A stretch of 64,000 bases of DNA, taken from positions 769,518 to 833,517 of the forward strand of contig LR026961.1 of assembly GCA_900498135.1 (NCBI GenBank), given 5' to 3'. Below, in pieces: positions 1-64,000 of this stretch (position 1 is its first letter; each line of letters opens with the position of its first letter). The DNA comes from an uncultured Desulfatiglans sp. Lineage in GTDB: Bacteria; Desulfobacterota; DSM-4660; Desulfatiglandales; Desulfatiglandaceae. Below the pieces are notes generated by a model. That model was not told the DNA's origin. It did not search any database and saw only the letters and a program-made list of their open reading frames with translations. The translations under genes and the position numbers were made by a program.

Positions 1-1
1 G

Positions 2-280
2 ATATACAAGGATTCGGTCCTGCGGATGGCGCCCCTCAAAGAAAAAGATGTCGACGCGATGCTGACCGGCCTCCAGGCGCGGCCCCTCCTGGAAGGATAC
101 CGCGGCCGGGACCCGGTCGACCGGCAAGGCCTGACCCGTTTCCTGCTGGACTTCTCCCGGCTGGTCATGACGCTCGAAGAGCGGATCACCTCGATCGACA
201 TCAACCCGCTCTTCTGCTCGAGCAAGGGGTGCATCGCCGCGGATGCCCGCATCATGCTCCCGTCCTTCGAGAGCGCATGA
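2..280 (+). CDS. ATP-grasp C-terminus of an acyl/acetyl-CoA synthetase (ADP-forming), partial
   Basis: Only the last 92 codons are in the window; the gene begins upstream. The pattern LLEGYRGRDPVD, then a helix ending ITSIDINPLF and a final DARI motif, is the C-terminal part of the ATP-grasp (beta) domain of ADP-forming acetate/acyl-CoA ligases and of protein-acetyltransferase (Pat-like) fusions. These enzymes convert acyl-CoA, ADP and phosphate to acid, ATP and CoA. Because the N-terminal CoA-binding part is missing, it cannot be said whether this is a single-chain enzyme, a beta subunit or a GNAT fusion. The next gene is convergent and starts only 33 bp away. Confidence 0.75.
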   Translation: MYKDSVLRMAPLKEKDVDAMLTGLQARPLLEGYRGRDPVDRQGLTRFLLDFSRLVMTLEERITSIDINPLFCSSKGCIAADARIMLPSFESA

Positions 281-313
281 AAGAGGCCAGGGGCCCGCGG
301 CGGCATCCCGGTT

Positions 314-1189
314 TCAGCGGGACACCCAGAGCGTCAAGCCTTCCAGCTCCCGGAAGAGGCCCCAGCTCACCGACCCCATGAAAATCTTCTGGAGGAACCC
401 CTGGCCCGCACCGGTACGGCCCACGGCGACGACGGCATAGCGGCCCTCCTCCGCCTCCTTCTTGATCGTCTTGATGACATTACTCCCTTTGAGGACCAGA
501 TTCCTCACCCGCTCCTCCGGCACACCGTTTGCGAGGAGGGTGTCACGGGATTTGGCCAGCACCGCCTCCGGCTCCCTTCCTTCCGCGCTTTTTCCCGTAT
601 CCACCATCAGGAGGGTCACATCGTGGCCCGGCTCATCCCGCAGCATGAAGCCCACGTGGTCCACGATCCTCAAGGACTCGTCAGAACCGTCGACGCAGAC
701 CAGGACGTTGCGCCGCTCCAGATCGTGCTGCCGGCACATCCAGATGGGAAAGGTGAACTCCTGCTCCAGGATCCCCTTCGTCACACTCTCCTCGAAGGCC
801 TCTTCGATCCAGGACAAGCCCCTGCGGCCGAGGACCACAGCGTCATAGAGTCCCATGTGGGCCTCCTGGACGATGTCCATCACCTTGGAGTAGCGGCGGG
901 CCAGGAGCTTGGATTCCAACTGCTCGTCCTTGAAACCGTGGGCGCGCAGCTCGGCGCGGCCCGATTCCAGTGCGCGGCGCCCCTTTTTCTCATACTGCCG
1001 GGCCTGTTCCTGCTGCTGGGCGACGGTTTCGTGCGAACGCTCGTTTTCCCAGAGCTGCGGGGGCTTCGGCGTCGTATAGAAGAGAGTGATCTTCATCCCC
1101 TCCTTGTTGCTGAAGAAGTGCCCTACGAAGCGCGCCCCGTACAACGCCCTCTTGTCCTCACTGACCGCTACGAGCAGATGCTTTTCCAC
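314..1189 (-). CDS. Tandem universal stress protein (two Usp domains)
   Basis: A 291-residue cytoplasmic protein made of two UspA-like alpha/beta domains (about residues 1-155 and 158-291). The second domain keeps an ATP-binding signature of the G-x2-G-x9-G-S type (GRTGAG...FMGS). In the first domain the corresponding GRRG is followed by EES instead of GS, so nucleotide binding there may be lost. The start is a GTG preceded at normal distance by AGGAGG. It is one of three Usp proteins in the window; tandem Usp proteins are common in anaerobic Desulfobacterota, where they are linked to stress and energy limitation. The ligand and target are unknown. Confidence 0.85.
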   Translation of the reverse strand: MEKHLLVAVSEDKRALYGARFVGHFFSNKEGMKITLFYTTPKPPQLWENERSHETVAQQQEQARQYEKKGRRALESGRAELRAHGFKDEQLESKLLARRYSKVMDIVQEAHMGLYDAVVLGRRGLSWIEEAFEESVTKGILEQEFTFPIWMCRQHDLERRNVLVCVDGSDESLRIVDHVGFMLRDEPGHDVTLLMVDTGKSAEGREPEAVLAKSRDTLLANGVPEERVRNLVLKGSNVIKTIKKEAEEGRYAVVAVGRTGAGQGFLQKIFMGSVSWGLFRELEGLTLWVSR

Positions 1190-1663
1190 CAGACCCTCCT
1201 TTTCTCATTGGAATTGAACAGCATGCCAATCCTGCCACAGGTAAACGATTGCCCGTGAAGTGCGTCTTTCGATACGAAAATGCATCGTAACCGGCCCGGG
1301 CATCGGGAAACCGGGCTTTGCGGGCAGGCGGCCCTTGGGAACCCGCCAGGGCGAATGGATAAAACAGCGCCGGTGTCGGGCAGAGCGGGAACCGTTCCAG
1401 AGCACCAGCTCCAAGGAGATAACCCGTTTGAAGAAAAAAGCATTTTTGGATTATCGTTTTTTATATTAACCCAAGGCTGCTCTCAGCACAAAGCTTTCCT
1501 GAACAGGCCTCGAAGAGCGTTCATCAGAAACGTCGATTTCAGGCCGGGGCTTCCCTCGCCTGATCTTTTTTTCTGGATTTATTGACGGACTTCGGCATAA
1601 TGGATCGCTTACGATGAAAGGATCCACCCTGTGAACTGGGACCCCTGCAGCGAGGTCGTCTCC

Positions 1664-1700
1664 ATCCGGAAATGATTTTCCGGTAGAACTCAGTTTCCAC
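1664..1700 (+). repeat. Dispersed repeat A, left-end fragment
   Basis: Begins ATCCGGAAATGATTTTCCGG and continues through TAGAACTCAGTTTCC. It matches the left end of the composite element at 40065-40280, with a few changes. Only the left ~37 bp are present. Confidence 0.7.
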
Positions 1701-1820
1701 CAAGCCGCAGCGCACGGGTCGAATGACATGGCGATCCTTTTTCATCTCCATTCAGCAGAGACGCAACACAGAGGAGCGCCTTCGAATTCCCATCGAAGAC
1801 GCCGACTCTCGCCGCAAGCG

Positions 1821-1858
1821 GCGGACATCCGCGCTGCGGCTGCAGGGGGGATGTCCGC
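1821..1858 (+). promoter_or_regulatory. Hairpin in the leader of the S1-domain gene
   Basis: A perfect 10-bp inverted repeat (GCGGACATCC ... GGATGTCCGC) with an 18-nt loop, about 180 nt upstream of the S1 gene. There is no U tract, so it is not an obvious terminator. S1 genes are often autoregulated through their leaders, which makes a regulatory role possible, but this is inference. Confidence 0.35.
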
Positions 1859-2034
1859 ATCGAGCCTGTTGCATCAGGCGGCAGCGGCCGGCCCCCGCAA
1901 GGAGCGCGGCGCCCCCGGAGAAAGGGAGCGAGCCTGGACACGCGCAGCCCTGGTCGGCTGGTGCGAGATCCTACTCTCTGGATGGAACGGCTTCAGTTGA
2001 TCGACTGGATAAGAACCTTCAGGAGCAGAAAAAG

Positions 2035-3498
2035 ATGACGATTGAGTTTGATGAAAGCATCGAGGGCGTTGAAGAGGCAGAGGAGAGCTTTGCCGATCTT
2101 CTGGCCGCCTATGATACGGGAATGAACGAAGATCTGCAGGTCGGCGACCGGATCGAGGGGAAGATCATCGCCATCGGCGACGATACGGTGTTCGTGGACA
2201 CGGGGACGAAGATCGACGGCGTGGTGGAGCGCGCCGAACTGCTGGACGAAGAAGGCAACCTGCCTTGCAAAGTGGGCGACACCCTGACGCTCTATGCCGT
2301 ATCGGTCAGCGCCAACGAAATCCGCCTTTCACGCGCCCTGTCCGGAGTGGGAGGGTTCGAGATCCTGCGGGAGGCCTTCGAAAACCGGCTGCCCGTCCTC
2401 GGGAAGGTTCGCGGGACATGCAAGGGCGGCTTCAACGTGGAGGTCATGAACCGCCGGGGCTTTTGTCCCATCAGCCAGATCGACATCCGGTACGTCGAAC
2501 AACCCGAGCAGTATGTAGGCGAAAGTTACGAGTTCCTGATCACCCGTCTCGAAGAGCGGAACATCGTCGTCTCCCGGCGCGACCTCCTGAACCGCGAACT
2601 GGAAAAGACCCGCGCTGAATTCATGGAGACCTTGTCGGTCGGCTCCATCATTGAAGGTGAAGTGGTCAAACTGATGCCCTACGGCGCCTTTGTGCGGATC
2701 GCTCCGGGCGTCGAAGGGATGGCGCACATCTCGGAGTTGGGCTGGTCCCGCGTCGAGAGACCCGAAGAAGTTTTGAGGGCGGGGGAGCGGGTCAAGGTCA
2801 AGGTGATTGGTGTCCAAAAGGCGGACAACCCCCGCCAGGCCAAGATCTCCCTCTCCATCAAACAGCTGAGCAGCGACCCCTGGGACACGGTCCAGGAAAC
2901 CGTGCAGGAGGGGCAGCACCTCACCGGGCGGGTGGTCCGATGCGCGCCTTTCGGTGTCTTCGTGGAGATCGCGCCCGGGATCGAAGGCCTGGTTCATATC
3001 AGCGAGATGAGCTATACCCGGCGCGTGGCGAAGCCCGAAGACCTCGTCGCCCCAGGAGACCCGGTCAGCGTCGTGGTCAAACGGGTCGATCCGGAAAACC
3101 GCCGCATCTCCCTCAGCATGAAGGATGCTGAAGGCGATCCGTGGGCCCTGGTCGGCCAGAAATACCCCGTTGGAAAGTCCGTAACCGGGACCATCGAAAA
3201 GAGAGGCCCTTTCGGGTTTTTCATCAACCTGGAACCCGGGATCACCGGCTTGATGCCGAAATCGAAGATGAAAGCCGCGGCGGATGAAGCGGCTTTGGAC
3301 CGTCTGAAAGAGGGCGACCCGATTGAGGCAACGGTAAGCGAAATCAATCCTGCGGAGCGTAAAATCACGTTGCTGCCGCCGGCCAAGACCGTGCAGGAAG
3401 AAGACAGCTGGCAGAGCTTCAGCCAGAGCGGCAAGGGGCCGCTCGGCTCCCTCGGAGCCGAACTCGAAAAGGTCCTGAGGCCCAAGAATCGCGCCTAG
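2035..3498 (+). CDS. S1-domain RNA-binding protein (RpsA-like, five S1 motifs)
   Basis: Encodes 487 residues with five consecutive S1 (OB-fold) repeats: about 30-100, 115-190, 195-270, 285-360 and 370-445. Repeats 3 and 4 are the most canonical (YGAFVRI...GMAHISEL and FGVFVEI...GLVHISEM). Repeats 2 and 5 are more diverged. Ribosomal protein S1 of Gram-negative bacteria usually has six repeats and over 550 residues, so this is a shorter S1 homologue, either the cell's bS1 or a paralogue. The ATG at 2035 was chosen because AGGAG lies 9 nt upstream and the acidic N-terminus begins there; the open frame further upstream does not look coding. Confidence 0.85.
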   Translation: MTIEFDESIEGVEEAEESFADLLAAYDTGMNEDLQVGDRIEGKIIAIGDDTVFVDTGTKIDGVVERAELLDEEGNLPCKVGDTLTLYAVSVSANEIRLSRALSGVGGFEILREAFENRLPVLGKVRGTCKGGFNVEVMNRRGFCPISQIDIRYVEQPEQYVGESYEFLITRLEERNIVVSRRDLLNRELEKTRAEFMETLSVGSIIEGEVVKLMPYGAFVRIAPGVEGMAHISELGWSRVERPEEVLRAGERVKVKVIGVQKADNPRQAKISLSIKQLSSDPWDTVQETVQEGQHLTGRVVRCAPFGVFVEIAPGIEGLVHISEMSYTRRVAKPEDLVAPGDPVSVVVKRVDPENRRISLSMKDAEGDPWALVGQKYPVGKSVTGTIEKRGPFGFFINLEPGITGLMPKSKMKAAADEAALDRLKEGDPIEATVSEINPAERKITLLPPAKTVQEEDSWQSFSQSGKGPLGSLGAELEKVLRPKNRA

Positions 3499-3577
3499 AA
3501 GGGATCTCAAGCGACGCGGACGGGGCCTCTTTCGGCCTCCCGCGCCGGCCGGCCGTTCACCGGGGAGAACTCGGATC

Positions 3578-4417
3578 ATGTCGACTTGCTGGGCACCGCT
3601 CGATCTGCCCGATTACCACATCCACACCCCGCTCTGCCACCATGCCGTCGGCGCGGTGGCGGAATACAAGGCCGCAGCCGCAACGAAGGGGATCCCGGAG
3701 ATCTGTTTCACCGATCACGCGCCCACTGACACGGATTACGATCCGGCCCACCGCATGACGCTCCAGGAGTTTCCCCGCTACTGCGGCATGATCGAGAACA
3801 TTCGGACCCCCGGGCCGCCGGAGGTCCTCTTCGGAGTCGAGGCGGACTATTATAAGGGCTGCAGGACCTTTCTCGAGAACTGGCTGCCGCGTCATGCCTT
3901 CGACCTGGTCATCGGTTCGGTCCACTTCATTGCCTCCTGGGGTTTTGACAACCCCGACGAGCGCCACGTGTGGGATGCTGTGGACGTGACCGAAACCTGG
4001 AAGCGGTACTTCGCGCTGATCTGCAAACTGGCGGACACGCGCCTTTTCGACGTCGTCGGGCACCTCGACCTGCCGAAGAAGTTCGATTACCGGCCCCCAG
4101 GCGCAGCCCTCAGGGAGATGGCCGCACCGGCCCTCGACCGGATCGCGGAGGCCGGGATGGGGATCGAGCTGAACACGGCCGGGCTTCGCAAGCCCGTCGG
4201 AGAGATCTATCCCTCCCTGGAACTGCTCGCCTGGGCCCGCGAACGCGGCATCCCCATCTGCTTCGGGTCGGATGCGCACCAGCCGGAGGACGTGGGCGAA
4301 GGATTCCCGGAGGCTTTGAAACTCGCCTATGCCGCGGGCTACACGGAGTATTTCCGGATTAGACAGCGCCGCAAAACGCTCCTCCCTCTGCCGCCGATCC
4401 CGGCCCCGCTCTCCTGA
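3578..4417 (+). CDS. hisK: PHP-family histidinol-phosphatase (HisK/HisJ type)
   Basis: A 279-residue PHP-fold metal-dependent phosphatase. Metal-ligand motifs are visible in order: DYHIHTPLC near the N-terminus, FTDHAP, EADYY, GSVHF, GHLDLPKK and GSDAHQPEDVG near the C-terminus. This set matches the HisK-type histidinol-phosphate phosphatases that make histidinol, the penultimate step of histidine synthesis. No other his gene is adjacent, so the substrate is assigned by family only; PHP phosphoesterases can act on other small phosphates. The ATG has a GGGGAG about 12 nt upstream. Confidence 0.75.
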   Translation: MSTCWAPLDLPDYHIHTPLCHHAVGAVAEYKAAAATKGIPEICFTDHAPTDTDYDPAHRMTLQEFPRYCGMIENIRTPGPPEVLFGVEADYYKGCRTFLENWLPRHAFDLVIGSVHFIASWGFDNPDERHVWDAVDVTETWKRYFALICKLADTRLFDVVGHLDLPKKFDYRPPGAALREMAAPALDRIAEAGMGIELNTAGLRKPVGEIYPSLELLAWARERGIPICFGSDAHQPEDVGEGFPEALKLAYAAGYTEYFRIRQRRKTLLPLPPIPAPLS

Positions 4418-4462
4418 TTCTTCCGCAGGGGAAATGCGGGCGCTGATCGTCAAAGCACTTCC

Positions 4463-4479
4463 CCCGAGGAATCCCCTCG
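4463..4479. terminator. Short GC hairpin between convergent genes
   Basis: CCGAGG AATCC CCTCGG lies between the convergent hisK-like and glgC genes. There is no clear T-run on either side, so an intrinsic terminator role is only possible. Confidence 0.25.
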
Positions 4480-4646
4480 GAGAGGGCCTGCCCCACCCCG
4501 CCCAAGAACCGGAAGCCGTCCCAGGCCCTTCCCCCGTTCCACAGTCGCCATCGTAAACCTGTGCTGGGCTGCAAAAACCACCCCCGCAACCTCATCGGAT
4601 GATCGGACATGCGGTTGCAGGGCCGAGAAACCCGCACACCGAACGG

Positions 4647-5933
4647 TTACGCGGCGTCGTCTTTCCTGAAGTAGCCCTTGGGCACTACTACGATGCCGCG
4701 TGAGGTGACGGGGAAGCGCTGCCGATCCTCATCGGGACGGTAACCGATCTCGGTATGGTCCGGGATGTTGTTGAGCTTGTCGACAATCGCCTTCTTGATC
4801 TTGCAATGGCGACCGATCACCACATCGTCCAGGATCACGGATTCCTCGACCGAGGCCCAACTGCGAACAACCACATTGTAGGAGAGAACGGAATCCCTCA
4901 CGACCCCGCTCACGATGCAGCCCGGCGCCACGATGGAATTGAGGGCCTTGCCCGCGCGCTGGTGGCTCGAACGCTCGTCCGCGAAGATGAACTTGGCCGG
5001 CGGCGCCGGGATCTGGAAGGTATGGATCGGCCAGTTTCGACCATAGAGGTTGAAATAGGGATCCACTCCGGTCAGGTCCATGTTGGCGTTCCAATAGGCG
5101 TCGAGCGTGCCGACATCCCGCCAGTAGGAGGAATCACGGGTGCGGGGCTCCCGTCGGAGCTGGCGCTCACCGTTTTCGAGGGTCACATAGATGTAGTCTT
5201 CGATGGCGTTCTGGCTGCGGTAGGGATAGGCATAGATCCGGTGGCTCTCGACCAGGCTCGGGATGATTTCGCCGCCGAAGTCGTAGGCGTCGGTAGACTC
5301 GAGGATGTCGAGCAGGGTCTCGGCGCGAAAGAGGTAGATCCCCATGGACGCCAATACGTGCTGGGGATCTCCGGGGATGGTCTGCGCATCCTGCTTGGGC
5401 TTTTCCTGAAAGCCCGTGATCCGGTAATTCTCATCGACCACCGCCACCCCGAACTGATGGGCGAGGGACTTGTCCACCTCGAGGAGCGAGATCGAGATGT
5501 CCGCGTCGTGCTCCTGGTGGTACCGCTGGAAGCGGGAGTAATCCATCTTGTAAATGTGATCCCCCGAGAGGATCAGGATGTGGCGTGGCTTGTAGCGCCG
5601 GATCAGATAGAGGTTCTGGCGGATGGAATCCGCCGTCCCCTGATACCATTCGGGCCCCGTGCGCTGCTGTGGAGGCACCACCTTGAGGAACTGGCCGATC
5701 TTCTGATTGAAGATGTTCCAACCGGTCTCCAGGTGCTCGTTCAGGGACTGGGACTTGTACTGGGGGAGCACCACGATCTTGTAGATCTGCGAATTGACGC
5801 AGTTGCTCAGGGTGAAATCGATCAAGCGGTAGATGCCTCCGAAGGGCACCGCCGGTTTGCAGCGATCCAGGGTCAGCGGCATGAGCCGCTCGCCGCGCCC
5901 CCCCGCCATGATGAAGGCGATCGTATCTTTCAT
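4647..5933 (-). CDS. glgC: Glucose-1-phosphate adenylyltransferase (ADP-glucose pyrophosphorylase)
   Basis: A 428-residue enzyme that makes ADP-glucose from ATP and glucose-1-phosphate, the committed step of bacterial glycogen synthesis. It has the N-terminal nucleotidyltransferase signature AGGRGERLMPLT followed by the conserved CKPAVPFGG. Further on are LSGDHIYKMDY, the sugar-binding FQEKP, and a C-terminal left-handed beta-helix with hexapeptide-like repeats (about 300-420). The start at 5933 has GGGAGA upstream; the longer open frame adds a non-conserved 29-residue extension. glgA lies at 17.9 kb, so the glycogen genes are split around the atp operon. Confidence 0.95.
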   Translation of the reverse strand: MKDTIAFIMAGGRGERLMPLTLDRCKPAVPFGGIYRLIDFTLSNCVNSQIYKIVVLPQYKSQSLNEHLETGWNIFNQKIGQFLKVVPPQQRTGPEWYQGTADSIRQNLYLIRRYKPRHILILSGDHIYKMDYSRFQRYHQEHDADISISLLEVDKSLAHQFGVAVVDENYRITGFQEKPKQDAQTIPGDPQHVLASMGIYLFRAETLLDILESTDAYDFGGEIIPSLVESHRIYAYPYRSQNAIEDYIYVTLENGERQLRREPRTRDSSYWRDVGTLDAYWNANMDLTGVDPYFNLYGRNWPIHTFQIPAPPAKFIFADERSSHQRAGKALNSIVAPGCIVSGVVRDSVLSYNVVVRSWASVEESVILDDVVIGRHCKIKKAIVDKLNNIPDHTEIGYRPDEDRQRFPVTSRGIVVVPKGYFRKDDAA

Positions 5934-6018
5934 GGGTCTATCTCCCGAGCCTGTCAGTGATTCTTGGAAGGGAAGTTCCGGGAAGCGCGCCGCATCGTCG
6001 CCCCGGAGCCTGTCATTC

Positions 6019-6048
6019 ACCTTACGGTCGCAAAGCCCATCGTGTCAA
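6019..6048 (-). promoter_or_regulatory. Candidate sigma-70 promoter of glgC
   Basis: On the minus strand a perfect -35 TTGACA is followed after 18 nt by TAAGGT, a weak -10. It would start transcription about 75-80 nt before the glgC ATG. Confidence 0.35.
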
Positions 6049-6183
6049 GCAGTGGCATCATGCCCTCCCGAGCCGGAAGCGCCGATCGGGAAAGTCTGCC
6101 TTCGAGAGAAATCGGGGGGCCGAGGCAAAGCGCGTGCGTACCGGATTTGGAGAGAACCTTCTACCGAAAATCGATGATCGCCG

Positions 6184-6201
6184 CCGGCCTCAAAAGGCCG
6201 G
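6184..6201 (-). terminator. Possible terminator hairpin after cls
   Basis: CCGGCCT CAAA AGGCCGG is a perfect 7-bp stem with a 4-nt loop, about 110 nt past the cls stop codon. The following minus-strand sequence has only a short T run, so termination is uncertain. Confidence 0.35.
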
Positions 6202-6309
6202 TTGTCAGCCGGATGCGATCTCAAAGATGACAGACACAGAACCCTTGCCGAAGGTGCTCCCTGGGGATGTCGTTGCCGAACCATTCGCGGAGGCGGCCAC
6301 CGCGGCGCG

Positions 6310-7743
6310 TTAGAGGTACGGGGAAAGCACCCATGCCAGCCCATCGCGCAGCCTGGCGGGCAAGGAGCGCCTTTCGAGATCGTCCAGGCCGAACTCCTTG
6401 GCCCTCGCGAGGCTTTCGGCCATGTGGGCAGCGATCGAGGCCGCGATCGACGGGCTGTAGATCTCCAGGGTCAACTCGAAATTGAGGCGCAGGCTTCTCG
6501 GGTCGATATTCGCCGAACCCACCTGCGCGTAGAAATCATCCACGATGAGGAGCTTGCTGTGCACAAAGGGGGGAGGCTGGTAATAGACCCGCACCTGCCG
6601 GCGCAGAAGCTCCCAGAGCATGTTGCGCGTCGCCCAGTGCACGAAGGGGAGGTTGTTCCGGCCCGGCAGGATGATCCGCACATCCACTCCTTTGAGAGCG
6701 GCCGTTTGCAGCGCACCGATCAGATCCCTCGGAGGCAGAAAATAAGGCGTCATGATCCAGACCCGTTCCTGGGCCTCAGAGACCGCAGTCACCAAGATCA
6801 TCCCGAGCTTGTCGAGATCCTCGTCGGGGCCGTCCAGGACCACCTGGCAGACCGCATCTCCCGCCGGTCCCGGCAATTCCCCGCTACCCTTCAGCGTTTC
6901 TCCCGTGCAGAAGTGCCAGTCATGCAGGAAGGCCTGTTCGATCCGGACGACCACCGGCCCTTCGACCCGGAAGTGGGTATCGACGATCCGCGTCCGTTTG
7001 CTCGTGTCCTGCGCAAGGTGCCGGTCGCCGATGTTCATGCCGCCCAAGAAAACGCTTCGCCCATCCACGACGAGGACCTTGCGGTGATTTCTGAGGTTGA
7101 TGCTGAAACTGGGCGGGATGATCCGGGGGGGTAGAAATCGGGCCATCCGCACCCCCGCCTTTCTCAGCAGGTTGCCGGCCCTCGGGAGGCTGTACCACTC
7201 CCCGACCCCATCCAGCAGCACCCGGACATCCACGCCGCGGCGGAATGCCTCTGCCAGCCTCTCGATAAAGGTCCGGCCCGTGCGGTTGGACTCGAAGATG
7301 TAGGTCGAAAGAAAGACGGAATCCCGCGCCCGGTCGATGGCCGCCAGCATAGCCGGATAGGCCTCTTCCCCGTTGTGAAAGATCGCGATGCGATTGCCTG
7401 CACTCGGGCGATGGCCCGTGAGCGCCTCGGACACCCGAATGACATCCCGCCAGCCCTGCGGGAGGGAGGCATCCTCGAAGGGCGCGGTCCCGTGGTGGGA
7501 CGTGTCGGAGGCCTCATCCGCCGTATCGGGACCGTCGGGAAGAGAGAGCTTCTGTGCACGCGTCCGCACGCGGTTGAAACCGAAGAGAAAATAGAGGATC
7601 GGTCCGAGCGGGGGAAAGGCCAGGCAGACCGTCGCCCAGCCGAGAGCCGCCCGGGGATCGCGTTTGTGGAGGAGCGCATGACCGGCAACAGCCAGGGCCA
7701 AAGCACCATCGAGGATCAACAGCAACCAGTGAATCCATTCCAA
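6310..7743 (-). CDS. cls: Cardiolipin synthase (phospholipase D family)
   Basis: A 477-residue membrane enzyme that condenses two phosphatidylglycerols (or PG with another head-group donor) into cardiolipin. Two N-terminal hydrophobic segments lie within residues 1-65. The two HKD motifs required for catalysis are present: HRKVLVVDGRSVFLGGMN in the first half and HSKLLIVDDFYAQVGSAN in the second. Length and domain order match bacterial ClsA-type synthases. It lies 103 bp downstream of atpG on the same strand and may be read through from the atp operon. Confidence 0.92.
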   Translation of the reverse strand: MEWIHWLLLILDGALALAVAGHALLHKRDPRAALGWATVCLAFPPLGPILYFLFGFNRVRTRAQKLSLPDGPDTADEASDTSHHGTAPFEDASLPQGWRDVIRVSEALTGHRPSAGNRIAIFHNGEEAYPAMLAAIDRARDSVFLSTYIFESNRTGRTFIERLAEAFRRGVDVRVLLDGVGEWYSLPRAGNLLRKAGVRMARFLPPRIIPPSFSINLRNHRKVLVVDGRSVFLGGMNIGDRHLAQDTSKRTRIVDTHFRVEGPVVVRIEQAFLHDWHFCTGETLKGSGELPGPAGDAVCQVVLDGPDEDLDKLGMILVTAVSEAQERVWIMTPYFLPPRDLIGALQTAALKGVDVRIILPGRNNLPFVHWATRNMLWELLRRQVRVYYQPPPFVHSKLLIVDDFYAQVGSANIDPRSLRLNFELTLEIYSPSIAASIAAHMAESLARAKEFGLDDLERRSLPARLRDGLAWVLSPYL

Positions 7744-7846
7744 AGGTCACCTTGCCTCCGGGTGGAACGGGGCCATGCGGCGGCAGCCGACTTTCAAAAC
7801 GCAAACCCGACCACCCTCCCACGTCCATCGGCATCGATGCCGCTGC

Positions 7847-8731
7847 TCAAACCGGCTGCTCATCCTCTCTCAAGGCCTCGAATCCGGAAATGATGTCGAT
7901 GAGTTCATTGGTGATCTGTGCCTGCCGCTGCTCCCGGTAAAGCGCCTGAAGTTCATCCTCCATCTCGAGGATGTTCTTTTCGGCAGCCTGCATGGCCGTC
8001 AGGCGCCCGGCATTCTCCGCCGCCAGGGATTGGGCGAAAACCCGGTAGATGGAAACGAAAAGATACTGGTGGAAGAGGCCCGTAAACATGTTTTCACGGG
8101 AAGCCCCCAGCATGGGGATGGAACGGTTCGGCCATCTGCGCTCACGATAGGCCCGGGCCCATTCGGCATCGAGCGGCAGCAGCCGGTGAAAGGAAGGAGC
8201 ATAGGCGCCCGGCGCGAGCACGTTGTGGCAGACGTGGAAAAAGGCGGCGCCCCGTTCGCGGCGCCGCTCGTCCAGGCGCTGGATGATCTCCTGCACTGTA
8301 TGGATGATCGCCGGGAGGCTGCCGGGCAGGCGAAAGGACGCCTCGTCTTTGCGGCCTGCATCCTCGAGGCCGCCGACGACCTTTTCCCCCGCCGACCAGC
8401 AGCTGACCTCGAAGCCCGCGGATTCGAGGTGTTCGATCCGCTCGAGGGCATGTCGCACGATCACCTCGTTGAACTGACCGCACATCCCCTGGTCGGATCC
8501 CACGACCAGGCAGACGGCACGGCGGGCGCGGGAAACGGAGGGAACGGCCGTGCCTCCGCGCAGAAAGATCTGCCATCCCATGTCCACGACATCCCGAAAG
8601 GCGTCCATGGTCTCCGCTGCGCGCTCGTATTGCCGGATGTTGACAGCGGCCAGGCTCTTCATGGTCTGGACGACCGCCAGGAGATCCTGCGCCGTGGTGA
8701 TCTTCCTATTCAGATTCTCGAGCGTCTGCAT
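7847..8731 (-). CDS. atpG: N-ATPase gamma subunit
   Basis: Encodes 294 residues of the central rotor shaft. The N-terminal helix ([20 protein letters not shown]) and the C-terminal helix ([15 protein letters not shown]) are the two halves of the gamma coiled coil; the middle forms the Rossmann-like part. It is the last atp gene, overlapping the alpha gene by 26 bp, as in the N-ATPase order DCQRBEFAG. The usual gamma C-terminal R-x-A-I-T consensus is altered, in keeping with the divergent N-ATPase family. Confidence 0.9.
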
Positions 8732-10253
8732 GCTCCACCGTAAACGGCTGAAGGGTCTCCTCCATCATCTTCGACAGGTCGGTCCAAAAGGCATCGTCCT
8801 TGGCCGAGGCGAGCACCCGCTCTTCGACATCCGGCATCCGTTCCTCGAGCCCGGCGAGAACGGCCTTCTCAGCGGCGGCAATCCGCTCCAGAGGCACAGC
8901 GTCCAGCAGGCCGCGGGCCACCGCGAAAAGGACCAAGATCTGCTCGCCGGCTGAGAGCGGCGAAAACTGAGCCTGTTTGAGGACCTCCCGCACCCGGCGG
9001 CCATGTTCGAGCGCCTTGCGCGTCCCCGCCTCCAGGCGCGTCCCGAAGCGCGCAAACGACTCGAGTTCCTGGAACTGGCTGTAGGACAGGCGCAGGTCCC
9101 CCGCCACCTTCCGGTAGGCATCGAACTGCGCCTTGCCGCCGACGCGTGAAACGGACTTGCCCACATCCACTGCCGGCATCAGGCCCTTCTGGAAGAGGTC
9201 CGGCGACAGGTAGATCTGCCCGTCCGTGATGGAAATGAGATTGGTCGGGATGTAGGCGGAGATGTTCTGGGCCTCGGTCTCGATGATGGGGAGCGCCGTC
9301 AGGGAACCGCCACCTTTCTCCGGCCTGAGGTGCGTCGACCGCTCGAGGAGGCGGGAATGGATGTAGAAGATATCGCCCGGGAAGGCTTCCCGCCCCGGAG
9401 GGCGCCGCAGCAGCAGGGAGATCTGCCGGTAGGCCAGTGCGTGCCGGGTCAGGTCGTCGTAGACGATCAGGACGTCCCGCCCCGCCTCCATGAAGGATTC
9501 GGCAAGGGTCGTAGCCGCATAGGGGGCGATATACTGCAGCCCGGGCGGATCGTCGCCTTCGACCACCACGACGACGCTGTACTCCATTGCACCCTGGCGC
9601 CCAAGGGCCTCGACCGCCTTCGCGATGCTGCTGCTCCGCTGCCCGATCGCGCAGTAGACGCAGACCACGTCCTTGTCGTGCTGGTTGATGATCGTGTCGA
9701 GGGCGATGGCGGTCTTGCCCGTCTGGCGGTCCCCGAGGATCAGTTCACGCTGGCCGCGGCCGATGGGGATCAGGGCATCCACGACCTTGAGCCCGGTCTC
9801 GAGCGGTCTTTCGACGGGGGCCCGATCCAGGATGCGCGGAGCTTCGCGCATCACCGGCCATCTCGCGCCCGACGGGACGGGCCCGCGGCCGTCCATCGGC
9901 AGCCCGAGGGGATTCACCACCCGCCCCAGAAACTCGGACCCAACCGGAAAATCCAGGATACGGCCGCTGCGTCTGACCTCCATGCCGGCCCCCAGGTCCT
10001 CGCTCGGGCCGAACAGGACGACCCCGACCCGGTCAGGCAGGATGTCGAGCACCATCCCCTCTATGCCATCTTGGAAGAGCACCAACTCCTCGGCCTTGAC
10101 CCCTCCGAGGCCCTCGACCCACACGATGCCCTGGCCCACGGACCGGATCAGACCCACCTCTTCGCTCTCCGGCCTGGGCCGGTAGCCGGCAAGCCCCTTT
10201 TCAACGGCGCGCGTCACATCGTCGAGCGCTGCGTCAAGATGCGTGTCTTTCAT
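8706..10253 (-). CDS. atpA: N-ATPase alpha subunit
   Basis: A 515-residue nucleotide-binding (mostly non-catalytic) F1 subunit. The Walker A GDRQTGKT and the alpha-type signature leading into the [29 protein letters not shown] region are present, as is the RVGGKAQF stretch with the arginine-finger context near SVSRVGG. The ATG at 10253 overlaps the atpF stop (ATGA) and is favoured over the longer frame. The N-terminus lacks the long helix that binds subunit delta in ordinary F-ATPases as far as can be judged by eye, and no delta gene is present in the operon. Confidence 0.93.
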
Positions 10254-10996
10254 GATCTTTCCCGCGGGAGTTCGGCCAGAATCCGATGCTCCAGCCCCTC
10301 GAGGTAGCGCTCGAGCGTCCAGCTGATCTTGCGATCCCCGCTGACCCATTCAATGCCGATCCCCATCTCCTTATCCGTTGCCGTTTCGACCTCCGTTCCC
10401 GGCGGCAGCAGCGGCGCCACCCTTCGGCGGAGCCTTTCGGCCATTTCCCCGGTGAGATCGAAACCCGACCGGACCTTCACCGGCTTCCCGTCTTCAACCA
10501 GAGGCAGGGCCTCCTTTTCCGCCTCGATCCTGCGGAGAAACACCTCCAGGACCTCCTCCTGCAGCCCCGCATGCGCCAGATCCCGAAGGACCTTGTCGCC
10601 GACCTCCAGCACCTGCTCCGCGATGCGGGTCTTGAGCCGATCCAGGAAGGCCTCCCGCTGCTCGTCCAAATGGTCCAGCCAGGCCTGCTTCAGGTGCTCT
10701 ACCTCCCGCCGCGCCTCGGCCAGGGTCCGTTCCCGCCAATCCTGCACCTCCCTCTGGGCATCGGCCATGAGTTCGGCTCGTCCTTCAACCGCGCGACGCT
10801 CCTCTTCGCGCGCCCGGGCCTCCCTCTCCCGCGCTTCTTCCCGCGCCTTTTCGGCGCCGGCCAAGTCCTGCGCAATCCGCGCCTCCCTTGCATCCATGGC
10901 CCGGATGATGGGTCCATACAGAAAGCGCCTGAGCAGGAGGACCAGGATCAGGAAGTTCACGATCTGGGCGATGATCGTAAACCAATCGAAAAGCAC
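10250..10996 (-). CDS. atpF: N-ATPase b subunit (long form, AtpF)
   Basis: A 248-residue stator protein. One N-terminal membrane segment ([20 protein letters not shown]) is followed by a long, charged Glu/Arg-rich coiled coil (about 35-150). The C-terminal globular part ends in a [23 protein letters not shown]-like stretch. It is about 90 residues longer than a classical b subunit. In N-ATPases, which have no separate delta gene, the C-terminus of AtpF is thought to take over delta's job of anchoring the stator to F1. The start is GTG behind a GGGGG-type ribosome site. Confidence 0.88.
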
Positions 10997-10999
10997 GGC

Positions 11000-11278
11000 T
11001 TACCCCCCGGCCTTCTCGAGAAAAAAGCCCCAGAACGGATTCGCGAAGATCAGGATCATGGCCACGACGAAGCAGTAGATGGCGGTCGATTCGACCATGG
11101 CCATGCCGACGAACAGGGTGCGGGTGATCGTGTTCGTTTCGTCAGGCTGCTGGGCGATGGAGCTCAGCGCCTGGGCCAGTGCCCGGCCCTCTCCGAGAGC
11201 GGGGCCGACCGCCCCTATGCCCATGCAGATACCCGCCGAAACAATCGAGGCCACTGCCACCCAGCCCAAAATCTCCAT
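11000..11278 (-). CDS. atpE: N-ATPase c subunit with Na+-type ligands
   Basis: A 92-residue two-helix proteolipid. Helix 1 contains P26-x3-E30 and helix 2 contains V62-E63-S64-T65 with Tyr68. The ES(T)...Y set in helix 2, together with a carboxylate or Gln four residues after the helix-1 proline, is the known Na+-coordination signature of c-rings. N-ATPase c subunits typically have this two-carboxylate version. The sequence therefore predicts Na+ rather than only H+ transport; this is family knowledge applied to visible residues. Confidence 0.93.
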   Translation of the reverse strand: MEILGWVAVASIVSAGICMGIGAVGPALGEGRALAQALSSIAQQPDETNTITRTLFVGMAMVESTAIYCFVVAMILIFANPFWGFFLEKAGG

Positions 11279-11280
11279 GC

Positions 11281-11967
11281 TTACGTCTCCTCTCGTTGTG
11301 GATCCTCGTTTTGCATGGCCGCTGCGATGTAGACCGCGGCCAGCACGCTGAAGATATAGGCCTGCACGAGGCCTGTCAAAAGACCCAGAAGCTGCATCAG
11401 AACCGGGAAGACCAGCGGGGCGATCGCGAGGAGGATCGCTCCGATCATGGTTCCGCTCATGACGTTGCCGAAAAGCCGAACCGCCAGGGCCAGCGTTCGG
11501 CTCAATTCACCGATGATGTTGAAAGGCAGCATGAAAAAGGTCGGGCGGAGATAATTGGCAAGATAGCGGCCGAGGCCCACACGGGCGATGCCGTAGGCCG
11601 GCACTGCGACGAACACCAGCACGGCCAGGGCGGCCGTCGTGGAAAGGGACCCCGTCGGGGGTCGGAATCCCGGCACGACGCTCAGCACATTGCAGAGGGC
11701 GATGAAAAGAAACAGCGTCCCCACGAAAGGCAGGAACCCCCGCGGCTGGCGCGGGCTGATATCATCGAGTTGCTGCCTGACGCCCGAGACCACGGTCTCC
11801 AGGAGATTCTGCCAGCGGGGGATCCGGTCGCCGGTGCTCAGGCGCCGCGTCACCAGCCAGGAGCCGAGGGTGAGCACCAGCATCACCAGCCAGGTGTAAA
11901 GCAGGGTGGCATTCACCTCGATTCCCCCGATCCGCAGCATTACAACCAGGTCAGGACTGATTTCCAT
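11281..11967 (-). CDS. atpB: N-ATPase a subunit
   Basis: A 228-residue integral membrane subunit with five or six hydrophobic segments. The essential stator arginine is in the AVRLFGNVMSG motif of the penultimate helical hairpin, and the C-terminal QAYIFSVLAAVYI matches the last helix of a subunits. The ATG at 11967 lies within the end of atpR (17-bp overlap); a longer frame to 12036 adds a non-conserved Ser-rich stretch. It forms the ion half-channels against the c-ring. Confidence 0.92.
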   Translation of the reverse strand: MEISPDLVVMLRIGGIEVNATLLYTWLVMLVLTLGSWLVTRRLSTGDRIPRWQNLLETVVSGVRQQLDDISPRQPRGFLPFVGTLFLFIALCNVLSVVPGFRPPTGSLSTTAALAVLVFVAVPAYGIARVGLGRYLANYLRPTFFMLPFNIIGELSRTLALAVRLFGNVMSGTMIGAILLAIAPLVFPVLMQLLGLLTGLVQAYIFSVLAAVYIAAAMQNEDPQREET

Positions 11968-12256
11968 GGCTCTTTTTCCCGATGGCGGTATAGACCCAGC
12001 GGCTGACCAGGAACCGCGCGATGAAAAATCCGACAAAGGTGACCAGAAAACCGATGAAACTACGCCGCAGCACCAACCAGAACGCCATCAGGGCAACGCT
12101 GAGACGGATCACGTAGCTCAGCCCGAGAAAGATCTTGGGGCTCGACCTCCGCGGCAGGCGGCGGAGGGTCCAATACAAGCCGCCGAAATAGAAGAAGCCG
12201 ACCACCCAGCCCCACAGGAGCCAGACCGCAACAGCAAAAAGATCAACGGAGCCCAT
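11951..12256 (-). CDS. atpR: N-ATPase accessory membrane protein AtpR
   Basis: A 101-residue hydrophobic protein with three membrane segments and Arg-rich loops (LRRLPRRSS, VLRRSF). Size, three-helix layout and position between atpQ and atpB match AtpR, a subunit found only in N-ATPase operons. A conserved membrane Arg in AtpR has been proposed to contact the c-ring carboxylate or help its assembly. Assignment rests on context more than on residues. Confidence 0.8.
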   Translation of the reverse strand: MGSVDLFAVAVWLLWGWVVGFFYFGGLYWTLRRLPRRSSPKIFLGLSYVIRLSVALMAFWLVLRRSFIGFLVTFVGFFIARFLVSRWVYTAIGKKSHGNQS

Positions 12257-12569
12257 CTTCCCGCTCTTCGTTGATGGCCTTTCGTTCGCGATTGACCCAG
12301 AACCAGGCGTTCAGACACCCGACGATCAGCCCGATCACCAGAAGCATCAAGGTCCACGAATAAGGTCCAGGCCACTTGAGATCGATCCAGATCCCGAGAA
12401 AAACGAAAACGACCGTCGGGACGGAGACCGACCAGCCCACGATGCCGAACATCCCCAGGCCGAACCACACCCCCTGCGGGCGGTGCTTCTCAGCCCTCAG
12501 TTTGCGCTTCTCCCGAACTCCGACTTCATCCGGGAAGCGACTCGGCCCCTTTTCGATCGGATCAGGCAT
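12243..12569 (-). CDS. atpQ: N-ATPase AtpQ (AtpI-like) membrane protein
   Basis: A 108-residue protein with a charged N-terminus and two membrane helices (about 35-58 and 70-92) separated by a short loop, ending in a charged tail. This is the AtpI/AtpQ pattern; AtpI-type proteins help c-ring assembly and may bind Mg2+. The ATG at 12569 overlaps the atpC stop by 8 bp and was preferred to an upstream TTG. Confidence 0.8.
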   Translation of the reverse strand: MPDPIEKGPSRFPDEVGVREKRKLRAEKHRPQGVWFGLGMFGIVGWSVSVPTVVFVFLGIWIDLKWPGPYSWTLMLLVIGLIVGCLNAWFWVNRERKAINEEREDGLR

Positions 12570-12966
12570 TTTTCCCAAACGTTACAAACCTTCGCACGAA
12601 ATCGGCCTCGAGCCGCGCCACGGCGGAGCGGGTCCTGCGCTCCCGATCGTCCACCACCGCGATCATCTCCTCGACCGACTGTTTCAACGCCCCCAATTCA
12701 CCTTTGACCGCCATCCGGACGGCGATCTGCACCTCCCGACCCTGCTTCACCAGGACCCCTTCGTCGAGCGCCATGAATGTCCTTCCGCCTTCGTACTCCT
12801 CGTAGGAAAGAATCCCGGGCACCAGAACCGCCGCCAGATCGAGATGGCGCGGCAGGATGCCGAAGGCCCCGTCGGGGCCTTCGGCCGTGATCTTCCTCAC
12901 GATCGTATCGAGGAAAAGGCCGCTCGGTATGTGGATCCTCAAGCGCATGCCCTTTTCATCAGCCAT
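12562..12966 (-). CDS. atpC: N-ATPase epsilon subunit
   Basis: A 134-residue F1 subunit. The N-terminal beta-sandwich is recognisable by the GAFGILPRHLDLAAVL motif, which corresponds to the conserved GxxGxLPxH of epsilon. A helical C-terminal region follows. It lies between atpD and atpQ, as in the N-ATPase order, and couples the gamma shaft to the c-ring. Confidence 0.88.
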   Translation of the reverse strand: MADEKGMRLRIHIPSGLFLDTIVRKITAEGPDGAFGILPRHLDLAAVLVPGILSYEEYEGGRTFMALDEGVLVKQGREVQIAVRMAVKGELGALKQSVEEMIAVVDDRERRTRSAVARLEADFVRRFVTFGKNA

Positions 12967-12998
12967 GATTCAATGTCCACACCCCCGCGCCCGCATCT

Positions 12999-14456
<1,458 letters not shown>

Positions 14457-14472
14457 TCATTTTTCACAGGCT

Positions 14473-14625
14473 TTCGAAAAATATCCGCACAAATGCTTGA
14501 TTTCCTTGATATTAGCTAAACCGGGACCCGCCCCGCAGGGGCGGGACTGAGCACGCGGAGCGTGTAAAGAAAAATCCTCATTTCCGGATTGGAAACTGAG
14601 CCCTACCGCGAAATCATTTCCGGAT
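14473..14625 (-). repeat. Dispersed composite repeat (A module plus truncated B) upstream of the atp operon
   Basis: On the minus strand the terminus ATCCGGAAATG (14625-14615) opens the A module. Its two hairpins are CCCGCCCC-gca-GGGGCGGG (14527-14545) and CACGC-gga-GCGTG (14552-14564). About 35 bp of the B module (TATCAAGGAAATCAAGC...) then follow before homology stops. The element sits 50-200 bp upstream of atpD, inside the region where the atp promoter should lie. Confidence 0.75.
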
Positions 14626-14661
14626 GGATGCTAAAAAGCATACGACTGCACCGCCGCCAGG

Positions 14662-14883
14662 CTAGAGTCCGCTTTGGCTTCGGCCGGATCTTCTTTTCTG
14701 ACGCCATGCCGCAGAGGCGTATCCCAGGCCGAACCCGACCAGCAGCACCAGCGGCAGCAGCAGGATCTGGGACATGGAGATCTCCCAGAAATAAAGGCGC
14801 AAAGTGATCACTTGCGTGTTCTGGAACAGGAAGACAACAATGAGGACCACCAGAACGATGGCCGCAATCCACTTCGGTTTCAT
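14662..14883 (-). CDS. LapA-domain small membrane protein
   Basis: A 73-residue protein with two membrane helices (about 5-22 and 38-58) and a basic C-terminal tail (WRQKRRSGRS). The first helix is followed by QNTQVITLRLYFWEISMSQ, the typical linker of the LapA (DUF1049) family; in enterobacteria LapA works with LapB in controlling lipopolysaccharide assembly. The ATG at 14883 has GGGGAAAGG upstream. No lapB is adjacent. Confidence 0.75.
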   Translation of the reverse strand: MKPKWIAAIVLVVLIVVFLFQNTQVITLRLYFWEISMSQILLLPLVLLVGFGLGYASAAWRQKRRSGRSQSGL

Positions 14884-15097
14884 ATGGCCTTTCCCCCGGC
14901 GTTCAAACCGATGCTCTTTTTGAAAACCCTTTTTTACCTTAAAACTTTCACTCGGTTCTTGTAAAGAAGTTCGCGGCCACCGACCCCCGCAGCACGCCTG
15001 GAAAACGCGCCTCCGAGGCATCGCATTGAGATATGGGAACGATGTGCTATAATGATATGGTTTGTTTCCATGAATTGCAACGAAAGGAGACCACCGC

Positions 15098-16339
15098 ATG
15101 AGTTACAATACGGCCCTACGGGCTTACACCGCCAAACGCATCGAAGAGATCGGCTCGGCCGACATCCTTGTGGGGATCCCCTGCTTCAACAACGACAAAA
15201 CAATCGCCCACGTCATCCAGATGGTCACCCATGGACTGGCGGCCCATTACCAAGACAAGCGCAGCGTCATTTTCATCGCCGACGGCGGTTCGACGGACGA
15301 CAGCCGCGAGGCCGCGCGCGAGTTCGAGATCAAACCCTGGCAGGAAAAGATCGTCTCCATCTACCGCGGCCCGGGAGGCAAAGGCTCCGCTCTCAGATCG
15401 TTGTTCGAAGCGGCCTATCGGCTCAAGGTCAAGGCCTGTGCGATGGTGGATTCGGACCTGAGAAGCATCACCCCGGACTGGGTCAAATATCTGATCGATC
15501 CCGTCCTCGAAAAAGGCTATCAGTTCGTGGCCCCCGTCTATGTCCGGCACAAATGGGATGGCACCATCACCAACAATATCGTCTACAACCTGACACGGGC
15601 CCTGTACGGGAAACGCATCCGGCAGCCCATCGGCGGCGACTTCGCCCTGTCCCGAGACGTGGCCAAATACTACATCGACCAGGACGTCTGGGACACGGAT
15701 GTCGCCCGTTTCGGGATCGACATCTGGATGACCGTCAGCGCCGTTACACGCGGGTTTCGGATCTGCCAGTCGAATCTGGGGGTCAAGATCCATGACGCAA
15801 AGGACCCCGGACAACATCTCGGTCCGATGTTCCGACAGGTCCTCTCCGCCCTCTTCTCGGGCATGGAGGCGAACGAAGCCTTCTGGAAGCAGGTCAAAGG
15901 CAGCGAGCCCCTCGAGATCTTCGGCTTCCACGAAAAACTCGAGCCGGAGCCGGTCACGGTGAATCTGGATGGATTGATCGAGCTTTTCAGGACGGGATAT
16001 GCCCAGTTTTCCCCGCTCTGGAAGGATATTCTGAGCGAACCATCTTTCGAAGAGATCTCCAAGGCCGCGAAGATGGACTCGAAGCGCTTCCACCTGCCGA
16101 CCGAGGCATGGGTCCGCATCCTCTACGAACTGGCCGCGACTTTCCACGCATGGACCATCAACCGAAGGAAACTGCTGGACCTCATGACCCCGCTCTATTT
16201 TGCGCGGGTGGCCTCCTTCGTCCTGGAAAGCTGGGACATGTCGTCGGACGAGGCCGAAGAACTGGTCGAGGAGCAGGCAGTCAAGTTCGAGGAACAAAAA
16301 GACTACCTGATCCATCTCTGGAACGAAAAGGCTGCTTGA
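15098..16339 (+). CDS. Glycosyltransferase, GT81/GT2-like (glucosylglycerate-type synthase candidate)
   Basis: A 413-residue GT-A fold enzyme. Visible motifs are DGGSTDDSRE (donor site), GPGGKGSALRS, the metal-binding VDSDLRS and QPIGGDFALS, then DTDVARFGIDIW and SNLGVKIHD. This order (GSTDD / GKG / DSDL / P-GG-F / G-I) matches glucosyl-3-phosphoglycerate synthases of family GT81. It is followed after 19 bp by a second related enzyme and then glgA. Either a glucosylglycerate synthase or a GpgS paralogue is plausible; the acceptor cannot be read from sequence. No transmembrane segments are evident. Confidence 0.6.
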   Translation: MSYNTALRAYTAKRIEEIGSADILVGIPCFNNDKTIAHVIQMVTHGLAAHYQDKRSVIFIADGGSTDDSREAAREFEIKPWQEKIVSIYRGPGGKGSALRSLFEAAYRLKVKACAMVDSDLRSITPDWVKYLIDPVLEKGYQFVAPVYVRHKWDGTITNNIVYNLTRALYGKRIRQPIGGDFALSRDVAKYYIDQDVWDTDVARFGIDIWMTVSAVTRGFRICQSNLGVKIHDAKDPGQHLGPMFRQVLSALFSGMEANEAFWKQVKGSEPLEIFGFHEKLEPEPVTVNLDGLIELFRTGYAQFSPLWKDILSEPSFEEISKAAKMDSKRFHLPTEAWVRILYELAATFHAWTINRRKLLDLMTPLYFARVASFVLESWDMSSDEAEELVEEQAVKFEEQKDYLIHLWNEKAA

Positions 16340-16358
16340 GCAAAGGAGGGATAGAACC

Positions 16359-17621
16359 ATGGCCGATTTTCATCAGGGAGGCATGATCACGACGCTCCAT
16401 GGTCTTTACGAGGCCTTTGACCGTGAGGCCTATCTGTCCCGCATGGAAGAGAAACTCGAGGAGTTCGCTCGGCACGTGCGGATCAGCCTGCTGCTGCCTT
16501 CGCTCTATTCGGAGATCCAGAACCCGCCCGTTCTGGACAACATCATCAACGAAATCAGCCAAGCCCGCTACCTGCACCACATTGTGGTCGCCCTGGGCGG
16601 TGCGCCGGAAGAACAGCGGTTCCTGGAGGCGCGCGAATACTTCGGGCGGCTGGCTGCACCCGGCCGCGAGGTCAAGGTGGTCTGGGTCGATGGACCGCGC
16701 ATCCAGCAGGTCCTCCAGGAGATCGAAGCCCGGGCCATCCGGACCGGGGTGCAGGGAAAAGGGCAATCCGTCTGGATCACCCTGGGATATCTCCTGGCAA
16801 AAGAGTCCTCGGACGTCATCGCCCTGCATGACTGCGATATCGTGACCTACAACCGCCTGCTCCTGGCGCGCTTGATCGAACCGATCGCCAACCTCAACAC
16901 CGATTTCGAATTCTGCAAAGGGTATTACGCCCGCATCTCCCCCGCGGACCGCGTCATGAAGGGAAGAGTGACGCGCCTTTTCGTGACCCCGTTCGTGGAC
17001 GCCATGGCACGCATCATGCGGGATCGCGGCTATATCCAGATGGAGCGGTTCTTCCGGTATCACGGGACGTTCAACTACCCTCTGGCGGGTGAATTCTGCT
17101 TCACCAGCAACATCGCCCGGGGTATCAACATCGCCTACGATTGGGGCCTGGAAGTCGCCACCCTGTCCGAAGTCTACCACCGCCTCATCCTGCGCAAGGT
17201 GGCCCAGATCGATCTGGTGCCGAACTACGAGCATAAGCACCAGGACCTCTCGCCCGAAGACAAGTCCAAGGGACTCCACCGCATGGTCGTCGACATCGCG
17301 AAGTTCTATCTCACCTATATGCGCTCTCACGGCATCCCCCTCGACGACGCCTTTGTGGACATGATGCTTCACACCTATTACCAGCGGGCGCTCGATTTTA
17401 TCAAGAGCTACGGGGACGACGCCCAGGTGAACGACCTTCATTTCGACCGCTATGAAGAAGAGCTGACAGCCCAATACTTCCGGGGCTTTCTCTGGACCGC
17501 ATGGGAACAGAGCAAGGGGCCCTACGAGAGCAGTCTGATCCCGTCGTGGAACCGGGTGAGCTTCAGCGTCCCGGACATTTACCGCCGACTGGTGGAAGCC
17601 GTCGAGGCCGACAACCGCTGA
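16359..17621 (+). CDS. Glucosyl-3-phosphoglycerate synthase-like glycosyltransferase
   Basis: A 420-residue GT-A enzyme. Motifs include VWVDGPRIQQ, QGKGQSVW, the metal site LHDCDIVTYNRLLLARL, FCKGYYAR, GRVTRLFVTP, PLAGEFCFTS and YDWGLEVATLSEV. A likely catalytic EHKHQDLSPED stretch follows. This pattern resembles the GpgS enzymes that join ADP- or GDP-glucose to 3-phosphoglycerate, giving the precursor of the compatible solute glucosylglycerate. A separate phosphatase (GpgP) would be needed and is not adjacent. AAGGAGGG lies upstream of the ATG. A polysaccharide role cannot be excluded given the glgA neighbour. Confidence 0.6.
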   Translation: MADFHQGGMITTLHGLYEAFDREAYLSRMEEKLEEFARHVRISLLLPSLYSEIQNPPVLDNIINEISQARYLHHIVVALGGAPEEQRFLEAREYFGRLAAPGREVKVVWVDGPRIQQVLQEIEARAIRTGVQGKGQSVWITLGYLLAKESSDVIALHDCDIVTYNRLLLARLIEPIANLNTDFEFCKGYYARISPADRVMKGRVTRLFVTPFVDAMARIMRDRGYIQMERFFRYHGTFNYPLAGEFCFTSNIARGINIAYDWGLEVATLSEVYHRLILRKVAQIDLVPNYEHKHQDLSPEDKSKGLHRMVVDIAKFYLTYMRSHGIPLDDAFVDMMLHTYYQRALDFIKSYGDDAQVNDLHFDRYEEELTAQYFRGFLWTAWEQSKGPYESSLIPSWNRVSFSVPDIYRRLVEAVEADNR

Positions 17622-17868
17622 AACGGCGAAGCGGCAGGTCCCCCTTAAAACGCCGAGGCAGAGATTTCTTTCAGGCACGCTCGTAACAGACGGTCATCGA
17701 GGCTGATATTTCCGGGTTTTGGATGTCGGATCTGAGAAAGCGAACCCACCTCGCCGGTTTCTGCTTCTTCCCGGACCGCGCCGGCGGCGCGGGCCCCGAC
17801 TGGCCGACCTTCCAAAACAAAGCTGTTTCCGTAAAAACACGCATGGAAAAAAGAAGGAGCTATCCGCC

Positions 17869-19350
17869 ATGCCGGAAGACAGACTGAAAGTCCTTTATCT
17901 GACTCCGGAGGCTGTGCCCTTTGCGAAAACGGGCGGACTGGCCGACGTCGCCGGGGCGCTTCCCGAGGCCCTCCACGACAGGGGAATCGACGTCAGGCTG
18001 ATGCTTCCCTGCTATCGGGCAGTGCTGGAACAGCAGCGCGGCCTCGAACGGGTCGGCCATCCCTTCCGGATCCAGGTCGGAGACGCCTCCCTGGAGGCCC
18101 GGGTCCTCGCCGGGAGCACCCCCCAGGGCGTGCCGGTCTATTTCATCGAGAGGGAAGACCTCTTCGACCGGCCGAACCTTTACGGGAACGACCAGGGAGA
18201 CTATTACGACAATTGCGAACGCTTCACCTTCTTCGCCTACGCCTCCCTACAGGCCCTCCACAACCTGTCTTTCCGGCCTGATATCATCCATTGCCACGAC
18301 TGGCAGACAGGACTCGTGCCGGCGTTGCTGCACAGCCCTTATAGAACAGCGGATTTTTTCAGCCGGACCAAGACCATCTTCACGATCCACAACATCGGCT
18401 ACCAGGGGCTTTTTCCCCCGGTGAAACTGCATGTCACCGGGCTGCCTGGAGACTGGTTCTACCACCCCGAAGGTCTGGAGTATTGGGGAAATCTGAGTTT
18501 TCTCAAATCCGGCATCATCTATGCCGATGCCCTGACGACGGTTAGTCCTACGTACGCCGGGGAAATCCAGACGCCCGAATACGGCCGGGGCATGGAGGGG
18601 ATCCTCTCCCGCCGGCGCGATGCCCTTTACGGCATCCTCAACGGCGTGGATTACCGAGTCTGGGATCCCGCCACAGACACCTATCTCCCGGCTCGCTACG
18701 ACATCACGGAGCGCTCCGGCAAGGCCGTCTGCAAGGCCGCCCTGATCGAGGAGGCCGGGCTCGACCGGGCCTTGCTCCGACAGCCGCTCCTCGCCATGAT
18801 CTCCAGACTGGACAACCAGAAAGGGCTCGATCTGCTCCTCGCCGTCCTGGACCGTATTCTCGAGAGGGATACCGGTCTCCTTATCCTCGGATCGGGCGAT
18901 CCTCACATTCAGTCAGGTTTGGAGGCGGCGGTCACGCGCTTCCCCGGAAGGATGGCCCTTCGGACGGGGTTCGACGACCCCTTCGCTCACCGCATCATGG
19001 CCGGGGCCGATCTCTTTTTGATTCCTTCGAGATACGAGCCCTGCGGCCTCACCCAAATGTATGCCCTCAAGTATGGAACGGTTCCCATCGTCCGTACCAC
19101 GGGAGGTCTCCGGGACACGATTGCGCCGTTCGAAAGGGATACGGGACAGGGAAACGGTTTCACCTTTTCCGCATACGCGCCGGAGGCCTTCTTCGATGCG
19201 ATTCTCCAGGCCCTTTCCCTCTTCAGCGAACCCGGCCATTGGGCACGGCTCCAATCGAACGGCATGGCCGCCGATTTCTCCTGGGCGCGTTCGGCCGGGC
19301 TGTACCTCGAACTGTACGAAGGACTCCTTGGAAAACCAAACGGCGGATGA
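17869..19350 (+). CDS. glgA: Glycogen synthase (ADP-glucose starch/glycogen synthase)
   Basis: A 493-residue GT5 enzyme that extends alpha-1,4-glucan from ADP-glucose. The ADP-glucose-binding KTGGLADV is near the N-terminus. HCHDWQTGLVPALL, FTIHNIGYQG, TVSPTYA, an ISRLDNQKG hinge and the C-terminal YEPCGLTQMYALKYGTVPIV with TGGL are all in place. The ATG at 17869 follows AAGGAGC; the open frame further upstream is not conserved. With glgC at 4.6-5.9 kb it supplies the core of glycogen synthesis. Confidence 0.95.
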   Translation: MPEDRLKVLYLTPEAVPFAKTGGLADVAGALPEALHDRGIDVRLMLPCYRAVLEQQRGLERVGHPFRIQVGDASLEARVLAGSTPQGVPVYFIEREDLFDRPNLYGNDQGDYYDNCERFTFFAYASLQALHNLSFRPDIIHCHDWQTGLVPALLHSPYRTADFFSRTKTIFTIHNIGYQGLFPPVKLHVTGLPGDWFYHPEGLEYWGNLSFLKSGIIYADALTTVSPTYAGEIQTPEYGRGMEGILSRRRDALYGILNGVDYRVWDPATDTYLPARYDITERSGKAVCKAALIEEAGLDRALLRQPLLAMISRLDNQKGLDLLLAVLDRILERDTGLLILGSGDPHIQSGLEAAVTRFPGRMALRTGFDDPFAHRIMAGADLFLIPSRYEPCGLTQMYALKYGTVPIVRTTGGLRDTIAPFERDTGQGNGFTFSAYAPEAFFDAILQALSLFSEPGHWARLQSNGMAADFSWARSAGLYLELYEGLLGKPNGG

Positions 19351-19646
19351 GAGGCGCTTTTTGATGTCTGTGGGGCCTGAAGGATCTTAGTTGTGAACGA
19401 TTCTTACTTGGAGTAGAATCAAAAATTGCAGTCAGGCATGCTGGATGTAAGTGTGAGACAAAATGTAACGGCGCAGTGCACCCCAGGCGTCAGAGCATGT
19501 CGTTTGCCTTGAGCCTCTGGCAGGTTTACAGTCTGGAGGCTTGAGGCAAGCCATTCGTGCGTCTTTCCCGATCCCGGCCCCACCGCTCCCATGCGGCCTT
19601 GAGATAACAAAAGAACCGGTCGAATGCCGTCAGCCGAGGAATCCCG
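19351..19646. other. Intergenic region upstream of cdaA
   Basis: 296 bp with no gene, repeat or clear promoter that could be recognised. Confidence 0.4.
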
Positions 19647-20849
19647 ATGCAGTTCTTCTCCATCATCACGAATCTGCGCATTCAGGATGTGTTGGACATC
19701 CTGTTCCTTACCGCCGTAACCTATTACCTTTACAGATGGTTCCGCTCTACCAAGGCCTTCAAGGCTCTCGTGGGCCTCATGGTCCTCGGGGTCGTCTATC
19801 TCGTCGCCCGCTCGTGGGGCCTTTTCCTGACGACGTGGTCGTTCCAGATCCTGTGGCAGGTGTTTATCGTCCTCCTGATCATCCTCTTTCAATCGGAGAT
19901 CCGGCAGGTGCTCGAACGGGTCAACCCCCTCGAGGCCATCGGTCTCAGACGCCTCTCGGCTCCCGAGAACTGGATAGCCGCCTTCGTGAAGGCGGTCTTC
20001 GCCATGTCGGCCAGGAAGATCGGAGCCCTGATCATCATCGAACGGGTGGATGCCGTCGCCGAGTGGATCACCGCGGGCCAGCCGCTAGACGCCGAACCGA
20101 CACCGGAATTGATCCTCAGCATCTTCCAGAAAGAGTCCCCGCTCCATGACGGCGCCGTATTGATCAAGGACGGCCGGTTGAACCGGGTCGCCTGTTACCT
20201 TCCCCTGAGTCCGGATGAAGGGCTCCCCAAGGAATGGGGCACCCGCCACAGGGCTGCCCTCGGTTTGTCGGAGCGCTGCGACGCCTGGGTGATCGTGGTA
20301 TCGGAGGAAAGGGGCCATGTCTCGCTGGCCCAGGGCGGGAAGATGATCCGCGTGGAGGATGAAAAGCAGTTGGCCCAGTGGGTCATCAAGGCCCTCCGGC
20401 CACCTTCCACGGCAGACAGGAGCTGGCCGGAGCGGTTGCAGAATCTGTTGATCAACCGCTGGCAAACCAAACTCGGGACCCTGCTGGTCGTCTCGTGCCT
20501 GTGGCTTCTGCTTGCAGGGCAACAAGATTTCGAGGTGTCCTTGAACGTCCCGATCGATCTGAAAAGCCTGCCCGCCACCGTCGAGATCGTCGAGCCGGTC
20601 AACCCCGAAATCGGAATCACGGTCCGTGGTCTGCGCAAAGATGCAAGCGTGCTGAACAAAAGCAACGTACGGGCCGAATTGGACCTCTCCCTGGCCCGCC
20701 CGGGAAAGCGCGCTTTTCTGATCACCCGAGACCGGGTCTATCTGCCCAATGACCGGGTCCAGGTGGTGCGGATCGAACCTTCGCGGATCGATTTCACCTT
20801 CAGGGCCGCCCCAACGCCCCAGCCGGATGAGGTCAGACCTGCCTCTTGA
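19647..20849 (+). CDS. cdaA: Diadenylate cyclase fused to a YbbR domain
   Basis: A 400-residue protein that should make c-di-AMP from two ATP. Three N-terminal membrane helices (about 12-75) lead into a DAC domain (about 100-230). This domain contains both catalytic motifs, DGAV and GTRHRAALG. A fourth membrane segment (LGTLLVVSCLWLLLAG, about 265-285) is followed by a periplasmic YbbR-type domain (about 290-390). In Firmicutes the YbbR regulator CdaR is a separate protein encoded next to cdaA; here both are on one chain. c-di-AMP usually controls osmolyte and K+ balance and wall homeostasis. Confidence 0.88.
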   Translation: MQFFSIITNLRIQDVLDILFLTAVTYYLYRWFRSTKAFKALVGLMVLGVVYLVARSWGLFLTTWSFQILWQVFIVLLIILFQSEIRQVLERVNPLEAIGLRRLSAPENWIAAFVKAVFAMSARKIGALIIIERVDAVAEWITAGQPLDAEPTPELILSIFQKESPLHDGAVLIKDGRLNRVACYLPLSPDEGLPKEWGTRHRAALGLSERCDAWVIVVSEERGHVSLAQGGKMIRVEDEKQLAQWVIKALRPPSTADRSWPERLQNLLINRWQTKLGTLLVVSCLWLLLAGQQDFEVSLNVPIDLKSLPATVEIVEPVNPEIGITVRGLRKDASVLNKSNVRAELDLSLARPGKRAFLITRDRVYLPNDRVQVVRIEPSRIDFTFRAAPTPQPDEVRPAS

Positions 20850-20932
20850 GCCGGGAACCTGCGCCCGAGGGAGACCCTGCGCCACTCAAAGATCGTCTCG
20901 TGCCGTCAGGCCAGCAGGTCCGCAAAAGCAAA

Positions 20933-20995
20933 GAGGATGCGAGGAAGCGGCTGATAAAGCACTGCCTACATCGCTTCCTGCATCCTCATCTTTTC
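20933..20995. terminator. Bidirectional terminator between cdaA and usp
   Basis: A 16-bp stem (GAGGATGC-g-AGGAAGCG paired with CGCTTCCTGCATCCTC, one bulged G) is followed by ATCTTTTC on the plus strand. On the minus strand it is followed by a T-rich CTTTGCTTTT. It sits between two convergent genes. Confidence 0.7.
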
Positions 20996-21008
20996 TCTGT
21001 GCTCAAAC

Positions 21009-21908
21009 TCAGGGGACGATCCAGACCGCCAACCCCTTGGAAAGATAAACGATCTTGTTGCTCACCCGCCCCATGAAAAATTCCTGCACCTTGGAAAGCC
21101 CCCTCCGGCCCGCAACGATCGTTCCATAGCCCTCGCTTCTGGCTGTCGCTACAACCGTCTCCGCCCGGCTCTTGGCGCCGCTGATGATCTTGGAGCCGAT
21201 CTGTTCGGACTTGAACCCCTTCTGAATCAGGCTTTCTTTGGCATTCTTGAAAACCTCCGCCATCTCACCCGAGACCTCGGTCACATAGTCCGCCTCGGTG
21301 GCGCGGATGACGTGCATCATATCGATGGTACACGGGCTCCCGGCAAACAGATCCGCCACCGAGTCCAGGGCCCGCCGGCTGTTTTCAGAAGTGTCCATGG
21401 CCACGAGAACCTTGTCCGGCGTGGCCTTTTTGCCCACCAGCGCAAGGGGAAGAAACGACAGGCGCTCGAGCAGTTTCGTCGCGACACTGCCGAGCACGAT
21501 GTGCTTGAGAAACCCGGCGCCCCGCCTTCCAACCGCCACAGCGCTGTAACCCCCTTCGGCCTCCTTGATCAAGTCACGGGCCATCCCCTCCTGGCGATCC
21601 CTGATCTTGACCACGATATCCTCGTCCGCGAGGCCCATGGCCAGGAGCATTTTGCGGGCCTTTTCCATGAAATTTTCGGCCTCTTTCCGCCGCTGCAGCT
21701 CCCAGGCCTTGATCTCGGAGACGCGTTTCGCCACATGGGACTGTCTCTGTAAATCCCAATACGCATCGGGCACTGCGCTGAACACGTTGTAGAGCACGAC
21801 CTGCATGTGCTGAAAAGGCGCTATCCTGCCCATATATCTGACCGTCTGGGACGCACGATCAGAGCCGTCCACCCCCACCAGTACCTTCTTGCGAGCCTCT
21901 TCTACCAT
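21009..21908 (-). CDS. Tandem universal stress protein
   Basis: Encodes 299 residues in two Usp domains (about 1-150 and 155-299). The first domain ends in GRRGAGFLKHIVLGSVATKLL, a full G-x2-G-x9-GS ATP-binding motif. The second has GRRGLSKVQEFFMGRVSNKIV, where Arg replaces the usual Ser/Thr, so only one domain is likely to bind ATP. This is the mirror of the protein at 314-1189, in which the second domain is the intact one. Confidence 0.88.
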   Translation of the reverse strand: MVEEARKKVLVGVDGSDRASQTVRYMGRIAPFQHMQVVLYNVFSAVPDAYWDLQRQSHVAKRVSEIKAWELQRRKEAENFMEKARKMLLAMGLADEDIVVKIRDRQEGMARDLIKEAEGGYSAVAVGRRGAGFLKHIVLGSVATKLLERLSFLPLALVGKKATPDKVLVAMDTSENSRRALDSVADLFAGSPCTIDMMHVIRATEADYVTEVSGEMAEVFKNAKESLIQKGFKSEQIGSKIISGAKSRAETVVATARSEGYGTIVAGRRGLSKVQEFFMGRVSNKIVYLSKGLAVWIVP

Positions 21909-22133
21909 CTTTGCATCGTCCTTTCAGATCCCTCAATTGCGCCCCGTTCCAAAAAGCGACCCTCCCCCGGACCGGCTCCACTCGACCCTCGGGGGTGATT
22001 CCCCCGGAACAATCCACGGGATACCCCTGCAGATGAAAACCCCGGGGAAGAAGCTCCACGGCAGCCGCGCGTCCAAGCCCCCTCCGGCAGAACGCAGCCC
22101 GGGTCCGCGCGGCGCAGATTCAGCAATGCTTCA

Positions 22134-22796
22134 TTACGAAGCGGCCTCCGGCCGCGGCTTGATTTCAACCTCTACACGCCGGTTCTGCTCCCTCCCTGAA
22201 GCGGTGTCGTTCGAAGCGACCGGCATCGTTTCACCGAAACCGATGGCGGTGATCCTGCCCGCACCGACCCCTTTGGTGATCAGGTAATTTCTGACAGCCG
22301 TTGCACGGCGCTCCGAAAGGTCCTGATTGTACCTCTCGGACCCGGTACTGTCCGTGTGGCCGGCAACGATGATGTCACTGTCCGGATACCGGACCATCAC
22401 GTCCGCCATTTGAACGAGCGTCGACTGGGACGCCGGCTTGAGCGCCGTCGAATTCACATCGAAGAGGATGGCATTCGACATGGTGACGACCAAGCGGTCC
22501 TCCTTCTGCTCGACCGTTGTGTTCGGGATCTGCTCCAATTCCTTCTTCTGCTGATCCATCTTGTAGCCGATGGCTCCGCCTACTGCAGCCCCCGCAGCGG
22601 CGCCGATGGCCGCGCCGGCCCCTTTATGTCCGGACTGATGGCCGATGATCGCGCCGGCCAGCGCGCCTGTAGCGGCGCCGATGGCAACCCCTTTTCCCGT
22701 GTCCGTCTTCATAGCCTCCTGCGTCTGGGCACATCCACCGACAAAAAAGGCACAGCCGCACAGGATTAACAACACCGCATTCCATCGTTTCATCAC
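22134..22796 (-). CDS. OmpA-family outer-membrane lipoprotein
   Basis: A 220-residue lipoprotein. The N-terminal signal ends in a lipobox FVGGC, giving a mature protein that starts at Cys22. A Gly/Ala-rich glycine-zipper stretch (about 38-80) precedes the C-terminal OmpA domain (about 105-215). That domain has the peptidoglycan-binding signature AGHTDSTGSERYNQDLSERRA. Size and order are like YiaD/Pal-type proteins that link the outer membrane to the wall. GGAGG lies 8 nt before the ATG. Confidence 0.9.
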   Translation of the reverse strand: MMKRWNAVLLILCGCAFFVGGCAQTQEAMKTDTGKGVAIGAATGALAGAIIGHQSGHKGAGAAIGAAAGAAVGGAIGYKMDQQKKELEQIPNTTVEQKEDRLVVTMSNAILFDVNSTALKPASQSTLVQMADVMVRYPDSDIIVAGHTDSTGSERYNQDLSERRATAVRNYLITKGVGAGRITAIGFGETMPVASNDTASGREQNRRVEVEIKPRPEAAS

Positions 22797-23381
22797 AAAT
22801 CCTCCTTCATTATTTCTTTATCACATCGGGAACCCACCAGAACAAAAAGCAAACCTCTTTAGAGGACCCTCGCAGGCAGCGCTCCGCTTCTTCATGCAAA
22901 TCATCCAAAACAGCCGAAGCTTACGGCCCCTCGTCCTGCCCACTCCGATCTAATCGCGGCCCATCCTCAAACGATTTCCCGGCACCACCCGGTTTCCAAT
23001 CCGGAAATGAGGACTTTCTCTCCACGCACTGCGGACGCCCCCTCCCATCGCTTTACGGCAAGCGCCGTCTTGCGCAGGTCTTGTATCGACAGGACCAAAA
23101 AACGCGTCTACAGTATGAACGGCGACCGCCAAAACCTGCGCCTCTTCATCCGGCAGCCCCAGTGTAATGCCTTTTCGAAGGCAAAATCAAGCGCACCTTC
23201 ACATCTAGAAGCAAAAAAGCGTCTCCGGACACACCTGCCCCTGATCGATGCGGGCACCTGGAAGGCCGGCAATCCGCGGGGGCTCTTTTTCCTGTTCGAA
23301 ATCAAAACTCGGGAAAGTGGCCTCTTTCTGGTGTCTGTCCACTCCAGGCCCCTCGATCATTGAGGCCGTAGGGGCTTCTCC
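22797..23381. other. Intergenic region with repeat fragment
   Basis: About 585 bp. Apart from an A-repeat fragment (22988-23016), no conserved gene was recognised. An open frame at 23007-23363 lacks a ribosome site and recognisable composition and was not called. Confidence 0.4.
22988..23016 (+). repeat. Dispersed repeat A, core fragment
   Basis: Contains ACCCGGTTTCCAATCCGG followed by AAATGAGGA, identical to the linker of the tandem array at 33619-34008. Confidence 0.65.
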
Positions 23382-23410
23382 TTGACAACAGACTGAAAAA
23401 CATCAATAGT
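23382..23410 (+). promoter_or_regulatory. Candidate sigma-70 promoter of a long usp leader
   Basis: A perfect -35 TTGACA, a 17-nt spacer and AATAGT (4 of 6 matches to the -10 consensus). Confidence 0.45.
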
Positions 23411-23777
23411 TTTTTTTACGGTGTCGCTTCATCAGCGAAAGAGCCGCCTTCCGACCGATAGGGGGTATCCTATGCCTGCGGATGGGATTTGCACCGGTCG
23501 CTCATGACAGGATGCCCGGTTTTCCACTCAAACCCGTCAAACAGGAGGGGCGCTTGCGAAAAGTCGGGGAGGCTGCCGGAACCGTAACGCTGAAGGGATG
23601 ACCGTTGACCGCTTCCGTTCGACCAAGGGGAAAATCCCACCCCGGAAGGCGATGGCGGGATCCCGTCGAAGCTGAAAGGGGTGGGACATCGCTCGCAGTG
23701 TCTCGATGACCGTCATGGAAGCATTGGCTTCACGCTAATCCGAAATGAAAATCCAATCCGAGAGGAGGTTTCGTCCC
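23411..23777 (+). other. Long, potentially structured 5' leader of a usp gene
   Basis: About 367 nt between the candidate promoter and the Usp start. Visible inverted repeats include ATAGG-GGGTAT-CCTAT nested within CGACCG...CGGTCG. Further on there is a 9-bp pair TCCCACCCC...GGGGTGGGA. No known riboswitch class could be matched by eye and no open frame is convincing. Confidence 0.35.
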
Positions 23778-24236
23778 ATGATCGAGTTCAAAAAGATTCT
23801 CGTTCCTTACGACTTCACCGAAAACGCCGCCAAGGTCATCCCTCACGTTGTATCTTTGTCACAAAAATACGATGCCACCGTCTGTTTCATGCACGTCGTG
23901 GAAGACCTCGCACGCTGGGGCATCGGGGCTTACGTCCCGCATCTGCCCCTGGAATCGTTCAGGAAAGAGGCCCTGGAAGGGGCGCGCCAGGCGATGGACA
24001 CATTCTGCGCCGAAGAACTCGGAAGCTGCGCCAGCGTCCGTAAGATCCTGAGTGCAGGGGATCCGGTGGAAGAGATCCTCAAAACCATCGAACAGGAAGC
24101 GATCGATCTGGTCATTATGGCGACACATGGAAGGAAGGGGCTCGAACATACCATCTTCGGCAGCGTCGCCGAGAACGTTTTGAGGAGATCGAGCGCTCCC
24201 GTGCTGACCATCAATCCCCACACGATCAAAAAGTGA
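23778..24236 (+). CDS. Single-domain universal stress protein
   Basis: A 152-residue Usp protein of normal length for one domain. It starts MIEFKKILVPYDF and contains the ATP-binding HGRKGLEHTIFGSVAENVLRRS (G-x2-G-x9-GS). The ATG has AGAGGAGG upstream. It lacks the second domain found in the other two Usp proteins in the window and probably acts as a homodimer, as in the family. Confidence 0.92.
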   Translation: MIEFKKILVPYDFTENAAKVIPHVVSLSQKYDATVCFMHVVEDLARWGIGAYVPHLPLESFRKEALEGARQAMDTFCAEELGSCASVRKILSAGDPVEEILKTIEQEAIDLVIMATHGRKGLEHTIFGSVAENVLRRSSAPVLTINPHTIKK

Positions 24237-24347
24237 CGTCCCTGTGAATAAATATCCTTCGACACAGGTAGGCGTTTTGCAGTATGTAGATCACGTTGAC
24301 GAATGTCGGATGGACTGCTGATCGAACCTTATTTTGGAGGCGTCGCC

Positions 24348-24677
24348 ATGATTCGGAAAATCACCTGCCGGGTCATCTGCTTTCTGGCTCTGGCCTTCTC
24401 CCTGCTTGTGCACACCGCTCCCTCTGCGCAGGCGGAAGACATCACCATTTTGATGGCAACCGTGACCTATGACGGACACGTCGTGACGTCCGAAGGTCAA
24501 AAACTGTTTCTGACCCCGACTGAAGCTTCGGTGCAGTTGGGTCGATATCAAGGGAAGCAAGTCATCGTGACAGGAATGACCGGTGAATGCGATGGCAGGG
24601 GGATATTTTCCGTGACGTCTTTTCAACCAATCCCCGAAAAGGCGGATGGAACCGATGCAGAAAAATCGGATGATTAG
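24348..24677 (+). CDS. Small exported protein of unknown function
   Basis: A 109-residue protein with a typical signal peptide: basic MIRKITCR, hydrophobic core, predicted cleavage after AQA. The mature part is about 80 residues, begins EDITILMATVTYDG, and ends in an acidic tail. It reads like a small OB/beta-barrel domain but was not matched to a family. TTGGAGG precedes the ATG. Confidence 0.65.
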   Translation: MIRKITCRVICFLALAFSLLVHTAPSAQAEDITILMATVTYDGHVVTSEGQKLFLTPTEASVQLGRYQGKQVIVTGMTGECDGRGIFSVTSFQPIPEKADGTDAEKSDD

Positions 24678-24765
24678 GAGTCCGGAAGGGCGGTCTTCAG
24701 CTCTCGCTCCATTTGGTGCAGTTTAAAAAAGGTACAGATGATAATCCCTATCATGGAGGATGTTT

Positions 24766-25017
24766 ATGCCCCTTTATGATTTCCACTGCAACGACTGCGG
24801 GACGAACTTCGAGGCCCTGATGCCTGCCGCAGCTGAAAACACGCCGGACTGCCTGTCCTGTGGGAGTTCGAACGTGGAGAAGCGGCTCTCCGTGCCGGCG
24901 TCCTACTCTGGAAAGACGCGGAACAGGCTGCCCGGAACGGGCGATACGACCTGCTGCGGCGGCAGCCCGGGCCATCGCGGATGCGCCGGCCCAGGAAGCT
25001 GCTGCGGAAAGGCCTGA
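24766..25017 (+). CDS. FmdB-type zinc-ribbon protein
   Basis: An 83-residue protein. It begins MPLYDFHCNDCGTNFE and has a second pair CLSCG, the CxxC...CxxC zinc ribbon of the FmdB family of putative regulators. The C-terminal tail is unusually rich in Cys and Gly (TTCCGG..., GSCCGK), giving five extra cysteines. GGAGG lies 6 nt before the chosen ATG; another ATG two codons upstream overlaps the ribosome site. Confidence 0.82.
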   Translation: MPLYDFHCNDCGTNFEALMPAAAENTPDCLSCGSSNVEKRLSVPASYSGKTRNRLPGTGDTTCCGGSPGHRGCAGPGSCCGKA

Positions 25018-25066
25018 GCCGGTCGCCCCACAAGAGACGACAAGGGGATTCCCCTGCGGCAACATC

Positions 25067-25648
25067 TCACGCCGGCCCGGACTCCCGACGCCTCGCCAGT
25101 TCCTGCAGCGCGATCGATCGGCCGGTCGGCGTCAGAAACCACTCATCGACCATCCTCTCGAGCCGGGAACATATCGCCTCCCGGGAAAAATCGAAGCGGG
25201 CCTGGTTGACGGAGACCCCGTCCTCCGAATAGCGCCAGAGTTTGTCCGCGTCCTTTACGATAGTGTCGTTCAGGCTCCGGCCTTCGGGCCGCGAGTCGTG
25301 TCCTTCGATGATAGCGGCTATCTCCTCCGTTTTTTCGGAGGGATAGCCCACAGCCTGGAGGATCGCAGACGCGATCTCCACCCCCGCCTCCTCATGGATG
25401 CGGTTGACCTCCGGCATCGTCGCCCTGGGGCCGAAGGCCTGCAGTTGCAGCGACTCGGGCACACGGCTCCAACCGACGTCATGCAGCATCACCGCCGGGA
25501 TGACAATATCCTCATCCCCGCCCTCGGCCTGAAGGAGCGCCTTGGCAAAGGCGACCGCGATGCGGGTGTGCGACTCGTTGTTCCGGGTCTGCAGATAAGG
25601 CCGGGCCATCTCCCAGATCTTTTCAAAAACCGACCGTAAATTTTCCAT
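25067..25648 (-). CDS. HD-domain phosphohydrolase
   Basis: A 193-residue protein with an HD-type metal site: His27 (ESHTRIA), the HD pair in VMLHDVGWSR, His in IHEEAG and IIEGHDSR, and Asp in VKDADKLWRYS. This H...HD...H...D order matches small HD phosphohydrolases that act on nucleotides or other phosphates. The substrate is not known. The gene stands alone, convergent with the FmdB gene. Confidence 0.8.
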   Translation of the reverse strand: MENLRSVFEKIWEMARPYLQTRNNESHTRIAVAFAKALLQAEGGDEDIVIPAVMLHDVGWSRVPESLQLQAFGPRATMPEVNRIHEEAGVEIASAILQAVGYPSEKTEEIAAIIEGHDSRPEGRSLNDTIVKDADKLWRYSEDGVSVNQARFDFSREAICSRLERMVDEWFLTPTGRSIALQELARRRESGPA

Positions 25649-25833
25649 ACACCTTTAGCCCCCGACCACCACTGATTCGGACCACGCAACCGCCCCCTCC
25701 GTCTAAGGCCCGGTCTGCGCTCAGCCCCTATGCTTCAGATCGAGCCCGATTCGGCTGATCCCGTCCTCCAAGATCACGGCTGTTTTCCACGGCCGTCCGC
25801 AGGCCGCATCCGGTCGTTGTCACCCAAGCCGGA

Positions 25834-26709
25834 TCACCAGTGCGGCTGGTTGCCGATCCGATGCCCCATGACCTCCAGGGTATCCGATACCACCATGAAG
25901 GCATTGGGATCCACGTCTCGCACGAGACGCTTGAGCCGTGAAAGCTCCCGGAAGGTGATCACGGCAAAAAGGATCTTCTCCGGTTTGCCGGAGTATCCCC
26001 CCTCGCCCTCCAGGATCGTGACGCCCCGGTTCAGCTTTTCCAGGATACCATGCGAGATGTCTTCCCACGAGGGCGAGATGATATAAACGGCCTTCCGCTG
26101 ACTCAGACCGGTTACGACGAGATTCACCATATTCGAGTTGACATAGAGATAGACGAGCGTGTAGAGCGCACTCTCCAATGAAAACAGGAGGCCTCCGGCC
26201 ACCAGCACACAGGCGTTGAACGCAAGGACCGTGCTTCCCAGACGTATCGAAAAGCGCTTGAGCAGAATCACCGACAGAATATCCGCTCCCCCGGCCGATC
26301 CCCATGACCGTAAAATGATGCCGGAGCCCACCCCCATGATGATCCCCGCCAGCAGGGCACCGAGGATCTTGTTTTCGACCGGAAGCGGGACATGGCTCCA
26401 GTTGAGCGCTGCGGAGAAGATCAGCATCCCGACGATGCTGTAGAGGAAGAAGCGCCGCCCCACATAGGCCCAGCCCAGGAGAAAGACCGGGATATTCATG
26501 GCGAAGTAGACGACGGGAACCTCGAGCGAGGGAAAGAGATAGTGGAGCACCAGCGCAACCCCCGTAAAACCGGCTCCGATGAATTCCTGGGGGATCAGGA
26601 TAGCGTTGACGGAAACGGCGCACAGAAGACTGCCGGCGCTGATCAAGAGCAGATTCCACAGGACCTGCCGCGGGCTGCCCAGGACGGACTGGACCTTTTC
26701 GAACGACAT
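25834..26709 (-). CDS. YitT-family membrane protein (DUF161/DUF2179)
   Basis: A 291-residue protein with five to six N-terminal membrane helices (about 15-195). A soluble C-terminal DUF2179 domain contains the typical GVTILEGEGGYSGKPEKILFAVI and ends MGHRIGNQPHW. The membrane part shows the repeated glycine-rich GAGFTGVAL and GGADILSVIL typical of the family, whose transport substrate is unknown. The start at 26709 has AGGTGG at normal spacing. It lies 80 bp downstream of the GNAT gene and may be the last gene of that operon. Confidence 0.85.
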   Translation of the reverse strand: MSFEKVQSVLGSPRQVLWNLLLISAGSLLCAVSVNAILIPQEFIGAGFTGVALVLHYLFPSLEVPVVYFAMNIPVFLLGWAYVGRRFFLYSIVGMLIFSAALNWSHVPLPVENKILGALLAGIIMGVGSGIILRSWGSAGGADILSVILLKRFSIRLGSTVLAFNACVLVAGGLLFSLESALYTLVYLYVNSNMVNLVVTGLSQRKAVYIISPSWEDISHGILEKLNRGVTILEGEGGYSGKPEKILFAVITFRELSRLKRLVRDVDPNAFMVVSDTLEVMGHRIGNQPHW

Positions 26710-26789
26710 GCCTCGTTCCACCTTTCAGACAGGATTCTCCTCCTGCTGAAAACATAATTTTGACGGCATGTCAAACGTTATGTGAATCC

Positions 26790-27347
26790 TCAGCAGACCG
26801 GCGCAGCGCTCGGACCCGGCAAAGAGGCGGGCTGACGGGCGGTTTCGTCCGCCCTGGGCAAAAGACGCTTGACGTAGATAAGCTTATCGTCACCTGGGTA
26901 GTAGAAGGCCTCCAGGCGGGCTTCCAGACAAAATCCCCGCCTTTCATAAAACCGGCGGGTCGGTTCGTACTGCGGTCTGGAAGAGGTCTCGGCATAGATT
27001 CGTGCCCCACCCATAGCGTGCATGCGCTCCTCCGCGACCCGGAGGACCGCACCTCCGAGCCCCTGCCCCCGGAAATCGTCATCGAGGGCGATCCAATACA
27101 GGTCGAAACTCGCACCGGTGCCCGGTATAGGTCCGAAGCACGCATAGCCGGCGACGATGCCGTCGATCTCCGCAAAAACAAAGTGATAGCCGCTCGCATC
27201 CCCTCTCTGCAAGGCTTCATCGACCAGTTCGACGGCGATTTCCACCTCATCCTGATAAAAAAAGCCGGACGAGCGCACGATGCGGCGAACCGCTTCACGA
27301 TCTTCAGGCCTTACCGCCGTTCGGAACACCCTATCAGGAGGCGCCAT
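26790..27347 (-). CDS. GNAT-family N-acetyltransferase
   Basis: A 185-residue GNAT enzyme. The acetyl-CoA-binding motif A is visible as DDDFRGQGLGGAVLRVAEERM (Q/R-x-x-G-x-G/A type), followed by TSSRPQYEPTRRFYERRGF, motif B. The start at 27347 overlaps the upstream deacetylase fusion gene by 14 bp, suggesting translational coupling. As the last enzyme of the KamA/ATP-grasp cluster it may acetylate the amino group of the pathway's product, similar to beta-lysine acetyltransferases (AblB/YodP). That substrate is inference. Confidence 0.8.
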   Translation of the reverse strand: MAPPDRVFRTAVRPEDREAVRRIVRSSGFFYQDEVEIAVELVDEALQRGDASGYHFVFAEIDGIVAGYACFGPIPGTGASFDLYWIALDDDFRGQGLGGAVLRVAEERMHAMGGARIYAETSSRPQYEPTRRFYERRGFCLEARLEAFYYPGDDKLIYVKRLLPRADETARQPASLPGPSAAPVC

Positions 27348-29145
27348 GCTCAGACCTGCCTTTCCTTGCAGGGCGGCCTGGCGAGAACTCCACCGACGAG
27401 TTTTCCGCCCCAAGCGCCCCATCCCAAAGACCGCGAAAAAAGCTGCGGGCATTCGCCCCCAGGGAACGAATCCGGTAGCCCCCCTCCTGTATGACGATGG
27501 TAGGCAGCCTCAAGGCGCCGATCATCCTGCCGTTCCGGTAAAAGTCCTTGCGCCCGAGCAGCCATGTCCCGGTGGGATCCCCTATAGCGGTGTCGAGCCC
27601 GAGCGCCACGATCAGGAAGTAGGGCTCGAACCTGGCGATGGCCGCCAGGGCCTTGTCCAGCACCGACCGATAACGCTCCCCGTCCACGGTCTCCTCCAGG
27701 GGGAAGTTCAGGTTGAAGCCCTCCCCCGCCCCTTCGCCCCTTTCCTCCCTGAAGCCGCTGAAGTAGGGATAGGCGAAGGTCGGATGCCCATGAATAGAGA
27801 CGGTCAGAACGTCCGGACGATCGTAAAAGATCTCCTGAGTGCCGTTGCCGTGATGGTAATCCACATCGAGAACGGCTGTCCGTCCGTAGGCGCTCAGGAA
27901 GTGCGCCGCGATGGCGGCGGTGTTGAAGTAGCAGAACCCGCCGAAGACGCTTCTTTCCGCATGGTGGCCGGGCGGACGCACCAGGGCGTATGCCAGCCGG
28001 CGGCCTTTGAGGATTTCCTCCGCCGCAGTCAGACCGCAATCCACGGCCCGCTTGGCCGCGTCATAGGCATCCCGGTTCAGAGGCGTGAAGGTGTCGATGC
28101 AATAATACCCGGCCCTGACAGGCAGTTCCCTGGGCGGGCGCGCCCGGTTGCGGATGGGAAACACATAGGGGTACACCGACTCGCCCGGCTGCACCAGGGT
28201 GCATACCCGCTTGAAATAATGGATGAAACCTGGATCATGGACCGCCCTGATGCGCTTTTCGGAAAAGTGCCGGACCGGCTTCAGATCGAAGATGCCCATC
28301 CGTTCCAGTTCCCTCTGGATCGCTCCAACCCTGACCGGGGACTCCACATAGCCGCGCTCGTGCACATGATGAAGGGCGTGCCGGTCGTTCACCACAAGGG
28401 CGATCCGTTTTTCCATCGCCGGAGCCGGCAACGCGGGCTGCGTTTCGCCTGTGCGGGCATATTTGGGTTCGCGCAGAAGAACGGGGTCGTCCTTGAAGGA
28501 CTGCACCACGCGATCGATATACCCTTGCGGGCAGGCATCGCCGTATTTTCGCTCGAGAATCGCCCGTACGATGAGACGCCCGCGCCTTCGGCCCAAAGGT
28601 CCCTTTCCGCCCAGAAGGTCGCAGACGAGGTAGGGCGGGCAGGGATCATCCGGCCGAATCGGCGTCTCATAAAGCGTATTCACCACCGGACGCGCGCCGT
28701 AGCGCTCGTAGAAACGCAGGCGGGCCGCATTCTGTTTGAGGATAGTCTCGTCGCGGCAGACTGCGGGGTCATCCGGCAGGCACTCGAAGAAAAGCGCGGC
28801 CGACCCGAGCGAACGGGCCTCTTCACGGACTCTTTCATAGAGGGCGCCGCCTATCCCTCCCCCCGTTCTCCACTTCGCGACGGAAATGAAATCGAGATAG
28901 CAGAAGGCGAGATCCGGCGCGTGGTGCAGCAGGGCGAACCCTCTGACCTTGCTGCGGGCGCCTGCGGCCACGAATAGGATCGATCGAAAACGGTGTTTGA
29001 GCGGATCCCGAAGGGACTCGGGCAGTTCCTCGATTTCACGCTCCGGCAGGAGCGGGAACTGATCCCGGAGGATCTGCTGGACCTCGTGTACGGCCTTGCG
29101 ATCGATTGGGATGATGTCATCGTAGATGCGGCGGATTTGAAACAA
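27334..29145 (-). CDS. GNAT acetyltransferase - histone-deacetylase-family fusion
   Basis: Encodes 603 residues in two catalytic parts. The N-terminal ~190 residues are a GNAT domain, with RTGGGIGGALYERVREEARS as the acetyl-CoA loop and QNAARLRFYERYGARP after it. From about 245 to 575 is an arginase/deacetylase fold of the HDAC/AcuC/acetylpolyamine amidohydrolase family: RPPGHHAERSVFGGFCYFN, DVDYHHGNGTQ and EGGYR. These supply the zinc Asp/His ligands and the catalytic His pair. The start is TTG behind an AAGG-type site. Having opposing acetyl transfer and removal on one chain is unusual. No membrane segments are seen. Confidence 0.82.
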   Translation of the reverse strand: MFQIRRIYDDIIPIDRKAVHEVQQILRDQFPLLPEREIEELPESLRDPLKHRFRSILFVAAGARSKVRGFALLHHAPDLAFCYLDFISVAKWRTGGGIGGALYERVREEARSLGSAALFFECLPDDPAVCRDETILKQNAARLRFYERYGARPVVNTLYETPIRPDDPCPPYLVCDLLGGKGPLGRRRGRLIVRAILERKYGDACPQGYIDRVVQSFKDDPVLLREPKYARTGETQPALPAPAMEKRIALVVNDRHALHHVHERGYVESPVRVGAIQRELERMGIFDLKPVRHFSEKRIRAVHDPGFIHYFKRVCTLVQPGESVYPYVFPIRNRARPPRELPVRAGYYCIDTFTPLNRDAYDAAKRAVDCGLTAAEEILKGRRLAYALVRPPGHHAERSVFGGFCYFNTAAIAAHFLSAYGRTAVLDVDYHHGNGTQEIFYDRPDVLTVSIHGHPTFAYPYFSGFREERGEGAGEGFNLNFPLEETVDGERYRSVLDKALAAIARFEPYFLIVALGLDTAIGDPTGTWLLGRKDFYRNGRMIGALRLPTIVIQEGGYRIRSLGANARSFFRGLWDGALGAENSSVEFSPGRPARKGRSEHGAS

Positions 29146-29356
29146 CGGTTCGACCTTCCTGGAAATTCAGACTCTGCTCAGAGATGGTGCCATCTGAGGA
29201 TCTCAGCGTCAACCTGAACGCTCGTTCCTTCAACGATCCATAAGCATCCGCTCCGCGCACCCGTCCGAGTCCCTTGGGATTGGCGACGCCGGAACCCGAC
29301 CCAACGGGGAGGGACTCAACGCGCGAAACATATAGATCAACCGGGACGCCCCGTCG

Positions 29357-30403
29357 CTATCGGAAAGGACGCCCGGGCGCACCCATGTCCGCCACGATCC
29401 TGCGCACGACATCCACCCTATCGAGACCGGCCCGGGCGGCTGCCGCCGCGAAACCGGCGTCGGGCGAGAGACACGGGTTCGCGTTGACCTCCAGAACCCA
29501 AGGGCACCCATCCCGGTCGACCCTGAAATCCACCCTGGCATACCCCTTGAGACCGAAGGCCTCCCAACACGCGCGCGCAACGGCCTCCAGGCCTTCCAGC
29601 ACCCGGGCGTCCGCATCGTCAAACGTAAAGCAGCGCTGCGTATGGGCATATTCGAAGGAGGATTCATCCCACTTCGCACGATAATCCACCACCCTCGCCT
29701 TGCCCGGAGGATACTCCTCGAACCGGATCTCGGCAGGCGGAAGCACCATGGGCCGGTCATCGCCTCCCAAAAGCGCGAGGTTGAACTCCCGCCCCTCGAT
29801 GTACCGTTCGGCGAAGCTCATGCCGCCTAGAGCGATTCGGCGTTGCTCCATGATGTCGAGCAAATGCCGCGGTCCGCGAGGATGCACCACGGCATCGTCC
29901 CCGAGTCCGACCGACGCATGCTCCCAGACCGACTTGACGATGAAGGCCTCCTCCTCCAGATCTTCGAGCCGCAGGAGGCCCTCACGGGTGAAATAGGCGG
30001 GGGTCGGAATCCCCGCTGCCTCCATGATCCGTTTGGCCACGACCTTGTGCGAGGTCAGGTACACGGCATCCGCACCGGCGCCCGTATAGGGAATCTCCAG
30101 CCTGTCCAGGAGCCCCGGAACCAAATGGATGAAACACCCTCGGCCCTCGAGCGATTCAACCAGGTTGAAGACGAAGGCCGGGGCGGCCAGGCATAGATCC
30201 TCCCTCAGCCTTTCGAGATTCAGCGTCGCTTCGACGAGTTCCGGCTGGTAACCGAGGGATGAGAGGGCATCGGAGGCCGTTTCCGCCTGCCGAAGAGCAT
30301 CCTGCTGATCCGGGGTGCAGCCGGGCGGCAGCCGGTCGATCAGGATGACGACCCGCCGAGCGGCATCAGACGTTGCCGGGTTCACCTCAAAAGGCCCCGC
30401 CAT
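29357..30403 (-). CDS. ATP-grasp ligase, D-Ala-D-Ala ligase-like (1)
   Basis: A 348-residue ATP-grasp protein with the Ddl-like fold order: N-terminal Rossmann part, an IVKSVWEHASVGLGDD ATP-lid region, and the Mg-binding ARVDFRVDRDG...LEVNANPCLSPDAG. The normal Ddl motif ENTLPGMT is replaced by EVNANPCLS, so it probably joins amino acids other than D-Ala. The ATG lies within the end of the other ATP-grasp gene (17-bp overlap). It is not near mur genes in this window, which argues against a cell-wall role. Confidence 0.78.
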   Translation of the reverse strand: MAGPFEVNPATSDAARRVVILIDRLPPGCTPDQQDALRQAETASDALSSLGYQPELVEATLNLERLREDLCLAAPAFVFNLVESLEGRGCFIHLVPGLLDRLEIPYTGAGADAVYLTSHKVVAKRIMEAAGIPTPAYFTREGLLRLEDLEEEAFIVKSVWEHASVGLGDDAVVHPRGPRHLLDIMEQRRIALGGMSFAERYIEGREFNLALLGGDDRPMVLPPAEIRFEEYPPGKARVVDYRAKWDESSFEYAHTQRCFTFDDADARVLEGLEAVARACWEAFGLKGYARVDFRVDRDGCPWVLEVNANPCLSPDAGFAAAAARAGLDRVDVVRRIVADMGAPGRPFR

Positions 30404-31427
30404 GGGCCGTCCGGCCTTCCGGTACGTCCGTGCAGCGTGCTGCCGAAGCAGACTCCGGAATCCTTTCCGCAACAGAGTCCATGATTCCCCTCAGAAGATC
30501 TCCATAGGTCACGCCGGCCAACCGGCAGAGGATCGGCAGATCTGAATGCCCGGGGTGCAATCCCGCTAGAGGGTTTACCTCGATGAAGTGCGGCCTGCCA
30601 CGCGCATCGGCCCGCAGATCGATGCGCCCCGCATCCCGGCATCCCAATCCGCGCCAGGCCCTGAGGGCTGTTTCACCCGCCTGCAAGGCCGTGGGATCCG
30701 CCGCCAGACGGTAGCTGACCCGCTCCTCCCACTTCTGCTTGTTCTCGTAGGAGTAAGCGTCCGCTTCGGCCTCGCCCCCGAGGATCACCTCCATTACGCC
30801 GAGCACGCGCGCCGCCTCCCCTGTTCCGAGTATCCCGACGGTGAACTCCCTGCCCGGCAGGAAACGCTCGACCAGCACAGGCTGATCGAAGGCCGCGATC
30901 AGGTTCAGACAGACGTAGCGCAGCTCAGCCGCGTTCTCGATGCGGGAAAGGGCGCTGATCCCCTTGCCTGTCCCCTCTGCGACGGGTTTGGCGAAAAGGG
31001 GGTATTCCAGCGCGATAGACTTCAGATCCGCCTCCGCGCCGACCATAGCAAAATCCGGGGTCGGGACCCCGAGGTCCCGAAGCACCCGTTTGGTCATCCC
31101 CTTGTGCAGGGTCAGAGAGAGGACCAGCGGATCGGAGAAGGTGTAGGGGATCCCGTAACCATCGAGCAGGGCCGGCACCTGTGCCTCGCGGCCGAAGCCA
31201 TACAGCCCTTCGGCGATGTTGAAAACCATGTCCCAGTGCCGCCCGCTGGCGAGTGCCCTGACGAGATCATCCAGATTGCCGATGCGCTCGGTTTCATGGC
31301 CGAGCCTCCGAAGCCCGGACTCGATGGCCGCGACGGTCTCCTCCGAATCGAACTCCGCCGTCTCCTGCTCGTCCAGACCTAGGGCTAAATAACGATCGCG
31401 CAGATCGTAGGTCATCCCGATCAGCAT
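30387..31427 (-). CDS. ATP-grasp ligase, D-Ala-D-Ala ligase-like (2)
   Basis: A 346-residue ATP-grasp enzyme. FAKPVAEGTGKGISA is the ATP-binding loop and RIDLRADARGRPHFIEVNPLAGLHPGHSDLP the Mg-binding region, closer to Ddl than its neighbour. It starts 9 bp after the KamA stop with GGAGG upstream. The pair of ligases suggests two successive ATP-dependent amide bonds, or a heterodimer. Substrates are unknown; by context a beta-amino acid from KamA is a candidate. Confidence 0.8.
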   Translation of the reverse strand: MLIGMTYDLRDRYLALGLDEQETAEFDSEETVAAIESGLRRLGHETERIGNLDDLVRALASGRHWDMVFNIAEGLYGFGREAQVPALLDGYGIPYTFSDPLVLSLTLHKGMTKRVLRDLGVPTPDFAMVGAEADLKSIALEYPLFAKPVAEGTGKGISALSRIENAAELRYVCLNLIAAFDQPVLVERFLPGREFTVGILGTGEAARVLGVMEVILGGEAEADAYSYENKQKWEERVSYRLAADPTALQAGETALRAWRGLGCRDAGRIDLRADARGRPHFIEVNPLAGLHPGHSDLPILCRLAGVTYGDLLRGIMDSVAERIPESASAARCTDVPEGRTAHGGAF

Positions 31428-31436
31428 AGGACCTCC

Positions 31437-32750
31437 TTACAGCGTCGAATGTTCGGCAGGAGGGTCGCCCGGCCCGCCGGGATAACGGAATAGACGCGAC
31501 TGGTAATTTCTGAGCACCAGGTCCCCATCCTCCCAGCCGACCACCGTTTCGGGCAGCAGGGGAATCTTCCCCCCCCCGCCGGGGGCGTCGATGACATAGG
31601 TGGGGACGGCATATCCCGAGGTGTGGCCCCGCAGTCCTGCAATGATCTCGAGACCCTTTTCGATCGGCGTCCTGAAGTGGGACGAACCAAGGATCGGGTC
31701 GCACTGATACAGGTAGTAAGGGCGCACCCGCAACCGTAAAAGCCCCTGGAAAAGGGCTTTCATCGTCTCGACCCGGTCGTTGATCCCCTTCAAGAGCACC
31801 GTCTGGCTGCCGAGGGGAATCCCCGCGTTGGCGAGCCGCTCGCAGGCGCAGGCCGTTTCAGGGGTCAACTCCGCCGGGTGCGTAAAATGGATGCTCATCC
31901 ACAGGGGGTGAAAGCGCTTGAGCATTCGGACCAATTCTGGGGTGATCCGTTGCGGGAGGACGGCCGGCACCTTGGTGCCGATCCGGAGGAATTCCACATG
32001 GCGGATGCGTCGCAGCCGCTTGAGGAGCCAGGCCAGTTTCTCATCCGGAAGGGTCAGGGGATCACCGCCGGAGACCAGCACGTCGCGGATCGTCTTCGTC
32101 TTTTCGATGTAGCGGATGGCTTCTTCCCACTGAGACTGCGGAAGTCCGGAGCCGTCGCGATGACCGACCATGCGCGATCGTGTGCAATAACGGCAGTAGG
32201 TAGAGCAAAAATCGGTCACCAGGAAAAGCACCCGGTCCGGGTATCGGTGCACCAGCCCTCTCACCGGGCTGTCGGATTCCTCCCCCAACGGGTCTTCGGC
32301 CTCGCCGGGAGAGCGGACGCATTCCGCTCTCAGAGGCACCACGGAACGTCTGATCCCCTGCCCGGGGTCGTGCGCATCCAAAAGACTTGCGTAGTAGGGT
32401 GTAATGGCGAGCGGCAGCTGGGCACCCCGGAGCTGGGTCGATCGCTCTTCCTTGATCAGGTCGATGACGGGTTCCAGGTCCTCGATGCGGCGATACCGGT
32501 GCTGAATCTGCCACCGCCAATCGTTCCACTCTTGCGGGGCGGTATCCGGGAAAAACCGCTGACGAAAGACTCTGGTGCGGGGGTTCTCAGGAAATCTGGG
32601 GACATGAAACACTCTTTTCGACGAAGCGTCCGGTACACGCCTCAAAAGAACAGCCGGCGCAAGGGTATGCCCAGCGGTTTCCAGCCTGGGCAGGGCCGGC
32701 CCGGAACTGGGAGGCTCGAATTCCTCCGGCAACACGATCTCGCTTTTCAT
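31437..32750 (-). CDS. KamA-family radical-SAM aminomutase (lysine 2,3-aminomutase-like)
   Basis: A 437-residue radical-SAM, PLP-dependent enzyme. The [4Fe-4S] motif is CSTYCRYC inside VTDFCSTYCRYCTRSRM. The PLP lysine is in DAPGGGGKIP near the C-terminus. Both acidic residues that bind the epsilon-amino group of lysine in characterised lysine 2,3-aminomutases appear to be kept: Asp in YLYQCDPILG and Asp in VIDAPGGGGK. Glutamate aminomutases change these to Lys/Asn, so L-lysine to beta-lysine is the likelier reaction. The ATG overlaps the upstream stop (ATGA). Confidence 0.85.
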   Translation of the reverse strand: MKSEIVLPEEFEPPSSGPALPRLETAGHTLAPAVLLRRVPDASSKRVFHVPRFPENPRTRVFRQRFFPDTAPQEWNDWRWQIQHRYRRIEDLEPVIDLIKEERSTQLRGAQLPLAITPYYASLLDAHDPGQGIRRSVVPLRAECVRSPGEAEDPLGEESDSPVRGLVHRYPDRVLFLVTDFCSTYCRYCTRSRMVGHRDGSGLPQSQWEEAIRYIEKTKTIRDVLVSGGDPLTLPDEKLAWLLKRLRRIRHVEFLRIGTKVPAVLPQRITPELVRMLKRFHPLWMSIHFTHPAELTPETACACERLANAGIPLGSQTVLLKGINDRVETMKALFQGLLRLRVRPYYLYQCDPILGSSHFRTPIEKGLEIIAGLRGHTSGYAVPTYVIDAPGGGGKIPLLPETVVGWEDGDLVLRNYQSRLFRYPGGPGDPPAEHSTL

Positions 32751-33037
32751 TCCGTTTTTATTCCTCCTATATCCAGATGGTTGTTCTTACAATGCACATC
32801 CCAGTCTTTCACCAAATGAAACGTCTTCACCTTTACAACCTTCTTCCTGCCGATCATCCGAACTTCCCCCGTCAAATCCACCTCCTTGCGGATCATCGCC
32901 TTCAACGCCTCACCCTTTTCGTCGGGATCGATATGGTATTCCCCTTCACCTTGAGTTGAAATGGCGATCCTCAGCACGTTGCCTCTCTCATCCCATTCAA
33001 CGGGAATGATCAGACCTTTTCCTCGCATTGTTATCAT
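32747..33037 (-). CDS. Small conserved-looking protein, first gene of the KamA operon
   Basis: A 96-residue soluble protein, mainly predicted beta-strand with charged segments (VEWDERGNVLRIAIST, DPDEKGEALKAMIRKEVD). No known family was recognised. The start at 33037 has GGAG 9 nt upstream, and the stop overlaps the kamA start by 4 bp, so it is translationally coupled to the cluster. It is directly downstream of the sigma-54 promoter. Confidence 0.65.
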   Translation of the reverse strand: MITMRGKGLIIPVEWDERGNVLRIAISTQGEGEYHIDPDEKGEALKAMIRKEVDLTGEVRMIGRKKVVKVKTFHLVKDWDVHCKNNHLDIGGIKTE

Positions 33038-33114
33038 CGGCGGCTTTCTCCATTGCATGGACGGCGTCCAGGGGTCTCGAAGCGCCTAAATAACCCCAAT
33101 CTCCAGGCCCACAA

Positions 33115-33130
33115 GGCAAAAAACATGCCA
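33115..33130 (-). promoter_or_regulatory. Sigma-54 (-24/-12) promoter of the KamA cluster
   Basis: The minus strand reads TGGCATGTTTTTTGCC, an excellent match to TGGCAC-N5-TTGC, with exactly 10 nt between the invariant GG and GC. Transcription would start near 33104, about 65 nt before the first gene. A sigma-54 activator gene lies divergently at 34044. Confidence 0.75.
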
Positions 33131-33135
33131 CACAT

Positions 33136-33148
33136 TAACCAATTGATA
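33136..33148 (-). promoter_or_regulatory. IHF-like site upstream of the sigma-54 promoter
   Basis: The minus strand TATCAATTGGTTA fits the IHF consensus WATCAANNNNTTR exactly and is flanked by AT-rich DNA. Sigma-54 promoters commonly use IHF bending to bring the activator to polymerase. Confidence 0.55.
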
Positions 33149-33424
33149 TCTAATTATTTTTACCGATGACTCCAAAAAAACGGAATTCTGGATTCCTTGC
33201 CGGACGGAACCCGGGCGGCACCCGACCCCGCATGCCGGAGATCCTCTCCCGAACGGGTGCCCCCCTTCTCCAGACCTCGAACCCGAGGGAGGCAAATCAA
33301 CCTTGTATAGGATCCATCCGTTTCTGAACCTTCAGGGTGCACAGCGGGCGGCCTCTGTCATATCCAACATTAAATAATTGTAAATATTAAATAAAAATGG
33401 TCATCTCACAATCCTGGTTTCTCG

Positions 33425-33454
33425 TTGACATTTACGGAAAAATGATCACTATGA
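33425..33454 (+). promoter_or_regulatory. Candidate promoter toward the repeat array and activator gene
   Basis: A perfect TTGACA is followed after 17-19 nt by ACTATGAC, a weak -10. If active, the activator mRNA would have a ~580-nt leader containing the repeat array. Confidence 0.3.
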
Positions 33455-33542
33455 CAGAGCATGTTCGGCTTGTTTCCTGCCGATGAATCGCCACCGGTGC
33501 GGCGGGTTTTTGAAGGAGATCGTGAAGACCTCGTTTCGGGTC

Positions 33543-33593
33543 GCTCCCTGCCACGGGCCAAATTCGGGCTCGATACCCGTTGCCGCAGGGAGC
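33543..33593 (+). promoter_or_regulatory. Large hairpin upstream of the tandem repeats
   Basis: GCTCCCTGC pairs with GCAGGGAGC (9 bp), and inside it ACGGG pairs with CCCGT. No T-run follows. Confidence 0.4.
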
Positions 33594-33618
33594 GGGAACC
33601 CGCGGGGCCCGGTGTGGA

Positions 33619-34008
33619 CCTATATCAAGGAAATCAAGCGTTTGCGCGGAGGCGACCTGAAGGTCGCCGCACAAGCAAACGTGCAGATTGACGCCGAGAT
33701 TGGCCAAAAAGACCATTTCCAGCAAGACCCGGTTTCCAATCCGGAAATGAGGATTTTTGGCCAATATCAAGAAAATCAAGCGTTTGCGCGGAGGCGACCT
33801 GCGGGTCGCCACACAAGCAAACGTGCAGATTGACGCCGAGATTGGCCAAAAAGACCATTTCCAGCAAAACCCGGTTTCCAATCCGGAAATGAGGATTTTT
33901 GGCCAATATCAAGGAAATCAAGCGTTTGCGCGGAGGCGACCTGCGGGTCGCCGCACAAGCAAACGTGCAGATTGACGCCGAGATTGGCCAAAAAGACCAT
34001 TTCCGGAT
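33619..34008 (+). repeat. Tandem array, three 142-bp units (module B plus A linker)
   Basis: Units start at 33619, 33761 and 33903 with a period of exactly 142 bp; the third ends at the element terminus CATTTCCGGAT (33998-34008). Each unit holds the B module. TTGGCCAAT pairs with ATTGGCCAA, GCGTTTGC pairs with GCAAACG, and the top hairpin is GGCGACC-tgnn-GGTCGCC. After B comes the linker ACCCGGTTTCCAATCCGG. Because 142 is not a multiple of 3, the open frames through it are not a conserved protein. Confidence 0.85.
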
Positions 34009-34043
34009 GGAAACCAGCTAGATGATTGCTTCAAGGTTAGAGG

Positions 34044-35462
34044 ATGAGTGACATCCAGTCTTATCTCGTCCTGTCCCAAGACACGGCGCTCAGACGGCAG
34101 ATGCGCTCCTGCCTGCCCAGGGACGGCAGGCTAGATTTCGCGCATGGAAAGGCTGCAGCGTTGGAATTATTCCGAAAACGGCGGCACACGCACCTGTTTA
34201 TCGATCTCAGGGTCCTGGAGGAGCAGGACCAAACGGTGGACTACACTCAGGCTCTTTCCTCGTTCCGCGGAATCGACCCCCAGTCTGTGGTCATCGTGCT
34301 GTCGGCCGCCCTGCGTAACAATGAAGATCTGAAGGCCATCGGCGCCGGTGCAAACTATTTTATGACACTCCCGATCACCCCTGAAAAGATCAACCAGGTG
34401 GCTGCCAGGTCCAGCACCGCCAACCATGCCGCGACGGCGGAGGTCAAACGGAACATCGTCGAGCATGCCGCCTTCTCCCCGATCATCGACACCCGAAACC
34501 CCGTCATGAAAGGGGTCTTCGAGAAGATTCACTCCGTCGCCCTTACCAAAAGCACGGTCCTGCTGGTGGGCGAAACCGGAACCGGCAAAGGCGTCCTTGC
34601 AAGGCTCATCCATGAGATGAGCAATCGGAGGGAAGCCCCATTTATCAGCGTTCATTGCGGCGCCATACCGGATTCCCTGCTCGAGAGCGAGTTGTTCGGA
34701 CACGAAAAAGGGGCCTTCACAGGCGCTCTGCGCAAGAAGCACGGCAAGTTCGAACTGGCGCGGGGAGGGACCGTTTTCCTCGACGAAATCGGGACAATCA
34801 CACCCGCGGCTCAGGTTAAACTCCTCCAGATCCTGCAGGATGGGACCTTCGAACGCGTCGGGGGCGAGGAGGTGCTAGAGGCCAACGTGAGGATCGTCGC
34901 CGCAACCAATGCGAACCTCGAAAAAATGTGCGAAGAAGGACAGTTTCGGAAGGATCTGTACTACCGCCTGAATGTATTCCCCGTCCATATACCTCCACTG
35001 CGCGAACGCCTCGAGGACATCCCTCTCTTCGTCGCCAGTTTCCTGCGCAAACTGAACGGACTTTACGCCAAGAACATCCTCAGCGTTCACCCTCTGGTCA
35101 TCGAAAAATTCAAATGCCACACCTGGCCCGGAAATATCCGCGAGTTGGAGAACCTGGTCGAGAGGGCCTATATCCTCGAAACGGAAACCGAACTGCGCCC
35201 CGAAAGTTTCCCGATGGAGATGATCGAGACGCAGGCGCAGGCCCCCGGCCACACTGCGGACACGTCCATGACATTGTCTCAATTCAGGCGAAAGGGCTTG
35301 GAGGATATCGAAAAGTTCTACATCAGGCAGCTGCTGACCCGCCACAGAGGACGCATCAAAGATTCAGCGGATTCGGCTGGCATTACAACACGACAACTGC
35401 ACAAACTGATGACGAAATACGATATCCACAAGGAAGAATTCAAAGCGCTTCATATAACCTGA
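34044..35462 (+). CDS. Sigma-54-dependent response regulator (NtrC family)
   Basis: A 472-residue activator. The N-terminal receiver-like domain (1-125) has the likely phospho-acceptor Asp in HLFIDLRV. However, the usual acidic pair at the start is replaced (YLVLSQDTA), so phosphorylation may be weak or absent. The AAA+ domain (about 150-385) has Walker A GETGTGKG, the sigma-54-contact loop GAFTGA, Walker [11 protein letters not shown] and [14 protein letters not shown] Fis-type helix-turn-helix (about 430-465) ends the protein. No histidine kinase is adjacent. It is the best candidate regulator of the sigma-54 promoter at 33115-33130. Confidence 0.92.
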
Positions 35463-35524
35463 TGCCTTTGATATCGTGCCAAAACTCATTCCCGGTGGAG
35501 TTCAAACCTATTCTCACTGAATGT

Positions 35525-35575
35525 CCACCCGGAAATGATTTCCCGGTACAACCCAGTTTCCAACCCGGAAATTCG
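35525..35575 (+). repeat. Dispersed repeat A, left-end fragment
   Basis: CCCGGAAATGATTTCCCGG is followed by ACCCAGTTTCCAACCCGG, homologous to 40065-40115. It lies between the activator stop and the zinc-ribbon gene. Confidence 0.7.
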
Positions 35576-35589
35576 GAGCTTTCAGGATC

Positions 35590-35808
35590 ATGCAAGACAA
35601 GGTTCTAATTTGTATTCAGTGCAATAGTGCTTTTGTTTTTACCGTGGACGAGCAGGAGCACTTTCTGAGCATGGGATTCGATCCTCCAAGGCGCTGCCCA
35701 TCCTGCCGGAAAAACAAGTTCAAGGAGTCTGAAATAAAATCCCGAAAGAACAATAAATACAAGAAAAAGCATTTTCGCATCAAATATGACGAAGATCTGG
35801 ATGATTAA
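35590..35808 (+). CDS. Small zinc-ribbon protein
   Basis: A 72-residue basic protein. CIQCNSAFVFT and CPSCRKNKF give a CxxC...CxxC zinc ribbon like the short zinc-ribbon domain proteins of unknown function found in many bacteria. A Lys-rich middle and acidic end (YDEDLDD) follow. The ribosome site (AGGA) is modest. Confidence 0.7.
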   Translation: MQDKVLICIQCNSAFVFTVDEQEHFLSMGFDPPRRCPSCRKNKFKESEIKSRKNNKYKKKHFRIKYDEDLDD

Positions 35809-36221
35809 TACCCGTGTTTCGGGCATGATCCATTACAACGAGCAGCAACCACCCGCCGACGCCCCCTGCATTCGGGTCCATCGCCTTTCGCTTTTTTCCG
35901 AAAATAGGGAATCGATCTCAGTGCTTGTCCGGTAATCATCCACCCGGTGGACAAAAAAGCAAACCCGGAACAGAAATTTCCAACGGCCGGGGTGCGTGTA
36001 GTCTCTCCCTCCTTTCAATCAGCTCAACCCAGGAACAAATGGTTCCTTTTGACCTGAAAAGAGAAGCCATGGTTCCGTTTTTCACCCGTTCCTTTCGATG
36101 TCCCAACAGGGTCTTCGGGACTTTTCCCGGCAGTAAGACTTTACAGATGCACCGGGCTTATGCATGATGGCAGGGCTCGCGTTCGCCGGCAGGTAAACCC
36201 ATGACTGCGCAGCGGGTTTCG
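35809..36221. other. Intergenic region
   Basis: About 410 bp with no recognisable gene. A small hairpin AGGAAC-AAATG-GTTCCT followed by TTTT at 36031-36051 could be a weak terminator for the upstream zinc-ribbon gene. Confidence 0.35.
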
Positions 36222-36434
36222 ATCCAGAAATGGTATTTTGGTCCGATCCTGCGTTGATCTGCACGTTCGCTTGTGCGGTGACCTGCCGGTCGCTTCCGCG
36301 GGAACATTTAATTCTCTAGAGATCCCAAAACCGGGTCCCGCCCCGCAGGGGTTGGACTGAGCATGCGAAGCGTGTGAAGAAAAACCCACATTTGCGGATT
36401 GGAAACTCGGTTTTACCGGAAACTCATTTCCGAA
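36222..36434 (-). repeat. Complete composite repeat element (A+B), MITE-like
   Basis: 213 bp bounded by ATCCAGAAATG and CATTTCCGAAG, near-inverted repeats. Inside are the B module (degenerate hairpin around 36270-36300) and the A hairpins CCCGCCCC/GGGGTTGG (36337-36355) and CATGC/GCGTG (36362-36374). Orientation is opposite to the copy at 40065. It ends only 12 bp before the ribosome site of the DUF481 gene. Confidence 0.75.
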
Positions 36435-36464
36435 GAATCTACTATAAGGAGGAGAAAACTAGCC

Positions 36465-37490
36465 ATGTTCGAAGCCAGTAAAAAATGGATCGTATTGCTT
36501 GCCGCCGGTTTCTGGATACTGTCCTGCCAGGGTGCCTCGGCCGATCAGGTGCGTCTCAAGAACGGAGATCAATTGAGCGGACGCGTGATCAGTATGGAAA
36601 AGGGTGTGCTTCAACTCGAAACCTCCTACGCAGGCACAATCCAGATCGATGCAAAGGAGATCGTCTGTCTCACTGCTGAAGAAAAGGTAACGGTGTTGTT
36701 ACAGGACGACCAGGTCCTGATCGGCAAACTGAGGTGCCCTGAGAACGAAACCGTAGAGGTTGAGGGAGAACAGGCGACAACCACCCGACCGTTGGCCATT
36801 AGCAGCCTGAAAGCCATCAATCCATCTCCGGAAATCAAGTCCCGCGGGGATATCACCCTGGGCGCCAGCCGCTCGACCGGAAACACGGACACCATGGAGT
36901 CCAATGCCGCCGCCCGTTTCGAGACCCGTGCGGACAGGCAGCGCTTCACCATTGCCGGCAAGTACAATTACGGTGAAACCGACGGCGTCGAGGACAAGCG
37001 CAATGCGTTGGGAACCATGAAATACGATTATTTCATGACCGAAAAAATCTACCTTTACGCCAACACCCTCCTCGAAAACGACCGCTTCCAGGATTTGAAG
37101 CTGCGCTCCACTCTCGGCACCGGCCTCGGCTACCAGATCTTCGACAACGAAAGAATGGCGCTGTTCGTTGAGGCAGGCCCGTCTTATATCAATAAGGATT
37201 TTTATGAAGCCGATGACGAAAGCGGAGCGGCAGGCCGATGGGCCGTCGGCTTCGATTGGAATATCGTGCCAAACCGGGTCAAATTCTTCCATCGGCATGA
37301 GGGATACGTTTACGACGCAGACGGAGGGGCCTATTATATCCGCTCCGAACAGGGATTCCGCCTGCCGCTGCTGGACCGCTTCTTCGCCAACTTCGAAGTG
37401 GATTACACCTATGACAGCGCCCCGGCGCCGGACAGAGAACGCAGCGACACGACGTACATCTTCGGTCTGGGATACGAATTCGCGCTGTAA
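36465..37490 (+). CDS. DUF481-family outer-membrane beta-barrel protein
   Basis: A 341-residue exported protein. The signal peptide ends near CQGASA|DQ; a cysteine lies at SCQG but the context is not a clear lipobox. Residues 28-120 form a small beta domain (VRLKNGDQLSGRVISMEKG) as in YdiY-type proteins. From about 135 to the end is a DUF481 barrel, beginning GDITLGASRSTGNTDT and ending with the aromatic YIFGLGYEFAL typical of outer-membrane insertion. The start has AAGGAGGA upstream. Some family members are salt-induced porin-like proteins. Confidence 0.85.
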   Translation: MFEASKKWIVLLAAGFWILSCQGASADQVRLKNGDQLSGRVISMEKGVLQLETSYAGTIQIDAKEIVCLTAEEKVTVLLQDDQVLIGKLRCPENETVEVEGEQATTTRPLAISSLKAINPSPEIKSRGDITLGASRSTGNTDTMESNAAARFETRADRQRFTIAGKYNYGETDGVEDKRNALGTMKYDYFMTEKIYLYANTLLENDRFQDLKLRSTLGTGLGYQIFDNERMALFVEAGPSYINKDFYEADDESGAAGRWAVGFDWNIVPNRVKFFHRHEGYVYDADGGAYYIRSEQGFRLPLLDRFFANFEVDYTYDSAPAPDRERSDTTYIFGLGYEFAL

Positions 37491-37550
37491 AAGGACTACT
37501 CAGGCGGCGGAACCGGCAGGGCTGCGGTGCGGGAACGATTTTTGGCCCGC

Positions 37551-37606
37551 CGCACAGACAAACGCGCAGATGAGCGCCTAAACTGGCAGGAAAACTCTTT
37601 CCGGAA
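37551..37606 (+). repeat. Decayed fragment of the B module
   Basis: GCCGCACAGACAAACGCGCAGA and the end CTTTCCGGAA match the right half of B with many substitutions. It lies just before the IS5 element. Confidence 0.5.
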
Positions 37607-37616
37607 GCAGAGCAGG

Positions 37617-38547
37617 CTAAGTGCTTATCCGTAAATAAAATGTACTTTTCTCACGATTTTTGCTATGCTGGCAGCCATCCTGAACCGTTGCGATGGAGGC
37701 CCTATGACAAAAATTCAATCGTGGGAAGTATCCGATGCCTTTTGGGAAAGGGTTAAACCCCTTGTGCCGGCGCCAGAGCGGGATCCGCAAAAATCTTACA
37801 AGCGCAAAATCGGCGGCGGAAGAAAACCGATGCCGCCCCGGCAGATTTTTGAAGCCATCATGTACGTGCTCAGAACCGGCTGTCAGTGGAAAGCGCTTCC
37901 AAAGGAACGTTTTGGAAGCCCCAGCGCGATCCACACCCATTTCATGCATTGGATGCGCGCAGGCTTTTTTGTCGCCTTGTGGAGAGCCGGGCTTGCCGAA
38001 TACGATGAAATGGAGGGCATCGCTTGGAGCTGGCAAAGCATCGACGGGGCGATGGTCAAGGCTCCCCTGCCGCTCGAAGCGTTTGGTCGGAATCCGACCG
38101 ACAGGGGAAAAAAATGGAACCAAGCGCCATCTGCTGGTGGACGGTCGTGGTGTCCCGCTGTCGCTCGTCGTGACCGGAGCAAACCGGCATGATGTGACCC
38201 AATTGGAACTGGTGCTGGAAGAAATCGTCATCGACCGTCCCACCGATATCCAGCAGAATCTGTGTGCGGATAAAGCCTATGATGGCAAACCGGCATTGAG
38301 GACCATCGTTGCCCACGGCTATATTCCCCACGTGAAAACACGGGGGAGGAGCGCCAGGAAAAAAAGCGCAATCCCGCATGGAAAGCCAGAAGATGGATCG
38401 TTGAAGTGAGTCATTCATGGTTCAATCGCTTCCGCAAACTCCTGGTTCGCTATGAGAAGCTCAGCGATACCTATATGGCTTTGTTGCGTATGGCTGCTGC
38501 TATCATCGCCTACCGAAAAGTGGGCGTTATTTACGGGTAAGATCTAA
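37617..38547 (+). mobile_element. IS5-family insertion sequence with CTAA target duplication
   Basis: The element proper is 37621-38543 (923 bp). Ends GTGCTTATCCGTAAATAA and, in reverse complement, ATCTTACCCGTAAATAA share CTTAyCCGTAAATAA. CTAA at 37617-37620 and 38544-38547 fits the YTAR-type 4-bp duplication of IS5. The right-hand copy contains the TAG stop (complement CTA) of the neighbouring DUF401 gene. One disrupted transposase gene fills it. Confidence 0.75.
37704..38540 (+). pseudogene. IS5-family transposase, split over three frames
   Basis: The start MTKIQSWEVSDAFWERVKPL with GGAGG upstream, then the DDE-domain text IDGAMVKAPL, is in frame 1. After a run of seven A (near 38108-38114) the homologous text KRHLLVDGRGVPLSLV continues one base on. 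Near 38341-38365 a G-run breaks the frame again, and the C-terminal VSHSWFNRFRKLLVRYEKLSD is in a third frame. The first break could be a programmed frameshift as in IS427-group elements; the second cannot be explained that way. Most likely inactive. Confidence 0.75.
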
Positions 38548-39845
38548 GAGCCGGCGACCCACTTCGTCAGTATCGTGAAATAAAGCCACGCAAACACCAG
38601 CACGGTGCCGACGGGCAGGACCAGCGGCCGATAACTCCGGAGCAGGCTGGCCCCGAAGTAGTCCTTGGTCACCAGGAAACACAGGTGCACCGGGGAGAGC
38701 ATCATCCCCATATAACCGAACGAGTAGGCCAGACAGGCATAGGAAAGATATTCAACGAGGGAAGAGGTCGGGAAAAGCGGGATGATCAGCGGAAAAGAAG
38801 CCCCCACGAACCCAATGGCGATGCCGGTGATCAACCCTGAGAGAAAGGGCATCAGAAGGATAACCCAGATCAGGGGAAAGCGGTAGGAAACCAGCTCGTC
38901 CCTGATGTGGACAACCGCCTGGCTGTCGGTCATCACCCCTTTGAAGACCATGATGGCCGCCACGAGCAGGATCATCGGCACCACGTCTTTATCCGTAAGC
39001 GCGGACCAGATTCCTTTCAGCGGAATCCGGTTCAGCCAGATCACCCAGATCAGGGCCGCCACCAGACCGGGCAGGATCGCCACCCCTCCAGGAAGCGTCC
39101 AGTCGACGCCCCAGAGCTTCGGCAGCTGAGTAACCAGCGCCATGACGGCGATCACCGCCACCACCACGATAATCGGCATGATCTCCCAGAGGAACGCCCC
39201 GAGAGCCTTGCCGCCCCGGCTCGTCTTTCCCTCAGGGGCCTTCATCCCCATGGGGCGAAGGATGAAGAAGACCCCGGCCAGGGCCGTGATGAGCGTCATC
39301 GGGAACATGACGGCCATAAACCGCCAGACCTCCACGTGCAGAAGCCCCACGGCCAGGACCACCCCGGGATAGAGGGGCCACCAGTATTCCCACATGTGCC
39401 GGAACCAGTAGTTGACGACCGTCTTTTTCTCCTGGGAAAGCGAGGCCTCACAGAAGGCGGTCTCCACCATCGGCGCTGAAAAAAGGGCGCCCCCGGGCAT
39501 CGGCAGCAGTCCGATCAGGGCCGGCATGACCGCCCCCACTGTCCGGGGGTCGCGCGTCAGGACACTGAACCGATCGACGATGCGCTCCATCTGCCCGCTG
39601 TCTTTCATGAGGCGGCTGATCACCAGGATCAACCCCACGATCAACACCAGGTTGACCGTCTCGAACCGGGCGAGATTGAGGCCCAGACTTTTCGCGAGAG
39701 GGATCGGCCCCATGCCGTTCCAGAGCCCGAGGACAACGGCGCCCGCTAGGAGGCAGTAGCTCAGCTTCAGCCGCGCCCTGCTCAAGCCCAGCACCATGAA
39801 AAAAACGAGGATGGTTTTTACGAGAACCGGTATGCCATCCACCAC
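38544..39845 (-). CDS. DUF401-family membrane protein
   Basis: A 433-residue integral membrane protein with about 10-12 helices, resembling the DUF401/TIGR00529 family (ion-transporter superfamily fold, substrate unknown). Conserved-looking loops include LIGLLPMPGGALFSAPMVE and LITGIAIGFVGASFPLI, the two helix-breaking re-entrant-type segments. The start is GTG behind GGTGGGG. Its stop codon lies in the IS5 target-site duplication, so the IS landed exactly at the gene's end and left the reading frame intact. Confidence 0.8.
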   Translation of the reverse strand: MVDGIPVLVKTILVFFMVLGLSRARLKLSYCLLAGAVVLGLWNGMGPIPLAKSLGLNLARFETVNLVLIVGLILVISRLMKDSGQMERIVDRFSVLTRDPRTVGAVMPALIGLLPMPGGALFSAPMVETAFCEASLSQEKKTVVNYWFRHMWEYWWPLYPGVVLAVGLLHVEVWRFMAVMFPMTLITALAGVFFILRPMGMKAPEGKTSRGGKALGAFLWEIMPIIVVVAVIAVMALVTQLPKLWGVDWTLPGGVAILPGLVAALIWVIWLNRIPLKGIWSALTDKDVVPMILLVAAIMVFKGVMTDSQAVVHIRDELVSYRFPLIWVILLMPFLSGLITGIAIGFVGASFPLIIPLFPTSSLVEYLSYACLAYSFGYMGMMLSPVHLCFLVTKDYFGASLLRSYRPLVLPVGTVLVFAWLYFTILTKWVAGS

Positions 39846-40064
39846 GCAAACCCCACCGGCGTCCCTATAAGGAATTCACCGACCACGCATCCGGGATGCC
39901 TCCATGAAGCCCGGCTGAAATTATCGACCGGTCCGGTGCACCCCACAAACTGGAAAACGGATCTTGAAGACCCACCCGATCGTCCAGCGAAAAGGCCTGC
40001 TCCGCAACATAGAGCGAACCGCCGAAACGGGCTGCCCACCCGGCTGCCGTTTATTTAGATTTCT
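39846..40064. other. Intergenic region
   Basis: No gene or clear promoter recognised in this 219-bp stretch, which leads into the composite repeat. Confidence 0.35.
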
Positions 40065-40280
40065 ATCCGGAAATGATTTCCCGGTAGAACCCAGTTTCCA
40101 ATCCGGAAATGAGGATTTTTCTTCACACCCTTCGGGTGCTCAGTCCCACCGCTTCGCGGCGGGTCCCGGTTTGGCCAATATCAAGGAAATCAAGCGGTTG
40201 CGCGGAGGCGATCTGCAGGTCGCCGCACAAGCAAACGTGCATATTGATGCCGAGATTAGCCGAAAAGACCATTTCCGGAT
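40065..40280 (+). repeat. Complete composite repeat element (A+B), best-preserved copy
   Basis: 216 bp bounded by perfect 11-bp inverted repeats ATCCGGAAATG (40065-40075) and CATTTCCGGAT (40270-40280). Module A carries hairpins CACCC-ttc-GGGTG (40126-40138) and CCCACCGC-ttc-GCGGCGGG (40145-40163). Module B starts TTGGCCAATATCAAGG and contains GGCGATC-tgca-GGTCGCC. It ends 19 bp from the stop of the glutaredoxin gene. Confidence 0.85.
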
Positions 40281-40298
40281 TGGAAACGATTTAGGCAA

Positions 40299-40553
40299 CT
40301 ACAAGCCGAGCGCCGCCTTGATCTCATCCTCCTTGTGCCCTACGATCACCTTGTCCCCAATGACGATCGTCGGGAAGGAGCAGTTCGGGTTGAACCGGCG
40401 CACCTCTTCGAGGATCTGGGCACGCTCTTCCCCTTCGAGCAGATCGACATCCGTGAATTCATACTGCACACCGCACTCCCCCAGAAACCGCTTGGTCGCT
40501 TTACAGTGGCTGCAGGTGCTGAGCGTGTAAATCCGGATCGGCAATTGTTCCAT
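40299..40553 (-). CDS. Glutaredoxin-family protein
   Basis: An 84-residue thioredoxin-fold protein with active site CSHC near the N-terminus (TLSTCSHCKATKRF), the cis-proline region SFPTIVIGD and the terminal KEDEIKAALGL typical of small glutaredoxins. AGGAG precedes the ATG. Reduction of disulfides or delivery of electrons to a partner reductase is likely. Confidence 0.88.
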   Translation of the reverse strand: MEQLPIRIYTLSTCSHCKATKRFLGECGVQYEFTDVDLLEGEERAQILEEVRRFNPNCSFPTIVIGDKVIVGHKEDEIKAALGL

Positions 40554-40664
40554 AACGGCAAGACTCCTTTTCGATCATCGGGTTGTGCAGCGATGCCAGA
40601 CAGCCAGCAGCCGGCCCGGCCCGTTGGTTGGCACGGCGAAAGGCCGCAGCCGCCTCTTATCAGA

Positions 40665-42215
40665 TCAGCGTCTCGGCATTGCGGCAAAGTAGGCCACGAT
40701 AGCCTGGACAAATGATTCGATCGTGTAACGCTCGGGGATCAGGTCGACACCGAACCCCTTCTTTCGAGCGGTTTCGGCCGTAATCGGACCGATGCACCCC
40801 GTCCGCACACGGCCGAGCCATGGCGGGCTCTCTCCGCCGCAAACGCCGTCGAACATCTCGAGGAAATGGGTCACGGTGGACGAACTGGTGAATGTGACCA
40901 GATCCACCTCGTCGCGCTCCAGCAGCTCCCGCACTCGATCGACGGCACCCGTCGGTCTGTGGGTGCGATAAGCAGGCACCAGATCGACCTGCGCGCCCAT
41001 ATTCCGGAGTTCCTCAGGCAGGATCTCCCGCGCCTTCTCCGCCCGCGGCAGCAGAATGCGCAGCCCCGAGACCCCTCTGGACCCGAAAGCGGCGATCACC
41101 GCTTCGGCGCGGTATTCAACGGGGACCAGGTCGGGCTCGATGCCGAAGTCCTTCCAGGTCCGGGCCGTCTTGGGGCCTATGGCGGCAATCCGGATACCTT
41201 TCAGATCCCTGACGTCCTTTCCCGCAGCGGCCAGACGCTCGAGGAAAAACCGCACCCCGTTGACCGACGTGAAGAGCAGCCAATCGTAGACATCGAGTGA
41301 ACGGATTGCAGCGTCCAACGGCTCCCATGCCTCGGGCGGCACGACCTCGATCGTCGGGAATTCGATGCACTCCGCTCCAAGTTCACGGAGAATCGCCAGA
41401 AATTCACTGGCCTGTTCCCTGGCGCGCGTGACGACGACCTTGCGCCCGAAGAGCGGCCTTTTTTCATACCATTCGAGCGTTCCGCGGAGATTCACCACTC
41501 CCCCCACCACGATGATGGCCGGGGGTTTCAGCTTGAGTTCCTCGACCTGTCCGGCGATATCCGCAAGGGTGCCCACGACGGTCTTCTGCTCCGGAAGGGT
41601 GCCCCTTCGAATCACGGCGACCGGTGTTTCGGGCGGCCGCCCATTCGCCGTGAGCTGAGAGGCGATCAGGTCGATATGGCCCACGCCCATGAGAAAAACG
41701 ATCGTGCCGGCGCCCAGGGCGAGTTTGTCCCAGGCGATATCCGATCCCTCCTTCGTGGGATCCTCATGTCCGGTTACGAAGGCGACCGTGGAGGTATAGT
41801 CACGATGGGTCAAAGGAATTCCGGCATAGGCCGGCACGGCGATCGCCGAAGTGACCCCCGGAACGATTTCAAAGGGAACGCCCGCACTGACGAGTTCTTC
41901 GGCCTCTTCCCCGCCCCTTCCGAAGATAAAGGGATCGCCGCCCTTCAGACGGACGACCGTCTTCCCCTCCTTCGCCTTGGCAATGATCAGGGCGTTGATC
42001 TCCCCCTGGCTCATCGTGTGGCAGCCGCCCTTCTTCCCGACGTAAAGCCGCTCGGCGCCGGGGGAGGCGTAGGTGAGAAAAAGGGGATTGGCGAGATAAT
42101 CATAGACGACGACATCAGCCCGCGCCAGGCAGTCGCGGCCACGGATCGTCATCAAACCCGGGTCGCCCGGACCCGCGCCTACGAGATACACTTTCCCTTC
42201 GGCCTTTTCAGACAT
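40665..42215 (-). CDS. cobA-hemD: Fused uroporphyrinogen-III C-methyltransferase / uroporphyrinogen-III synthase
   Basis: A 516-residue two-domain enzyme. Residues 1-245 are a SUMT (CobA): [13 protein letters not shown], the SAM-binding [14 protein letters not shown] and [20 protein letters not shown]. They convert uroporphyrinogen III to precorrin-2. Residues about 255-510 are Hem[15 protein letters not shown], then [23 protein letters not shown] and [12 protein letters not shown]. HemD closes hydroxymethylbilane into uroporphyrinogen III. With hemC 34 bp upstream this is a tetrapyrrole operon, in keeping with sirohaem/haem needs of a sulfate reducer. Confidence 0.93.
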
Positions 42216-42249
42216 CACTCCATCAGCCTTTCAGCGTGTCCGGCACGCC

Positions 42250-43191
42250 CTATCGCCCCCCGGCCTCACCGTAGACTCTCCCGAGGATCTGGTCGGCCCC
42301 CGCTGCGAGCAGCCGCTCAGCCAATTCCAGGCCGAGGGTCTCTGCCTGTTCAGGGCGCCCGGCGACCCTGTCTCGGATAAGCCGGCTTCCGTCCAGTTCA
42401 GCCACAAGCCCATCCATGGTCAAACCGTATTCCTCCACCCGCGCCCAGCCGGCGATCGGGACCTGACAGCCGCCCTCCAAACGTTCCAGAAAGGCCCGCT
42501 CAGCCCTCACGGCCGTTTCGGTCTCGGGATGGTTCAAGAAGGCCAGACATTCCATGACCGTCTGATCCGACCGGCGGACCTCCAAACCGAGCGCACCCTG
42601 GCCGACAGCCGAAAGCATCTCGTCCGGGCCCAGCAGACAATCCGACGGCTTGTCCAGGCTCAACCGGCGCAAACCCGCCGAAGCCAGCACGACGGCATCG
42701 CACACCCCTTCTTCGCGCTTTCGGAGCCGCGTCTCCACATTGCCCCGCAGCGGCACGATCCGGACATCCGGCCGAAGACTCAGGATCTGAGCAGCTCGGC
42801 GGAGGCTGCTCGTCCCCACCCGCGCCCCACGGGGCAGATCCCTCAGTGCCCTGCAGCCGCCGGCGATCAGTGCATCGCGCGGATCTTCCCGCACCGGGAA
42901 AACGCTCAGAAAAAGCTCCGGCGGGAGCTCGGCCGGAACATCCTTCATGCTGTGCACGGCCAGATCGATCCTCCCTTCGAGCAGGGCGTCTTCGATCTCC
43001 TTGACGAACAAACCCTTGCCCCCGATCCGGCTGAGGGGCGAATCGAGGATCCGGTCTCCCGTGGTGGTGATCTTCACCAGCTCGACACGGATATCCGGGT
43101 AGCGCGACACGATGCGCCCCTTGACCCACTCGGACTGGGCCAACGCCAGACGGCTGCCGCGTGTGCCGATTTTCAACACGTTTGTGTACAT
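42250..43191 (-). CDS. hemC: Hydroxymethylbilane synthase (porphobilinogen deaminase)
   Basis: A 313-residue enzyme that joins four porphobilinogens into hydroxymethylbilane. Conserved motifs are IGTRGSRLALAQ, ITTTGDRI, GKGLFVKEIEDALL, AVHSMKDVP, RVGTSSLRRAAQ and LRGNVETRLRK. EGGCQVPIAGWA contains the cysteine that holds the dipyrromethane cofactor. The ATG at 43191 was chosen; a GTG five codons upstream is possible. Confidence 0.95.
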   Translation of the reverse strand: MYTNVLKIGTRGSRLALAQSEWVKGRIVSRYPDIRVELVKITTTGDRILDSPLSRIGGKGLFVKEIEDALLEGRIDLAVHSMKDVPAELPPELFLSVFPVREDPRDALIAGGCRALRDLPRGARVGTSSLRRAAQILSLRPDVRIVPLRGNVETRLRKREEGVCDAVVLASAGLRRLSLDKPSDCLLGPDEMLSAVGQGALGLEVRRSDQTVMECLAFLNHPETETAVRAERAFLERLEGGCQVPIAGWARVEEYGLTMDGLVAELDGSRLIRDRVAGRPEQAETLGLELAERLLAAGADQILGRVYGEAGGR

Positions 43192-43387
43192 CCCAACGTC
43201 ATCCACTACGGCCGGATAAGATACACGCTCCGCTCCTTCCCGGAGACGGCCTTCATCCGCCGAACGATCGGGTTGAAATCTTCAAGAAGGCTGAGGACCG
43301 AGCAAGGGCGGTGCACCAGCAAGGAAAAGGCCCGGTTCGGTCCGGCGAAGCGCCAGGGCCCCGGGGACCATCCCGCCCTGAAGAAGC

Positions 43388-44128
43388 CTAAGCAGGCCGA
43401 CCCCCGGAGCGCCCCTTGCCGTAAAGGAATCTTGCCCGTTCGAGATCGAAGGGAGAGGTAATCTTGATATTCTCACGCGCGCCTTCGACAACGGTCACGG
43501 CGATCCCCATGCGCTCGAGCAGCATGGCGTCGTCGGTGATGTCCGTCCATCCGGCGGCGCGCGCCCGCTCATGCGCCAGGCGGATGTCCGCCCACCGGAA
43601 AAGCTGCGGAGTCTGGATCAGGCGCAGCTTCGAGCGGTCGAGCGTCCCCTGGACCGTCCCGGACGCATCGACTTGCTTTACGGTCTCGTCCGGCGAAAGC
43701 CCGGGCACCACCGCCCGGTGGTGTGCGAGCGCATCGAAGAGGCGGTCCAGCAGTCCGTGGTGCAGGAAAGGCCGCACGCCGTCATGGATCAGAACGATTT
43801 CAGGCTCCAGGACCACGGCCTCTAACCCGAGCCGCACCGACTCCTGCCGCGTCGCACCGCCGGGGGCGATGCGCACCACCTTCCGAAATCCGAACCGCTC
43901 AACGATCTCCTTGCGGCACGAGACGACGTCATCAGGCGGAACGACCAGCACGACCGCATCCACCAGCGGATACCGCTCGAACACGTCGAGTGTCTCGGCC
44001 ACGATCGGTCGACCGCCCAGCTCCAGATACTGCTTCGGACGCGCCGCCCCCATGCGGACACCGGCGCCTGCGGCCGGAACGACCGCCACAGCCCTTCGCT
44101 TCCCGATCTGTCGATCCTCTGAACCCAT
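43388..44128 (-). CDS. ispD: 2-C-methyl-D-erythritol 4-phosphate cytidylyltransferase
   Basis: A 246-residue enzyme of the MEP isoprenoid pathway. It has the nucleotide-binding PAAGAGVRMGAARPKQYLELGG, the CTP-site GGATRQESVRLGLE, VLIHDGVRPF, TVKQVD and the DDAMLLERMG substrate region near the end. It stands alone on the minus strand between hemC and the Rho-N-like gene; no ispF is adjacent. Confidence 0.93.
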   Translation of the reverse strand: MGSEDRQIGKRRAVAVVPAAGAGVRMGAARPKQYLELGGRPIVAETLDVFERYPLVDAVVLVVPPDDVVSCRKEIVERFGFRKVVRIAPGGATRQESVRLGLEAVVLEPEIVLIHDGVRPFLHHGLLDRLFDALAHHRAVVPGLSPDETVKQVDASGTVQGTLDRSKLRLIQTPQLFRWADIRLAHERARAAGWTDITDDAMLLERMGIAVTVVEGARENIKITSPFDLERARFLYGKGRSGGRPA

Positions 44129-44169
44129 GCCGTCACAACACCCGACCGCGGATCAGATCCAGCCTCTCC

Positions 44170-44209
44170 AAAAAGAAAAGGCAGGCATCCTCTGATCGAG
44201 TCGCCTGCC
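44170..44209 (-). terminator. Intrinsic terminator of the Rho-N-like gene
   Basis: GGCAGGC (44180-44186) pairs with GCCTGCC (44203-44209); on the minus strand the stem is followed by TTTTCTTTTT. Confidence 0.7.
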
Positions 44210-44225
44210 ATTCATCCCTTTAGGG

Positions 44226-44603
44226 TCAGCCTTGCACGGCCTTGCGCGTCATCTTCTTGAGCCGGTTGATCCGCCGCCGCACGATATCCACCGTCTTCCG
44301 GTCCCTGGCCTCCCGCGCCGTTTCCTTGGCGGTACGGAGCCCGGCGATCTTCGCCTTCAGCTCGGTGGGGCTCGGCAGGGCTGTTTTGACCCCTTTCTTG
44401 CGCTTCGGCGCCTCCTCTTCCTGGATGCCATGATACTCCTTGATGATGGCCAGGAGTTCTTCCTTCTTCATGGCGTGCACCCCGGTGACACCGGGAATCT
44501 CCATGGCCAGGTCCCGGAGTTCGGGGGCGGTCATCTTGTCGAGCGGTTTATCGGGGAGCTTCATTTCTGCCTGTGGAGTGTCCTGTTTGATCTCTTCGTC
44601 CAT
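44226..44603 (-). CDS. Rho N-terminal-domain-like small protein
   Basis: A 125-residue basic protein. Residues about 20-60 (LDKMTAPELRDLAMEIPGVTGVHAMKKEELLAIIKEY) form a Rho-N/SAP-like helical domain that binds nucleic acid. The rest is a Lys/Arg-rich helical tail (ARDRKTVDIVRRRINRLKKMTRKA) resembling ribosomal L29-type helices. It has no catalytic motif. It is expressed alone and ends in a clear terminator. Confidence 0.7.
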   Translation of the reverse strand: MDEEIKQDTPQAEMKLPDKPLDKMTAPELRDLAMEIPGVTGVHAMKKEELLAIIKEYHGIQEEEAPKRKKGVKTALPSPTELKAKIAGLRTAKETAREARDRKTVDIVRRRINRLKKMTRKAVQG

Positions 44604-44668
44604 AGTCTTTCTTTCTGCTCCTTATCGAAATGCTGATCATCCATCATAACAACGATGCGGTTTTAATT

Positions 44669-45406
44669 CTAATCTTTTTTTATGAAGGGCTTGAACAAGT
44701 CGATCGGCAAGGGGAAAAACGTCGTGGAATTGCTCTCCGACGAGATCTCCCGGATCGTCTGCAGGTAGCGGAGCTGAAGGGCCTCGGGGTGCTGCTGAAT
44801 GATGCCGGCGGCCTCCGCCAGCCGATTCGCGGCCTGGTACTCACCTTCGGCGTTGATGACCTTCGCCCGCCTTTCCCGCTCGGCCTCGGCCTGACGCGCC
44901 ATCGCTCTCTGCATCTCCTGCGGCAGGTCGATGTGCTTCAGCTCCACCGTGGCCACCTTGATCCCCCAGGGATCCGTGTGCTTGTCCAGGATGGTCTGCA
45001 GCTCTGTATTGATCTTATCCCGCTCCGAAAGGAGTTCGTCCAGCTCCACCTGGCCGCAGACGCTTCGCAGGGTGGTCTGCGCCAGCTGCGACGTGGCGAA
45101 AAGGTAGTTTTCCACCTCCACCGTCGCCTTGGTGGGCTCCATCACCCGAAAATAGACCACGGCGTTGACCTTGACCGACACGTTGTCCCGGGTGATCACA
45201 TCCTGCGCCGGCACATCCATGGTCACGAGCCGCAGGCTGACCTTGACCATTTTATCGATCACCGGGATCAGGATGATCAGTCCGGGCCCTTTGGTCTTGA
45301 TCACCCGTCCAAGTCGGAAGATCACGCCGCGCTCGTATTCCCTGAGGATCTTGATGGCCGAAACCAGAAAAAGGACGACCAGCACCACAAACAGAATGTA
45401 AAACAT
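44669..45406 (-). CDS. SPFH/stomatin-family membrane protein (slipin)
   Basis: A 245-residue protein with one N-terminal membrane segment (about 2-20). The SPFH domain begins [12 protein letters not shown], with [13 protein letters not shown] and [17 protein letters not shown] coiled tail ([29 protein letters not shown]) is typical of prokaryotic stomatins. The NfeD gene directly upstream makes the usual slipin-NfeD pair, which acts in membrane microdomains and protein quality control. GGAGG precedes the ATG. Confidence 0.92.
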
Positions 45407-45430
45407 GATCCGTATCCTCCCGCCAAGGGT

Positions 45431-46735
45431 TCAGGAAGCGCAGCGCTTGACCCGAAGGGTCAACCCTTCGACCTTTTCGACCTCCACCTTCTCCCCGGCC
45501 TCGATGCGCTCTGGGGCCAGCGCGTTCCAATATTCACCGTGGACGAACACCAGCCCTTCCGGGTCGATGGCCCGCTTGACCACCCCCACTTCGCCGATGA
45601 GCCCCTCTTCGCCGCCCATCGGTTTGCGCCGGTAAGCCCTGAAGGCCAAACCGGCCACCACCACGAAAAACCCGCCCACCAGCAAGACCGTCGGCATCAG
45701 AAAGCGCAGGGACACCCGCACGTCTTCGAAAAGCATCACCGAACCGAGGGTCAGCGAGATCAGCCCCCCGATGGAGAGCAGACCGTAGCTCGTCACCTTC
45801 ACCTCTATGACGAACAGGATGATCGCCAGGGCGATCAGCATGAGCCCCGCATAGTTGACCGGGAGGGTCTGAAAGGCGAAAAACGCCAGGATCAGGCTCA
45901 TCCCGCCGATGACCCCGGGGAAGATCGCGCCTGGATGGGCCAGCTCGAAGTAGAGCCCGGCCAGGCCGATCATCATCAGGAGATAAGCGATGTTCGGATC
46001 GCTGATGGTCTTGAGGATCCGGTCACGGATCCCCGGCTCGAACGGCTGCAAAACGGCCCCGGCCGTGCGGAGCACCACCTCGCCCTGCGGCATCCCGACC
46101 TTCCGGCCGTCGATCTTGGTGAGCAACTGCGGAACGTTGTCGGCCAGCAGGTCCACCACATTCAACTCGAGTGCCTCCTCAGCCGTGATGGACACACTCT
46201 CCCGAACCGCCTTCTCCACCCATTCGCCGTTTCTGCCATTGCCCTCCGCGATGCCGCGGGCATAAGCCACCATGTCGTTGACCACCTTTTCCGACATGGT
46301 CTCGTCGATGTCCTGGCCCCCAGCCCCCACAGGATGGGCCGCCCCGATGTTCGTTCCGGGTGCCATCGCGGCGACGTGCCCTGCGACGGTCACCATGACC
46401 CCGGCGGATGCCGCCCCGGCCCCGCCCGGACCGACAAAGGTCGCCACCGGAACCCGTGAATTGACGATAGCCTTGATGATCGAACGCATGGAGGTCGCAA
46501 GCCCGCCGGGCGTATCGATGCGAACGACGGCCAGGACGGCCCCGGCCTCGGCGGCGGCTGCAATCCCGCGTTCCACGTACATCGCCGTCCCGGGATTGAT
46601 CGGCCCCTCCAGATCGATGACGAACACCAGCGGGGCTTCCGCCGATACCCGAATGCACAGGCCGAAGACCATCATCAGGAGGAGCGCGAGCCGGACCAGC
46701 CGCCTCGATGCCAGCAGCGTCCATGCCTCAACCAT
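45431..46735 (-). CDS. NfeD-family membrane-bound ClpP-class protease
   Basis: A 434-residue long NfeD (NfeD1b). A signal peptide (to about 32) precedes a ClpP-like serine protease domain (about 35-220), with the catalytic Ser in GAGAASAGVMV and Lys expected in the SEKVVNDMVAYARG helix. Four or five membrane helices follow (about 245-380), then a C-terminal OB-fold NfeD domain. Archaeal relatives cleave the C-terminus of the partner stomatin. Start overlaps the udg stop by 8 bp. Confidence 0.9.
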   Translation of the reverse strand: MVEAWTLLASRRLVRLALLLMMVFGLCIRVSAEAPLVFVIDLEGPINPGTAMYVERGIAAAAEAGAVLAVVRIDTPGGLATSMRSIIKAIVNSRVPVATFVGPGGAGAASAGVMVTVAGHVAAMAPGTNIGAAHPVGAGGQDIDETMSEKVVNDMVAYARGIAEGNGRNGEWVEKAVRESVSITAEEALELNVVDLLADNVPQLLTKIDGRKVGMPQGEVVLRTAGAVLQPFEPGIRDRILKTISDPNIAYLLMMIGLAGLYFELAHPGAIFPGVIGGMSLILAFFAFQTLPVNYAGLMLIALAIILFVIEVKVTSYGLLSIGGLISLTLGSVMLFEDVRVSLRFLMPTVLLVGGFFVVVAGLAFRAYRRKPMGGEEGLIGEVGVVKRAIDPEGLVFVHGEYWNALAPERIEAGEKVEVEKVEGLTLRVKRCAS

Positions 46736-47459
46736 GGCGTTTCACCTCGAGGCCCAGACGCCCCATGATCTTCTGGACATCCTCCCACACCTGCCGTTTG
46801 GCGGACTGATTCCGCAGCAAAAAGGCAGGATGATAGGTCGGCATGAGCGGTATCCCTTCGAAATCGAACCAGCGCCCCCTGTCCACGCTGATCTTGAAGG
46901 CGCCGCCAAGGAGGCTGCAGCCCGCCACCCGCCCAAGGACGCAAATCACCTTCGGCCGGAGGATCCTGAGTTGCCGCTTGAGAAAAGGGAGGCAGGCCTC
47001 CACCTCGTCCTTCTCGGGATCGCGATTGCGGGGAGGACGGCATTTCACGATGTTGCAGATGTAAACCTCTTCCCGCGTCAATCCCATAGCGGCGATGATC
47101 CGGGTCAGGAGTTCCCCTGCCGCACCCACGAAGGGCCGGCCCGTCAGGTCTTCGTCACGCCCCGGACCCTCCCCCACGAAAACGAGGGAAGCATCGGGGG
47201 CGCCTTCCCCGAAAACGAGGTGTTTTCGCCCCTGGTGGAGCTTGCACCGGCGGCAGTCGCCGATCTCTTGCCGAAGATCCTCGAGGGTAAACAGCCTGGG
47301 AACTTCCTTTTTCTCCACTTCGATCGCCGGCGTACGGTCAGGTGCTCGACCCGCCCGGCCGCTCCTGACCGGCGGCGGATCGAAGCCCAGTTCGCGATAA
47401 TGATCGAGGACCATCTTCAATCGCTCGATGAGGCCCCCGCTTGGGGCATGCTGCGTCAT
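46728..47459 (-). CDS. Uracil-DNA glycosylase, family 4 (Fe-S)
   Basis: A 243-residue base-excision repair enzyme. Four cysteines for a [4Fe-4S] cluster are visible: CRRC, CNIVKC (last Cys) and a later Cys in VICVLGRVAGCSLLGG. Motif 1 is GEGPGRDEDLTGRPFVG and motif 3 is MPTYHPAFLLRN. The first ~55 residues are a variable extension. It removes uracil from deaminated DNA. It is part of a coaBC-udg-nfeD-slipin transcription unit on the minus strand. Confidence 0.9.
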   Translation of the reverse strand: MTQHAPSGGLIERLKMVLDHYRELGFDPPPVRSGRAGRAPDRTPAIEVEKKEVPRLFTLEDLRQEIGDCRRCKLHQGRKHLVFGEGAPDASLVFVGEGPGRDEDLTGRPFVGAAGELLTRIIAAMGLTREEVYICNIVKCRPPRNRDPEKDEVEACLPFLKRQLRILRPKVICVLGRVAGCSLLGGAFKISVDRGRWFDFEGIPLMPTYHPAFLLRNQSAKRQVWEDVQKIMGRLGLEVKRHG

Positions 47460-47504
47460 TTCAGACCACCCATCCCGTGAACCACCATCCCCGCCCCCGC
47501 CTGT

Positions 47505-48821
47505 CTAATCCCGTCGGGCCTCTCCTGGCCGCCGGGTCAAAATCTCCATCGCCCGGTCCAGGACCAGATGAGCCACGGCGTCCTTGGAAAGAAGGCCGCT
47601 CTCCTCCACCCGGCCGTCGCGGAAAAGCATCTTCACCCGGTTGGTGTCCGTCTGAAATCCGGCATCGGCGGCGGAGACGTCGTTGGCCACGATCATATCG
47701 AGGTTCTTGCTACGGAGTTTTTCCCGAGCGTGCTCCAGCAGGGCCTCGGTCTCCGCGGCGAAGCCCACCAGCAACGGGCCGTCATCCCCCTTGGACATCC
47801 CGAGTTCCTTCAAGATATCCGGGTTTTTGACCATGTCCAGATTCAGCTCTTCAGCTCCCTTCTTGACCTTTTGCGGCGCAGCGGTCTTGGGCCGGTAGTC
47901 CGAAACGGCGGCGGCTTTGATCACCATATCGCACCCGTCCAGCCGGCTGAATACGGCCTGACGCATATCCAGGGCCGTTCCGATGCCCACCACTTCGACC
48001 CCCACCGGCGGCTTCAGGGCGGTGGACCCGCTGACGAGCACCACGGTTGCGCCTCTCTGCCTGGCCGCACGCGCCAGCGCGTATCCCATCTTCCCGCTCG
48101 AGCGGTTGCTCACGTACCTGACGGGGTCGATCGGTTCACGGGTGGCGCCCGCCGTGACGAGGATCTTTCTGCCCTCCAGGTCCTGCGGCGTCAGCAGCCG
48201 GCGGGCCTCCTCCAGGATATCCTCGGGCTCCGGCAGCCTGCCGCGCCCCTCGGTGCGGCACGCGAGGGCCCCTACCCCGGGCATCAGGGCGGAGAATCCC
48301 CTTTTCAGCAGCCGCGACAGATTTTCCTGCAGAACAGGATTCTCGAACATGCGCGTATTCATGGAAGGGCAGAGGAGGGTCTTCGCCGTAGCGGCGAGGA
48401 GCATCGTACTCAAAAAGTCGTCGGCGATCCCGCAGGCGGCCTTGCCGATGATGTTGGCCGTCGCAGGGGCGACAAGGATCAAATCGGTCTCCTGCCCCCA
48501 CGCGATATGGTCGATCCCGGTCCCGTCCGCCTCCCACATCGACCGGATCACCCGATGCCCGGACAGGGCCTCGAAGGTCAACGGCGCCACGAAGCGCGTC
48601 GCGTTTTCAGTCATGGCCACACGCACCTCAGCCGCCTCTCGAACCAGCAGGCGCACCAGTTCGGCCGCCTTATAGGCCGCGATGCCACCCGTTACGCCCA
48701 CCACGACGCGCCGCCCCAGAAAAGGGGCACCTTTGTTGACTGCAGTCTCGACCAATCTTGCCCTTCTTTCCACGAAAGGGAGATCGTGCCGGATCGAGCC
48801 GATTCTGTCCGGCAAACGCAT
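47505..48821 (-). CDS. coaBC: Bifunctional phosphopantothenoylcysteine decarboxylase / phosphopantothenate-cysteine ligase
   Basis: A 438-residue coenzyme A enzyme. The CoaC part (about 38-225) is a flavoprotein. It has GVTGGIAAYKAAEL, catalytic His in IDHIAWG, APATANIIGK, PSMNTRMFENP and the reactive Cys in ACRTEGRGRLPEP. The CoaB part has AGATREPIDPVRYVSNRSSGKMGYALA, AAVSDYRP and the Lys of QKVKKG. The first 22 residues are unusual; a TTG at 48755 behind AAGGG is an alternative start. Confidence 0.93.
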   Translation of the reverse strand: MRLPDRIGSIRHDLPFVERRARLVETAVNKGAPFLGRRVVVGVTGGIAAYKAAELVRLLVREAAEVRVAMTENATRFVAPLTFEALSGHRVIRSMWEADGTGIDHIAWGQETDLILVAPATANIIGKAACGIADDFLSTMLLAATAKTLLCPSMNTRMFENPVLQENLSRLLKRGFSALMPGVGALACRTEGRGRLPEPEDILEEARRLLTPQDLEGRKILVTAGATREPIDPVRYVSNRSSGKMGYALARAARQRGATVVLVSGSTALKPPVGVEVVGIGTALDMRQAVFSRLDGCDMVIKAAAVSDYRPKTAAPQKVKKGAEELNLDMVKNPDILKELGMSKGDDGPLLVGFAAETEALLEHAREKLRSKNLDMIVANDVSAADAGFQTDTNRVKMLFRDGRVEESGLLSKDAVAHLVLDRAMEILTRRPGEARRD

Positions 48822-49198
48822 CCAGCCGTCCCCGTTGCCTCACCGAAATTTCATCCCTCAATGGGTGCAAATCAGTCTTTGATCTTGATTTTCAATACAT
48901 TTTTTCATATTAAATCTCAAAATCCTCTCATTGACAATAGAAATCAAAAAAGAGCTTCGCCGCCGAAACCCAGCGCCGGAAAAATTGCTTGCCACGAGGC
49001 CTGACCTCTGCTAGATGCCATTGCAGGATACGTTCTCTTTCTCGCTCCGTCGCGTTTTTTTTGCCTCGTAGACGACGGGACCGCCCTGTGCGGACTGTCC
49101 GTCCGACCTCCTTACTCACGCCGCGCGGAGGCGTTGCCGCTTTGGATGAAACGTCCTTTCGATAAGGACTTTTCCGGAAAAGTTGAGGCCTTACACAA
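48822..49198. other. Divergent promoter region between coaBC and the YbjN-like gene
   Basis: About 377 bp, AT-rich in the middle, with a good minus-strand promoter (48909-48937). No gene was recognised. Confidence 0.4.
48909..48937 (-). promoter_or_regulatory. Sigma-70 promoter of coaBC
   Basis: The minus strand has TTGTCA, a 17-nt spacer and TTTAAT in AT-rich DNA, about 90-115 nt before the coaBC start. Confidence 0.5.
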
Positions 49199-49654
49199 AT
49201 GATACTTGCCGAAGGGCAGCATTCTCCCTTTCAAAACTTGCTCCCCCGGGAACCCCACTCCCTCGGGATGCAGATTCAGGTGGCCCGCTGGTTGCGGGAC
49301 AAGAAAATCCCTTTCGAAGAACAGACGGATCATCTCGTCGTACAGCTCGGCTTTTCCGCCGTTGCGGTCTTCTGTTACCGTGTCATGCTCCCATCGAGAT
49401 CGTGCGTCTGCATCACTCTCCAGGCCTATATTCTCGGGCCTGTCGGGGCCAGCTTTCTGGAAGACGAAGAGATCAACGAACTGAACCGGAACTTGATGGC
49501 CGGGAAGCTGCTGCGTCTGCAGGAGGAACAGGTCCTTCTGGCGGACCATTTCCTGGCGGAGGGCTTGAGCGAAGACGTCTTTCTCAGACGGCTCGACCTC
49601 TTTCGCCGGGGAATCCATTTCATCGACAATCGCATAGCGCGAAGACTTTCGTAA
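49199..49654 (+). CDS. YbjN-like protein of unknown function
   Basis: A 151-residue soluble protein. The order is a strand-rich start (WLRDKKIPFEEQTDHLVVQLGF), then INELNRNLMAGKLLRLQEEQVLLADHFLAEGLSEDVFL. This is reminiscent of YbjN/type III chaperone-like folds, which show a similar helix-strand-helix pattern with an IN..N motif. The match is weak and the function is unknown. GAGG lies 9 nt before the ATG. Confidence 0.55.
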   Translation: MILAEGQHSPFQNLLPREPHSLGMQIQVARWLRDKKIPFEEQTDHLVVQLGFSAVAVFCYRVMLPSRSCVCITLQAYILGPVGASFLEDEEINELNRNLMAGKLLRLQEEQVLLADHFLAEGLSEDVFLRRLDLFRRGIHFIDNRIARRLS

Positions 49655-49664
49655 GGCGTGTCTC

Positions 49665-49704
49665 ATCCAGAGATGATTTTCCCGTGGAACCCGGTTTCCA
49701 ACCC
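49665..49704 (+). repeat. Dispersed repeat A, left-end fragment
   Basis: ATCCAGAGATGATTTTCCCG is followed by AACCCGGTTTCCAACCCG. It matches the left end of the composite element with a few changes. Confidence 0.65.
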
Positions 49705-49766
49705 GAAGGAGCGGGACAACATCTCCGGCAGGACTTCGATCCCCCGATCTCAGGTCAGAACGGCCG

Positions 49767-50075
49767 ATGCCTGATCAAAAACCCTTTCAGACCAATCACC
49801 TTGCCATCGCGGGCTTCCTGCTTCCTTTTCTCGCCTGCATGATGGTGTGTATATGGGTCCTCTTTTCAGATGGCCGACAAACATCTATCGCGTTTTCAAT
49901 GGGTTATATCATACCGACCCCGATGGTTCTGCTTGGAGGGCTTGCTGCTTCCCTCAAATCGATCCCCCTCATCGAAGAACGGGGGGACCGTGATTATGCC
50001 TACGCCGGATTGTTCCTGAATGTCTTTTTCCTGATCGTTTATTCCCTCTCGCTACTCTATGTTTTTTATCCGTAA
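49767..50075 (+). CDS. Small membrane protein of unknown function
   Basis: A 102-residue protein with three hydrophobic helices (about 12-34, 42-62, 78-100) and a charged loop (IEERGDRDYAY) between the second and third. No family was recognised. It lies 116 bp upstream of mraZ and shares its strand, but the mraZ promoter region separates them. Confidence 0.5.
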   Translation: MPDQKPFQTNHLAIAGFLLPFLACMMVCIWVLFSDGRQTSIAFSMGYIIPTPMVLLGGLAASLKSIPLIEERGDRDYAYAGLFLNVFFLIVYSLSLLYVFYP

Positions 50076-50141
50076 TCTCAGCGATATTTCCCTTTTCTGA
50101 TCGAACCTTTTTGCTTGACAAACGACGAGTTTCGTTCCATC

Positions 50142-50176
50142 GTGGCACAAAGTGGGCGATTGGTGCAATATAGTGT
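50142..50176 (+). promoter_or_regulatory. MraZ-type operator/promoter of the dcw cluster
   Basis: Direct G/T-rich boxes repeat every 10 bp: GTGGC, GTGGG, GGTGC and AGTGT, spaced by 5 nt. They overlap a TATAGT -10-like hexamer (50169-50174). MraZ is known to bind such spaced TGGG-like repeats in its own promoter and repress the dcw operon. Confidence 0.5.
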
Positions 50177-50191
50177 CACAAAGGGGCTCAG

Positions 50192-50629
50192 ATGTTCAGG
50201 GGCAGGTCCGAGCACAATCTGGACGAGAAAGGGCGGTTGGCCATCCCCGCCCGCTTCAAAGAGGTGCTCGATCAGAAGAACGAGGACTCCCTTGTCATCA
50301 CCAATCAGGACGGCTGTTTGTGGGCCTTCACGCGGGATGATTGGAACGTCATCGAAGAAAAGGCCGCCAGCCTGCCCCAATTCGATCAGGCCGCCATCTC
50401 TTACATCCGGTATTTCATCTCGGGCGCCGAGGTGTGCACTGTCAAGAACGGCCGGGTCACCCTGTCGCAGCACCTGAGAAAAACCGCGACCCTCGACAAA
50501 GAGGTCGTACTCGTCGGAGGCCTCAAACGATTCGAGATTTGGGACCGCCGGAAGTGGGAAGAAGAATTCCAGCGCGCCAAGGCTGTATTCCCCAAGGTCA
50601 GTCAAGCTCTCGCAGATCTTGGGATTTGA
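50192..50629 (+). CDS. mraZ: Transcriptional regulator MraZ
   Basis: A 145-residue AbrB-fold DNA-binding protein with two SpoVT/AbrB-like repeats. DEKGRLAIPARFKEVL is in the first and NGRVTLSQHLRKTATLDKEVVLVGGLKRFEIWD in the second, each with the D-x-K/N-G-R pattern. It is the first gene of the dcw cluster and normally represses it. Confidence 0.95.
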   Translation: MFRGRSEHNLDEKGRLAIPARFKEVLDQKNEDSLVITNQDGCLWAFTRDDWNVIEEKAASLPQFDQAAISYIRYFISGAEVCTVKNGRVTLSQHLRKTATLDKEVVLVGGLKRFEIWDRRKWEEEFQRAKAVFPKVSQALADLGI

Positions 50630-50639
50630 GGAATCCGGC

Positions 50640-51581
50640 GTGGGATACCCTCATGAACCCGTCCTCCTGGACGAGGTCGTCCGATTTCTGGTCCACGACC
50701 CGGCGGGAATCTATGTCGACGGCACGGTCGGCAATGCGGGGCACAGCGAGGCGGTTCTCGAACGTCTGGATCCCGGTGGGCGGCTGATCTGCCTCGATCG
50801 GGATCCTGAAGCGCTCCGGATCTCGGAAGAGCGGCTGGCCCCCCTCGACAAACAGGTCCTATTCATCAAGGCCGGTTTTGCGGAACTCGACAGGGTCCTC
50901 CGCGAGGCCGGCATTGCGGCCGTCGATGGGATTCTTTTAGATTTGGGAATGTCCTCCTACCAATTGGAGCATTCCGGAAGAGGATTCAGCTTCCAGAGAG
51001 ACGAAACCCTGGACATGCGCATGGATCCCCTCGGTTCTCTGAAAGCGAGCGATATCGTCAACACCTATTCCTCGAGGGATATTGAAGACATTCTCCAACA
51101 ATACGGTGAAGAGAAAAGGGCCAGGTCGATCGCAAAGGCCATCGTAAGAACCCGGAAGAAAAAACCAATCCTCAGCTCCCACCAACTGGCGGAGATGGTG
51201 CGGTCGATCGTTCCACCATCTCATGGTCATACGAACAGGCATCCAGCTACTCGAACCTTTCAGGCCCTCAGAATAGCCGTCAACCAGGAAATGGAACAAC
51301 TCGAGCGCTTTCTGCAAGAGGTCCCATGGCTTTTGGCAGGCGGAGGCAGACTGGTCGTTCTGGCTTATCACTCTCTTGAAGACCGGAGAGTGAAAAAGGC
51401 CATGACCGAATGGGAACAGGGATGCACCTGCCCTCCCGACCTCCCTGTCTGCGTCTGCGGGCGCACCGCTCTTTTCAGGCGTATGTTCAAAAAGCCCGTG
51501 CGGCCCACGGAGGCCGAGATCGCCAGAAACCCGCGGGCGCGAAGCGCCCTATTGCGTGTGGCTGAAAGGATCGCGTCATGA
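50640..51581 (+). CDS. rsmH: 16S rRNA (cytosine-1402-N4)-methyltransferase
   Basis: A 313-residue SAM-dependent methyltransferase. Near the start are YPHEPVLLDEVV and DGTVGNAGHSEAVLERL (SAM site). GILLDLGMSSYQLEHSGRGFSFQRDETLDMRMD, then RTFQALRIAVNQEME and LAYHSLEDRRVKKA, are the conserved RsmH blocks. GTG at 50640 was chosen because GAGGAA lies 8 nt upstream; the longer frame starts with a TTG inside mraZ. Confidence 0.93.
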   Translation: MGYPHEPVLLDEVVRFLVHDPAGIYVDGTVGNAGHSEAVLERLDPGGRLICLDRDPEALRISEERLAPLDKQVLFIKAGFAELDRVLREAGIAAVDGILLDLGMSSYQLEHSGRGFSFQRDETLDMRMDPLGSLKASDIVNTYSSRDIEDILQQYGEEKRARSIAKAIVRTRKKKPILSSHQLAEMVRSIVPPSHGHTNRHPATRTFQALRIAVNQEMEQLERFLQEVPWLLAGGGRLVVLAYHSLEDRRVKKAMTEWEQGCTCPPDLPVCVCGRTALFRRMFKKPVRPTEAEIARNPRARSALLRVAERIAS

Positions 51582-51946
51582 ACAGGTCTGAGCAGGTCCA
51601 TCGAATGTTGACCGAGCGCAACGCCAAAACGGGCATGCGCATGAAAAACGCCTCTGCGCGGAAGCGCAGGTGGATTCTAACTCGCAGGCAGGTTCTATGG
51701 ATCATCCTGCTGCTCGCCGTCTTCATGCTGAGTGGCATAGGCTATGTGTGGTCGAACTTTCAGAACACGCAAATCGGGTATGAATTGAGCCAACTCAAAC
51801 GCAAGGAGATTCAACTCCGGGAGATCAACCGAAAATTGAGAGCGGAACTTGCGTTCCTGAAATCTCCCCGAAACCTCCAAGCTCAGGCGACCGATAAACT
51901 GGGGCTCAAGGAGCCGTCTCCAGAGCAGATCGTCGTGATTCCATGA
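51578..51946 (+). CDS. ftsL: Cell division protein FtsL-like
   Basis: A 122-residue bitopic protein. A basic cytoplasmic N-terminus (ARKRRWILTRRQ) is followed by one membrane helix (about 39-58). The periplasmic coiled coil (ELSQLKRKEIQLREINRKLRAELAFLK) ends in KLGLKEPSPEQIVVIP, the typical FtsL tail. It overlaps rsmH and ftsI by ATGA at both ends and should bridge FtsB with FtsI/FtsW. Confidence 0.85.
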   Translation: MNRSEQVHRMLTERNAKTGMRMKNASARKRRWILTRRQVLWIILLLAVFMLSGIGYVWSNFQNTQIGYELSQLKRKEIQLREINRKLRAELAFLKSPRNLQAQATDKLGLKEPSPEQIVVIP

Positions 51947-53904
51947 AACTGAACGAAAAGAAGAGAACCCGATTGAAGGTCCATCTCGTCAGCATTCTGT
52001 TCCTGCTGGGGCTCTGCACCATCCTCGGCCGGGCCTTTTATCTGCAGATCCTTCAAGGGGAACATCTTTCGGAAATTGCGCGGGGAGGGTACACCGTCAT
52101 CGTCAAACTACCTCCAAAGCGTGGAACGATCTATGACCGCCAGCGGCATGAACTGGCCCTGAGCCTTGAGCTGGGGTCGGTTTTCGCCCACCCCAGGCAG
52201 ATTCAGGACAAAGAGAAAGCCGCCGTCGAACTGGCCCGCGCCCTGGGAGTCGACCGCAAAGAGATCCTGGCCCAGATCGAGAAGGACAGGAGTTTTGTCT
52301 GGCTGCAGAGGCGCATCCCCCCGAACATTGCGGCGAAGGTCAGTCAGTTGCAGATCCAGGGCGTCGGGACGACCGCAGAAGCTAGCCGCTTCTATCCTTG
52401 CAATGAGGTTGCCGGGCACGTGGTCGGTTTTGTCGGGACCGACTTTCAAGGGCTGGAGGGTATTGAAAAGACCTATGATCATTTGCTGCGCGGTCCGGAG
52501 CGGCAGCTCGTTCAGATGCGGGACGCCCTGAAGCGCCCGTTCGCCATCGACCGTGTTCTGACGACCGAACAAAAACCCCACGACCTCATCCTGACGATCG
52601 ACAAAGACATTCAGTACAAAGCCCAGCAGGCCCTCAAGGAGGCCGTGATCGACTCGCGTGCCGTCTCCGGAAATATCGTCTGCGTGGATCCCGACACGGG
52701 CGCGATCCTGGCCATGGCCGTGTACCCTGAATTCAACCCGAATACCTTCAGTTCACATCGGCCGGAAGACTGGCGCAATCGTACGATCACGGACTGGTTC
52801 GAACCGGGGTCTACGGCGAAGACCTTTCTCCTGGCGGCCGCTTTGGAAGAAGGGATCGTAACGCCTTACACGACCATCGATTGCGAGGAGGGCAGCTATG
52901 CCATCGGAAGGCGGGTGATCCACGACACCCATGAACACGACATCCTGACTGCCGCCGAGGTCGTGGTGCAGTCGAGCAATATCGGGGCGACGAAGATCGG
53001 ACAGCGGCTCGGGTACGAGACGTATTACCGCTATCTGCAAGCGTTCGGATTCGAAAAGACGACCGGCATCGAACTTGCCGGCGAACGAAGCGGCTTCCTT
53101 CGACCACCGGACAAAGCCAGACCGATCGACCAGGCCACGGCCTATTTCGGACAGGGGCTCACCCTGACCACCCTCCAGCTGGCCATGGCCATGGCGTCCA
53201 TCGCCAACGGGGGGACACTGATGCGCCCCTACATCGTCCAGGCTGTCGAAGACCCGATGGGCACCCCGGTCTTCACCGCCTCGCCTCGGCCCGTGCGGCG
53301 GGCGATCTCGGAGCGGACGGCCCGGACGATGGTCTCCATTCTGGAGGGCGTCACGCAGGAAGGAGGGACGGCCACCAAGGCGGCCATTCCGGGTTTCCAC
53401 GTCGGGGGGAAGACGGGCACCGCCCAGAAAGTCGATCCGAATGGAAAAGGGTACGCAAGAGGAAAGTACGTAGCGAGTTTCATCGGCTTCGTCCCTTCCG
53501 ACAACCCGCGCCTCGTGATGGCCGTGGTGCTGGACGAACCGAGGAAGAGCATCTACGGCGGGGTGGTGGCGGCCCCGGTCTTCCGGGATGTTGCCCACGC
53601 GGCCCTGAACCTGCTGCGCATCCCCCCGCAGATCCGTTGGGCGGAAAAGGAGATCGAGATCGTTCATGAGGCATCGACGGCCGAAACGATGGATATCGAA
53701 CAGCCTGCGGCCATGCTGCCGGAGACCGGGATTCCTGATTTCGGAGGCCTTACGATGCGGGAGGTCTTGATCGAGGCTCGTTCTCTTGGCCTGGAGGCGT
53801 CGCTCGAGGGAACCGGCCTCGCTGTCCGGCAGGACCCGCCGGCTGGAACCGAGGCCGATCAGACCCACAGGATAACCGTCTTCTTCGAACCCCCAACCGG
53901 GTAA
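51943..53904 (+). CDS. ftsI: Septal peptidoglycan transpeptidase (class B PBP3)
   Basis: Encodes 653 residues. One membrane helix (about 12-32) and a PBP dimer domain precede the transpeptidase domain. The active-site SxxK is Ser290-x-x-Lys293 (EPGSTAKTF), followed by SSN (VQSSNIGAT) and KTGTAQK. The C-terminus (about 585-650) has one PASTA-like repeat (PDFGGLTMREVLIEARSLGL), which FtsI of E. coli lacks. It cross-links septal murein together with FtsW. Confidence 0.95.
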   Translation: MKLNEKKRTRLKVHLVSILFLLGLCTILGRAFYLQILQGEHLSEIARGGYTVIVKLPPKRGTIYDRQRHELALSLELGSVFAHPRQIQDKEKAAVELARALGVDRKEILAQIEKDRSFVWLQRRIPPNIAAKVSQLQIQGVGTTAEASRFYPCNEVAGHVVGFVGTDFQGLEGIEKTYDHLLRGPERQLVQMRDALKRPFAIDRVLTTEQKPHDLILTIDKDIQYKAQQALKEAVIDSRAVSGNIVCVDPDTGAILAMAVYPEFNPNTFSSHRPEDWRNRTITDWFEPGSTAKTFLLAAALEEGIVTPYTTIDCEEGSYAIGRRVIHDTHEHDILTAAEVVVQSSNIGATKIGQRLGYETYYRYLQAFGFEKTTGIELAGERSGFLRPPDKARPIDQATAYFGQGLTLTTLQLAMAMASIANGGTLMRPYIVQAVEDPMGTPVFTASPRPVRRAISERTARTMVSILEGVTQEGGTATKAAIPGFHVGGKTGTAQKVDPNGKGYARGKYVASFIGFVPSDNPRLVMAVVLDEPRKSIYGGVVAAPVFRDVAHAALNLLRIPPQIRWAEKEIEIVHEASTAETMDIEQPAAMLPETGIPDFGGLTMREVLIEARSLGLEASLEGTGLAVRQDPPAGTEADQTHRITVFFEPPTG

Positions 53905-53982
53905 AGAAGGCGCCGTTCATGGGAAAAGGCATCAATCCAACATCCGCTCAAGGGCGGACAATGCATCCGAGAAGAAGAGCTC

Positions 53983-55563
53983 ATGAACAACCCAAAAACC
54001 GATGAACCCCGGCTGGCCCGTCCCTCAGGAACGCCTCTTTCTGCACTTCTGGCAGGGCTTGCAGAATCGGGGCCGGCCGTGAGCCTTTCCGGCATCCAGA
54101 TCACGGGGCTGGCCTACGACTCCCGGGCCGTCCAGCCGGGATACCTCTTCGTCGCGATGCGGGGTCTCAAGGCCGACGGGCACCTGTTCATTCAAGACGC
54201 CATCACCCGGGGAGCCGCCGCGGTCGTCGGCGAAGCACCTCCGCCGGCCCGCGTGGGGGCCCCTTTCATCACCGTCGCTGATTCGCGGAGCGCCCTCGCC
54301 ACCTTGTCCGCGCGCTTCTATGGTGCGCCCTACCGCCAACTCAAACTGATCGGCATCACCGGAACCAACGGGAAAACCACGACCAGCTACCTGATAGAGT
54401 CGATCATCCAGGCCGCCGGTAGCACCCCGGGAGTCATGGGCACCATCAACCACCGCTGCCCGGGCAAGGAGTGGAAGGTCCCGATGACGACTCCGGAATC
54501 CCTGGAGATCATGAGAGGGCTGCGGACCATGGCCGATGCGGGCGTCACTCATGTGGTCATGGAAGTTTCATCGCACGCGTTGAAGCAGCACCGCGTAGAG
54601 GGATGTCCTTTCTCGGTCGCAGTCTTCACCAATTTGTCGAGGGATCACCTCGATTACCATGCAACGATGGAGGATTATTTCGAGGCCAAGAGCCGCCTCT
54701 TCAGCGACCTCGGCCAATGCGGCCTCCTGGACGGGGTGACACCGGCCGCTGTCATCAATATGGACGATCCCGCGGGGCGAAGGCTCAAAGCCCTGACGTC
54801 CGCGGCCATCCTCACCTACGGCATCGAACCGGGCTGCGATATCAGCGCAAGCCGGGTCCGCTTTCACCGCGGCGGACTGACCGCGATTTGCCACACGCCG
54901 GCAGGGGACATCGCCATCCGGTCCACCCTGGTGGGAACCTTCAATCTGCACAACATCATGGCCGCGGTCGGGGCGGGCCTCGCGCTGGGATTCCCACCCG
55001 AGGCGATCGCGGCAGGGATCGAAACGCTCCACGGCGTCCCTGGGCGTCTCGAGCCGGTTGCGAACACACGCAGCGTAACAATCCTCGTGGACTATGCCCA
55101 CACCCCGGATGCCCTGGAAAAGGTCCTCGATGCGCTGCGCCCCTTGACATCCGGGCGGCTCATCACCGTCTTCGGCTGCGGCGGGGATCGGGACGCCGGC
55201 AAGCGCCCGCAAATGGGCCGTGTGACCGCCGCTCTCTCCGATGTAGTGGTCATCACCTCCGACAACCCTCGGAGCGAGAAGCCGGATGAGGTCATCGCCC
55301 AGATCGAAGCAGGCGTTTTATCCGCAGGCTGCGAACGGATACCGGAAACGCCTGGCGGTGAAGCGAAAAACACGTCTCTCAAAGGGTACCTGGTGGTGGT
55401 CGACCGCAGGAAGGCCATCGCCCGGGCCGTCTGTTTGGCCCGCCCGGGTGATGTAGTGCTGATCGCCGGAAAGGGGCACGAGGATTATCAGATTGTCGGG
55501 GACCAGACCCTTCCTTTCGATGACCGTAAGGTGGCGGCCGAAGCCGCCCTGCAGGAGGCTTAA
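53983..55563 (+). CDS. murE: UDP-MurNAc-L-Ala-D-Glu ligase (MurE)
   Basis: A 526-residue Mur ligase adding the third amino acid of the stem peptide. The ATP site GITGTNGKTTTSYLIESI is present. So are VMEVSSHALKQHRVEG, NLSRDHLDYHATMEDYFEAK with the carbamylated Lys, VDYAHTPDALEKVL, GCGGDRDAGKRPQMG and the DNPRSEKP loop. A DNPR motif is typical of meso-diaminopimelate-adding MurE, so DAP rather than lysine is predicted. The next gene starts immediately after its stop. Confidence 0.95.
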   Translation: MNNPKTDEPRLARPSGTPLSALLAGLAESGPAVSLSGIQITGLAYDSRAVQPGYLFVAMRGLKADGHLFIQDAITRGAAAVVGEAPPPARVGAPFITVADSRSALATLSARFYGAPYRQLKLIGITGTNGKTTTSYLIESIIQAAGSTPGVMGTINHRCPGKEWKVPMTTPESLEIMRGLRTMADAGVTHVVMEVSSHALKQHRVEGCPFSVAVFTNLSRDHLDYHATMEDYFEAKSRLFSDLGQCGLLDGVTPAAVINMDDPAGRRLKALTSAAILTYGIEPGCDISASRVRFHRGGLTAICHTPAGDIAIRSTLVGTFNLHNIMAAVGAGLALGFPPEAIAAGIETLHGVPGRLEPVANTRSVTILVDYAHTPDALEKVLDALRPLTSGRLITVFGCGGDRDAGKRPQMGRVTAALSDVVVITSDNPRSEKPDEVIAQIEAGVLSAGCERIPETPGGEAKNTSLKGYLVVVDRRKAIARAVCLARPGDVVLIAGKGHEDYQIVGDQTLPFDDRKVAAEAALQEA

Positions 55564-56991
55564 GTGGCGCTGATCTGGTACGAAACGACCGCCGGCCGCA
55601 TCGCCGAAACCATGAAGGCCCGATGGATCCAGGGTGACCCGGATGTCCGTTTTCAGGGAATCGCAACGGATTCTCGTCAAACATGCCAAGGAAAGCTGTT
55701 CTGGGCCTTGAAGGGAGAATTTTTCGACGCTCATGACTTCCTCGAGCAGGCCGTCGCAAAGGGGGCTTCCGGTCTCCTCGTCCAGTCGGGGCGAACTCTG
55801 CCGCCGCTCACACGCGAGGAAATCGTCGTACTGGCCGTCGAAGATCCCATCCGCGCCCTCGGCAATCTTGCTGCCTGGTGGCGACATCAGGTCCCCATCA
55901 AGGTCGTCACGGTGACGGGCAGTGCCGGAAAAACGACCACGAAGGAGATGATTGCCACCATCTTGAACCTTGGAGAAAAAACCCTCTGGAACGAGGGGAA
56001 TCTCAATAATTTAATCGGCCTCCCGTTGACCCTTTTCAGGCTCGAGACCGAGCACCGCTGTGCCGTTCTGGAGATGGGCATGAACCGCAAGGGCGAGATC
56101 GCCGCCCTGACTGATATCGCCGACCCCGATGTCGGTGTCATCACGAACGTTGGACCGGCACACACCGAAGGACTCGGGGATCTGGCGGGCGTTGCCGCCG
56201 CAAAAGTGGAGATGATCGAGCGGATCAGGAGCACGGCCTCCGTGGTCGTCAACGGCGACAATCAGCCATTGATGGAAGCGGTCGCCGGATTCGACCGGCC
56301 CGTGGTCACTTTCGGTTTCTCCCCCGGCAACACGGTCCGCGCCGAACGGATCGATGCCCACGGCCACGAGGGATTCGCCTTCGATCTCGTTTACGGGGGA
56401 CGCACTTACCCGATGACCATCTCCGTCCCAGGGCTGCAGAATGTCTGGAATGCGCTCGGCGCGGCCGCGGCGGCCCTTTGCCTGAGCATCCATCCGGATC
56501 AGATCGCGGAAGGATTGCGCCTCTTCAAAGGCATGCACGGACGCTTCGAGATCCTCTTCCTCGGAAGCAACATCCTGTTGGTGGATGATACTTACAACGC
56601 AAACCCGCTCGCCCTCGAAACGACGCTTGCCTCCCTCGAGGCGTTGGCGGCCGGAGGAAGGCGCATCGTCATCGGCCTGGGAGACATGCTCGAACTGGGT
56701 GACGCGGCTCTCCATGCGCATCGCGAGGCAGGCCGGCGCGTCACGGAAACCGGGGCGGAGTGGTTCCTGGCGGCTGGGCGCCATGCCTCCGATATGCAGG
56801 CGGGCGCGATCGAGGCCGGGATGCCGCCGGACCGCATCCGCGTGGTCGCCAATGCCACGGCCATGCTGGAGACAATCGTCCCGCTGCTGAGGGAGGGAGA
56901 CCTGGTCTTCCTAAAGGGCTCCCGCAGGATGGGACTCGATCTCGTCAGCAGGGGGCTGCACGAAACCTTCGGCGAAGGAGAACAGGCATGA
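55564..56991 (+). CDS. murF: UDP-MurNAc-tripeptide:D-Ala-D-Ala ligase
   Basis: A 475-residue Mur ligase that adds the D-Ala-D-Ala dipeptide. VTVTGSAGKTTTKEMIATIL is the ATP loop. NLNNLIGLPLTLF and AVLEMGMNRKGEIAALTDIADPDVGVITNVGPAHTEGLGD are diagnostic of MurF, as is LLVDDTYNANPLALETTLASL. The start is GTG directly at 55564 with GGAGG in the end of murE. Confidence 0.95.
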   Translation: MALIWYETTAGRIAETMKARWIQGDPDVRFQGIATDSRQTCQGKLFWALKGEFFDAHDFLEQAVAKGASGLLVQSGRTLPPLTREEIVVLAVEDPIRALGNLAAWWRHQVPIKVVTVTGSAGKTTTKEMIATILNLGEKTLWNEGNLNNLIGLPLTLFRLETEHRCAVLEMGMNRKGEIAALTDIADPDVGVITNVGPAHTEGLGDLAGVAAAKVEMIERIRSTASVVVNGDNQPLMEAVAGFDRPVVTFGFSPGNTVRAERIDAHGHEGFAFDLVYGGRTYPMTISVPGLQNVWNALGAAAAALCLSIHPDQIAEGLRLFKGMHGRFEILFLGSNILLVDDTYNANPLALETTLASLEALAAGGRRIVIGLGDMLELGDAALHAHREAGRRVTETGAEWFLAAGRHASDMQAGAIEAGMPPDRIRVVANATAMLETIVPLLREGDLVFLKGSRRMGLDLVSRGLHETFGEGEQA

Positions 56992-57383
56992 TCAGAAAGG
57001 GCATGAAAATACTCGTGGTCGACGACGAACCGAACATGCGCATCCTCCTGTCCGAGGTCCTGCGCTCCCAGGGCTTCGACGTCTGCGTAGCGGAAAACGG
57101 CATGGAGTCCCTGGAACGGATGGGGTCCCAGGAATTCGACCTGGTCATCACGGATATTCGGATGCCCATCCTGGACGGCATCGAGATGCTGAAGCGGATG
57201 AAACAGGCCAACCGGCGGGAGAGGATCATCGTCATGTCTGCGACCTGGGCAGAGCTCGGAGATGGACGCGAGGATCTGCCCGACGTCATGATGCATTTCG
57301 AAAAACCGTTTCAGCTAGACCACCTATTGACAGCCGTTCATGCCGCGGCGGACACCTCCGACCGGCTGGCGGCTGCCCTTTGA
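56988..57383 (+). CDS. Stand-alone receiver (CheY-like) protein inside the dcw cluster
   Basis: A 131-residue single receiver domain. The acidic pair is in [11 protein letters not shown], the phosphorylatable Asp in LVITDIRMP, the conserved Ser in VMSA and the Lys in HFEKPF. All five receiver hallmarks are intact, and there is no output domain. Its ATG overlaps the murF stop (ATGA) and mraY follows 37 bp later, so it is co-transcribed with wall-synthesis genes. A CheY-like protein here is not part of the textbook dcw order. Its kinase and target are not in the window. Confidence 0.85.
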
Positions 57384-57420
57384 CGGAGCCATTCGATCTT
57401 CTGAGGAAAGCGGCAAGGCC

Positions 57421-58500
57421 ATGATCTACAAACTCATCATGCTCTTTCAGACGGACGTCACCTGGTTGAACGTGTTTCGCTACATCACGTTCAGGACGAT
57501 CCTCGCCACCCTCACGGCCCTGTGCATCTCCTTCCTCTTCGGTCCGTGGGTGATCAGTCGCCTGCGGGCCTTGCAGATCGGACAGTACATTCGCGAAGAG
57601 GGACCGGCGAGCCACAAACCCAAGGCCGGGACTCCCACCATGGGCGGGTGCCTGATCATCCCCGCCATTCTGGCCTCCTCTCTCGCCTGGTCGGATCCAG
57701 CCAATCTCCTCGTCTGGGTCGTGATCTTCGTCCTGATATCGTTCGGGGCCATCGGCTTCGCAGACGATTATCTGAAGACGGTGCGCAAGAACAACCGCGG
57801 GCTCAGCCCGTCAAGAAAATTCTCTCTGCAGGTGGCTGCAGCCCTCATCACGGCGATCGTGCTCTATATTTACCCCGGAATCGACACCCGGCTGAGCATC
57901 CCCTTTCTGAAAAACATCACCCCCGACCTGGGGCTGTTCTACATCCCCTTCGCAGTCTTCGTCATCGTCGGGGCGTCGAACGCCGTCAACCTGACAGACG
58001 GCCTCGATGGTCTGGCCATCGGGCCGACCGCTATCGCCTTCACCGCCTACGTCGTCTTCGCCTACCTGGCCGGGCACGCCAGGATCGCCGCATACCTGCA
58101 AATCCCATACGTCGGCGCAGCCGGCGAGATATCGGTGATCTGCGGGGCCGCCGTGGGTGCGGGACTGGGCTTCCTGTGGTTCAACGCCTATCCCGCGGAA
58201 ATATTCATGGGCGACGTTGGTTCTCTGTCCCTCGGTGCCGGACTGGGAGCGGCCGCGCTCGTAACCAAACAGGAGATCGTGCTGGCGCTGGTAGGCGGTC
58301 TGTTTGTCTTCGAAGCGCTTTCGGTGATCTTTCAGGTGGGATATTTCAAACTGACCGGCGGCCACCGCATCTTTCGAATGGCGCCGATTCATCACCATTT
58401 TGAATTGAAGGGATGGCCCGAACCCAAGGTCATCGTCCGGTTCTGGATTATCTCGATCATACTGGCACTGATGTCGATCAGCACGTTGAAGCTCAGATGA
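57421..58500 (+). CDS. mraY: Phospho-MurNAc-pentapeptide translocase (MraY)
   Basis: A 359-residue membrane enzyme with about ten helices that makes lipid I. Conserved cytoplasmic loops are present: [65 protein letters not shown] and [22 protein letters not shown]. The ATG at 57421 is used; longer frames run into the receiver gene. Confidence 0.96.
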
Positions 58501-58607
58501 GTGCTCGGCACCGTCAGGAAAACCTGCCGTGCCATTGGAGGATGAACGACCCCTTTTACGGGCGGATCGCATAAACCCTGAAACAAGAAACGGAGACCGA
58601 AACCACC

Positions 58608-60032
58608 ATGCAGGACCGCCGCACCCCGGCAGCAGACCGATCAACCCCCCCTTCCCGGATGGAACTCACCCACCCGCCCGATGTCCGTGGTCGAAAGGCC
58701 GTTGTCGCGGGTCTGGGCGTTTCCGGCATTGCATCCGCCCGCTGGCTGCTGCAGGCCGGCGCTCAGGTGACCATCAGCGAAATCCGCCGGCTGGAGGCCT
58801 TCGATCCGAAGCTCGTCGCCGAACTGCAGTCCGCCGGGATCACGCTCGAGGCCGGCGGCCATCTGAAGGAGACCTTTTTTCAGGGCGATCTGATCGTCCT
58901 CAGCCCCGGCGTACCCCTCGGAATGCCCTTGTGCGTGGGCGCCCGGGAAAAAGGAATCCCGGTCATCGGCGAGATGGAGCTTGCCGTACATATCCTCCGC
59001 ACCCCTGTCATCGCCATCACCGGGACCAACGGTAAATCCACGGTCACCGAGTGCCTGGGCGAGCTTCTTCACCTTGCTGGGCTGAAGGCCTTCGTGGGTG
59101 GAAACCTCGGCACCCCGCTCATGACCTACGCCATCGGCCCCCAAACCGACGACTGGGTCGTGGCGGAGGTGAGCAGTTTCCAGTTGGACACCAGTCCGAG
59201 CTTGCATCCACGGGCGGCGGTCATCCTGAATATCACCCCCGACCATCTCGATCGCTATGCCGATTTCAATGCCTATGTCCTATCGAAACATGCCATCGCC
59301 CGCAACCAGGAACCGGGGGACCACCTGATCCTGAACGACGCCGACCCTCACCTGGCACAGTTCGAACCTGCCGGGCCGACCATCCTCCGGTACGGCCTGG
59401 ATGAGACGGAAAGGCGCCACGCCTTCATCCGTGACGGGGCCGTGGTCGTGCGCATGCCGGCCGGGTCTTTTCACCGTTTTTCACTCGGGTCCTTCGCCCT
59501 CCCCGGCCGTCATAATCTCGAGAACGTCATGGCGGTAATCCTGACCGCCCTCGCCGTGGGCATCCCTGAAACCGCTGTACAGCAAGCCGTCGACCGTTTT
59601 CGTGCCCTGCCCAACCGCCTGGAGAAGGTCGGCGAGCACGATGGGGTCTCTTTTTACAACGATTCCAAGGCCACCAATGTAGATGCAGCCGTTCGTTCTA
59701 TCGAAAGCGTGCCCGCCCCGATCGTACTGATCGCTGGGGGCAGACACAAGGGTGCGGATTACAAGCCCCTCGCCGAGACAGGTGAAAAGCGCATCCGGCA
59801 CGCCATCCTGATCGGGGAGGCCAGAGACCTGATCGCGGCCGATTTCTCGGGCAGAATCGCGTCTTCTTCGGCCGAGACCCTCGAGGCGGCGGTCGCCAAG
59901 GCCTTCTCGCTGGCGAAGCCCGGCGATACGGTCCTCCTCGCCCCCGCCTGCTCGAGCTTCGACATGTTCTCCGATTATGCCCATCGAGGTAGGGTATTCC
60001 GTGAAGCGGTGGAGGCGCTCGGCCATGGCTGA
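58608..60032 (+). CDS. murD: UDP-MurNAc-L-Ala:D-Glu ligase
   Basis: A 474-residue Mur ligase adding D-glutamate. The N-terminal AVVAGLGVSGIASARWL Rossmann motif, the ATP loop ITGTNGKSTVTECLG, EVSSFQLDTS, NITPDHLDRYADFNAY, HNLENVMA, FYNDSKATNVDAAVRSIES and AGGRHKGADYKPL are all present. About 20 extra N-terminal residues come before the Rossmann part; an internal ATG further in is an alternative start. Confidence 0.95.
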   Translation: MQDRRTPAADRSTPPSRMELTHPPDVRGRKAVVAGLGVSGIASARWLLQAGAQVTISEIRRLEAFDPKLVAELQSAGITLEAGGHLKETFFQGDLIVLSPGVPLGMPLCVGAREKGIPVIGEMELAVHILRTPVIAITGTNGKSTVTECLGELLHLAGLKAFVGGNLGTPLMTYAIGPQTDDWVVAEVSSFQLDTSPSLHPRAAVILNITPDHLDRYADFNAYVLSKHAIARNQEPGDHLILNDADPHLAQFEPAGPTILRYGLDETERRHAFIRDGAVVVRMPAGSFHRFSLGSFALPGRHNLENVMAVILTALAVGIPETAVQQAVDRFRALPNRLEKVGEHDGVSFYNDSKATNVDAAVRSIESVPAPIVLIAGGRHKGADYKPLAETGEKRIRHAILIGEARDLIAADFSGRIASSSAETLEAAVAKAFSLAKPGDTVLLAPACSSFDMFSDYAHRGRVFREAVEALGHG

Positions 60033-61128
60033 AAAACAGACCGCCAACTCCGGCTATGATCTCATGCTCCTGATCCCGACGGTGTTTCTACTCGCGATCG
60101 GCCTGGTCGTCGTCTACAGCGCGAGTTCCAATCTGGCGGCCCTGCGAATGAACGACGGCAATTATTTCCTTAAAAGACAGGCCGTTTACTGCATCCTCGG
60201 AATTCTGATGATGATCATTCTCAGAAACGTCCCTGAAAAATATCTGCACCGTGGGGCCTATCCGCTGCTGGGTTTGAGCCTTGCGCTTCTGCTCGCCCTG
60301 CACATCCCCGGTCTGGGCCTGCATGCAGGCGGCGCCACTCGTTGGCTGCGGCTGGGCGGGCTCGCCTTTCAGCCATCCGAAATGGCCAAATTCTCCTTGG
60401 CCGTCTTCCTGGCCTATTCCATGGCCAAGAAGGGACCGGAGATGTCCAGCTTCAGGAAAGGCGTGCTTTTCCACCTCGCCGTGACAGGCGTCATGATGCT
60501 CCTGATCCTTTCTCAGCCGGACCTGGGGACGACCGTCATCATCGGGGCCTGGACCTTCGTCATGCTGTTCGTGGGAGGAGCCCGCTTCTGGCAGCTCGGC
60601 ATCCTCGCAGCTGCAGCCATCCCCCCGCTGATATACATGATCATGCACGCGGAATACCGAGTAAAGCGCTTGATGGCCTTTCTCGACCCCTGGGAGGACC
60701 CTCAGGGGATCGGATTCCAGATCATTCATTCCTTTCTGGCCTTCGGTTCGGGTGGGCTCCTGGGCGTAGGACTCGGAAACAGCAAGCAAAAACTTTTTTA
60801 TCTCCCGGAGCCGCACACGGATTTCGCACTTTCGATCGCCGCGGAGGAGATGGGCTTCGTAGGCGTGGCCTTGATCACCATCCTCTTCGGGATTTTGATC
60901 ATGCGAGGCGTCTACATCGCCCTTAACGCACGCGACCTCTATTCAAGCTACCTGGCCTTCGGCCTCAGTTTCTTTCTGGGGCTCCAGGTCCTGATCAACA
61001 TGAGCGTCGTTATGGGGCTGCTGCCAACCAAGGGCCTGACGCTGCCCTTCATCAGCTACGGAGGGTCGGCCCTGGTGATGAATCTGATGGCTGTCGGCAT
61101 TCTTATGCGCATTTCGGCAAAACAGTAA
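60025..61128 (+). CDS. ftsW: Lipid II polymerase FtsW (SEDS family)
   Basis: A 367-residue SEDS glycosyltransferase with ten membrane helices. Signature stretches are GLVVVYSASSNLAAL, GGATRWLRLGGLAFQPSEMAKFSLAVF, LSQPDLGTTVII and IPPLIYMIMHAEYRVKRL. GNSKQKLFYLPEPHTDFALSIAAEEMGF and GLLPTKGLTLPFISYGGSALVMN follow. GGAGG precedes the ATG at 60025, which overlaps the murD stop by 8 bp. It polymerises septal glycan with FtsI. Confidence 0.95.
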   Translation: MAEKQTANSGYDLMLLIPTVFLLAIGLVVVYSASSNLAALRMNDGNYFLKRQAVYCILGILMMIILRNVPEKYLHRGAYPLLGLSLALLLALHIPGLGLHAGGATRWLRLGGLAFQPSEMAKFSLAVFLAYSMAKKGPEMSSFRKGVLFHLAVTGVMMLLILSQPDLGTTVIIGAWTFVMLFVGGARFWQLGILAAAAIPPLIYMIMHAEYRVKRLMAFLDPWEDPQGIGFQIIHSFLAFGSGGLLGVGLGNSKQKLFYLPEPHTDFALSIAAEEMGFVGVALITILFGILIMRGVYIALNARDLYSSYLAFGLSFFLGLQVLINMSVVMGLLPTKGLTLPFISYGGSALVMNLMAVGILMRISAKQ

Positions 61129-61149
61129 CGGACGGACAGGGGGCCGCGC

Positions 61150-62268
61150 ATGCGGAGCATCGAAAATACACCCCGCTTCATCATCGCCGGCGGCGGAACC
61201 GGAGGGCATCTGTTCCCCGGAATCGCCGTAGCGGAGGAGATCCGGGTTCGCATCCCCGGCGCCGTCACCGTGTTCATCATCAGTCATCGTCCGATGGAAG
61301 CCGAGATCCTGGCCCGCCACGGGGAGGCCACCCGGAGCATCGACATCGAAGGCCTCCAGGGCCGGGGATGGCGCCGGAAGTTTTCTTCTGCAGCGATGGT
61401 GCCGCGCAGCATTCTTCAATGCCGGGCCATCCTGACAGAATGTCAGCCGACTGCCGTGATCGGCATGGGAGGGTACTCGGCGGGGCCCGCATGCCTCGCC
61501 GCCAGATGGATGGGCATCCCGACGGCGATCCACGAGCAGAACTCCTTCCCCGGCTTGACGAATCGCTGGCTGTCGCGGGTGGTCGACCGCGTCTATATCT
61601 CGTTCGAAGAGAGCCGCCCTTACCTGAAGGGTGATCGGATCGTGCTCACGGGAAACCCGGTCAGGAAGGAAATCCTCGCCGTCCGGGGAAAAGAGCCTGC
61701 CGCGGGCTCGCCTTTCACCCTCCTCGTGGTCGGTGGGAGCCAGGGGGCAAAGGCCATCAACGAGGTGATGATACCGGCCGTTGCAAGCCTGGTGCAGAAC
61801 GGAAGGGCGTTCAGGATCATCCACCAGACCGGGAAGGACGACTTCGAGTCGGTCCAGCGAGGATACAGGGCTCACGGTGTCCCGGCGGAGGTTTTCCCGT
61901 TCATAGATGACATGGCCGGGGCTTACGCCGAAGCGCACCTCGTCATCGGGCGCGCCGGCGCCACGACGGTCTTCGAACTCGCTGCAGCCGGAAAACCGTC
62001 CGTCTTGGTGCCGTATCCCTATGCGGCGAACAACCATCAGGAATCGAATGCCCTGAGCCTCGTCCATGCCGGGGGCGCGCTCATGATCCGGCAGTCCGAG
62101 CTGACCGGTGGAAAGCTTGCCGGTGTCATTTCAGACCTGGCAGCCCATCCTGAGCGGCTGGATGAAATGAGGCGGAACGTCGCCCTGCTGAGCCGGCCGG
62201 ACGCCGCCGCGGCGATCGTGAACGGCATTCTGCAATGCGCGGAGGAGCGAGGTTCGCTCCGCAGCTGA
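61150..62268 (+). CDS. murG: Lipid II synthase MurG
   Basis: A 372-residue GT28 glycosyltransferase that adds GlcNAc to lipid I. It has the glycine-rich [104 protein letters not shown]. These are the full family motifs. It lies 21 bp after ftsW. Confidence 0.96.
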
Positions 62269-62344
62269 ACCCGGGGGCTCGGGGCGCCTGCCCCTCAGAG
62301 CTCCGGCTGGCAACAAAAACAACCAGGAAAGGCAGTTCAAAGGC

Positions 62345-63733
62345 ATGCGACCATTCGGCAAGACTAAGAGAATTCACTTCGTCGGCATCGGGGGCATCGG
62401 CATGAGCGGCATCGCCGAACTGCTGCTCAACCTCGGATATGAGGTGAGCGGCTCCGACCTGAGGGTCTCCCAGGTCACCCGGCGGCTCGCCGGACTGGGC
62501 GCCGCGGTCTTTGAGGGCCACCAGGCCGAGCATACCCTGGGGGCCGACGTGGTCGTATTTTCCTCGGCGGTGGCTCCGGACAACCCGGAGCTGGTTGCCG
62601 CCAGGGAACTCGCTATCCCCGTGATCCCGCGGGCTGAAATGCTGGCGGAGCTGATGCGCCTCAAATACGGGATCGCCGTGGCGGGCGCCCACGGCAAGAC
62701 GACCGCTACGTCGATGGTCGCATCGATCCTGACCAATGGAGGGCTCGATCCCACCGTGGTCATCGGGGGGCGGCTGGATATTTGGGGCGGCTCGAATGCC
62801 AAACCGGGGCAGGGGCCTTTTCTCGTGGCCGAGGCCGACGAGAGCGACGGCTCTTTTCTGGTGCTTTCTCCCACCATCGCCGTGGTGACCAACATCGACC
62901 GCGAGCACATGGACCACTACCGCAGCCTGGAAGCCCTATACGAAACCTTTGTGCAGTTCATCAACAAGGTGCCCTTTTACGGCGTCTCGGTCCTGTGCCT
63001 CGACAACGAGGAGATACAGAACATCCTGCCGCGCTTGAAGAAACGCTGCCTGACCTACGGCATGACCTCGCAGGCCGACCTCCGTGCCAAGGACCTCCAA
63101 AAGCATCCCATGGCGGTCAGCTTCGAGGTGCTCCACCTGAACCAATCACTCGGGCGGGTCATGGTCGGCATGCCGGGCGAACATAACGTCCTGAACGCGC
63201 TGGCCGCCATCGGGGTCGCCCTCGAACTCGACCTCGGCATCGAAATAATCCGCAATGGACTGGAGAACCTCGGGGGGCTCGCCCGGCGATTTCAACGCAA
63301 GGGCACGGCGGGCGGCGTACAGGTGGTCGATGACTATGGCCACCATCCGACCGAGATCATGGCCGTTCTGAGGACTGCACGCGACTGCTGGCCGGACAAC
63401 CGCATCGTCGTGCTCTTTCAACCACACCGTTACAGCCGGACGAAAGACCTCTACGACCGCTTCGTCCTAGCCTTCAACGAGGCCGACGTCCTGATCATCG
63501 CGCCGATTTATCCGGCGGGGGAGCGTCCCATCCCGGGGGTGAACTCGGTCTGGCTGGCGCAGGGCATCAAGGAACGCGGGCACAAGGATGTCCATCTGTG
63601 CCCCGAAAACGAGGACCCGCTCGACATGGTCATGGGCATACTCCAAAGCGGCGATGTGCTGATCACCCTCGGGGCGGGTGACATCCACCGCGTAGGGGAG
63701 CGGACCCTCGAAAAACTCGATCGGAAGCCATGA
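62345..63733 (+). CDS. murC: UDP-N-acetylmuramate:L-alanine ligase
   Basis: A 462-residue Mur ligase adding the first L-alanine. [97 protein letters not shown] and [16 protein letters not shown] are all intact. The stop overlaps the murB start (ATGA). Confidence 0.96.
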
Positions 63734-64000
63734 AGATGACCGAAGCACAGCGTCGTGGAATGGAAGAACTGACCGGCGCGCAGGTGACCTGGAACGCCCC
63801 GATGGACCGATACACCACCTTTCGTATCGGAGGCCCGGCCGAAGCGGTCTATGAGGCGCGGGATAGAGAGGAACTGGCGCGGGTTCTGGCATTTCTCCGC
63901 CGCGAGGCCATCCCCTGGCGGCTCCTGGGCGCCGGGAGCAACCTCCTCGTGAGGGATGGAGGAGTGCCCGGGGTGCTCATCGTCCTGAAAGGCACCCTCG
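63730..64000 (+). CDS. murB: UDP-N-acetylenolpyruvoylglucosamine reductase, partial
   Basis: The first 90 codons of murB; the gene continues beyond the window. [16 protein letters not shown] and [23 protein letters not shown] are the FAD-binding motifs of MurB. The ATG at 63730 overlaps the murC stop; a second ATG lies two codons later. Confidence 0.92.

Follow-up and report, generated by a model that had tools for sequence, protein, structure and literature searches.

A probable ISNCY-mobilised MITE of the Desulfobacterota whose body appears to be kept as a single-strand hairpin

The stretch of DNA analysed here (‘the window’; 64,000 nucleotides, positions 769518–833517) is part of the 4.80 Mb, single-contig genome of an uncultured Desulfatiglans sp. 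and carries, at 40058–40287 on the plus strand, a full-length copy of a composite repeat: a left unit, one A module and a B hairpin, with ends GATTTCTATCC...GGATTGGAAAC. Working along this copy from its left end, we see the left unit (HP1, ~36 bp; 40058–40093, +), a short hairpin in relatives, followed by the B hairpin (HP2, ~140 nt without A; 40094–40287, +), which is defined by its fold and by covariation. The 5′ arm of B starts at 40094, is interrupted by the A module (52 bp, two small hairpins; 40121–40172, +) and resumes at 40173, the right end of the hairpin lying at 40287. The initial annotation had placed this copy at 40065–40280 and described a perfect 11-bp inverted repeat at its termini; the repeat is present (ATCCGGAAATG/CATTTCCGGAT), with the true ends ~7 bp outside it on either side, such that the copy extends a few bases past those coordinates. 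Immediately beyond the ends are the two copies of the 6-bp target-site duplication (TSD) seen family-wide, TATTTA to the left (40052–40057) and GATTTA to the right (40288–40293), which match at five of six bases.

All nine intergenic loci that the initial annotation had named carry the element or pieces thereof. Besides the copy just described, these comprise a degraded full composite copy (36216–36441, −); three tandem B hairpins with a 142-bp period, the right end of the last being intact (33613–34014, +); a truncated composite copy retaining the left unit, A and part of B (14481–14629, −); solo left units at 1659–1699 (+) and 35523–35583 (+); a degraded left unit with an A remnant (22961–23017, +); a degraded left unit (49663–49710, +); and a B relic (37527–37607, +). 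A B relic at 29179–29285 (−) was absent from that list. The relic at 37527–37607 is adjoined by an IS4/IS5-type insertion sequence (37620–38545; DUF4096 and DDE_Tnp_1, with inverted repeats of ~16 bp), which is missing from the orthologous place in the congener G001, where several similar copies are found elsewhere.

Genome-wide, the end motif TTTCCATCCGGAAATG occurs 705 times with up to two mismatches (352 + 353), against five times (4 + 1) for a reversed control, which excludes chance as the source of the family. Within 1.664 Mb of sampled stretches plus the window there are 171 B modules in 162 clusters, covering ~1.7% of the sampled DNA; the copy number extrapolates to ~490–500 per genome. 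The element is short, non-coding and high in copy number, without a conserved reading frame, and is bounded by terminal inverted repeats (GTNTCCATCC...GGATGGAAAC). It exists in two main forms of 172 and 224 bp, lengths that include TCC at the left end through GGAAA at the right, and is ordered as a left unit of ~36 bp, zero to three A modules of 52 bp and a B hairpin of ~140 nt, the arms of which start GTTTCCAATCCGGAAATGAG and finish CATTTCCGGATGGAAAC, with A located within the 5′ arm of this hairpin. Among the other arrangements are left units on their own, B hairpins in tandem, and nested copies. Separately, the same copies of the element lie at both ends of contig G000:C1 (1–320 and 4791196–4791614), and a 50-mer from the start of this contig recurs near 4.79 Mb; the two ends probably overlap by ~10 kb, which would make the contig an untrimmed circular chromosome.

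Target-site duplications of 6 bp at (C)TARYTA(G) are a property of the family as a whole: 16 of 54 full-length copies have flanks that match at five or six of six bases, compared to a mean of 1.5 and a maximum of 7 in shuffles (n = 5000), with the consensus target, TARYTA, frequently found inside CTARYTAG. Scanning 1.92 Mb for exact pairs of ends and TSDs returned 79 spaced by less than 400 bp (a figure that counts some near-palindromic copies on both strands) and none spaced by 400–5000 bp. In other genera and orders the TSD is exact in 16 of 49 cases (shuffles: mean 1.0, maximum 5). An 8-bp TSD, an idea taken from the C...G flanks, was rejected, as the outer base differs in several copies while the inner six match. 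At the site in G001 that is orthologous to 40058–40287 there is no element, the two flanks being joined by a few bases; the site has diverged and the target hexamer is unrecognisable there. By its target duplications, its ends and its absence from the orthologous site in the congener, the repeat is a genuine MITE; the MITE-like, composite reading given in the initial annotation was right, and is strengthened by the TSDs, by that absence and by a candidate partner transposase.

Scanning 1.7–1.9 Mb for end motifs with exact TSDs, to lengths of 5–6 kb, revealed no autonomous element. The candidate partner came to light afterwards, when transposases of the ISNCY family were looked for; that family was picked for the duplications of 6–7 bp made by its ISDol1 group. 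Three copies of a transposase matching NF033593 (ISNCY) are present in this genome (455 aa; 446 bits, cut-off 325; DDE_Tnp_1 domain), all of which reside in 1.7-kb elements with ends GTTTCCATCCGGAAAA...TTTCCGGATRGAAAC; more precisely, these start GTTTCCATCCGGAAAA and have TTTCCGGATAGAAAC or TTTCCGGATGGAAAC as their right end. We take these insertion sequences to belong, possibly, to the ISDol1 group. One of the three has TAAATA on either side and the flanks of the other two mismatch. Amongst the unmatched flanks of the G000 copies L332 and L333, one copy has TAGGTA / TACCTA, each the reverse complement of the other, a pattern expected of IS copies that have recombined or of an inversion between them. 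The same kind of insertion sequence, with TAATTA on both flanks, is found in genus g16 and in Desulfobacteraceae bacterium Eth-SRB2, where it starts GTGTGCATCC or GTGTCCATCC, sequences that resemble the MITE ends of these genera. Insertion sequence and MITE have in common just ~16 bp at their ends, and we noted no internal similarity. On the basis of these shared termini, the ISNCY insertion sequence is likely to be the autonomous partner of the MITE. Saying this, many element-rich genomes are without a full-length match to NF033593, so that lost or different transposases must be invoked there.

The initial annotation had proposed that a covariance model be taken across relatives; the model built here (R1) finds the element widely in the Desulfobacterota. 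At least 38 of 46 family genomes contain it, one of these with at least 129 scored copies, and so do at least 26 of a phylum-wide sample of 148 genomes, all of these being minimum figures from a limited number of candidates scored per genome. A degenerate core pattern matches at least 118 stretches in named genomes, belonging to Desulfobacterales, Desulfuromonadales (including Geobacter), Syntrophus and Syntrophobacteraceae, and most of the core-pattern loci tested gave a full-length match to R1. These relatives would also place the window's host in the Desulfobacterota. The form particular to this genome, searched as an exact pattern, had no match in named genomes. Among viruses one contig matched, and among the plasmids searched none did. 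Rfam returned nothing relevant, either for the window at the gathering threshold or for seven loci with homologues at E ≤ 1. Five of the core-pattern matches (L119, L123, L130, L138 and L185) carry record titles of Chloroflexi bacterium C2.bin.19, and represent either misbinned contigs or transfer outside the phylum. Two variants of the hairpin were also seen. The first is a second deep subfamily (L304, L307, L309, L108, L106 and L302; element at ~1501–1677) with the core AACCGCAGGAATAC...TTCGAGGATTAAAATTTGAG, in which the stem sequence is quite different and the fold unchanged; in the second (L153, L155, L136, L157 and L160), additional hairpins are inserted at various points of B, in apical or internal loops, and its fold is otherwise intact.

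To compare B between genera, 45 copies from many Desulfobacterota genera were aligned with MAFFT. In this alignment 91.7% of cells pair and double-sided changes are seen in 39 of 50 B pairs (281 cells, against 85 when shuffled), giving a covariation score of 0.427 where slid controls reach at most 0.135. Parsimony on the tree indicates 94 Watson–Crick-to-Watson–Crick changes in 36 pair columns, with G–U entered 87 times and A–C 30; on internal branches alone the excess is weaker (19 versus 7, p = 0.03). Expressed as a ratio, G–U to A–C stands at 169:37 in B between genera and at 117:8 in its core. The plus strand folds more stably in 45 of 45 copies, also when DNA parameters are used, a count that is not independent owing to shared ancestry, in contrast to the event counts, which largely are. 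The internal loops and mismatches of B are among its most conserved positions across the phylum. For left units of the Desulfuromonadales type, the hairpins have a mean of −14.8 kcal/mol, compared to −5.0 kcal/mol for shuffled sequence.

These data bear directly on whether the structure is selected at the level of double-stranded DNA, either as a cruciform, an option entertained by the initial annotation, or as a protein-binding palindrome. The body is indeed near-palindromic with long inverted arms, and the terminal repeats must be recognised as DNA by a transposase. A cruciform, however, needs both strands to fold, and would thus be expected to show G–T and A–C equally; the strand-specific signal in B disfavours it, as does the greater stability of the plus strand, and we judge selection on DNA-level structure to be unlikely. 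The excess of G–U over A–C instead argues that it is the fold of one strand that is selected, and the body of the element is best read as a conserved single-strand (RNA or ssDNA) hairpin.

The copies within this genome give a different picture. The A-module stem variants that were quoted in the initial annotation, in support of a selected structure, are real: pair 4 of the first hairpin is C–G 25 times and G–C 22 times, and pair 7 of the second hairpin, which is linked to it, is G–C 26 times and C–G 22 times. With one swapped pair per hairpin, and with the swaps linked between hairpins, these stems provide no argument for structural selection, and look like two inherited, linked subfamilies (founding variants) with few recombinants. 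For B, across 113 ungapped own-genome copies, paired sites diverge by 8.34% and unpaired sites by 8.39%, and G–T is seen 136 times versus 117 for A–C, i.e. there is no strand-specific pairing; single copies therefore show no constraint. Double changes number 34 here against 11 by shuffling, an excess that can stem from subfamilies. The step from compensatory change to selected structure thus holds for the B hairpin between genera, to which the initial annotation had drawn no special attention, but neither for the A stems nor for own-genome copies.

Might there then be no selection on the fold at all, compensation having arisen through hairpin-templated (quasi-palindrome) correction or as inherited differences between subfamilies? 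Such an explanation accounts for the A variants, as two linked subfamilies, and possibly for the own-genome double changes in B. Templated correction would, however, erase internal loops and mismatches, yet these are strongly conserved across the phylum; nor does it yield an excess of G–U over A–C. We consider it improbable as a result.

A further possibility is a host-functional RNA, each copy serving as a regulatory / processing signal of the adjacent gene, with its fold kept by selection at that locus. It would be in keeping with the strong phylum-wide covariation, conserved internal loops and G–U bias of B, and with the intergenic location of 153 of the 162 clusters (gene context being taken from a simple codon-usage script, the coding fraction of which, 0.70, indicates that genes are under-called). 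The unconstrained divergence of own-genome copies, with its near-equal G–T and A–C, speaks against it, as do three aspects of their placement: orientation is unbiased with respect to co-directional neighbouring genes (32 same, 41 opposite), there are relatively more clusters in divergent than in convergent gaps, and the best window copy is missing at the orthologous site of the congener. Host function at every locus is not supported, and we hold out little prospect for this explanation. That the repeat is left over from a coding gene, or from a transposase 3′ end, is more improbable by far: B is open in one frame in this genome, but relatives have in-frame stops and frameshifts, conservation is of pairs and not codons, and four peptides tried gave no Pfam match; a protein reading of B or A was rejected accordingly.

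We believe that the element is probably an ISNCY-mobilised MITE with a body kept as a single-strand hairpin by selection on transposing lineages. The ISNCY-family DDE transposase of the 1.7-kb insertion sequence, which has the same terminal repeats (GTTTCCATCCGGAAA), would most likely act in trans, and most likely moves the MITE, inserting it into TARYTA sites with duplication of 6 bp. Across the Desulfobacterota it is base pairs, more than sequence, that are conserved, in the pattern of a single folded strand. Since individual copies decay without sign of constraint, the target of selection appears to be the transposing lineages; those lineages competent for transposition would be maintained, with the copies left behind decaying unconstrained. 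The fold of the plus strand, as RNA or ssDNA, may thereby favour the spread of the element or its toleration. Rather more tentatively, the hairpin could be a structured RNA / ssDNA aid to the element's own mobility, recognised by the transposase or by a host factor during transposition; if true, the MITE would be a structure-assisted parasite, more than a pair of ends.

MITEs are usually regarded as requiring their ends only. Here an interior is kept as a folded strand while its copies rot, and the maintenance of that fold across the phylum points to a function in the life of the element. ISNCY, a poorly characterised transposase family, would gain a non-autonomous partner. There is also a caution, in that compensatory changes among repeat copies are on their own no evidence of a host RNA, and can mark subfamilies within one genome. 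For annotation, the ~500 copies account for ~1.7% of the genome, and R1 also marks elements in many Desulfobacterales and Desulfuromonadales.

A literature search found neither a report of an ISNCY transposase connected with a MITE nor one of a covarying MITE that spans a phylum, which constitutes weak negative evidence. The closest likeness in layout is to the BOX element of Streptococcus pneumoniae, in which boxB modules, varying in number and folding largely by themselves, lie between end modules (PMC3049150); our element likewise has end modules with variable tandem central modules (zero to three A). BOX is folded as RNA, and ISSpn2, with similar terminal repeats, has been proposed as its mobiliser (PMC3049150). 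The present element differs in its ISNCY-family partner, in its clear 6-bp TSDs and in the phylum-wide conservation and strong covariation of its body. The Chunjie MITE of Geobacter uraniireducens (Chen et al. 2008) is 178–235 bp long, with 38 copies and with terminal and direct repeats (PMC10969869). Compared by description only, its host comes from a group in which our element is frequent, and the two could be of the same family; neither a partner transposase nor covariation nor a spread across the phylum figures in the account of Chunjie in PMC10969869. Geobacter metallireducens and G. bemidjiensis possess multicopy nucleotide sequences, several of which have been treated as putative regulatory elements (PMC2700814, PMC2996986) and which, again by description, resemble our MITE in being palindromic, intergenic and found in related hosts.

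The ERIC, Correia and Nezha MITEs are, like the present element, near-palindromic, high in copy number and intergenic. ERIC and Correia duplicate TA at their target, in place of the 6-bp TARYTA seen here. A resident IS partner has been proposed for Nezha (PMC3049150), and the partner family of our MITE differs from those of all three. REP/BIME sequences, associated with RAYT, have neither TSDs nor terminal inverted repeats, unlike the MITE, which has both. In the ‘master copies’ of SINEs we find the same logic of a selected lineage, although the ends, TSDs and partner here are of the DNA-transposon type. It is with the ISNCY insertion sequences (NCBIfam NF033593) that the MITE shares its terminal repeats, its 6-bp duplication and its TA-rich palindromic target; these being, in contrast to the MITE, autonomous and 1.7 kb in length.
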